33,896 nucleotides of DNA from a virus. Made by a program: the position numbers and the translations under genes. The stretch lies in IMG/VR virus record IMGVR_UViG_3300035204_000937, positions 1-33,896 of that record. One strand, written 5' to 3'. Under the pieces are notes generated by a model. It searched no databases, was not told where the DNA came from, and was given only the letters and a program-made list of their open reading frames with translations. Positions 1 through 33,896 of the stretch are shown piece after piece. Every line of letters starts with the position of its first letter. The first letter of the stretch is position 1.

Positions 1-1040
1 ATGGCGGCCCGCGACTGCATATTTCGCACAAGCATCCCAAGGTAGCTTGCTGGTGCTGTGCCTGACACGGAGTCATAGTCTACATCTATCCGCAGGGGCT
101 TGGCCGTGCTCGTGTCGGTCGTCTCGACTTTGGTAGCTGCGTCATCGCTGCTCGCGATGTCGATATCGCCAGCCGCTCCTGTCCACGTTCCAGCCGCCGC
201 AGCAATCGCCGACACGTCCAAGGCGCGGACATAGTACGCTCCGCTTGGATTGGGCGGCTCGGCTTCGGCTCGCGTGACTATACCTTCCCCCTGCGCGTTG
301 TAGGTTATATCCGTGATAGTGTCGGAGATATATACTATATCGTCGATGCACGTCGCATAGGTCACGCCCGTCACTCCAGACGAATTGTTGGTGGCATTTA
401 TGCCCCACCCGGTGAGGCGCACACCTTTGCCAGGCGGGCTGATCGAAGAGTTAGTATATTGATGCCACTCCGTTATCGCACTGCCGTTCGCGGTGACCCT
501 GGCGTAGTAGTTGTTGTCCTTCCAGAAGTAGTCAATACCAATTCTGTTAGGTTGCTCCCTGACAATCGTGAACGGGATGGCTGCTTGCGAAGTGTTTCCG
601 ACGTACAGCGTAAGACTCCAGTGTGACCCCGAAGCGTAGGCATAGATTCTGCCGACAGGGTAGGTGTCGTGGGTCCAGCATGGTCCTCCCCCGTCAAGCC
701 GATCGCCTCGCACGTTGATGGTAAGCAAAGTCTCGTGGTAGCCCGACCCGCCGACGTTATCGGGCATAAAGGTAAAGGCAACGCGCCCAGAAGCATAGGC
801 CCCAGCAGAATATGTCTCGTGCCAGGTGTCACCGTCGTAGCCCAGAGTGCTCCATGCGCTGTCGGTGCGCAACTTGCAGCTTCGAACCCCACTAACGAAG
901 CCCGCTGTGGGACTAGTGTTGCACCAAGTGGAGAAGTTGGTGTCGTCGTTGGTGGTGCTGCCCACGTCGAAGCCGTGCGCATCCCAGACCGAGCTGGGCC
1001 ACTGCTCCTCGAATCCCCACATCTTTGTGATTCGCGCCAT
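1..1040 (-). CDS. Fibre or appendage-like protein, 3' end cut by window edge
   Basis: The minus-strand frame starting at 1040 stays open to base 1, giving at least 346 residues; the C-terminus lies beyond the window. A strong GGAGGTGA Shine-Dalgarno sits directly upstream. Two ATGs are adjacent (1043 and 1040); the second has the better spacing (6 bases from GGAGG) and overlaps the TGA of the previous gene by one base. The protein begins MARITKMWGFEEQW and is rich in Trp, Tyr, Gly, Ser, Thr and Asn, with alternating beta-like stretches (for example SLTLYVGNTS and NNYYARVTANG). This composition resembles LamG/concanavalin-type jelly-roll domains of phage appendages. It is the last visible gene of the late block and follows two small structural-looking genes. 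A receptor-binding or tail-appendage role is inferred from composition and position; no catalytic motif was seen. Confidence 0.75.
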   Translation of the reverse strand, partial: MARITKMWGFEEQWPSSVWDAHGFDVGSTTNDDTNFSTWCNTSPTAGFVSGVRSCKLRTDSAWSTLGYDGDTWHETYSAGAYASGRVAFTFMPDNVGGSGYHETLLTINVRGDRLDGGGPCWTHDTYPVGRIYAYASGSHWSLTLYVGNTSQAAIPFTIVREQPNRIGIDYFWKDNNYYARVTANGSAITEWHQYTNSSISPPGKGVRLTGWGINATNNSSGVTGVTYATCIDDIVYISDTITDITYNAQGEGIVTRAEAEPPNPSGAYYVRALDVSAIAAAAGTWTGAAGDIDIASSDDAATKVETTDTSTAKPLRIDVDYDSVSGTAPASYLGMLVRNMQSRAA

Positions 1041-1324
1041 CATTCACCTCCGAAGATCGATTGAATTTCAGCCAATGTGGACGGTGTCCAGCCTGTTGGT
1101 GCAGTCCATGGTCCCAACACCCCGTCGGTCATGCCTTGCGGATTCGCAGGGACTGAGACGCCAAATTGAGTGTCATTCGATCCGAGCGTCGAGAGCCCCA
1201 GGGGGCAAACGGCCAGAGCAGAGACGACCTCGTCATCACCGCCGAGCATCCCCCATTCGATTGAGATCACCTCATCGGTGTCGGGGTCGATCGTGCGATG
1301 CGCTGGTGTAAGGTAGTATGTCAT
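1040..1324 (-). CDS. Small protein of unknown function in the tail gene block
   Basis: A 94-residue reading frame, acidic and rich in Thr, Gly and Pro, beginning MTYYLTPAHRTIDPDTDE and ending EIQSIFGGE. Its ATG overlaps the stop of the upstream gene by one base (TGATG), and its own stop overlaps the start of the next gene in the same way, so all three are probably translated by re-initiation. No signal peptide, membrane segment, cysteine cluster or catalytic motif is visible. I do not recognise the family. Its place between a 142-aa protein and a fibre-like protein suggests a small virion or fibre-assembly component, but that is inferred from neighbours only. Confidence 0.75.
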   Translation of the reverse strand: MTYYLTPAHRTIDPDTDEVISIEWGMLGGDDEVVSALAVCPLGLSTLGSNDTQFGVSVPANPQGMTDGVLGPWTAPTGWTPSTLAEIQSIFGGE

Positions 1325-1752
1325 CAGACCGGCCCTCCCGAGAGCGAGTATTGGACCCTAACATCTGCGGTGCCGGCATCTACCTTCAGTCGGATCCGCT
1401 GATACTGCCCACCGCGTACCGGAGCATGTACGATAAACAGAAGGCCCGTTCCCGCGAACGCCTTCTGCTGTTCGTAGTCGGAGAGGGTTGCTACCCCAGC
1501 CGCCACAGCTTCCGTCTGAAGCGGAGCCCAGTTCGTACCATCGGGGCTCTCTTGAACAAGCGCATCTAAGCGGGAAGCCGGCCCCGCTATCGCATCAATA
1601 AAAATAGCATAGCAAGCCCACTTGTGGCTCTGGACGAGAATAGACTCGGAGTCACCGGGTACCCCGTAGGCATTGGTAATTTGTACAACGGTAGTCACCC
1701 CATTGTACACAAGGGCCGTTGGTGATACGGCAGGCTTTACAGACAGTCTCAT
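1324..1752 (-). CDS. Small structural-like protein of unknown function
   Basis: A 142-residue frame starting MRLSVKPAVSPTALVYNG, preceded by GGAGGGCACT, a good ribosome binding site. The C-terminal half (AGTGLLFIVHAPVRGGQYQRIRLKVDAGTADVRV) reads as alternating beta strands with no charged helix, and the protein ends LSGGPV. Composition and length fit small phage head or tail accessory proteins made of a single beta-sandwich, but no family motif is recognised. It lies 23 bases after the decoration-like gene at 1776-2573 and overlaps the next gene by one base. The virion role is inferred from position and fold-like composition. Confidence 0.75.
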   Translation of the reverse strand: MRLSVKPAVSPTALVYNGVTTVVQITNAYGVPGDSESILVQSHKWACYAIFIDAIAGPASRLDALVQESPDGTNWAPLQTEAVAAGVATLSDYEQQKAFAGTGLLFIVHAPVRGGQYQRIRLKVDAGTADVRVQYSLSGGPV

Positions 1753-1775
1753 AGTGCCCTCCTAGTGGCGAAGGG

Positions 1776-2573
1776 CTATGCGTTGGGGATGGTCATAACG
1801 TAAAGCTTACAGGCCATATTTCCGGCTACGCCCGGTGCGGTAGTGACGGTATTTGTGAAGACCATATCGGTATTCAAGGCTGCCGAAGCGCGAACAATCT
1901 CACCTGTAGCCGCGCCCGCAAGGCTAACTCTACATACCGTGCCGGCTGAATCTACGAGGTCCACTGCCCCGGCAGGAACAGCATCCGTAGCAATAGCCCA
2001 CGCATCAATGATGCGTAGTGGCAACAGAGCGAATCGCGGCACACCCGAGGCCCCAGCATTGTCCACAGTGAACTCCCAGAGCTGAACACCACCCCCCATA
2101 TTCCCAGCATAGGCGGCGGCCTGATCTCGGGACGAAGGCGCATTAGGAGCAAAGAGAATTCGCCCCACCCCGGCACCACCAATTACGGCGACATTTCCGA
2201 CCTTCCCAAGGACAAGTGCCCCTGCGACGGGCTGAAGAACAAAGTTCCCTGTGGTCCCACAGTACACCTCCTGACCAACAGCCAAGGCTGTTGAAGTATC
2301 AAAAGGCACTGTCCGCCAAGGGAGGACCACGCCCCGCGAACCACTGGGAATTGCATTCTTGGAGATAAAACTCTGCCCTGCGAGCCGGGTATCGTCGGTT
2401 ACATCTGCAATCGAGACGACAAGCATCCCACCATTAGTGGCATCGCCCCCCGTGACGCCCGTAACGACTACCATCTGATTCCGGGCAATATCCTCCGATG
2501 CCTGTACCAGGACGCCAGCGGCATAGTTGAAGTCAACGCTAGGCTTGATCCATTTATTCTTGATTGAAGGCAT
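1776..2573 (-). CDS. Decoration-like virion protein
   Basis: A 265-residue protein rich in Gly, Ala, Val and Thr with almost no helix-forming charged stretches. The N-terminal half (DFNYAAGVLVQASEDIARNQ, then VLPWRTVPFDTSTALAVGQEVYC around residue 85-107) has the cadence of small phage capsid-decoration proteins of the DUF2190 type: bound state, default value, then a switch to 'value after treatment' strands. The second half (residues about 165-265) is another beta-rich domain ending LYVMTIPNA. The start is supported by AGGAAATC just upstream. It is the first gene after a 123-base spacer holding one of the TTGACGT motifs, so it may have its own promoter. Location after the ejection proteins could equally mean a tail or fibre accessory protein; the decoration assignment is a resemblance only. 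Confidence 0.6.
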   Translation of the reverse strand: MPSIKNKWIKPSVDFNYAAGVLVQASEDIARNQMVVVTGVTGGDATNGGMLVVSIADVTDDTRLAGQSFISKNAIPSGSRGVVLPWRTVPFDTSTALAVGQEVYCGTTGNFVLQPVAGALVLGKVGNVAVIGGAGVGRILFAPNAPSSRDQAAAYAGNMGGGVQLWEFTVDNAGASGVPRFALLPLRIIDAWAIATDAVPAGAVDLVDSAGTVCRVSLAGAATGEIVRASAALNTDMVFTNTVTTAPGVAGNMACKLYVMTIPNA

Positions 2574-2663
2574 GATTTCCTCGACATGATGCGCGTCTTC
2601 GACGCAAGGGGTGAACTCTTCGCTCCCACGAGACCCTCTTCGGGGCCCGAGTCGGCTGTAATA

Positions 2664-2694
2664 GAGGTACTACACAGGAACTTTTACGTCAAGA
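2664..2694 (-). promoter_or_regulatory. Candidate phage promoter, TTGACG-N17-TACCTC
   Basis: On the minus strand, TTGACG (2687-2692) is followed 17 bases later by TACCTC (2664-2669). It lies at the end of the 2044-aa gene and in the 123-base spacer before the 265-aa gene, leaving a leader of roughly 85 bases. The 13-base string TCTTGACGTAAAA occurs identically at 21274-21286, with TAC at the same spacing in both places. The second box is a poor match to the sigma70 -10 consensus, so a phage-specific or weak promoter, or a protein-binding site, are all possible. Confidence 0.45.
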
Positions 2695-2696
2695 TG

Positions 2697-5600
2697 CTAC
2701 CGAGAGTTGCGTCCTTCAGCCTGCTCACGCAGGTTACGCTTACGGTCCCCCGCCAAGTGGGCCTTGTGACGGAGCTGACCTTCGAGCTGGTCCTCGGGTG
2801 AGTAAGGTACGGGCTTCGCTATGCGAAATAAACGAGCGACCATATGCTTGGCCCCCTCTTTCCGGCTTATATCCCAGGCCGGATTATTGATGTCCCGAAA
2901 CATAGGGAGGACCTCTGTTGAGACAATTGGCAATGACTCTAGGAGTATCCGCAGGGATGGGTGCGCCCGGGGGCGGTCATTCTCATTCCATTGGACCCAC
3001 TCGGGCCCAAACCCGAACTGTTGTAGGGCGGCGAACTGGGCCTCATTGACTGGGACAAAGTCCTTCGAGAAGCCCTTGATCCCACTCTGGGCCACCTGAC
3101 TCAAGATTGGTCCCATAAGGTCTGTGTACTCGTCCACAGCCCGTTCCCAAGCACCCTCTTCAAGAGCTGCCGGTTCCCCCGCCATCGCTAATGCGGAGCC
3201 CATCATTAGGTGTGTGGCGAGACCATTGAGGTAGACCATGTCCAGAGCAGAGATGAAGGGCAAGGTCAGGGCCTCGTGCGAGTAGATCTTCCCAGTGCGC
3301 GTCTCCCAGGCAGTAATCAGTTCGGGCGACATCTCTCTGGTACCCAGAAGAGGGGTCCCCCCAATCCACCAGGGGAAGATGTTCTTGGCAGCATGGGCGC
3401 GCTGTTCTTGTTCATTGAGCATCTCATCAGGATCATCCCACCAGTACCAGTCAGGGAGGGTCTTTGCCGTTACAACCTGCTGTCGAGTGCGTTGTATTTT
3501 AAGTCGGCCCCGGAGTGCTTTTTGCATAACCTCCGCCCCAGAGAGGGTCATGGGCTCCATCAGCGCCCGTAGGTACTGGCGCTCTGCGTTTCGGAAGTAA
3601 GTATAGAAGGGAATGAGTGTGTTGAAGAGCGTCATCTCCCAACGAGTACCGGCAAACCGCCAATCGAAATGAGCATCCAGCATACGTCGTTTAGCTTCAG
3701 CTCGACCGTGCTTTTCATAAACATCTAAGTACGTTATCGCCCGCTGGCGAGACTGGGCATATGTGTAGTAGTCCCGCATTGCATCGAGGTAGCGCCCGTA
3801 GCTCCGCTGCGCCCCCGTCAGGAAGCTCGTGACCCTACCTCTGGGGGGGCGTTTGAGCGCATAGAGTAGGTCTGCCTCAAGGAAGGTATCGAAGACCTGA
3901 TCTTCAATCATCTCCTTGTGGACCCGGGCGGCATTGGTGGTCTTGCCATTCAGCTTGAACGTAGCCTTGGGGTCCTGCCCAAAGACCATATCGAGGTGAG
4001 GGTTGAACACCGAGGCGAAGAGAGTAGGTCGATTTGCAGCGCCCGTCCGAGTCAGCCTTGAGGCCGCGTCCTGGGCTTGAGTACCATAGAAAGGGAAGTA
4101 CCCAAAGCTACTCTGGATAGAGCGTCTCCCTGACGTGACAGCTCCCGCCTCTGTCCAAAGCTGCCCCCAATCCCCTGCGAAGACAGTGACCATTCGGCCT
4201 GGCTTAACAACAATGTACCCAACGACGGCAGACGTTCTCCAAACACGAGCAAACGCCGACAAGAAGGCATAGACTTTGGCCTGTGCCTCCGAAATAACCG
4301 AGCTTGTAGCCCCTTCCTTAACAATCTTCCCCGCGACCTCATTGATGTTCTTGAGCAAAGATGCAGGGAGAAAGTTCGCCATCGTAGGGTCAGTAGACAC
4401 ACGGACAAGACTCCGCATGACCCCATCCACTTCACCCAGGGTCCGGTCAGAGAAGGGGTTCAACCCCCAGGACTGGAAGGTCTTCCATACATCCTCATGG
4501 GAGAAGGGGTTTAGCTGCTCCTCAACGAGGACCTCTCCCTTGGGGCCCAGTTGGGCCGGTGTTCGATAGCCCAGCTGACCCTTCGTAACGGCCTCCCCAC
4601 CCTTGCCCCCCACAGACCACCCATGGAGGAACCCATTCAGGGCTTGCGCCTGCTTTGTGGTAACTGCGGGGCCCTCTAGCTTCTTCAGGTTCAGCAGCAG
4701 CTCCACCATGTTTGACCCGAGCATGGTCCCTTGGGCGAAGAAGGTCATGGCTCGGCTCATGTCCTCGGCACTAGCGGTCCTTACCTGCCAGTGTTCCCGG
4801 AGAGCTTCCGTGACATCCTGAATCACAGGTATAGGGTCGCCCTCTTTCCCCACGGCATTCAGAATAAGCTGTTTCGCCCCCGCGATTTGCTCGGGATCCG
4901 AATAAGGTACGCCCCGAGGGAGCCAGGCACCCGCAAGAGCATCTAACACATCGTTGTTGTCTGCCTTGAGGACATCATCTGTTGGGAAGAACCTTAGATA
5001 TCTAACCAGTCTCTCCCAAGGGCTTCCGTCAGACTGGGAAAAGATGGATACGCCTCGACGCAGTGCCACGGGGTCACCGTTCAAAAAGGCTACAAGGGAC
5101 TGTTGATACGCTACATCATCCCCCCGAGTGAACTGCCTAATCTGCCCAATGGCCCCATTACTATAGTCCTGAAGCAGCATCGTGGACTTCGCCAAGTTCT
5201 GGATTACCTCGGGGAGACGGTCTCCCAGGTGAGCGCGGGCTGCATCAAAGGCTGCGCCGACGCCACCAAGAAGTTGGTGTACCCGGGCTACCCACGAACG
5301 GTAGGTTCTGGGACCAAGGAAGCCTGTGAACTCGGGATCTTCCCAGGCACGAGAGAGCATGGAGGCCATCTCGGTCCCCTCTCCCACCATCTGGTCGGGC
5401 TTTAGTCCTGCTCGGAGTGCGGTCTCCAGGCTCCGGTAGGCTGCTTGTGTTCTCTCCAAGACTCGCAGTACCATCGTAGGCATTGTGCGTGCAACAGTCA
5501 TCTTTGCCTGGATCCCCCAGATTTTCTCCGTTGCCTGATGAGCCTCCTTCATGTAGCTCTCAAGCGCCTGACGCCGAGGCTTAAAACCTGACTTCCGTAT

Positions 5601-8600
5601 CTTCTCAAGCTTGGTTTGTAGGGCTGCGATACGGGTTTCGATTCTTTGGGCTTGGGCTGCTCGGGACCGCTTGAGTACCTGTGTGGCACGTTCTACCTTC
5701 TCCGCAGCCTCTACTCCCCTTCCTTCGGCCTTGCGTCCTGCCTTCGCGGCCTTCTCCTGCGCTGCCTTTAGGGCTGCGGGGGACAAGTCGCTGGCACTCT
5801 CTGCTCGACGAACCTGGAGTGTAGCCGCAAGCATTTCGTCTAAACGGCGGGCCTCGACAGCAAGCTTCGCTGCTGTACGCGCCGCAGCACCCGCCTTGAG
5901 GACGTTCCCCCCCTGGGCCTTCGCTTGTTTATGTGCGGCACGAACGGCCTCCGCTTCCTCCAGTGGACGCAGTGCCTTGAGTTGTCCCGTCAGAGCCTCC
6001 AACATCTCCTCGGGGCCCCGTAGGATAGCATCCACCCACTGGGAGGTGAGTTGGGGAATTGTCTTGGTGTAATCCTCAACAGTGGTAGGGAAGGCATCGG
6101 CGTTGAGTATGACATCCTCTACATTGTCCGCCCGGTTGAAGGTGACCGCGTCGTACCCATCGGCCTTTGCTTGCTTCAACACTTTTGCCACAGCCTGTTT
6201 GCGGGCATCCCGAACAGAGGGTCGTCCCGCCGCTCGTGCCAATAGTCGCGCTCGGGGTGACAAGAGGCGTTGCAGTTCGGAACTACCACGTAAGATGCGG
6301 ACCCCGTCAGTGCCTAGCCTTCCCGAGACCGTCCTGGCTTGTGTGTTCGACAACATGTGTTCGGATACGATCCGAGCAATAAGCTCTTCATTGATGTTCC
6401 GTTGCCGCACCCGCGCTGCCCAGGTATTCCCCAGGGCCTTGACCAGAGCATAGTCTTCGGCAGACATCTTCTCGGGCTTGTCTTTGCCTGCTTTGGCCTT
6501 GGTCGCCGAGAGTGAAGTGTCCGCGACAGCCTCGGCCTCATCGATCGCAGCCAAAAGGATGGCCTCAACCATCTCGGGGGACTTCTGGGATTGAATCAAA
6601 TCAAGGATGCTTTGCTCGGTCTCTAACTGAAACTTCGAGAACTCTTTGTGTACCTTTGCTTGGTACTTCGCCCGAGCTGCTTCGACATTGAGGGCATAAT
6701 CGACCAAAGCCTCTTCGTACTTGGCCCGACCTTGGTTCTTAGCTGCGGCGACCTTAGCCTTCTGTTGCTGCTCCAATTCCAAGACTTTCGCCTGAGCCTG
6801 CTCTTTGAGCTTATTCAGGTAGCTTACCTTAGACTCGATATCCGCCGCCAACTTAGGCGCTGACGAACGTAGGGCGTCAGCAGTAAGCAAGCTTGCTGTT
6901 CTATTCCCGGGCCACACTACCCCCGCTTCGTGTGCCAGTGCTCCTGTCTCTCGCGTAATCTCCCGGTTCACGGTGTGATTTACGTCAGGCTCTGCAATGG
7001 TCTGTATGATACGCAAGATGGTCCGGTCAGGATCGGGAATCGCCCGGGCCTCGGCTTCGGCAACTTTCTTGGCAGCATCTTCCCGTATCTCGGCCAACTT
7101 CGGGTCACCAGTCGCTTCCGCCTGGGCAACCCGTAAGTCTTGGGCTTCTTCAACGCGGACAACCTCCTGCATCCGAACAGCTTCCTCGGCAATTAAGGTC
7201 TTAATTTGATGGATAGCATCTGTAAGACCGTCAGCCCCCGAGCCTGCGAGGTATGCCCCAGATACAATGTCCAGCTTCTTCGTCCCTTTTACTGCGAACT
7301 TGGTGGCCCGAGCCGCCTGCCCCAGTCCAATCACGGCCCCGGAGAAGGGGTCTGGGTCCAAGAAGATAAGGGGAAGTCCGCCCAGCAAACCAATGCTTCT
7401 CTGCACCGCTTTGTTGTCTTTGATCTCCTCGGAGCCCATGATGTCCCCGAGGACCTCGGCCCCTGCCTTGCCAATACGAATAGGGATGTCTGCTTCAGCG
7501 TTATAGACCATCTCCCAGTCAATATGGGCATCCGAACCAAAGCTCTGGTCCACATTGGGGTCTTCTGGCATCGTGAGGTAGGACCCAATCGTCTTGCCCA
7601 GGATGCCTTCGACCTTACTCCAGTACCCTCGGCCCCGATGAATCTCCGGGGCAGCTACCCCACTCTCAATCTGGTACTGCTCTGGGGTCGTGAGTGCCGC
7701 CCTGAAGGGACGCAGGGGTTTGGGGTACCACTGTATCGCCTCGCGTGCCCCCCCTGGGTCAGAGGTGTAGAGCTGGACCCCGTAGCCCGCCCGGAGGATC
7801 TTCTGTATGTCCTCTTCCGCAAACTTGGTTGCCTCTTTGTTGATGCTTTCCCACTCGTCGCGACGGACTACCTGTGACGGGTCCTCCCGCTTCTTACTCA
7901 AGAGGTCAAAGTGGTAGACACGAAACGCCTCTTTGTAGATGTCCCGGCTCATCCCCACCCGACCATCGGGGGTCTGGTCCAAGTGTACGCGCACGTCACG
8001 ACGACGGGCATCCCCCCGGGGGACGCGACTGTAGGCGATCGAGTTCCGAGCACGAGAGGACATCCGAGCAGCATCCTTGGCCTCTTCCGAGAGCCCCCTG
8101 ACGGCATCCACCTTCTCTTGACCACCGGTAGCGGCGAGAGCTGTCCCCCCGGCGAGCGTACTCACATCTGGGGTACCCCCATGGGCTTGCGTTAGATTAC
8201 GCATGACCGTCTGTACGTCTCCCCCCGTACCCAGCTGGGGGATAACGGTCTCTCGGCCTCCAATGGTACTGATGAAGTTCCCTGACTGTGCCTTAGTCTT
8301 GGCCAGAGCAACGAGGTTCTTCTCGGCTTGCTTCTGTAATCGAGTGTAGTCTTGAAAGTCCCGTTGGTATCGACGCTGCACGTCCTCGATGGTGTTGTAA
8401 TTCACACCTGTCCGACCGATGGCCTCGATCCTTACGGCTTCTTGTACGTTCGGGAAAGATAGGGCTTTCTGGGAAAAAGATGATTTCAAGTCCAAGAGAA
8501 CTTCGTCAATTACCTCTTTTGCTCTTTCCTCTCCTACAGCTCGGACTGTTTTTTTGAGTGCTTTCTCATAGTCCGCAGCCAGATCCTTTTTAGCCACTGC

Positions 8601-8831
8601 CCGCTGCTTCTCCCTGCTCTCCCATTCTGCCTGAAGCTTCTTCTGCTCCGGTGTCATCTCCATAGGAGCCACAGGTGCAGGTGCAGGTGCAGGTGCCGGG
8701 ACAGGCGCAGATGTGGGTGCAGGCGTAGGCACAGGGGCCACTTGCGCGGGCTTTTGCTCGACAGGCTCTGGAACTACCCCCGCTTTCTGTCGATCTTTAT
8801 ACCAAATGGGAAGGGTATGGGTCTCGGGCAT
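2697..8831 (-). CDS. Giant internal virion / DNA-ejection protein candidate
   Basis: A 2044-residue protein, the largest gene here. Residues about 25-55 are a Pro-Ala linker. Long Lys/Glu/Ala/Gln-rich helical or coiled-coil stretches cover about 560-600, 665-770 and 950-1110. A hydrophobic segment lies near 478-495 (PLIFLDPDPFSGAVIGLG), and the C-terminal third has aromatic amphipathic stretches such as TLFNTLIPFYTYFRNA near 1735. It is the third of three consecutive genes (155, 605, 2044 aa), matching the T7 order gp14-gp15-gp16, whose products form the inner core and are ejected to build the DNA channel. It is much longer than T7 gp16 (1318 aa). I saw no lytic transglycosylase signature at the N-terminus and no RNA polymerase motifs of the N4 virion type. 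It may belong to the 'large polyvalent protein' group of phage proteins. The start overlaps the previous stop by one base (TAATG). Confidence 0.72.
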   Translation of the reverse strand: MPETHTLPIWYKDRQKAGVVPEPVEQKPAQVAPVPTPAPTSAPVPAPAPAPAPVAPMEMTPEQKKLQAEWESREKQRAVAKKDLAADYEKALKKTVRAVGEERAKEVIDEVLLDLKSSFSQKALSFPNVQEAVRIEAIGRTGVNYNTIEDVQRRYQRDFQDYTRLQKQAEKNLVALAKTKAQSGNFISTIGGRETVIPQLGTGGDVQTVMRNLTQAHGGTPDVSTLAGGTALAATGGQEKVDAVRGLSEEAKDAARMSSRARNSIAYSRVPRGDARRRDVRVHLDQTPDGRVGMSRDIYKEAFRVYHFDLLSKKREDPSQVVRRDEWESINKEATKFAEEDIQKILRAGYGVQLYTSDPGGAREAIQWYPKPLRPFRAALTTPEQYQIESGVAAPEIHRGRGYWSKVEGILGKTIGSYLTMPEDPNVDQSFGSDAHIDWEMVYNAEADIPIRIGKAGAEVLGDIMGSEEIKDNKAVQRSIGLLGGLPLIFLDPDPFSGAVIGLGQAARATKFAVKGTKKLDIVSGAYLAGSGADGLTDAIHQIKTLIAEEAVRMQEVVRVEEAQDLRVAQAEATGDPKLAEIREDAAKKVAEAEARAIPDPDRTILRIIQTIAEPDVNHTVNREITRETGALAHEAGVVWPGNRTASLLTADALRSSAPKLAADIESKVSYLNKLKEQAQAKVLELEQQQKAKVAAAKNQGRAKYEEALVDYALNVEAARAKYQAKVHKEFSKFQLETEQSILDLIQSQKSPEMVEAILLAAIDEAEAVADTSLSATKAKAGKDKPEKMSAEDYALVKALGNTWAARVRQRNINEELIARIVSEHMLSNTQARTVSGRLGTDGVRILRGSSELQRLLSPRARLLARAAGRPSVRDARKQAVAKVLKQAKADGYDAVTFNRADNVEDVILNADAFPTTVEDYTKTIPQLTSQWVDAILRGPEEMLEALTGQLKALRPLEEAEAVRAAHKQAKAQGGNVLKAGAAARTAAKLAVEARRLDEMLAATLQVRRAESASDLSPAALKAAQEKAAKAGRKAEGRGVEAAEKVERATQVLKRSRAAQAQRIETRIAALQTKLEKIRKSGFKPRRQALESYMKEAHQATEKIWGIQAKMTVARTMPTMVLRVLERTQAAYRSLETALRAGLKPDQMVGEGTEMASMLSRAWEDPEFTGFLGPRTYRSWVARVHQLLGGVGAAFDAARAHLGDRLPEVIQNLAKSTMLLQDYSNGAIGQIRQFTRGDDVAYQQSLVAFLNGDPVALRRGVSIFSQSDGSPWERLVRYLRFFPTDDVLKADNNDVLDALAGAWLPRGVPYSDPEQIAGAKQLILNAVGKEGDPIPVIQDVTEALREHWQVRTASAEDMSRAMTFFAQGTMLGSNMVELLLNLKKLEGPAVTTKQAQALNGFLHGWSVGGKGGEAVTKGQLGYRTPAQLGPKGEVLVEEQLNPFSHEDVWKTFQSWGLNPFSDRTLGEVDGVMRSLVRVSTDPTMANFLPASLLKNINEVAGKIVKEGATSSVISEAQAKVYAFLSAFARVWRTSAVVGYIVVKPGRMVTVFAGDWGQLWTEAGAVTSGRRSIQSSFGYFPFYGTQAQDAASRLTRTGAANRPTLFASVFNPHLDMVFGQDPKATFKLNGKTTNAARVHKEMIEDQVFDTFLEADLLYALKRPPRGRVTSFLTGAQRSYGRYLDAMRDYYTYAQSRQRAITYLDVYEKHGRAEAKRRMLDAHFDWRFAGTRWEMTLFNTLIPFYTYFRNAERQYLRALMEPMTLSGAEVMQKALRGRLKIQRTRQQVVTAKTLPDWYWWDDPDEMLNEQEQRAHAAKNIFPWWIGGTPLLGTREMSPELITAWETRTGKIYSHEALTLPFISALDMVYLNGLATHLMMGSALAMAGEPAALEEGAWERAVDEYTDLMGPILSQVAQSGIKGFSKDFVPVNEAQFAALQQFGFGPEWVQWNENDRPRAHPSLRILLESLPIVSTEVLPMFRDINNPAWDISRKEGAKHMVARLFRIAKPVPYSPEDQLEGQLRHKAHLAGDRKRNLREQAEGRNSR

Positions 8832-10648
8832 TAGGCTACCCAGCCGCCCGGGGGAGTCTCATCACCCCAGAGATTTTTGAGGGCTGTGGCCCCCCACTTA
8901 CGTTGACTTGCAAGAGAATCAGGCGGGTTCGCCCCAGTGATTGCTAGGGTAGTGTCAACAATAGGCGGGGGAGCTGGTACCCCAGTCCGAGGGTCATGTC
9001 CCAGGGGTGGGTCTCCCTTCGCCAAGGTGGCTATTTGCTGGGTTGTCTGGGTGGGAGGTACCATCTGGGGAGCTAACGAAGCTGTAGGAACCGGATTACT
9101 CTGAGGTATTGACAAATCTACCTCACTGGGTTGAGGATATGCTTCATAGGTCATATCCAACGAAGGCGGCGTTACATCTGGCCTATACTCCGCTCGAAGG
9201 TCATTTTCTTGAAACCAGTCAAGGGTGGCCAAAGGGTCAAACTCAACAGGCTTCTCATTGTACTTGAGCCAGAGCCCACGCGGGGCAGCCTTAGTACCGT
9301 AGAGTGTGGGCTTATACCCCTGGTCATGCAGTTCTTTCGAGGAAGGTGGTGTTGTCGTATCGGGGGCGCTGGCCCCGGTGCCCCCGTCAGCCAGCCGTGC
9401 TGCTGCCGAGGGTTTACTGGCAGCTGTCTCCTCTGCCACTTCTTCCTCGGTGGGTTCAATGGTCTCCGACCGATCCATACCAGGGATGAAGCCCTTACGA
9501 GCATCCTTCGACATTCGGGCTCGGGTCTCCCTACGATTGTCCCGACGTTCCTTCCGCCAGATCTTAGAGAGAGCCTTGAGTGCCAGCCTTGGATCCGAGT
9601 AACCGTAGGAATCCATGAACTTCTTGAACCGTTTGTCCTCAAAAAGCTGGTGTCTCCCCTGAATAACTTCGGGCTGTGACTGATTCGCATCGTCCGAAAG
9701 TTTATCCAGTACCTGTTGGTATTGGTCATCCCCCCCAGTGTCCCCACCTGCGGTGGGGGCAGGTTGTGAGGCAGACTGGGCAATCTGGGTAGCAATCTTT
9801 GCCGCTGCCCCAGCCGTGTCCCCGGTATCCATCGCCTCGCGAAATTCCGCCATGACCTCTTTGAGCTTGTAGTCATCCCGCCCGATAGCAGAAATCAGGG
9901 CATCGTTAGATTGGTTGTAGGTCACATTCTTCGCAGCCAAAGCATCATCACGCTTGACTTTCGCCCCCTCTACAATGGCGAGGACCTGTCGAGCACCAAA
10001 GTCCCCCCGTTCGGCGCTCTCCCTTAGTTTAGCCTCCAGTTGACCATCAAAAGAGGTATCCAAATTACTGATGATTGCAAGCTTGTCCGCTGGTTTAGGG
10101 TGTTTTCGGAGGTCTTCCTCCAGCGCGGTAAAAGCGCCCTCACCCACACGCTGGTCATCGGGGTTGGTCAGGTATTCTCTCCAGGCATCGATATTGTCAT
10201 CACTTGGAGAAACAGTTCCCTTACCTACGGTATCGAGGTAGACCTGATCTGCATTGTCCAGAGCCCGGGTGTTCGCTGTACCCAGGACAGCCGCTGCCTT
10301 CTCTCGTGCCCCATACCGGGCATCAACGTAGATTTTAAGCAGCTTATAGTCAAAACCGCTCCCGACTGAAGCCGCTACTGTCTTCGACTGACCAGCGCGG
10401 CGAACCCGGTCCAGGGCTGCCTTACGTTGGTCCATCAGCCCCTGGATCTTGAGGCGCAAAGCTATCTCTTGTTGGGGGCTGAAGTCCCGCTGTACCCCCG
10501 GTTCGGGGGCAGGTCGCGTAGGTGGACGCTGACCCAAGATGGAGAAGACATCACCAACAGTGTTCCTGGCCTTGCGTAGGCGTGCCTTTGCCAGTTGGGA
10601 GCGCATCGATAGAAGATCTGTCTCTTCCCCTGGGGATAATTCTGCCAT
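8831..10648 (-). CDS. Second internal virion protein candidate (T7 gp15 position)
   Basis: A 605-residue protein with a good ribosome binding site (GGAGGCTGATC before ATG). The N-terminal half is mostly charged helix (residues about 10-330: repeated Ala, Arg, Lys, Asp, Glu with QKAALDRVRRAGQ-type segments). The middle around 360-400 is highly basic (WRKERRDNRRETRARMSKDARK). The C-terminal 200 residues are Pro/Thr-rich and low in predicted structure. No enzyme motif is seen. It lies between the 155-aa and the 2044-aa genes, the same place and similar size as T7 gp15 (747 aa), which forms part of the ejectable core. The functional call rests on position and helical composition, not on recognisable homology. 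Confidence 0.65.
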   Translation of the reverse strand: MAELSPGEETDLLSMRSQLAKARLRKARNTVGDVFSILGQRPPTRPAPEPGVQRDFSPQQEIALRLKIQGLMDQRKAALDRVRRAGQSKTVAASVGSGFDYKLLKIYVDARYGAREKAAAVLGTANTRALDNADQVYLDTVGKGTVSPSDDNIDAWREYLTNPDDQRVGEGAFTALEEDLRKHPKPADKLAIISNLDTSFDGQLEAKLRESAERGDFGARQVLAIVEGAKVKRDDALAAKNVTYNQSNDALISAIGRDDYKLKEVMAEFREAMDTGDTAGAAAKIATQIAQSASQPAPTAGGDTGGDDQYQQVLDKLSDDANQSQPEVIQGRHQLFEDKRFKKFMDSYGYSDPRLALKALSKIWRKERRDNRRETRARMSKDARKGFIPGMDRSETIEPTEEEVAEETAASKPSAAARLADGGTGASAPDTTTPPSSKELHDQGYKPTLYGTKAAPRGLWLKYNEKPVEFDPLATLDWFQENDLRAEYRPDVTPPSLDMTYEAYPQPSEVDLSIPQSNPVPTASLAPQMVPPTQTTQQIATLAKGDPPLGHDPRTGVPAPPPIVDTTLAITGANPPDSLASQRKWGATALKNLWGDETPPGGWVA

Positions 10649-10650
10649 GA

Positions 10651-11118
10651 TCAGCCTCCTGTTATTACCTTCCCAGCAATGCCTGCCGAGGCAATAGCTG
10701 CGTCCGTTGCTGCCATTGCAGTCTGTTGTGTTCGATCCCTAGCAGCCTGCCCCGTTTGGAAGGTCATGTCCCCGACCTTACCTATTTGTTGACCAATTAT
10801 GCGGGCCATGAGATCTAAATTTGAAGCACCAAGGCCCGCCCGGACCTGGGCCTCCTTACCCGCAGCCTGGGCCACCTTCTGGGCCTGCTGCGCTTGGATG
10901 GGGCCACCAGCGTTCAGGCTGGCAATGTTAGCCGCTGCCATGATGGCTTCATCGTCAGCACCCGCTGCCCGTCCCCCAAGCTCCTGCTGTTGCTCCAAAG
11001 GAACACCGTGGAGGAAGCTCATGGGGTCCTTCTGGGCCCGCTCCTCTTGAGACTGACGGTATGCCTTTTCCCGCTTCTTATCGTTCTTATAGTCAGTCCA
11101 GTCTTTGTCTTGTGCCAT
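10651..11118 (-). CDS. Small internal virion protein candidate (T7 gp14 position)
   Basis: A 155-residue protein. Its first 40 residues are highly charged (DWTDYKNDKKREKAYRQSQE). The rest is an Ala/Gln/Gly-rich helix-forming region with small residues (IMAAANIASLNAGGPIQAQQ, then AMAATDAAIASAGIAGKV at the end). Such Ala/Gly-rich, weakly amphipathic helices are typical of the smallest ejection protein of podoviruses, which inserts into the outer membrane; T7 gp14 is 196 aa. The start has GGAGAATAAGTC upstream. It abuts the 605-aa gene with two bases between them. No sequence motif proves the function; the call is by composition and by the 155-605-2044 gene order. Confidence 0.62.
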   Translation of the reverse strand: MAQDKDWTDYKNDKKREKAYRQSQEERAQKDPMSFLHGVPLEQQQELGGRAAGADDEAIMAAANIASLNAGGPIQAQQAQKVAQAAGKEAQVRAGLGASNLDLMARIIGQQIGKVGDMTFQTGQAARDRTQQTAMAATDAAIASAGIAGKVITGG

Positions 11119-11121
11119 GAC

Positions 11122-11790
11122 TTATTCTCCACTCGGGGACATAAATGCGGCCCGCTGTTCCTGTCCCTCTTCGTCTAAGGGAGCCTCACTCCCCGTGATG
11201 CCCCGGGCGAGTTCTTCCATCCACTCAAACGGAACGTCTGAATACATATCCGTATTAGGAGCGGGTATGGCCGCACGCGAAAGAGTGCGTGCCGCACCTC
11301 CGAGTGACGATGGGACCTCTTCATGCGCCCACTCTTGGAGTGGCTCCTGGATAGGTTTAGGCACAGCGTGACGGAAAAGAGTCCGGTAAGGCTGGGTCAG
11401 TACCTTCGCCTCGGCCTTAGCTCCACCCAACATGACTCGTAGGGCTTGCGCACGACGCTCTTCGGGGGTCGTACCGGTAACTTTGTCTGCAAGCTTTTGG
11501 GGTAAACTATGGGGAGAAGCAGCATGTACGGGAGGAACCCATTCTGTGACCTTTTCGACCTGTGCAGCAAACTCATCAGCCCAGTCATCTTCCTTCTCAG
11601 CTGGGGGGTCCTGGTCCAAGGGTATATGCTCATCGGTAGCCGTAGTCTTTGCCGTAGTCTTTGCCGGGGTCTCGGGAACCACAGGCGTAGGCGTAGGCGT
11701 AGGCGTAGGCGTACCCTTCTCCTCAACAACCTCATCCGCAGGGAGGGCGGGAGTGTGGTGGGCCCATAGGTCGTCTAAAGTCTTAGGCAT
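11122..11790 (-). CDS. Thr-Pro repeat virion-associated protein, function unknown
   Basis: A 222-residue protein, preceded by GTAGGAGACATTC. Residues about 29-40 are a Thr-Pro repeat (TPTPTPTPTP), encoded on the plus strand by five exact GGCGTA hexamers at 11684-11713. A second small DNA duplication (GCCGTAGTCTTT twice) encodes AKTTAKTT next to it. The rest is acidic and helix-poor, with PYRTLFRHAVPKPIQEPLQEW in the middle and the conserved-looking tail TDMYSDVPFEWMEELARGITG. The repeat is probably a flexible linker whose length can change by slipped-strand mispairing. The gene lies between fibre-like proteins and the presumed ejection genes, so a virion or assembly role is likely, but I do not recognise a family. 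Confidence 0.65.
   Translation of the reverse strand: MPKTLDDLWAHHTPALPADEVVEEKGTPTPTPTPTPVVPETPAKTTAKTTATDEHIPLDQDPPAEKEDDWADEFAAQVEKVTEWVPPVHAASPHSLPQKLADKVTGTTPEERRAQALRVMLGGAKAEAKVLTQPYRTLFRHAVPKPIQEPLQEWAHEEVPSSLGGAARTLSRAAIPAPNTDMYSDVPFEWMEELARGITGSEAPLDEEGQEQRAAFMSPSGE
11684..11713. repeat. Five tandem GGCGTA hexamers inside a coding region
   Basis: Five exact copies of GGCGTA in a row. On the coding minus strand they encode the Thr-Pro dipeptide repeat of the 222-aa protein. Because the unit is six bases, gain or loss of a unit keeps the frame and only changes the linker length by two residues. Confidence 0.9.
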
Positions 11791-11799
11791 GAATGTCTC

Positions 11800-12528
11800 C
11801 TACGGTGCCTGCATGAACCTGAAATAACGCATCGACCTAGCCCAGATCCGGGTCTGGGGGACATTTTCGTGAGCAAGTAAGCGTAAGCTCACCGTATGCT
11901 CCCCGCGCTGCATATCTGTAAGGGCGTGGTGCCCCGACCAATAACGAGATCTCTCTAGGGTCTGGGGTTGAGGGTGGGTTATGAAGGGTAGGGCACCCGC
12001 AGCGGCTATGTTCCGGGGGGCTTGTCGGACCTGATCGTTAATCGGTGCGCCATCCACAAACAGCCGCAGGTAGGAGTGGCGAAAATGCGCCGCTGAGTCA
12101 TTCCCCCATAAGACCGTCCAAGTAACAATCACGTCTGAAGCATTGTCTGTCAGCTCAAAGGTAATCGTCCCTCCGGGGATAGGCATATACCGACGAACAA
12201 GGTCGTCGGTATCGGTAGGCGCGGGGAACACCTGATCTCCGTCATCTGGATTAGGTGCTTCGATAAACCCCTGGAACCAATCATTAAAGTAGTCCAGATT
12301 TGCGGTGCCACTTCGGCCCTTTCCCCCCGAGAGCGCCCCACGCTGTATGTCCTCCTTCCCAAAATACTTGGGAACGGCTGTCAAAGGGGGCCAGTTGAGC
12401 TGATCTAAGTTCCCATTCAGACTAGAGAAGGAGGCCGCATTCCCTGGGGAATAGAGGTTCTCGCAATACTGGTCAGCGTCGGTAACTGCGCCAGCAACAA
12501 AAGTGTATATCGGAATAAAAGTAGGCAT
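11800..12528 (-). CDS. Fibre-like structural protein A (jelly-roll type C-terminus)
   Basis: A 242-residue protein starting MPTFIPIYTFVAGAVTDADQ at 12528. An ATG further upstream (12597) is in frame, but it would overlap the previous gene by 70 bases and adds a Cys/Arg-rich stretch that is an antisense-frame artefact. The chosen start shares one base with the upstream stop (TAATG). The N-terminus (GAVTDADQYCENLYSPGN, then FSSLNGNLDQLN) resembles the short trimer-forming entry region of phage fibre proteins. The C-terminal half has LRLFVDGAPI and, about 60 residues later, GEHTVSLRLLAHE, a pattern also present in protein C at 13357 (ALMVDGAILY ... GEHVINVCAKAL). It is therefore likely a paralogue of C. 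Tail-fibre or spike function is inferred. Confidence 0.68.
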   Translation of the reverse strand: MPTFIPIYTFVAGAVTDADQYCENLYSPGNAASFSSLNGNLDQLNWPPLTAVPKYFGKEDIQRGALSGGKGRSGTANLDYFNDWFQGFIEAPNPDDGDQVFPAPTDTDDLVRRYMPIPGGTITFELTDNASDVIVTWTVLWGNDSAAHFRHSYLRLFVDGAPINDQVRQAPRNIAAAGALPFITHPQPQTLERSRYWSGHHALTDMQRGEHTVSLRLLAHENVPQTRIWARSMRYFRFMQAP

Positions 12529-13355
12529 TAGACCGGAAGTCCGTCTGCTCGTACACGCAGTGCCGTAAGCCGTCCCTCTCGAAACGTCACAACACACGCC
12601 TTATCTGGAGCAGCAACCCGGTAGCGCGCACCTACAGCCCGTATCCCTCGGATGGCGCTGGCTGGATTAAGGCCCAATTCCACATAGTCCGCCAGCGTTA
12701 TGAGCACACGGGTAGGCATATCTTGGTATGTACCCTCGCCATCGGCGTAGGGTGGAGTAGCCGTAGGACGAAAAGGGTAGGAGAGGCGTTGCTCACAGAT
12801 TCGGGTAGCTCTCCTGATCGTATGCCACACATCATCGCCTTGAACCTGAATTTGAATGCCCGTTACCGCATTCACCGCATCAGCTTCCGTGGTCTCCGGG
12901 TCATATTCAGTTACGCCCCCCCACACGAAGTGTACGTTTAAGAGAACGAGGACACCGGCATATCTATAGTCCGCGCCCGGGGGGTCAGTCGTCAGAGGGT
13001 CGGCATCCATTCCCAAGACAAATGGGTCAAAATCCAGCACCAACTCTGCTGGGGGGACAAGCGTCTTGATTACTGCCCAGGATGTCCCTGTGTGGGGAGC
13101 AGGATCACTGATAGCGTTGTCTTGGTCAAAAACCCACTGCACATCATAAGCGTGCGTAACATAGTTTTCCCCAACCTTCTTTGTGTCTACGATATTGGCA
13201 ATAGAAGGCAGATGGGCCGCGTTCAGGGCCCCGGGGCTTAGGGTGTAGCCTTCCAGATCATTGGCTCCAGCCGCCAATTCGGTGAAGCGATCGTTCAGGG
13301 AAGCCGCTGTGGCTGCGGTGCCATCTACTAGGGGAATGTAGTTGATCTCGGCCAT
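12528..13355 (-). CDS. Fibre-like structural protein B
   Basis: A 275-residue protein, with GAGGTAGT before the ATG. The N-terminus MAEINYIPLVDGTAATAASLNDRFTEL, followed by GALNAAHLPSI, is typical of phage fibre proteins: a short target-attachment stretch, a helix with SLNxxFxxL, then an NxxHLxxI-type strand entering a trimer. The remainder is beta-rich (VLVLLNVHFVWGG, VLITLADYVELGL, and a basic end TFREGRLTALRVRADGLPV). It follows protein C after a one-base gap and overlaps protein A by one base. The three proteins share the entry region, but B has a different C-terminal domain. No enzymatic (depolymerase) motif was identified, so a structural fibre or adaptor role is the best supported. Confidence 0.68.
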   Translation of the reverse strand: MAEINYIPLVDGTAATAASLNDRFTELAAGANDLEGYTLSPGALNAAHLPSIANIVDTKKVGENYVTHAYDVQWVFDQDNAISDPAPHTGTSWAVIKTLVPPAELVLDFDPFVLGMDADPLTTDPPGADYRYAGVLVLLNVHFVWGGVTEYDPETTEADAVNAVTGIQIQVQGDDVWHTIRRATRICEQRLSYPFRPTATPPYADGEGTYQDMPTRVLITLADYVELGLNPASAIRGIRAVGARYRVAAPDKACVVTFREGRLTALRVRADGLPV

Positions 13356-13356
13356 A

Positions 13357-14061
13357 CTACCTCGTCAGCTCTAAAGCAATCAGCTCTCGCGAAAGTACAC
13401 CCATTGTCCGCCCTACCGTAGAACTGGTTGGAGTGTATGAGTTCAGGGCTTTTGCACATACATTGATTACGTGTTCCCCCGGAGGTAAATCAACAATCGC
13501 CTCAACAACAAGGGGAATGTATAGACCCGCTACCCCTGGTCCTTGGGTCATGTTGACAGAAAGCTGTTGAATATGGTCGTTCGATATGTCCCCGCCGCCC
13601 ACCAGTGACTGATAGAGTATAGCTCCATCCACCATGAGGGCGAAGTTGAACCCAGGGGTTACAGTATGGGTCGCCTTCAAGGAGGTCGTGTCCCGTAAAT
13701 GTGCCTGGAAGCTGGCCAAGATCCAGACGGGGGCCCCCGATGAGACAAAGGTGATAGCGTAGTCTCCCGTGGCGGGACTGACGTTCGTAAGTTTCACCCA
13801 GCTATCCTCCAGAGGCACAAGAGCATACGAGCTGGGGACAGTAGGTTCAGTGGGATTCACCCAGTGTTCGTAGTGCTCGACCGTCATCCCTGCCCCGTCG
13901 CGCAGGTAGGGCCCATCCAAAGAGAGTAAACCAGCTTTGATATTGTGCTCGTTAATCTCCCCAGAGAACTCATCAACAAGCGTGGTGAAGTTCTCGTTGA
14001 TGTCCCGAAAATCCAGGGAGTCCGTAGTAATAGGGCGATGTTTAGGGAATTTCCAGCTCAT
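13357..14061 (-). CDS. Fibre-like structural protein C (jelly-roll type C-terminus)
   Basis: A 234-residue protein starting MSWKFPKHRPITTDSLDF at 14061, with GAGGACGCCGCC upstream and a four-base ATGA overlap with the previous gene. A longer in-frame start at 14127 overlaps the upstream gene by 70 bases, so I reject it. The N-terminus (TTDSLDFRDINENFTTLVDE, then INEHNIKAGLLSLDG) is the same entry pattern as in B. The C-terminal domain has FALMVDGAILYQS and PPGEHVINVCAKALNS, matching the VDGAPI/GEHTVSL pair of protein A, suggesting a TNF-like jelly roll. It directly follows the nozzle candidate, where fibre attachment would be expected. The function is inferred. Confidence 0.68.
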   Translation of the reverse strand: MSWKFPKHRPITTDSLDFRDINENFTTLVDEFSGEINEHNIKAGLLSLDGPYLRDGAGMTVEHYEHWVNPTEPTVPSSYALVPLEDSWVKLTNVSPATGDYAITFVSSGAPVWILASFQAHLRDTTSLKATHTVTPGFNFALMVDGAILYQSLVGGGDISNDHIQQLSVNMTQGPGVAGLYIPLVVEAIVDLPPGEHVINVCAKALNSYTPTSSTVGRTMGVLSRELIALELTR

Positions 14062-16370
14062 GGCGGCGTCCTCGACCCGCCCGTGGGGTGTGGTGTAGCT
14101 TCGAGTTGGAATCCAGCGAACTCCCACCGACCGGCCCCTCTTATGACCAGACGGAACACTTCTGCCGAAGGGATATAAATCTGGACCTTTCTCCAGTAAG
14201 GTCGATTCTTAGTCCACAACGAAGCACTATCCCCCCATGTTGCTGTGCCCCAAAACGCGGGGGGGTCATCCGTGGGGTTCTTCGGAACAGCATGTGTCTC
14301 TACAACCGTATTCCGCCAGTCCCTCTTGACCTCGACTGTGATATCCGAGGAACCACGCTCAACAAACCAGAGCATGACTTGGAAAGCCGTAGACCGTACC
14401 TGACTCGTATTGGCTCCCAACCACGAGGTCTCGATAAGGGCTTCTCGTGGGGAGACACTGACAGCATCTGGGGCATAACTGAAGACCTCGTGGTCCAATA
14501 ACCAAACCCCACTGACAGCCTCGCCAGAGGCAGGAACAACCCCGTGTTTTCCCGCGACCAGGGTGTAGGCCCGATGGTCTTGAGTGGTACAAACAGCTGC
14601 CGCCGAATCTACAAGCTTGGGTTGGGCCCGCCACCCCATGCCGTCGTACTCGTAGCACCAATTATTGTCCGAGCTTCCATCCCGTGCCACCCAACATCGG
14701 TAGAGTCTCTTCTGGTCACTTACCGTGGCTACCGCCTGGGGGTTACGGGCTGTATTGTGTCGCCGCCAATCCGAGTCTAGTTCCTCACTAATGTGTTTGA
14801 TGGTGGTCCCGTCGTAGCTGTAGAAGCCATCCCGAGCCATCCAAATAGACCGCCCGTCTGCAAGCGTTGCAGCAGAACTCGGAGCCACACACCCCACAGA
14901 ATGGGAAAGGGACAACGTCCGAAAACCGGGACCATCGTAGTAGGGCTCTATCCGGTAGGTTGACGTGCGCGTAAACACGAGGAGTCCGTTGGAGACAGTC
15001 ACCAGCCCAGTGAGTTCCCCTCCCGAAGGATCGGGGTAGATCTCCTCATCCTCTAGGAAGGTGCCCCAACGCCCCGCCATCGAGGGGCGTACCAGTCCGG
15101 GGGCGGTGTCGAAGTTCGCCGCCCAGAGCCGTCCCATTGCCAGTGCGCCCAACCGGAAATTAGTGACAGGCACGGGGCGAACAGGGGGCTGTGTCAACCA
15201 AAAGTCTGGGATGTTATCGGGGTAGGTTGTTGTGACGTTATCTGGCAGAGTCGTAAAGGCATCCGTTGATACAGTAGAGTTCAAGGGCAACATAAAGAGA
15301 TCTAGGGTACCACTATTGACTCGGTCCTTACTGCGGTACAAGATCCGGCCCACCGTCCCTGGTGGGCCTACAGGAACATCTGTCCAAGCAATATGCTTAC
15401 GGACGCGCTCGGCCTCAATGGGAACGACCTCGGCAGGAGGGCCCGCAGTAAGTAGCCCAAAGGAAGCCTGGCGGGCAAACCGCACCTCGGCACTCTCTCC
15501 CGAGAGGGGAGACAAGTTCCCCCATCGATCGACAAACTGGACAGCACAACGCCAGACCCCAGGCTCTAACCAAGCTGACCCCAGGTCTGTTTGTTGTATC
15601 GCCCCCGATACATCGCTCCAATCATTACTCGCGCCCGACTGGAGTGTTGTGCCCACGCGCCCATACTTAAACGTCTCGTGTCCCGAAGCATTAAATCCCC
15701 AGAGGGCATCATGGGCGTAGCCCTCGTTATTCTGGAAGTTGTTGCCCGTTATGTTGCCATACTGCACAGAGGTTGCAATATGCTCATACCACTGGCTAGA
15801 GGGTCCGCGTGGCGTAGGTGGCCCGGGGGTCTGGTCATACCCCAAGGTGTATATCGTCAGCCCGTCATAAAAAAGTGCCCGAGCATCCTGGGGAATAATG
15901 ACTACCCCCGAGGGCGTTGTCACAAACTGCGTGGGAAAACGGGGGCGCGTATCCTTTGGTAGGGGCATTATCATCAAAGGTGTCCCCGTCGGGGTGGGCC
16001 CGACAATCTTCTTCCAGGCCACGCTAGTGTAGTGTGCCCAACCTTGGAAAGACCAGATCTCGTCTGCGGTATGAAGGAGTAAAACTTCCTTTTCCCCGCC
16101 ACGTAAAAGGCAGTGATGGATGCCCCGCATTGCATTCCCATAAACAACAGAAGCACCACTAGCCGGGATATCCGCCGAAGCTGGGGCCCCATACGGAGCA
16201 GTCTTCTTGGGTACATACGGAGCAGGTCCTACGACAGACCGAAGGGTCCCCTCCTCGGTGGGCACCATATTCTCAAGACGGCTCGCCACCTCTCCCGGGA
16301 GGAAGAGTTTCCCCGAGGCAATACGGACATGATACGGCCCTAGTTTGGCTCGTCGGCGAGCGTCCGCCAC
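14058..16370 (-). CDS. Tail nozzle / beta-propeller tail protein candidate
   Basis: A 770-residue protein that begins at a GTG codon (16370) directly after the previous TAA; no closer ATG gives a full-length product. It is dominated by beta strands and Trp/Tyr motifs repeated along the chain: ADEIWSFQGW (about 105), ALFYDGLTIYTLG (about 160), GSAWLEPGVWRCAVQF (about 250), LVFTRTSTYRIEPYYDG (about 465), SIWMARDGFYSYDGTTIKHI (about 505), CWVARDGSSDNNWCYEYDG (about 555). The 'W/YxARDGFYSYDGTTI' type blade is typical of propeller-like tail nozzle proteins such as T7 gp12 (794 aa) and P22 gp10-like stabilisers. Length, and the position just after the adaptor candidate, fit this role: closing the head and forming the tail tip. 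The fold assignment is inferred from motifs. Confidence 0.72.
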   Translation of the reverse strand: MADARRRAKLGPYHVRIASGKLFLPGEVASRLENMVPTEEGTLRSVVGPAPYVPKKTAPYGAPASADIPASGASVVYGNAMRGIHHCLLRGGEKEVLLLHTADEIWSFQGWAHYTSVAWKKIVGPTPTGTPLMIMPLPKDTRPRFPTQFVTTPSGVVIIPQDARALFYDGLTIYTLGYDQTPGPPTPRGPSSQWYEHIATSVQYGNITGNNFQNNEGYAHDALWGFNASGHETFKYGRVGTTLQSGASNDWSDVSGAIQQTDLGSAWLEPGVWRCAVQFVDRWGNLSPLSGESAEVRFARQASFGLLTAGPPAEVVPIEAERVRKHIAWTDVPVGPPGTVGRILYRSKDRVNSGTLDLFMLPLNSTVSTDAFTTLPDNVTTTYPDNIPDFWLTQPPVRPVPVTNFRLGALAMGRLWAANFDTAPGLVRPSMAGRWGTFLEDEEIYPDPSGGELTGLVTVSNGLLVFTRTSTYRIEPYYDGPGFRTLSLSHSVGCVAPSSAATLADGRSIWMARDGFYSYDGTTIKHISEELDSDWRRHNTARNPQAVATVSDQKRLYRCWVARDGSSDNNWCYEYDGMGWRAQPKLVDSAAAVCTTQDHRAYTLVAGKHGVVPASGEAVSGVWLLDHEVFSYAPDAVSVSPREALIETSWLGANTSQVRSTAFQVMLWFVERGSSDITVEVKRDWRNTVVETHAVPKNPTDDPPAFWGTATWGDSASLWTKNRPYWRKVQIYIPSAEVFRLVIRGAGRWEFAGFQLEATPHPTGGSRTPP

Positions 16371-16628
16371 TTACTTCGCAGCTTTCCGGGGACGCCCAAT
16401 CTTGGGGCTAGCCGGGCGTCCAACCAACCGAAGCGAGTTCATCCGATCACTGCCCTCAATGACCTTCTCGGGCTTGTGACCAAAAATCATAAACTCACCT
16501 TCCCGACTCCCATTGGGGGCCAACCTCACAGAGCGAATCATCCCTTCGGTGGGACGACCATCACTACCGGTAGTTGCATAAACGGCCCCTGCAATGAGTG
16601 GGGTGGGGTGAGATTTCTCTACGGACAT
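16371..16628 (-). CDS. Small basic protein with AT-hook-like C-terminus
   Basis: An 85-residue protein with AGGAGAGCAGC upstream of the ATG. The first 60 residues are a small beta-like domain (PLIAGAVYATTGSDGRPTEG, EGEFMIFGHKPEKVI). The last 14, PASPKIGRPRKAAK, contain a GRPRK core like an AT-hook, which binds the minor groove of AT-rich DNA. It sits between the adaptor and nozzle candidates, an unusual place for a DNA-binding protein. It may instead be a head-tail joining accessory whose basic tail contacts packaged DNA. No family is recognised; the DNA-contact idea is inference from the tail only. Confidence 0.7.
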   Translation of the reverse strand: MSVEKSHPTPLIAGAVYATTGSDGRPTEGMIRSVRLAPNGSREGEFMIFGHKPEKVIEGSDRMNSLRLVGRPASPKIGRPRKAAK

Positions 16629-16637
16629 GCTGCTCTC

Positions 16638-18356
16638 CTACTCTAAAGTGTACCAGCGCCTCAAGTTACCACGACGCAAGCGCCCGGGACGAGCCCGAGA
16701 CATCCTACGAGTAACCGAGCGAGAGGCGGGAAGCAGCGTTCCATACCGTTTAGTCAAGTTTGCGAGTGCCCGTTCATACTGATTCATCGCCAAAGCTGCG
16801 AGATCCCCGGCTCCTTCTGCCTCACGCAAAAACACAAGGGCGCGAGTGATGAGTGTCTCCACAGCTTCCGCGTGAATCAACGGCGCATCCTGGTCATCCT
16901 GAAGTTCCTGGGGACGACGGACGCAACGGAGGTCAACCTCAAACCGCTTGTTGGGGTAGGGGTACAAGCCAACCCCCTGGTAGCCATGGATGTCCCTCAT
17001 GCGCCGGGAGTAATCTGGTATGACCTCTCCCCGATCAATCCAGTTCCCATCGTTCAGCTCATCGATGTTCAGCTCGGTGAGAAGGTGGTAGGCATCAGGA
17101 GACTCGATGTTCTGTAGGTTCACCGCCCCATGCACCCGTTGGGTGTTCGCTACCGTCCCAAGCACCGCGTAATTAGTGAAGTCCGCCGTCAGCCTGCGCC
17201 GATAGATACGAATATACCAGCCTGACTGGGGAATGTTGTACCTATCAAAGGCCCCCGTGGGGTTGCTCGTCCCCGTCGTAAAGAACCCCTGCATGTAGTC
17301 GATGTTTGGGAAGGCCAGCTGAACCCCGGGGGAGGTAACGTTTGCGGGATTGACTGTTACAACAATCGCGACCGTCTTGGTCTCCGAGAGAGGCGAAGGT
17401 GCTGACTCCCACAAGGGCTCCCGCATCCGGTGCGAAGCGTCCGTTGTCGCGCTGTACCCAGGGGCCGTAGTTGCTGTGTTCTGGATGTTCGCAGCGTAGC
17501 CTTGCCAGTAGGCTCCATTGGGATTCCGTAGCTGTATGTCTCGTTTGCCCCAACAGTACGTGAAGGCGTACTGGAACTGTCCCGGAGGCTCTGGTCCATA
17601 CCACTTCATCACGTTCTGTTCCGAGTCGAACGTCGCAATCGGAGCTACCGTGGGCGCAGGCATCTGGAAGTGGGGCCTACGGAACATGGTACGAGGTGTT
17701 CCGTGTGACACTACAGAGCGCTTATCCGCGAGGGAATAGTCCTCGGCCTCTGTCTGACTCACAACGTCCAGGGGCCAATTCTCACCCCCCAGAAAGAGGC
17801 GAGTGGACTTAACCGAGATGACATCGTCAGGAAGATAGTAGGTATCGGTATAGACGCGCCATGCCGCGAACTCCCCATATCCATGTGTGGCATAGTCCCA
17901 AGGCTTCTCGACCGTAATGAAGAAGTGGTCCGCCGCACCAAGGTTGCCTTTCCAGATACTGCGTATGCGGTTCCGTACCGTTGTGCTCACACCGGCAGCA
18001 TCCGTAACAGTAATCTCCAGCAACCTCCCGTCCCAACTACGGTCAGTCTTCCACTGAATAGCGTTCGGCGTCCCCACGTTGAGTGTCCCGTAGAACACCC
18101 AAGGGTTACGGGCCGCTGTTGGAAGTGTATCGTTGGCCGGACAAACCTGTAGAGTATCCGTCACCAACGTCGGAACGACATCAGGCTGGGTCGCAAACTT
18201 CAGCATCGACTCGAAGAACAAGAACGGTGCTTCGAGCGATATCTGGTTGTATGCCCGGTTGATGAACCGGTTGACGCGCACAATCGCTTCAGGCGACTGG
18301 GTCGGTGCCCAGTCCGCCTGAGCGAAGATTGCATCCCTGATGCCCTTCAGGTTCAC
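16638..18356 (-). CDS. Head-tail adaptor / tail tube candidate
   Basis: A 572-residue protein. The N-terminal 40 residues, MNLKGIRDAIFAQAD followed by IVRVNRFINRAYNQISLEAPFLFF, match the helical start common to podovirus adaptor proteins (T7 gp11-like), where 'xxINRAYxxIxxE' helices dock on the portal. A long beta-rich insertion follows (about 150-450, with repeated Trp/Tyr and Pro). The C-terminus returns to helices (TLITRALVFLREAEGAGDLAALAMNQYERALANLTKRYG) and ends in a very Arg-rich tail (residues about 545-570). It is far longer than T7 gp11 (196 aa), so an extra domain is present. Its place between a decoration-like protein and the nozzle candidate agrees with an adaptor. The assignment is moderate and based on N-terminal pattern plus synteny. 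Confidence 0.68.
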   Translation of the reverse strand: MNLKGIRDAIFAQADWAPTQSPEAIVRVNRFINRAYNQISLEAPFLFFESMLKFATQPDVVPTLVTDTLQVCPANDTLPTAARNPWVFYGTLNVGTPNAIQWKTDRSWDGRLLEITVTDAAGVSTTVRNRIRSIWKGNLGAADHFFITVEKPWDYATHGYGEFAAWRVYTDTYYLPDDVISVKSTRLFLGGENWPLDVVSQTEAEDYSLADKRSVVSHGTPRTMFRRPHFQMPAPTVAPIATFDSEQNVMKWYGPEPPGQFQYAFTYCWGKRDIQLRNPNGAYWQGYAANIQNTATTAPGYSATTDASHRMREPLWESAPSPLSETKTVAIVVTVNPANVTSPGVQLAFPNIDYMQGFFTTGTSNPTGAFDRYNIPQSGWYIRIYRRRLTADFTNYAVLGTVANTQRVHGAVNLQNIESPDAYHLLTELNIDELNDGNWIDRGEVIPDYSRRMRDIHGYQGVGLYPYPNKRFEVDLRCVRRPQELQDDQDAPLIHAEAVETLITRALVFLREAEGAGDLAALAMNQYERALANLTKRYGTLLPASRSVTRRMSRARPGRLRRGNLRRWYTLE

Positions 18357-18376
18357 GGGGCTACTCCCTTAGAGGG

Positions 18377-18859
18377 TTAGCCCTTGCAGTCGATGTAGGC
18401 CACGGTGGTACCAGCACCGGATGCTGCCAATGTTGTACCAACACCAGCGGTTGTTACCGCCCCGTCGTCTACCTGCCCTGCTACAGCGGCCCCAATGACC
18501 AAGGGACGAGAGGCTAGTACAGCAGCGTCGGCTATCACAGCCCCAATGCCCTTGCGTAGAAGGAAGCCATAGTTTGCCGCAGGAATTTCCGCCTGGGCAA
18601 AGCCCACGATTGCCGAAGCTGCGGCCCCAACGGGAGCCACAGTTACCCGATAGGTAGAGTTACTCCCCGCCCCAATCGTTCGGATACAAGCCAGGTTTAT
18701 TCCAATGGAAGCACCACTGTTGTTCCCAACATAAATCCAGTGCTTCTCGCCCTGGTTAGCACGAGTGCCGCTTTGGGTAGCGGGCTCGACCACGATGGTG
18801 CCCAGCGGGTGAAGCTGAACGGTTCCTACGGTAGTAAGGCTGTCGCCAAATCCAGACAT
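18377..18859 (-). CDS. Small decoration-like or head protein
   Basis: A 160-residue protein, with AGGGAGATATC before the ATG. It is almost entirely small residues (Gly, Ala, Val, Ser, Thr) with beta-like alternation (GTIVVEPATQSGTRANQGEK, HWIYVGNNSGASIGINLACI, YRVTVAPVGAAASAIVG) and ends TTVAYIDCKG. It directly follows the major capsid gene, nine bases away, where head-decoration or head-fibre proteins are commonly encoded. No coiled coil, transmembrane segment or enzyme motif is visible. I do not recognise a named family; the decoration call is inferred from position, size and composition. Confidence 0.6.
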   Translation of the reverse strand: MSGFGDSLTTVGTVQLHPLGTIVVEPATQSGTRANQGEKHWIYVGNNSGASIGINLACIRTIGAGSNSTYRVTVAPVGAAASAIVGFAQAEIPAANYGFLLRKGIGAVIADAAVLASRPLVIGAAVAGQVDDGAVTTAGVGTTLAASGAGTTVAYIDCKG

Positions 18860-18868
18860 GATATCTCC

Positions 18869-19987
18869 CTACGGAATCGCGCCACCGGTAACGGTGAAGT
18901 TGGCACGACGATTGTTGGTGTAGAGCCCCTGGTGGAGCACGATCTCAGTACGCATCATGTCCTGCTCGGGGAGCCGGAATGGACCACGAACCTCAAAGTT
19001 GCCCTTGGTAGCTTCGCCACCATGGCCGACATTGTAAGCGTGCCAGGTAGGCGTCTTGAGCCCATAGACAAGACCATCCGCTGCCGGCGTAGCGGCAAGC
19101 GTTGCGGCTGCCGTGTCGATGCTCGACTCTAGGTACATCGTACCCGAGAGGTACTTGATACCTTCTCGCAGCTTGCTCGGAACGTGATCCCCTTCCTTGA
19201 CAGAGTCCACGCGGACGAAGTCATCCAAGTCCTCAAGCAGGTTGAGATAGGTCAGCTCATCGGCAAACAGAACATCCACATCACCCAGGGTCTTACCCTG
19301 ACGAGATGCGGCGTAGTAAGCTCGGCGAATAACGGCTCGGCCAGAGACAGAGAAGCCACCGGCAATCTGACCATACTGGTTATGCCAGCCGACGATACCC
19401 GTTGCGCCACCCGAAGAGTTCACGTTGTGGACCGTTGCCATCTGTGCGGCAATCGGCTCTGTCAGGAGGAAACCACTACGCGCAGTGCCTTCAGGATTGA
19501 ACGTCGAGGTAGACACACCAGCCGCCGCGCCAATCGTCGTACCACCGAAGAGAGTAGGATAGGCCCCAACGCCAGCCCCGGTTCCCGTTGCGAGCTGATC
19601 GCTAATACGCTCATGGAAGTCACCGACTGCCATCTCGGGGTAGTTCTGGAGGATGCGTGCCAGGTCCTGCTTGCCGTTGGCGTAAGCAAGGTCCTTGAGC
19701 GGGACATCGAAGCTGTAGATCATACGACCAGCAAACGTGTTGCCCCGAACGCCCTGCTGGGTACGACCGCCACTAATGACCTCGGAACCACCGTAGATGG
19801 TATCCACAGCCCCAGGACCGCCTTGTACCAAGACGAAGTCCCGAAAGGGGCCTTCGAGGGTAGACTTACTGATATTACCGCGAGTAACAATCGCCTCAAG
19901 GAGGGGATGCCAGAGCATGAAAGTCTCGGAGAGACCCTTCATTTGCTCCTGTAGTGCGGTGGCAAATACTTCTTGACTGATAGCCAT
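18869..19987 (-). CDS. Major capsid protein candidate
   Basis: A 372-residue protein; AAGGAAGTAACTC precedes the ATG at 19987. It starts with an amphipathic helix (MAISQEVFATALQEQMKGLSETF) and has the mix of beta strands and one long helix expected of a HK97-fold shell protein: MIYSFDVPLKDLAYANGKQD and NYPEMAVGDFHERISDQL around 85-130 (helix region), DVLFADELTYLNLLEDLDDFVRV near 240, and a beta-rich end (FEVRGPFRLPEQDMMRTEIVLHQGLYTNNRRANFTVTGG). Length is close to T7 gp10 (345-398 aa). It follows the scaffold candidate by three bases and is in the portal-scaffold-capsid order usual for tailed phages. No decisive signature exists at the sequence level, but order, length and composition agree. 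Confidence 0.8.
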   Translation of the reverse strand: MAISQEVFATALQEQMKGLSETFMLWHPLLEAIVTRGNISKSTLEGPFRDFVLVQGGPGAVDTIYGGSEVISGGRTQQGVRGNTFAGRMIYSFDVPLKDLAYANGKQDLARILQNYPEMAVGDFHERISDQLATGTGAGVGAYPTLFGGTTIGAAAGVSTSTFNPEGTARSGFLLTEPIAAQMATVHNVNSSGGATGIVGWHNQYGQIAGGFSVSGRAVIRRAYYAASRQGKTLGDVDVLFADELTYLNLLEDLDDFVRVDSVKEGDHVPSKLREGIKYLSGTMYLESSIDTAAATLAATPAADGLVYGLKTPTWHAYNVGHGGEATKGNFEVRGPFRLPEQDMMRTEIVLHQGLYTNNRRANFTVTGGAIP

Positions 19988-19990
19988 GAG

Positions 19991-20869
19991 TTACTTCCTT
20001 TTTCTGGCGAAAGCCTTTTCAACCGCAAAATTGCGGATATCGTCGAATGTCTTGGGCTTTCGGCTCTCAATTTTGTTTGTCTGATTGGGGACTGCTCGAC
20101 GGCTGGCCCCCGATGTGAGTCGTGCCGCAGGCCGAGGCTTAGGTGTAGCCTCACGTTGTTGGATTGCTACGAGCTTCCGAACATGCTTGAGGGGCGTACC
20201 TTCGGCGTAGGCCGACTTCGCCTCCTCATAGAGTCCCTCTTCGAGCGATAGAAACTCTAAGGCATCTTCGGCGTCCATGTCGAGATCAATCAACTGAATC
20301 ATCCGAGCCCGGTTCTTCTCGTCGGCCAAGACTGCTGCGTGCCGTCCTTGGAAAGACTCGGCCCACTGGGTCGCGGACTTCAAATCTCTCTCGTAGACAG
20401 CCTGCTGGTACTTCGTGTAGTCCGCCTTTGCCGCCTCCAAAGCCCCATTATGGGTGGCTACCTGCTGCTCAAATGCCTGAACCTTGGCCAACAGGTCTTG
20501 ATTCTGGCCTGTCAGCTCCTCTACCCGGGGGTCTGAGACGCCACCAAGCAGTTTGTTGTAGAGCCCCTGTAGGGAGTCCAGCTCGTCTCGCTCTTGTGCT
20601 AGCGTACCGTGAAGCTTCGCGCCCCACCTTTGGTACTCCTCGGGCCAAGAATCATGCTTTCCGTCCCAGTTGTTCCAGTCGTAAGAATCATAGGCCGAGG
20701 TAGTGACCTCGCCTTCGACCGTTGGTGTGGCCTCGGAGGCAGGAGAGGTCGCCTCCGAGACCGGACCATCCGAACTAGAGCTGGCCCCAGAAGCAGTATC
20801 AGGCGTAGGAGACGAAGCTACTACAGCTGCGGGAGCTTCGACAGGAGCGTTGCTGACTTCGTCAGACAT
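19991..20869 (-). CDS. Scaffolding protein candidate
   Basis: A 292-residue protein starting MSDEVSNAPVEAPAAV at 20869, with a strong GAGGAGAAGATGT ribosome binding site. A longer in-frame start (20944) would add an Arg-rich stretch that is really the lysine-rich end of the upstream gene read in another frame, so I reject it. The first 70 residues are acidic and Ser/Pro/Thr/Ala-rich. Residues about 95-230 are a long acidic helix or coiled coil (ELTGQNQDLLAKVQAFEQQ, LYEEAKSAYAEGTPLKHVRKL). The last 50 residues are strongly basic (residues about 240-292, ending FARKRK). An acidic helical core with a basic C-terminal helix is the hallmark of phage scaffolds, whose basic end binds the capsid protein. 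It lies immediately before the capsid gene and overlaps the preceding stop by eight bases. Confidence 0.8.
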   Translation of the reverse strand: MSDEVSNAPVEAPAAVVASSPTPDTASGASSSSDGPVSEATSPASEATPTVEGEVTTSAYDSYDWNNWDGKHDSWPEEYQRWGAKLHGTLAQERDELDSLQGLYNKLLGGVSDPRVEELTGQNQDLLAKVQAFEQQVATHNGALEAAKADYTKYQQAVYERDLKSATQWAESFQGRHAAVLADEKNRARMIQLIDLDMDAEDALEFLSLEEGLYEEAKSAYAEGTPLKHVRKLVAIQQREATPKPRPAARLTSGASRRAVPNQTNKIESRKPKTFDDIRNFAVEKAFARKRK

Positions 20870-21248
20870 ACATCTTCTCCTCGTCGTTGCCCTTCTTCTT
20901 CGACTTCTTCTTCTTGTCCTTGTCGAATGCCTTATCGACGGCACTCATGCGTAGAACTGTGAGGTACGGAGGTTTGGGCCCCACAGGCATCGGTACGTCG
21001 GGGCCACCTTCATCCTCTTCAGAGACTTCTTCTTCCATGCCCTCAAGATCTGGAGCGTCCCCTCCGCCACCAACATCTTCATCAAGGGGGCCTTCGTCGC
21101 CAATCCCTTCCTCCGCTGGCTGACCAGAAGGAGCAAGCTCCCAACCCAATTCATCGAGGCGATTCACAATCGCGTCGGCGGTATCTAGCGCCAAGAGTTC
21201 TTGAGCTACCTCTTTGGGGCTATATGCACTTGGATCATCTTTAGGCAT
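20862..21248 (-). CDS. Acidic protein with Lys-rich tail, unknown function
   Basis: A 128-residue protein beginning MPKDDPSAYSPKEVAQELLA. Residues 10-40 form a helix of ordinary composition. From 45 to 85 it is extremely acidic and Gly-rich (GDEGPLDEDVGGGGDAPDLE, EEEVSEEDEGGPDV). The last 20 residues switch to DKDKKKKSKKKGNDEEK. It overlaps the scaffold gene by eight bases and may help head assembly, for instance as an accessory scaffold or a head-completion factor; this is inferred. The upstream region holds only a weak GGAT ribosome binding site and a TTGACGT motif, so this gene may be where a new transcript begins. Confidence 0.68.
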   Translation of the reverse strand: MPKDDPSAYSPKEVAQELLALDTADAIVNRLDELGWELAPSGQPAEEGIGDEGPLDEDVGGGGDAPDLEGMEEEVSEEDEGGPDVPMPVGPKPPYLTVLRMSAVDKAFDKDKKKKSKKKGNDEEKMYV

Positions 21249-21255
21249 TGCACTA

Positions 21256-21286
21256 TCCGTACTGGGTGAAAAATTTTACGTCAAGA
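21256..21286 (-). promoter_or_regulatory. Candidate phage promoter, TTGACG-N17-TACGGA
   Basis: On the minus strand TTGACG (21279-21284) is followed 17 bases later by TACGGA (21256-21261), in the 50-base gap before the 128-aa, scaffold and capsid genes. The 13-base string TCTTGACGTAAAA is identical to that at 2682-2694. If used like a bacterial promoter, the transcript would start almost at the ATG at 21248, so it may be leaderless for that gene, may serve the scaffold and capsid instead, or may be a binding site rather than a promoter. Confidence 0.45.
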
Positions 21287-21298
21287 GCTAGAGCAAAA

Positions 21299-21700
21299 TC
21301 ATTTTATGGTCCGACCATCGGGAGCCTTACCCCACTTCCGAGCCTGCATGTCCTCAAGGTCACGGTAACCAGCTTTCTTCGCCCGGTTATTCGCGTTCTT
21401 GCGGACCCTGGATACTTTATTCTTCCACTGTTTCGAGTCAGGAGCAATAATCTGCGCTTGCGGATTCTCCTTCTGGTACTGACGCAACTCTGCGGGGCTC
21501 TCGAAGCTCCGACCGATCTGCTTGATCGTCAGGGGCTTGCTCGGCATAGGCCCCACAGTACGCACAGGTCGGGGTAGGCGACGGATAGGGCCCTCACACG
21601 TCGGACAGATGGCATCGTCGAGGTGGGCTAAGGGGATGATCACATCCTCGAAGTAGCCACAGCTCTGGGCCGAGTCACAAGCGATGTCGTAGACTGGCAT
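21299..21700 (-). CDS. FmdB-like zinc ribbon protein
   Basis: A 133-residue protein, MPVYDIACDSAQSCGYFEDV, with GGGAGAAACTGTA before the ATG; it overlaps the previous stop by one base. Cysteines at 8 and 14 and the CPTC pair at 32 and 35 form a four-cysteine zinc ribbon of the FmdB type: MPxYx(5-10)C...C, then a CPxC knuckle, then an Arg-rich stretch (RRLPRPVR). The second half is basic and helical (KNKVSRVRKNANNRAKKAGYRD), likely nucleic acid binding. Phages often carry one such zinc ribbon among head genes; the exact role (DNA packaging, head assembly, or transcriptional regulation) is not known. The spacing of the first cysteine pair (C8-x5-C14) is wider than the usual two-residue knuckle. 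Confidence 0.78.
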   Translation of the reverse strand: MPVYDIACDSAQSCGYFEDVIIPLAHLDDAICPTCEGPIRRLPRPVRTVGPMPSKPLTIKQIGRSFESPAELRQYQKENPQAQIIAPDSKQWKNKVSRVRKNANNRAKKAGYRDLEDMQARKWGKAPDGRTIK

Positions 21701-22263
21701 TACAGTTTCTCCCGCGCAGGTTCATTCCACTCTGGGTGTTTAGGTTCCCGCTTTTGGAGCTTCTCTCCGAGCTGCTTTCCCCAGTAGTCATCTAGGTCTT
21801 TCGAGGTCTCACGCATGTACCAGTCCGTATACCGATCTCCTTCGGTGGTGCGCACGGAGCCATGTCGGCGCAAATGCTCTTCTTGTTCTGGAGTCAGATT
21901 CCATTCGCTTGGAAATTCCTCATTTGCCTTTTCCCACGCAGCAGCCTCTTCGGGCGTCTCTGGGTTCTTGTGGGACTCTTCGAGCATCTGACGCAACTGC
22001 TGCTCTTGGGGCGACTCGGGGGCACGATTCGCCAAATCATCGAGTTGCTCTGCCGTCATGGCTGCTTCTTGATGAGACTCTGGCCTAGCTGTAGAGGCAA
22101 GCTTCTTGACCTGGGCCAACCTCTGCTCATCACCCTTGGCCTTTATAGCCTCTGCGCCCGCCTCGCGTCGAAGCTTGTTCTCCCAGTCACCATAGGGCTG
22201 TTTAGCCTTCGCCATCCCGGCATCAACAGCCTTATCCCGTAGATTGTCAAACCAACTGGCCAT
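21700..22263 (-). CDS. Charged helical protein downstream of the portal
   Basis: A 187-residue protein beginning MASWFDNLRDKAVDAGMAKA. It is almost entirely charged helix, with Glu, Gln, Lys, Arg and Ala predominating (AAMTAEQLDDLANRAPESPQ, LRQMLEESHKNPETPEEAAA). The second half has more aromatic residues (DRYTDWYMRETSKDLDDYWG). The ATG follows the portal stop with no gap (TAG ATG), so it is translationally coupled. No motif is recognised. Location between portal and zinc ribbon suggests a head-assembly or accessory scaffold role, inferred from neighbours. Its N-terminus resembles that of the 457-aa protein (both have a short DNLRDKA/KLRENAAQKA-like helix), which may point to a shared docking function. 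Confidence 0.68.
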   Translation of the reverse strand: MASWFDNLRDKAVDAGMAKAKQPYGDWENKLRREAGAEAIKAKGDEQRLAQVKKLASTARPESHQEAAMTAEQLDDLANRAPESPQEQQLRQMLEESHKNPETPEEAAAWEKANEEFPSEWNLTPEQEEHLRRHGSVRTTEGDRYTDWYMRETSKDLDDYWGKQLGEKLQKREPKHPEWNEPAREKL

Positions 22264-24105
22264 CTACTTAGCTCCAGGCAGTTGAGGCCTAGGTCCCCGG
22301 TCAGACATCGGAATCCCAGGACCACCCGGACCACCCATAGCAGTGGGGGAGGTCGGAACGTCAGTCCCTTCGGGCAAGGCTCCTGTAGCGATGTTGTCCA
22401 TCCCCGGCATCCCTGGGGGAGCGATTCCACCCCCACCCATCATCGCCGCCATCTCGGGAGGTAGCCCCAGAGGCTGTTCCTGCCCTGGTGGGGGTGGGGG
22501 CTCCTCGGTCTTGAGGATGTCGCCCAGCTGGAGTAGTTCCAGAAGCTTGGTCATCAGCTTCTCTTGGTCCACCGCTTCGGACTGCATCAGCACTGGGAGA
22601 TACTTCTCCAGGTTCTTGAGCTGTACGATCCGATGATTTTCAGTAGGACTGAAGGGAACCGCATCGTAGTCGTAGTCGAGGGGCTCCTCTCCCGGGGATC
22701 GGTCTCGGGCCATCGCCATCTCGCGACGAGAGACAATCATCACCTCTCGACTGTCCGTCAGACGAACGGCAAGCTCGGAATCCTCGGGTAGGAACTCCTC
22801 ATAAAGCCCAGTGATCTTCTTCCCCAAGTCCCCAACAAGGTCTGTCATCTGCTTGATGCGCTTCCCGTTCCGGGTGCGTGTAGCCGTGTCGGCCAAAGCA
22901 ACCTCGGTAGCGACATCGGCAACACCAACAACGCCCCGACTGTACTGGGGGATGCCCAGGATGAACTCAATGATCTGGGTTGCCCGTTCCCGCATCCGAT
23001 TGAAGCTCGGGTCCATCTGTGGAACAGGTGTCTGACTAATCACGTCCCGTAGGGGAGCGTTGTTCTTCGCCGACAACCATGCAATTTGCCCCGGCTGCGT
23101 GGCGTTCTTGAGCATGTCCATGAACTCTTCAGGGTCGTCCACCAAAGCCGCATTCAACAGCGTCACCGGGATGGACGTATGCGCGTGCCATAGCTCAAGC
23201 GTATCAATCTCGTTGAGCCTCGCCTGTGGCCCCTCGATAAGCCGAACGTCCGACAGCCCACCCAGGTCCGTCTTGTTGTCGTTGAACGTCAGAAGACTAA
23301 TCGGGTTCTTCACATACTTGTAGGGTAGGTCTGAATCAAACAGAGGCTCATCAACCTCATCGAGCATGTGGTAATACCGATCGCTCTCGAAGTCATAAAC
23401 CTCGAAAACCGTGATCCACTTATAATAATCACGAGTAGACTTATTGATGGCACCGGAGTCCCGCGACCTGTCCTCTAACCACTGGGGATACCCCGAGGGC
23501 TGGGCCAAGGCCGCTACCGAGGGGCGGTAGTGTGCCCCACTGCCATCGCGCTTCCGCTTCGACCGTCGCTTGAACTCGTCCTCGGTCAGTACCGTGACCT
23601 CAATGAGATACCGGATGTCCTCCCACCGGGCAGCGGCCAAGTCGAAGAAGACGTGCCGTGGGTCCACAACAAAGTGCTCCGGGGCATTCCGTACAAAGCT
23701 CCAGACCGTCTTGATGAACCCGCGCCCGCAGAGGCTACCATCCGTGGCGCAAGACCACATCGCCTTATGCAGCTTGTTCCTACGGAAACAGTCGTTAACG
23801 AGTGCCTCACGGAACCTGGCAGCAGGGCGATTCTTGTCCTGCCGCGCCAAGACTGTAATCTGGGGATTGGTCGGACAGATGTTGGAAATCATCGTATCGA
23901 TGTAGGCGTAGGGGTAGTTCGTCTCTAGGTTGACTTCGTCTTCCTGCTCGTACTCCAACTCCCCCGCACCTTGGGGCAGTTCCTCCTCCCCCTTCCAATA
24001 CTCGGAGAGGTACCACGCTCGGTACTTGTCCCATAGGCGTAAGTCATGTTCCTGCTTCTGCCTATGGGACTTGATGATCCCAAGAATCTGTTCGCCTTTC
24101 AGCAT
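22264..24105 (-). CDS. Portal protein
   Basis: A 613-residue protein, with ATAGGAGAGTAATCC before the ATG. The N-terminus is a long amphipathic helix followed by RLWDKYRAWYLSEYW, then NLETNYPYAYIDTMISNICP, typical of portal wing/clip regions. ITGLYEEFLPE follows in the C-terminal crown region. Around 130-170 it has WSFVRNAPEHFVVDPRHVFFDL, and near 370-400 RMRERATQIIEFILGIPQYSRG, the helical stem-like region seen in podovirus and siphovirus portals (T7 gp8 536 aa; this is longer). Residues after 505 are Gly/Pro/Met-rich, an extended tail. It lies between the 457-aa gene (itself next to the large terminase) and the head genes, the usual position. The 12-subunit ring is the DNA entry port that docks the terminase. 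Confidence 0.88.
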   Translation of the reverse strand: MLKGEQILGIIKSHRQKQEHDLRLWDKYRAWYLSEYWKGEEELPQGAGELEYEQEDEVNLETNYPYAYIDTMISNICPTNPQITVLARQDKNRPAARFREALVNDCFRRNKLHKAMWSCATDGSLCGRGFIKTVWSFVRNAPEHFVVDPRHVFFDLAAARWEDIRYLIEVTVLTEDEFKRRSKRKRDGSGAHYRPSVAALAQPSGYPQWLEDRSRDSGAINKSTRDYYKWITVFEVYDFESDRYYHMLDEVDEPLFDSDLPYKYVKNPISLLTFNDNKTDLGGLSDVRLIEGPQARLNEIDTLELWHAHTSIPVTLLNAALVDDPEEFMDMLKNATQPGQIAWLSAKNNAPLRDVISQTPVPQMDPSFNRMRERATQIIEFILGIPQYSRGVVGVADVATEVALADTATRTRNGKRIKQMTDLVGDLGKKITGLYEEFLPEDSELAVRLTDSREVMIVSRREMAMARDRSPGEEPLDYDYDAVPFSPTENHRIVQLKNLEKYLPVLMQSEAVDQEKLMTKLLELLQLGDILKTEEPPPPPGQEQPLGLPPEMAAMMGGGGIAPPGMPGMDNIATGALPEGTDVPTSPTAMGGPGGPGIPMSDRGPRPQLPGAK

Positions 24106-24130
24106 GGATTACTCTCCTATGCGGGGGGAT

Positions 24131-25504
24131 CTATCTACGACGGACATCTCCACCCAGCTCGCCGGAATCAATATTGGAAAAAAAGTCCTCTGCTCCAAGA
24201 GCATACGTCCTTTCTATGCTTTGAATGAGCGCATTCAAGTCCGCACCAGAAGCACTATTGAGTAGGGGTTCATACTGGGCACGCTCTTCAGGAGACATCT
24301 TATCCAAAACCGCTTCCTTACGGTAAGCCACATCAGCGGCATCCTCTCGGGCTGCGGTAAACGGGTCCTTGTCAAACGGGATGCTTGAGTAATCCTCAAA
24401 TGTCTGGGTCTCCGCTTTACCAGGCCAAGTAGGTCCTCCGGGAGGATCTTTTGGATTGACCGCCCTCGACATGTTCGCCAAAAGATCACCATCCGACATT
24501 TGTCCTGCCGAGGGTAGTCTGTCGCGAGACATGTTCTCTGGGGTTGAGACACCAAACTGAAACTCTGGTGGATTGACCGCCCTCGACATGTTCGCCAAAA
24601 GATCACTATCCCCTATCTGGCCTGCCGAAGGTAGTCTCTCGCGGGACATGTTCTCTGGGGTTGAGACACCAAACTCGTCACGGGTGGGTGTCTCCGGTTT
24701 ACCAGGCCAAGTGGGCCCTGTGGGATCTGTGGGATCTGTCGCAGGTGGAGCCGCTGCGTGAGCCGCATGAGCCTGCCTAGCGGGGGGAGCCGCTGCTGCC
24801 GCTGGAGCCTCTGGAGCTGGAGCCTCTGGAGCTGCTGCCGCTGCCGCAGGTGCTCCTCCCTTCGGGGCCTCCCCTCCTTTCGGAGCCTGCCACTTGGAAC
24901 CCTTGCCTTCCCAGAGACTAAGGATAGAGTCGTAGGCTTTGCCGCTTCCCGCCTTGACCGTCCTACCGTTGAACTTCCCTACCATAGGGTCGTTGGGGTC
25001 CGTGTGAATCGTGAAGGACCCATCCGAGTTCTTGGTGTAGCCAAACTTGCCAGAAGGGTCCATCACTGCCTTCGAGGTGCCGGGGTCTGCGCCCTTAGTC
25101 ATCGCATCATCTATGTCGGCTAGGGTCTGAGCCCCGTAACGTGGCTTACCCTTACCCTTACCCTTACCCATACCCATCTTTTCCTGGAAAGCAGCCTCCT
25201 CCGCAGCCACGGTGGCTCCTTCCTTCCCAGCAAGTCCCTCCCAGCCCCATTTTCCGGGGGCATCCATCTCAAAGGGTTCTGCCTCTTGCTTGAAGGCCGT
25301 GCTCTTGTGGGCACTAGTATCGAAGAGTTCCGCCTTGGGGTCTCTCTCAGTTACAGGCTGCCGCGCTTTGGGGTGCGCGCCTCCTCTTTGAAGGCCCAGG
25401 TTCCCCCGGGCCGCCCGGTACTGTTCGTTTGTGGCGACTCCCTTGTCTATGGCCTTCTGCGCGGCATTCTCGCGCAACTTCTGTGCCCACGTATTATTGC
25501 CCAT
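24131..25504 (-). CDS. Low-complexity protein with 39-residue internal duplication
   Basis: A 457-residue protein between the large terminase and portal. Two adjacent ATGs exist (25507 and 25504); the second has five bases from the AGGAGG that lies inside the last codons of terL, so I choose it. The N-terminus is a short charged helix (WAQKLRENAAQKAIDKG). A GKGKGKGKP stretch lies near 115-123. After that come Ala/Pro-rich linkers (residues about 215-265) and a near-perfect repeat: two copies of FGVSTPENMSRxRLPSAGQ followed by LLANMSRAVNP, encoded by 24453-24558 and 24570-24675. WPGKxETxT flanks the pair on both sides. The C-terminus (YRKEAVLDKMSPEERAQYEP) is ordinary helix. No family is recognised; low complexity and location suggest an assembly, scaffold or internal protein. 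Confidence 0.72.
   Translation of the reverse strand: MGNNTWAQKLRENAAQKAIDKGVATNEQYRAARGNLGLQRGGAHPKARQPVTERDPKAELFDTSAHKSTAFKQEAEPFEMDAPGKWGWEGLAGKEGATVAAEEAAFQEKMGMGKGKGKGKPRYGAQTLADIDDAMTKGADPGTSKAVMDPSGKFGYTKNSDGSFTIHTDPNDPMVGKFNGRTVKAGSGKAYDSILSLWEGKGSKWQAPKGGEAPKGGAPAAAAAAPEAPAPEAPAAAAAPPARQAHAAHAAAPPATDPTDPTGPTWPGKPETPTRDEFGVSTPENMSRERLPSAGQIGDSDLLANMSRAVNPPEFQFGVSTPENMSRDRLPSAGQMSDGDLLANMSRAVNPKDPPGGPTWPGKAETQTFEDYSSIPFDKDPFTAAREDAADVAYRKEAVLDKMSPEERAQYEPLLNSASGADLNALIQSIERTYALGAEDFFSNIDSGELGGDVRRR
24453..24675. repeat. Internal tandem duplication, period 117 bp
   Basis: Two copies of about 106 bp (24453-24558 and 24570-24675), starting GGATTGACCGCCCTCGACAT and both ending GAGACACCAAACT, with a period of 117 bp, which keeps the reading frame (39 codons). 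The copies differ at several bases, some silent. A further, smaller imperfect repeat (TTTACCAGGCCAAGT) lies on both sides, at about 24417-24431 and 24698-24712, so the whole block has grown by more than one duplication step. Confidence 0.88.
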
Positions 25505-27216
25505 CATCGCCTCCTAAAAGGATATTTTGCTCGGCGGGTATGCCGACGCTCACGCTGCTTCTTACTCTTCTCAACTTGATCTAGGTACTTTCGCTGCCTA
25601 TCGTAAGGCATCTCGTGGAAAAGCGGTACCACATTATCCGGGGTCTCCCGCTTATGACGGGTAGGTTCCCGTCGAGTCGCGGCTACGGCAATCTGAAGGG
25701 CCGAGATTTTATCCCAGTGATGCCGCTCTCGACGCCCCTTGCCAGCCCCATCACGGCGCAAGATCTCCGAAGCAACTGACCGCTCTGTCCGCTTGTCGTG
25801 CCGGTAACTCGTCAGTTGGGCGACCGTGTCTGCATCGTTGAGAACCAACTCATCCTTGAGGGCTTCTTGGAGCCAGGAGAGCATCTCGTTCACGGACTTC
25901 GAGGTAGCAGCTATGCCCGGCTTGTACGCCTTCTCATGGTACAGATTCTTGAGCCCAGCATCCTGAAGCAAGGCAATCACCGCGACCCCGACCCCATTGG
26001 ACTCGACGGCAACCATGGCTTGGTTGTACCGCTCGGCCACCTGTAGGAGCTTCCGTGTAAAGGGGATAGGCTCGGTAGTCGTGGCATAACAAGCCACCTG
26101 GGTCCACTCGCCCGAGTAGCACTTCAGAACCTGGAAGGCCGCATGGTCTCGCGCCGCATAACCAGCTGGGTCAACGCCAATGACATACCGGGCACCCACC
26201 TCGGGTGGTTCGTACTCCATGTAGGGTGGCTGCCATGGAACGAGCTTCCGCGCATGATGTCGCGTAAGTAGGCTCGGATGGATGACTCCCCCCGCTGACG
26301 CCAACCAACAGGTCACGTCATCGAAGGGGTAGTAGACCTTGAACAGGTCAGGGTTCCGACGAATCTTGGGATCTGTGTCCAACATCAATCGGCGGAAAGC
26401 TAGGTTCTCTTTGGTGAGTCCCTTGTCCCCGTACAGCTCCATCAGCTGTAGCTCTTCCTTGTGGAGACGAGCCCTTTTCGGCCAGGGGCGTTGGTTGAGC
26501 TTGCCGTCCCAGAAGGGGAAGAAGGCATACAGATCCCTGCCGTGTCCCCTCTGGGCATCACGGCACTTGTCCATCCACCACTCGGCGGACGGGGCATCCA
26601 TGGGACATGGCGTGCATTCCAGAATCATCAGGGCGTGGTCCCGGTTGATCATGGAAGGGTAGATCAACGAGTATTGCTCTGCCGCACTACGCCAGTACGC
26701 AAGCTCGCTGCCGTGGAAAAAGTCGGGAGACTGCCCGATACCAACGGCATCACCATCACCCGTGAGGACGCGCATCTTCCCGCCAACCTCATTCTCGAAG
26801 GTTAGCTGCCGTACCTCACGGGTGGAAATGGTAGGTGTACGAATAATCTCGGGCCACCGTTTGTGGCAGTAGTGCACCCTTTGATGCAGATACTCGGCGC
26901 GCTCTCGATTATCAGCAATACAGACAGCGTCATAGCCAGGGCTGTAAGCCGTCTTGACGTAGCCACATAGCTCTGCCGTCAGGCTCTTGCCACCCTGCCG
27001 GTAGCCGAGTAAGTTGAGCCATTTGGCCTGACCGAACTCCGTCCTCGGAGGATTCGAGACATAGTCTACGATGGTCTCTTGGAGATTATGCGTGATTGCA
27101 TGGGGGTCGTAGAGACGGGCATCCCCCGAGGCTTGGTCAATCAAATAGCCATAGGCCCGCAGCGAGATGGCCGGGTCTCGAAGCGTGTCGATGCCCTGCT
27201 GGGGGGTGTCGGTCAC
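25504..27216 (-). CDS. terL: Terminase large subunit (DNA packaging ATPase-nuclease)
   Basis: A 570-residue packaging motor. The Walker A variant GYRQGGKS is at 71-78. The Walker B region FFHGSELAYW is at 166-175 with E171 as the likely catalytic glutamate. A motif III-like ECTPCP follows at 200-205. The C-terminal RNase H-like nuclease has its acidic residues in GVDPAG (D349), AVESNG (E405) and HHWDKISALQ (D502). All three nuclease acids are present, so it appears fully active. Length is close to T7 gp19 (586 aa). It starts with an ATGA overlap with the small-terminase candidate. It pairs with the portal two genes downstream to pump DNA into the prohead using ATP and to cut the concatemer. 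The last codons contain the AGGAGG that initiates the next gene. Confidence 0.95.
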   Translation of the reverse strand: MTDTPQQGIDTLRDPAISLRAYGYLIDQASGDARLYDPHAITHNLQETIVDYVSNPPRTEFGQAKWLNLLGYRQGGKSLTAELCGYVKTAYSPGYDAVCIADNRERAEYLHQRVHYCHKRWPEIIRTPTISTREVRQLTFENEVGGKMRVLTGDGDAVGIGQSPDFFHGSELAYWRSAAEQYSLIYPSMINRDHALMILECTPCPMDAPSAEWWMDKCRDAQRGHGRDLYAFFPFWDGKLNQRPWPKRARLHKEELQLMELYGDKGLTKENLAFRRLMLDTDPKIRRNPDLFKVYYPFDDVTCWLASAGGVIHPSLLTRHHARKLVPWQPPYMEYEPPEVGARYVIGVDPAGYAARDHAAFQVLKCYSGEWTQVACYATTTEPIPFTRKLLQVAERYNQAMVAVESNGVGVAVIALLQDAGLKNLYHEKAYKPGIAATSKSVNEMLSWLQEALKDELVLNDADTVAQLTSYRHDKRTERSVASEILRRDGAGKGRRERHHWDKISALQIAVAATRREPTRHKRETPDNVVPLFHEMPYDRQRKYLDQVEKSKKQRERRHTRRAKYPFRRR

Positions 27217-27644
27217 TTCTCATTAGCCTTCAGGAGGATCCGTTCGGGCTCGGGCTCAACGGGGACAACATCCACCACGGTGTAGGTTGCCTGGAGCTTA
27301 GGGGCTGTCTTCGCAACAGCAGCTAAGGCAGACAGAACCTGCTCGATGGCGCGATCGGGTGAGCCCACATCCCCTTGCTGGGTGGAGACCATGGTGAAGA
27401 TCAGTTGGGTCCAGCTCTTGATCTCCCGAGAGATTTCAGGAGCAATTGTTCCCCGTAGTAGACTGATCATCATCGATTGCGAGAAGGCAATCAGCCCCTC
27501 ATAATCCGTGACGTTATGCTTCTCTAGCTCTTGGGCAATGGCCTCGCGCTTATCCTGGGGGACAAGGTTCAACCACTGGGTCCACTCCCCAGCCGGGGGG
27601 TTTCGGGGACGACCAACAGGTTGTGGGGAGCGTTTCTTTGCCAT
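27213..27644 (-). CDS. Terminase small subunit candidate
   Basis: A 143-residue protein that ends by four-base overlap with the large terminase start. The N-terminus carries an AT-hook-like PVGRPRNPP (residues about 9-17), followed by a helical region LVPQDKREAIAQELEKHNVTDYEGLIAFSQ and a second helix SREIKSWTQLIFTMVSTQQ. The C-terminus is beta-like (LQATYTVVDVVPVEPEPE). Small terminases are poorly conserved, DNA-binding, helical, and almost always encoded immediately before the large subunit. Size and a basic N-terminus fit, although I cannot see a classic helix-turn-helix. Recognition of the packaging site is the inferred role. The start has only a weak Shine-Dalgarno. Confidence 0.62.
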   Translation of the reverse strand: MAKKRSPQPVGRPRNPPAGEWTQWLNLVPQDKREAIAQELEKHNVTDYEGLIAFSQSMMISLLRGTIAPEISREIKSWTQLIFTMVSTQQGDVGSPDRAIEQVLSALAAVAKTAPKLQATYTVVDVVPVEPEPERILLKANEK

Positions 27645-27662
27645 GGGAATACTCTACTGCAT

Positions 27663-28508
27663 TCAGGCAGGAGCCACAAGAAAGGGAGGGGCCCGCACTT
27701 CTCGGTTCTTGAGTATCTCTCGGGGGACGTTACTGCTGGCATAGGCCCCGAACGCGAGGGTATTCACCACCACCTCCGCAGCCCATAGTGGTGCACCAAA
27801 GGGGTCTTTCCTCAAGGTAGCAGCCATCTGTCCCTGCTCAAGAATGCCCTCCCCCAAGCCCTCGGGGATGACCATGAATCGCCAGTCCACAGGAACGCAC
27901 CAAAGCTTGAAGGTGGCGTAGGCCAACAGGGTTCGCACCGCTTGAACAAGTTGGGAATGAATTTGTACCTCCGTTGTCTGAAGCATCTGCCGCAGCCGAG
28001 GGATATTCACTCCACAAGCATATGCCTGGAGTACCGCGGTGTTGTGATCTTCCAGCACAGACCAATGCTCACGCCAATCGATGTTGGCGAAGTCCACTGG
28101 CGCAGGGAGTGGGGTCTTCCCGAAGGCAGCTACAACAGGCGGGGGCCACAGGCGTGGGGCTCGAAACGAGCTGTTCGATCGTACCCACTCCGAGACCAAG
28201 GGTGTTGACTCAATCCAAGATAAGATAGACTTCTTAGGTACCCGATAGTCCAGGCGCATCCAGGGATAATACTGATCTCGATGGTGCATAGCTGCAAGAC
28301 AAAACGAGTCTGGATATCGAGAGTAGCCGAAGCGTGTCTCTTTGATTGCAGAAGGAGCATGAAGAAACACATGGATGAGACCCCGTGGGAGGTAGTACAC
28401 CGGGGCGCAACAGGCCCCCACCCGGAGAATGGGGTCGTGTTTCTTGTTGGCTTGCTTCTGTTTCCGCTTCCACTTTCGCTTCCGCCTCTTGGGCTGTTCC
28501 TCACTCAT
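27663..28508 (-). CDS. Unknown protein with Lys/Arg-rich N-terminus
   Basis: A 281-residue protein with AGGAGAGGAATGCT before the ATG. The first 25 residues are strongly basic (KRRKRKWKRKQKQANKKHD). The body is a globular mix of aromatic and hydrophobic residues (VYYLPRGLIHVFLHAPSAIK, HRDQYYPWMRLDYRVPKKS, RTLLAYATFKLWCVPVDWRF). Cysteines occur at scattered positions, with no zinc-ribbon pattern. It lies between the primase-helicase and terminase genes, a transition from replication to packaging, so a nucleic-acid-associated role is plausible. No domain is recognised. The basic N-terminus may bind DNA or RNA; that is inference. Confidence 0.7.
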   Translation of the reverse strand: MSEEQPKRRKRKWKRKQKQANKKHDPILRVGACCAPVYYLPRGLIHVFLHAPSAIKETRFGYSRYPDSFCLAAMHHRDQYYPWMRLDYRVPKKSILSWIESTPLVSEWVRSNSSFRAPRLWPPPVVAAFGKTPLPAPVDFANIDWREHWSVLEDHNTAVLQAYACGVNIPRLRQMLQTTEVQIHSQLVQAVRTLLAYATFKLWCVPVDWRFMVIPEGLGEGILEQGQMAATLRKDPFGAPLWAAEVVVNTLAFGAYASSNVPREILKNREVRAPPFLVAPA

Positions 28509-28520
28509 AGCATTCCTCTC

Positions 28521-31052
28521 CTAATGCCAGTTGTTACTATCTATACTCACTTTCGGGCTGCGGTCGACTCCGTCGAAGACGGACACGAGACGCAAGCCTC
28601 GCCAACACTTGAGACTACGCCAGGTACTGCCCACCTTCTCTTTGGCGACAATCTTCTCGTAGCCCCGCTCGCGGACTGCCTTCGAGAAGGACCTTGCCCC
28701 GTAGACTTTCTCGCCTCGGTCCTCGGCCCACTCCTGGTAGGCTGCGTACAGGCTCATCACAGGTAGTCGTCCCTGGTCTTGAGGCGCGGTCCTCTCTTCG
28801 AGGAACTCCCCCAACCAGTCTGACTCCTTCCGGTACTTCTCCACAGCGGCCATCACCTCCTCGGGGGGACACAAGCCTTGCTCGTACCATTGCTTTGCGC
28901 CTTCAATAATCCAGTTCAAGATCCCAGGTCCCTCGGTGAAGAGCTTCTGCTCAAGGCGAACATCCATCTTGTCTGCCGTCACCGTCTGCTCAAAGGGCAC
29001 AAGGTGGATACGCCGCCAGACACCGTGGTCTGTGCCCCGGATGAGGGGTTTGTGGTTCGTCAGGACACAGAGCTTGTGGGTCGGGGCGAAGTTGAAGAAG
29101 TCCTTCCGCATGAACCGAGCCTTGATCTGGTCCGACCCCGTCAACTGCTTGACGAGCCCTTCGTTCAAGACACTCGACCGGTCTAGCTCCGAGACGATAC
29201 CAAGCCGCTTCCCCCGCAGGTCCGCAACATGGGTTGGGTGTTGCTCCACCTTGGACCGAACCAGGACCGTGGCTGGCACCGGAGCCGCATAGCTTGACCC
29301 CAGACACCGTAGCAACACGTTGATGAAGGTGGTCTTGCCATTTGCTCCGTCGCCGACGAAGAAGACGAGGACTTGCTCCTGAACCTCGCCTGTAGCGAAG
29401 TAGCCTACGAGCCGCTGTAGGTAAGCTATCAGAGCTTCGTTGCCACCCATCATCCAATGAACGAACTCTTCCCACTGGGGACACTCAGCCTCCTCTCGGT
29501 AGGAGACGTTCGTAAGGCAGGTGATACCGTGGACTTTGTCGTGGTCAAGCAAGGCCCCAGACTTGAGGTCGATGACTGATGTTGGGGTCGAGAGCAGGTG
29601 ATGGTTCCTGTCGAAGGCGGTCCCCTCGGCCCGAAGCTTAGGCTCAACCTTGGCAAGCCCCACTGCTGCGTGGGCTGCGTTCTTGGATTCAGACTTGATG
29701 GCAAACTTCTTGAGGAGGGTGGCCCTGTCAGGGTCATCCGTCTTGGCGGCGGTAGCCTCCGCGAAGATGAAGGTAGAAAGGTTGGTCGCTAGATGCAGGG
29801 GAAGGTCGTCATCCTGTTTCCACTGAAGCCCCGTCCAGTAGACCCAACTGTTCCAGTCTCCGACAAAACGTAGGTCTTCCCCGTAGTGTCGGACGAGCCG
29901 CTTCGCGTTACCAAGGTCCGTGAGCCCTGGGGATAACGTAGAGGAAGGGGCTGCGGCAGTGGTCGCTGCTGTCGGATTGCTACCCAGCTTGCCGAAGCGC
30001 TTCTGTAGCTTCCGCCAACCCATTGCCCGGTTCTTGCTATCACGCTCATTGCCTGGGCAGTCCTCGTGGTGGCACCCGGCTGCGATACCCCCGGCATGGA
30101 GCTGAACGATGTAGGCACTGCCATCGGTGTGGCTCTTGTCCCAGGGACACTCGGAGAAGACCCACTTGCGTCCAAGGTTGGCCCAAGGGATAGGCCCATG
30201 GGCAGGGACTTGGTGGCGATGGAGCCACATGTCCAACTGCGTAGACTTGGCCTCATCCCGCTTGAGTCCCGATGCTCTGGGCGACATCTTGTGGAGCGCG
30301 TGTAGGTTCGACCAGGAGATTGGCCGGGTGTCTCCTGCTCGGAGGATGCGGGCTCTCCGGTGAGGCCGACTCTCCGTGTCCTCCCCCTTCCGGGCATGAG
30401 TCCCGTACAACCGAATGATTCGCGATGGATTAACCACCGAGGGATCGATGAGGACCCCGCGCTGGGCAAAGCGGAAGTCCAGATAATGTAGGAAGGACTG
30501 GATGAGTTTCTGTCTGTCCTTCTTGGGATTCTCATGGCCTTCTGGTTCGGGCTCTTCACGGAGACGCCAGAGAAGGTGGAAGCCATTGCCCGAGTCTGCG
30601 ACCGTAGGGTAGGGCAAACCTTGCTCTTCTGCCCAGAGGACGACATCCTTGAGTACGGCTGCGGCAGACCCCTTCTCCTCGCGGGTGGCCGAGATACCAG
30701 AGGGCCTGTCTGCGTCGATGTCAACGAACAGGAACTTCCGCTCAACGATGTCCTTGTCTTGCGTCCCTCCTCCCTTCTCGGCGAGGCGTACCTTGTTGGA
30801 ACACCTTGCCAGCAAGGCTGGGTTGACAGGGTTTAGGGTGACGTAAATACCCGTAGCCCCTTGCCTATCCAGGTGGACAGCGTCTCGGGCTAGGGCGGTG
30901 TAGTTGTTGAAGAACCCCGAGAAGGCGGCTGTTCTTCTGCCTTGTGGTACCCCGAGGGCTCGGAGTTCAAGGACGGCGTCTCGCTCGGGATAGAGCGTAG
31001 TAAGGTAGGCCAGGACCTCTTCTGGAGAGCCTGGGTCAGGGGGAACCTGCAT
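28521..31052 (-). CDS. PrimPol-type primase fused to SF3 helicase
   Basis: An 843-residue two-domain replication protein. The N-terminal archaeo-eukaryotic primase domain has the metal-binding FVDIDAD (residues 109-115), the SGNGFHLLW motif (154-162), and IDPSVVNPSRIIRLYGT (202-218). A zinc-binding candidate lies between the domains: C302, H308, C327, H328 and C332 in ECPWDKSH...CHHEDC. The C-terminal D5/SF3 helicase has Walker A GDGANGKT (567-574), the acidic motif VSELD (620-624), a sensor-like VLTNHKP (663-669), and an arginine pair at 680-681. Such proteins prime and unwind DNA at origins in phages and plasmids. It lies one gene downstream of the HTH protein and about 400 bases from the iteron region, so the iterons are a natural loading site. 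GAGG precedes the ATG. No polymerase gene is visible nearby. Confidence 0.93.
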   Translation of the reverse strand: MQVPPDPGSPEEVLAYLTTLYPERDAVLELRALGVPQGRRTAAFSGFFNNYTALARDAVHLDRQGATGIYVTLNPVNPALLARCSNKVRLAEKGGGTQDKDIVERKFLFVDIDADRPSGISATREEKGSAAAVLKDVVLWAEEQGLPYPTVADSGNGFHLLWRLREEPEPEGHENPKKDRQKLIQSFLHYLDFRFAQRGVLIDPSVVNPSRIIRLYGTHARKGEDTESRPHRRARILRAGDTRPISWSNLHALHKMSPRASGLKRDEAKSTQLDMWLHRHQVPAHGPIPWANLGRKWVFSECPWDKSHTDGSAYIVQLHAGGIAAGCHHEDCPGNERDSKNRAMGWRKLQKRFGKLGSNPTAATTAAAPSSTLSPGLTDLGNAKRLVRHYGEDLRFVGDWNSWVYWTGLQWKQDDDLPLHLATNLSTFIFAEATAAKTDDPDRATLLKKFAIKSESKNAAHAAVGLAKVEPKLRAEGTAFDRNHHLLSTPTSVIDLKSGALLDHDKVHGITCLTNVSYREEAECPQWEEFVHWMMGGNEALIAYLQRLVGYFATGEVQEQVLVFFVGDGANGKTTFINVLLRCLGSSYAAPVPATVLVRSKVEQHPTHVADLRGKRLGIVSELDRSSVLNEGLVKQLTGSDQIKARFMRKDFFNFAPTHKLCVLTNHKPLIRGTDHGVWRRIHLVPFEQTVTADKMDVRLEQKLFTEGPGILNWIIEGAKQWYEQGLCPPEEVMAAVEKYRKESDWLGEFLEERTAPQDQGRLPVMSLYAAYQEWAEDRGEKVYGARSFSKAVRERGYEKIVAKEKVGSTWRSLKCWRGLRLVSVFDGVDRSPKVSIDSNNWH

Positions 31053-31091
31053 TATGTGCCTCTGTAGGGGATGGTGCTCTAGGCTGGGGCC

Positions 31092-31310
31092 CTAGAAGTC
31101 AGGGGCATTTGTTGTAGCAGGTTCACGCACTCTCGCGAAGTCAACGATTGCTTGTCTGGGGATCCTAGGTGTGTTTCGTCCAGGGGATGTACTGAGGTAC
31201 AGGCAGCCGATTTGTTTCGTTTCTATTAGTCGAGCAAGCGTTCGGGTAGAGACCCCGAGGATCTTAGCGGCCTTACTGCACGAGTAGAGCAGGGGGAATG
31301 GTGGTAACAT
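31092..31310 (-). CDS. Helix-turn-helix regulator, excisionase-like
   Basis: A 72-residue protein starting MLPPFPLLYSCSKAAKILGV at 31310. AAGGAGAGTCC lies immediately upstream; a longer in-frame start at 31352 is unlikely because the TATAAT box at 31333-31338 would lie inside it. The HTH (residues 9-35, CSKAAKILGVSTRTLARLIE) and the following RIPRQAIVDFARV are typical of the small MerR/excisionase-type (HTH_17) proteins that bind short DNA repeats. It is the first gene of the leftward transcript, and the repeat-dense control region is directly upstream. It may bind the 23-bp palindrome or the iterons, either repressing its own promoter or helping origin function; both are inference. Confidence 0.82.
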   Translation of the reverse strand: MLPPFPLLYSCSKAAKILGVSTRTLARLIETKQIGCLYLSTSPGRNTPRIPRQAIVDFARVREPATTNAPDF

Positions 31311-31332
31311 GGACTCTCCTTTGAGTTGGTTC

Positions 31333-31361
31333 ATTATATACCATTTTGCCAATCCTGCCTA
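31333..31361 (-). promoter_or_regulatory. Sigma70-type promoter for the leftward block
   Basis: On the minus strand, TAGGCA (31356-31361, 4 of 6 match to TTGACA) is followed after 17 bases by a perfect TATAAT (31333-31338). The transcript would begin near 31326, giving a short leader that ends in AAGGAGAG before the ATG at 31310. This is the best host-type promoter in the window. It would drive the HTH and primase genes and, with readthrough, the packaging genes. Confidence 0.72.
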
Positions 31362-31696
31362 GTTCTGACAGAAAGTTTTATCTCTAGGAACCCTCGGGCG
31401 GTGTGTGCGACCCCGTTCAAGTAGTTCTTTCGCTTGAGGCCCTGGGTGGCCTGTTGGGGTTAGGTCTGGCGTAGTGTGGCATGAACTAAATTTCTACCAC
31501 TACCGGTAGAAACGTGATTCGCTATCGGTAGAAAACCCAAAATGTGCCCACGCTGGCCCCTTGGTTATCGTGAGTTTTCTACCGCTACGAGAGTTTTCTA
31601 CCGATAGGGTTTTCTATCGGTAGAACGATTATGCCCCTTGCCCCCTGGGCTATAACTGAAAAAGCCTTTCTACCGCACTTTGGTAACGTTTGCACT

Positions 31697-31739
31697 TTAA
31701 GAAAAAAAAAATGTGTGCATAAGAAAAAAAGAAAAAAAT
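31697..31739. other. A-rich tract, possible DNA unwinding element
   Basis: A run of long A stretches (AAAAAAAAAA, then AAAAAAAGAAAAAAA) broken by TGTGTGCAT, in an otherwise GC-rich window. It lies between the two groups of six iterons, where an unwinding element of an origin would be expected. The role is inferred from composition and position. Confidence 0.6.
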
Positions 31740-31742
31740 GTA

Positions 31743-31852
31743 GGGGGTTATAGAGAGATCTATCGGTAGAAACGGTAGAAAACTACTATATACTACTTTA
31801 GAAGTAGAATAATCGTTCTACCGTTTTTCTACCGTTCTACCGATAGACCCCC
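31743..31852. repeat. Nested inverted repeat (cruciform-capable) within the iteron array
   Basis: Arms of 25 bases (31759-31783 and 31823-31847) are complementary except for two compensating one-base shifts. They carry the iterons, so each arm holds two. Inside the spacer is a perfect 6-bp hairpin, CTACTT-TAG-AAGTAG (31793-31807). Outside, GGGGG (31743-31747) can pair with CCCCC (31848-31852). The whole can form one extended stem or a cruciform. It is centred in the second iteron group. Confidence 0.82.
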
Positions 31853-31868
31853 TGTAGCGGTAGAAAAC

Positions 31869-32281
31869 ATCTGCCCATAATGAAGGTTGCCTGTCCCAGC
31901 CCATACAGTCAGAACGTGTCGTGTTTGTTCTGGTTTAGGCAGAGAGGCATTTCCAGGAATCCAGTTTTCCTATTTTTTAGAAATCGATGTCCTATTTCCA
32001 GAAATTGATTTTTTGATGGGGATCTGGAGGTACTGCTCCGGTACCCTCCGGTAACCCCACCCCCCTAGGGGGGGATGGCTTCTCCTGTCTAACTCTGTCT
32101 GGCTCTGGCGTAGCTAGGCGGGGGGCTTCTATCCGCGCCGGGTAGTGCGGGATTGTACCCTATACAGGTCACTATCACCCGGTCTAGCGGGGAAGGACGT
32201 ATCCTGGTAAACGCAAGGGGGGGTACATACCTAGGGGGGGTTGATATCCCGAGATACCCCCTATACCCCCTTACTTACTTA
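31869..32281. other. Noncoding control region with G/C-run palindromes
   Basis: No credible gene. Two related segments TCCTATTTTTTAGAAATCGAT (from 31967; differs by short indel) and TCCTATTTCCAGAAATTGAT (31989) form an imperfect direct repeat. CCCCCCTAGGGGGG (32060-32073) is a perfect palindrome, just after an imperfect hairpin GGAGGTAC/GTACCCTCC (32026-32049). Two further G-runs (AGGGGGGG and TAGGGGGGG) lie at 32216-32240. These may stop transcription or bind proteins; nothing identifies which. Confidence 0.5.
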
Positions 32282-32311
32282 CACGTAAGGAAGTGTCAAC
32301 AAAACGTCAAG
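32282..32311 (-). promoter_or_regulatory. Candidate phage promoter, TTGACG-N17-TACGTG
   Basis: On the minus strand TTGACG (32305-32310) is followed after 17 bases by TACGTG (32282-32287), the same arrangement as at 2664-2694 and 21256-21286. The longer 13-base word is not conserved here (CTTGACGT only). It points left, towards the iterons and the HTH/primase genes. The 23-bp palindrome lies immediately upstream, where an operator would be expected. As a host sigma70 promoter the second box is weak. Confidence 0.4.
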
Positions 32312-32322
32312 GCCATATTCTC

Positions 32323-32345
32323 CTATGTGAACAGTGTTCACATAG
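32323..32345. promoter_or_regulatory. 23-bp perfect palindrome, operator candidate
   Basis: CTATGTGAACA and TGTTCACATAG (11-base perfect arms) flank a single G at 32334. Size and symmetry are typical of a dimeric repressor operator. It lies between the divergent minus-strand promoter candidate (32282-32311) and the plus-strand gene, where it could control both. The HTH protein at 31092-31310 is one candidate ligand. A related half-site GTTCAC recurs at 32591-32596. Confidence 0.7.
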
Positions 32346-32363
32346 TGGTGCAAGTGGTCTATT

Positions 32364-32393
32364 TCGGCTTGTGTCGGCTTGTGTCGACTCGTG
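32364..32393. repeat. Three 10-bp tandem repeats, TCGGCTTGTG
   Basis: Two exact TCGGCTTGTG units (32364-32383) followed by a degenerate third, TCGACTCGTG (32384-32393). A 10-base period places each unit on the same DNA face, as seen in protein-binding arrays. It sits between the 23-bp palindrome and the candidate plus-strand promoter. Confidence 0.65.
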
Positions 32394-32440
32394 GATACCT
32401 AGGTCGAAACCTGGCAATGGTCGATAGCCTGCCTTCGCGA

Positions 32441-32468
32441 TTGACAGAATGTCAAAGGTAGTTAGAAA
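32441..32468 (+). promoter_or_regulatory. Candidate promoter for the rightward gene
   Basis: TTGACA (32441-32446, exact -35) and TAGAAA (32463-32468, 4 of 6 matches to -10) are 16 bases apart, facing the 305-aa gene. The -35 is embedded in a perfect inverted repeat TTGACA-GAA-TGTCAA (32441-32455), which could be an operator. A preceding CTTCGCGAT recurs at 32582-32590. The leader to the start codon would be about 160 bases and includes the purine-rich AGGAAAGGAGGAGAGAGGGA (32521-32540), with no start codon at useful distance. Confidence 0.5.
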
Positions 32469-32633
32469 GCCAACAATGGCCTGATTTGGCCCGTATGGTA
32501 AGATAAGGGCGAACGTCGCGAGGAAAGGAGGAGAGAGGGAGTCGAAAGTCAGTCAGGCTTGAGCCCCTTGGTTCGTTCTGACTTCGCGATGTTCACGGTC
32601 AATACTGACCATTCACAACCATAGGAAAGTAAC

Positions 32634-33551
32634 ATGACAACCGTATCCAATACCCCTAGCCGTGACAGCCGTGCTACTGCTAAGGAACTCGAAACCCTAG
32701 CTGGTCTTGAGCTTATGGCCGCTGGCCGTATCTTGGCAACTTCTCTCGAACCCTTCGCAGGGTTGGGCAAACCTTACTACCGTCGGACTAAGTCTGGTGA
32801 CCGTGCGACCAATTTCTATGTCGTTGTTGATGTAGATGGGTGCTTCATTAGCGCTCACATTGGTCGCAATATGGCAAGCGTAGCAGCGGCTAGTTCCGAC
32901 TATCCAAAGGGTGCACAAGTAGCGCTTAAGCCTTGGTTTGAGGCCAACGACCTTCCCTCCGACCTTGGCGAGGAACTCGCCTTGACCCGTGACGACTTTG
33001 CTCGGCTCGTTAGCTTGTCTGTAGCGTCCACTGACCACTACATCATTGGTGCTCGTTCCTTTGTTGCTTCCCCTGTTCCGACGGCGCTCCCTAGCACGGA
33101 CCCTGCAATCACTATCCAATTGGATGACGTAGCATTCCAAACAGTCTGTAAGGATATCTGGGACCGTGTCACTGGTGATAGTTCCTGTGAGGAGATTGAA
33201 GCAGCTAACACGCAACATGCTCTGCGAACGGCTATCAAGGCGTTGGCCAGTGCCAATATGCGACGTCGGGTCCAAGCCACGCGTACACTTCGGATGTGCT
33301 GCTTGAATGCGCTCGAAGAACTTGAGTATCTTGAGGTAACCCGGGCTCGCAACGACATGCGTGAGAGTCTGGAGCAGAGTCTGAAGACTATCGATAAGGC
33401 TAATGACGAAATTAACCCTGACCAGGAGCCCGGCTCTCGCAAGGAGTACCAAGGTACCATCAAAGCGCTCATCAACGCCTATACCGGTACCGACGACCTT
33501 GTAGCAGCCGCCATCGCTCGTGAGAGTGATACCGATAGCGTCGACGCCTAG
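32634..33551 (+). CDS. Divergent early-type protein of unknown function
   Basis: A 305-residue protein, the only plus-strand gene, starting MTTVSNTPSRDSRATAKELE with AGGAA six bases upstream. The N-terminal 60 residues form helix (LETLAGLELMAAGRILATSL), then YYRRTKSGDRATNFYVVVDVDGCFISAHIGR is a beta-like patch. The C-terminal third (about 215-300) is a long charged helix (MRRRVQATRTLRMCCLNALEELEYLEVTRARNDMRE). Codon choice is richer in T-ending codons (GCT, CGT, GGT) than in the minus-strand block, suggesting a different expression class or origin. No motif for a nuclease, repressor or anti-defence protein is recognised. Transcription away from the control region suggests an early gene. Confidence 0.78.
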   Translation: MTTVSNTPSRDSRATAKELETLAGLELMAAGRILATSLEPFAGLGKPYYRRTKSGDRATNFYVVVDVDGCFISAHIGRNMASVAAASSDYPKGAQVALKPWFEANDLPSDLGEELALTRDDFARLVSLSVASTDHYIIGARSFVASPVPTALPSTDPAITIQLDDVAFQTVCKDIWDRVTGDSSCEEIEAANTQHALRTAIKALASANMRRRVQATRTLRMCCLNALEELEYLEVTRARNDMRESLEQSLKTIDKANDEINPDQEPGSRKEYQGTIKALINAYTGTDDLVAAAIARESDTDSVDA

Positions 33552-33557
33552 CACCTA

Positions 33558-33626
33558 GGGGGCGCGTAACGCGCCTAACTCTAACGCGCCCCCCCTGGTT
33601 CCTATACCAGGGGGGGCGCTTCCTTT
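33558..33626 (+). terminator. Strong hairpin terminator after the rightward gene
   Basis: A perfect 13-bp stem GCGCCCCCCCTGG (33586-33598) and CCAGGGGGGGCGC (33607-33619) with an eight-base loop TTCCTATA is followed by TTCCTTTGG, a short imperfect T tract. An alternative stem, GGGGGCGCGT (33558-33567) with ACGCGCCCCC (33584-33593), competes for the same strand, and GGCGCGT-A-ACGCGCC (33561-33575) is a further small palindrome. It begins seven bases after the stop codon. Competing stems could also be an attenuator. Confidence 0.75.
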
Positions 33627-33660
33627 GGTCCACGGTCGTTCCCGTGTCGACCTTTCATAG

Positions 33661-33727
33661 TCTAGCTCTAGCTCTAGCTCTAGCCGTAGCTCTAGCTCTA
33701 GCTCTAGCTGTAGCAGCTAGCTCTAGC
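33661..33727. repeat. TCTAGC hexamer satellite
   Basis: Nine tandem hexamers TCTAGC, with two variants (CGTAGC and TGTAGC), from 33661 to 33714, then AGCTAGC and a last TCTAGC to 33727. It is purely noncoding in all frames that I can support: no long open frame with a plausible start crosses it. Such AG/CT palindromic satellites are prone to slippage and may act as spacers or protein-binding arrays. Confidence 0.85.
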
Positions 33728-33867
33728 CCTTGACCCGTGGTCAAGGTGCACCGGGCACCTTTGCACCGGGCACCCCTTGACCCCTTGACCCGTGCAGGGT
33801 GTACCCCTTGACCCCTTGACCTATGCCCCCCCTATAGGTCAAGAGGTACCCCCCCTACACCCTGCAC
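33728..33867. repeat. TTGACC words and nested palindromes, right-end noncoding region
   Basis: CCTTGACC-CGT-GGTCAAGG (33728-33746) is a perfect hairpin. TGCACCGGGCACC occurs twice (33747-33759 and 33762-33774). The octamer CCCCTTGA repeats in pairs. CTTGACCTAT (33815-33824) pairs with ATAGGTCAAG (33834-33843), and GTGCAGGGTGTA (33792-33803) pairs with TACACCCTGCAC (33856-33867), enclosing it. TTGACC occurs five times directly and twice inverted in 113 bases. Function unknown: a second regulatory or packaging region, or an end-associated repeat. Confidence 0.75.
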
Positions 33868-33896
33868 CCCCCTACCCCCCCTCACTACAGTGGGTA

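Follow-up and report, generated by a model that had tools for sequence, protein, structure and literature searches.

In a genome fragment of an uncultured phage, 376 bp of non-coding DNA are best explained, with a probability of about three in four, as the phage replication origin: sequence and analogy together suggest an origin of the P4/SaPI iteron type that would be read by the neighbouring PrimPol-SF3 primase-helicase. The same estimate covers a second part of this explanation, that the adjacent helix-turn-helix (HTH) protein would be a regulator or excisionase-like protein and not the initiator. A preliminary description of the window (the whole 33,896-nucleotide stretch analysed here) had already named this region the likely origin. 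The proposal has become the best-supported reading, through conserved iterons, an SF3 helicase with a winged helix, an A+T-rich core and parallels in P4, A2 and Sfi21, but both the presumed reader of the sites and the yardstick for comparison have changed. If correct, it provides a group of uncultured phages, which a terminase comparison placed close to no cultured phage, with a concrete candidate origin and initiator, and extends the P4/SaPI origin plan to phages with a PrimPol primase half.

Organization of the iteron array

The octamer CGGTAGAA occurs in twelve exact copies in the window, six per strand, all within positions 31504-31865; 0.71 copies are expected per whole window, twelve were reached in none of 100 dinucleotide shuffles, and a search of the whole record found no exact copy outside the array. 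The sites are oriented ++--+- and ++---+ on either side of an A-rich tract (about 31699-31741), bearing out the order of six copies, tract and six copies first described. Spacings in the left half are 22, 51, 19, 22 and 50 bp and include two-turn intervals; the right half consists of two plus-strand sites 9 bp apart, an interval of 43, three minus-strand sites at 11 and 8, and the twelfth iteron. It had also been stated that every CGGTAG hexamer extends to the octamer. Twelve do, but a thirteenth, on the minus strand at 31500-31505, lies inside the palindrome CTACCGGTAG and has no such extension.

The array stands in non-coding DNA beside the initiator gene, 5' of the HTH-primase genes, just as P4 ori1 is 5' of the left P4 operon. 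This placement is unusual, most relatives having their arrays 3' of the primase and P4 having both. The two orientations and irregular spacing differ from the direct repeats of classical iteron plasmid origins, whose initiators are of the Rep_3/RepA type, where that beside the array is SF3. The preliminary description had set the alternating orientations against those plasmid repeats and called their combination with a cruciform unusual for podoviruses. Mixed 8-mers are, however, not unusual for this initiator type, being present in P4 ori1, P4 crr and many SF3-primase phages, so that plasmid iterons, as direct repeats, are not the right standard of comparison.

Two other repeats were observed in the window. 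Tandem TAGCTC hexamers followed by six copies of CCTTGACC occupy its right end (33661-33821), and a 117-bp tandem duplication with 91% matches (24452-24675) lies within a 458-aa ORF beside the portal gene.

Table 1. Features of the array and its neighbourhood, in window coordinates
Feature	Position	Strand	Remarks
Primase-helicase	28521-31052	-	N-terminal PrimPol (AEP) fold, D5_N, SF3 helicase (P4-family primase C-terminal domain), C-terminal winged helix
Winged-helix segment, residues 746-822	28587-28817	-	Proposed iteron reader
72-aa excisionase/MerR-like HTH protein	31092-31310	-	HTH_17; TIGR01764 weak; PHROG 66 weak
Promoter-like site of HTH-primase genes	31333-31361	-	TAGGCA-17-TATAAT; consensus match only
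Degenerate iteron TGGTAGAA	31492-31499	-	One mismatch
Left half, six CGGTAGAA	31504-31675		31504+, 31526+, 31577-, 31596-, 31618+, 31668-
A-rich tract between halves	31699-31741	+	Sequence not kept in relatives
Large inverted repeat/hairpin	31759-31847		Opposed iteron clusters pair; relatives lack the outer pairs
Proposed core origin	31764-31842		+ pair (9 bp), 43 bp from start to start, then - triplet (11 and 8 bp)
A+T-rich core spacer, 35 bp	31781-31815		Candidate melting site
Twelfth iteron	31858-31865	+	Spacing 23 in window, 33 in relatives

Conservation of sites and geometry

The array was compared with those of three IMG/VR contigs (G001, G002 and G003) whose primase is 93% identical to that of the window. 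G002 and G003 hardly differ from each other, and around the region both share 99.5% identity with G001, so that the comparison is close to a single independent one. All 12 sites are kept in these relatives, in the same order and orientation, at spacings of 22, 51, 19, 21/22 and 50 in the left half and 9, 43, 11 and 8 in the right. Only two gaps differ, the one across the A-rich tract (96 in the window, 108 in the relatives) and the last (Table 1), and both change by about one helical turn; the tract itself is replaced by A and GT/CA runs and is 12 bp longer. Bases within the sites are identical throughout (96/96), as against 201/280 of the other array bases, a contrast for which the hypergeometric P of 2.6e-12 is indicative, neighbouring bases not being independent. 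The flanks of the array have diverged to 27-44% identity. Since every site base is identical and the spacings are kept amid diverged flanks, the sequence comparison argues that the iterons and their geometry are under purifying selection.

A scan of IMG/VR for three direct copies of CGGTAGAA with short gaps returned 74 stretches. Outside the three relatives, every stretch with at least four copies is a same-strand array, many having multiple-of-3 spacings like coding repeats, and the mixed array is therefore confined to this clade in that search. Same-strand arrays with 11-, 22- or 33-bp spacing were seen in four unrelated IMG/VR contigs (L038, L085, L087 and L039) and could be direct-repeat iterons of other replicons. 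A different repeat, of 18 bp (about CGTTCACNNAGTGAATGC), forms ten tandem copies in the relatives L010 (positions 103-340; IMGVR_UViG_3300010151_000063) and L011, about 230 bp outside their CGGTAGAA arrays. Its counterpart in the window is one palindromic copy near 32325-32347 and in G001 two GTTCAC copies; the contigs G002 and G003 end close to it.

Candidate readers of the iterons

The protein encoded next to the array belongs by its domains to a family of initiators. It matches D5_N (83.7 bits), DUF5906, Pox_D5 (27.8 bits, cut-off 21.4) and TIGR01613, 'phage/plasmid primase, P4 family' (289 bits, cut-off 109), which places a P4-family C-terminal/SF3 domain beside the iterons. An AlphaFold2 model built from 22 sequences (mean pLDDT 78.7, pTM 0.53) has its best structural match in the SaPI5 Rep/primase-helicase 7ola (Z 29.6, 6.0 A over 388 residues); residues 364-829 match the SaPI5 primase-helicase, ASFV PrimPol, poxvirus D5/E5 and NrS-1, and residues 6-266 match mycobacterial PrimPol 5op0 (Z 10.8, 3.7 A over 197 residues). 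At residues 746-822 the predicted order of helices and strands is that of a winged helix (pLDDT mostly 79-87), so that both the Pox_D5 match and the predicted fold point to a C-terminal winged helix; the match to the P4 origin-binding domain 1ka8 has an E value of only 1.1. SaPI Rep and Cch2 bind iterons via their C-terminal domains, SaPI Rep apparently as two hexamers (PMC7581432).

The winged helix (745-822) is 100% identical in the relatives and the helicase core 90%. The HTH protein of the window is only 44% identical to that of a relative. Because the DNA word and the winged helix are both unchanged while the HTH protein has drifted so far, the C-terminus of the primase-helicase is, on these sequence comparisons, more likely the iteron reader than the HTH protein is. 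One weak match of the latter is to a PHROG family named 'excisionase and transcriptional regulator'. By BLASTP it could not be aligned with P4 ORF88, and the label 'Vis homologue' was dropped in the absence of that similarity. Both genes had been placed directly beside the array; they are indeed adjacent, but 'directly' is slightly loose, since some 190 bp separate the first perfect site from the start codon of the HTH gene (ATG 31310).

An operator array, to which the HTH protein or another regulator would bind so as to control two divergent units, would remove the region from consideration as an origin. We regard this as unlikely, although several features lend themselves to it: the array occupies a divergent intergenic region with the HTH gene adjacent, about half of the sites are near-palindromic (CTAYCGGTAG), and the HTH proteins of the window and the relative share S-RT-RL-E-K in the helix region, some recognition-helix residues thus being kept, so that binding is possible. 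Yet the sites, kept in full, have outlasted the 44% conservation of that protein, and they are neither scattered nor overlapped by promoters in the manner of phage operators or stoperators. Inside the array, a promoter scan gave nothing above chance; the HTH-primase genes have a single clear promoter-like site, about 140 bp outside the perfect sites, and some 770 bp separate the array from the start of the rightward gene. (The latter, a 305-aa gene at 32634-33551, had no domain and no IMG/VR relatives in a pattern search.) Scattering of the octamer as an operator in related phages had been named at the outset as one of the findings that would overturn an origin; it was looked for in four records, and in each the exact copies lie in one place. 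Other phages, moreover, show the same architecture with other motifs after their primase genes.

Predicted hairpins

The second six sites had been described as folded into an inverted repeat with 25-bp arms and a second hairpin inside. Both structures exist, but the large stem, which pairs two iteron-pair arms (about 31759-31782 with 31825-31847), carries a one-base bulge and is not an uninterrupted 25 bp, and the inner CTACTT/AAGTAG hairpin has 6 pairs only. The large hairpin folds with a dG of -23.6 kcal/mol and a z of -7.2; a hairpin in the left half (31596-31607 with 31614-31625) is shorter and cleaner. Such structures raise the prospect of a cruciform or stem-loop origin, in which the initiator recognises a hairpin and not the iterons: the predicted hairpins are strong (z -7.2 and -6.1), pRN1 requires a 100-bp stem-loop, and an origin of this kind has likewise been proposed for BIP-1/BPP-1 (PMC4234260). 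We consider it very improbable here. Opposed iterons pair automatically, and the large hairpin is for that reason a by-product of their arrangement; BPP-1 itself carries opposed 9-bp iterons, and Cch2 binding does without inverted repeats (PMC7581432). In the relatives the iteron part of the stem still pairs and the outer pairs are gone, so that what has been conserved is the set of iterons and not a stem-loop of the pRN1 type. Scarcely credible, finally, is a role outside replication (a partition centromere, a recombination or excision site, or a packaging signal), for although iteron-like arrays are also found at centromeres and att arms and an excisionase-like HTH protein is adjacent, no integrase or ParA/ParB occurs among the genes profiled near the array, and such arrays pair with primase genes across lineages.

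A proposed core and mode of action

Within the iteron origin that we favour, the core is probably the interval 31764-31842, where opposed clusters with a pitch of about one turn surround a 35-bp spacer of 74% A+T. The same A+T content is found in G001 (the window mean is 43%), and spacer length and composition are kept there despite a partly changed sequence, as is the geometry of the core in all relatives. An A+T-rich spacer between iteron clusters is also expected of origins of the P4/SaPI type. By analogy, the left half probably provides accessory, crr-like sites. In all three records, cumulative GC skew, suggested earlier as a check, reaches its minimum some 2 kb to the left of the array; as this coincides with the switch in gene direction, we use it as weak support only.

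From the array, the selection upon it, the protein domains and the parallels computed here, we infer binding, melting, origin activity and direction as follows. Monomers of the primase-helicase would bind the 8-bp iterons via the C-terminal winged helix, and the one-turn pitch and opposed clusters would set two hexamers face to face around the spacer. ATP-driven SF3 rings could then melt its 35 bp and the PrimPol domain prime both strands, after which the host's replication proteins, or others, would presumably take over elongation. For accessory loading, the phage may use the left six sites together with the A-rich tract, in the way that P4 uses crr.

Arrays at other SF3-primase loci

Among 176 SF3-primase loci drawn from IMG/VR, GTDB genomes and GenBank phages, a survey for 8-10-mers that recur in both orientations inside 350 bp yielded 15 independent mixed arrays with unrelated motifs. 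Twelve of these are at most 300 bp from the primase 3' end (P 5e-5 by permutation, the lowest value that the test can give); shuffled controls (82 loci, three times each, 246 tries) gave at most one five-copy mixed array. The arrays include those of two mycobacteriophages (AGGGACAT and AGCACAGA), Listeria PSA (AACTATCCAC) and a Staphylococcus phage (AAAGTGAAT), and opposed clusters are exemplified by ACGGAAGGA (++ 62 ---), ACTATACAC (-- 78 ++) and CCCGTAACA (--- 73 ++). In all ten cases examined (10/10), the spacer between opposed clusters is richer in A+T than its own locus. With thresholds lowered, arrays also emerge at the primase end of the closest full-length homologues, AACGGAA as ++++--- in L196 and ATCCGCCG as --++ in L103; these distant homologues, with L195, show weak arrays only, at the primase 3' end, and L102 is truncated on its upstream side. 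Most of the 176 loci have no array at the survey thresholds, so the shared plan is a tendency and not a law.

The annotated origins of A2 and Sfi21 and about a dozen other lineages combine lineage-specific iterons of 7-10 bp, opposed clusters and an A+T-rich spacer beside the primase gene. Pairs whose helicase cores are 61-68% identical have winged helices of 30-43% identity, and their iterons are unrelated. We lean towards the view that a single origin grammar is common to phages and prophages with P4-family SF3 primase-helicases. Its iterons, 7-10 bp long and specific to each lineage, would follow one another at about one helical turn and form opposed clusters on either side of an A+T-rich spacer beside the primase gene; their reader would be a C-terminal winged helix that diverges fast. 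In that case the origins of hundreds of phages, BPP-1 included, would be readable from sequence and an iteron-winged-helix code would become testable. The matched pairs in which both winged helix and iterons have diverged form a natural data set on DNA recognition. In Acidithiobacillus phage AcaML1 and prophage loci related to it (L098:7783-8121, L169:6946-7080, L207:4858-5017, L227:7793-8097 and L114:5154-5191), mixed arrays of a second type, of GGTTTGCA or GGTGGAAACC, lie farther away, 1.4-2.5 kb from the primase on its 3' side.

Comparison with known origins

The closest known layout is that of P4, where ori1 and crr serve the alpha protein (Ziegelin and Lanka 1995, as cited in PMC4234260). 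By the annotation of NC_001609, ori1 has six 8-bp type 1 repeats in both orientations, resembling the window in repeat length and mixed orientation. Its location is also similar to that of the array described here: a small excisionase-like gene follows ori1 immediately, and the operons on its two sides diverge. P4 crr, just 3' of the alpha primase gene, has ten repeats with a pattern of ++--+ at spacings of 9, 43, 18 and 14; its +/+ 9, 43, - resembles the ++ (9), 43, --- of the right half, a likeness that depends on motif registration. Depending as it does on the assumed motif start, we did not accept this match as proof of common descent. P4 alpha shares with the window's protein the SF3 helicase and C-terminal winged helix, but its primase half is TOPRIM/Zn-ribbon where that of the window is PrimPol. 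The iteron words differ (TGTTCACC in P4, CGGTAGAA here), and ori1 and crr are about 4.7 kb apart, whereas both halves lie within 376 bp in the window.

SaPI5 Rep and SCCmec Cch2 have a Primase_Cterm/D5_N helicase like that of the window, and the binding of short iterons by their C-terminal domain is the role proposed here for the winged helix; their origins lie just 3' of the gene, unlike the present array, Cch2 uses 5-nt iterons, only three of which were found, and the iteron sequences of these systems differ from ours (PMC7581432). Among phage origins taken from record annotation, that of Lactobacillus phage A2 starts at the stop codon of the SF3 primase and has ACGGGAG as ++++--- around a spacer of 81% A+T, and that of Streptococcus phage Sfi21, at the primase 3' end, has short GTAAC-type repeats in both orientations. 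Both differ from the window in lying 3' of the primase and in having other motifs and fewer sites.

pRN1 ORF904 and BIP-1/BPP-1 resemble the window in joining PrimPol, SF3 and winged-helix domains and in having a hairpin near the gene; pRN1 is reported to be without iterons (PMC4234260), whereas in the window these are the conserved element. For BIP-1, which is near-identical to BPP-1, no origin-like iterons were reported and a stem-loop origin was proposed (PMC4234260). At lower thresholds, the gap between bbp27 and bbp28 in BPP-1, near the primase 3' end, shows the 9-bp ACGAGGCAA in opposed orientation (-- 77 ++), with an A+T-rich spacer between the clusters (L276:4608-4711; NC_005357 26607-26710). 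On this evidence, the stem-loop model published for phages like BPP-1 probably needs re-testing against iterons.
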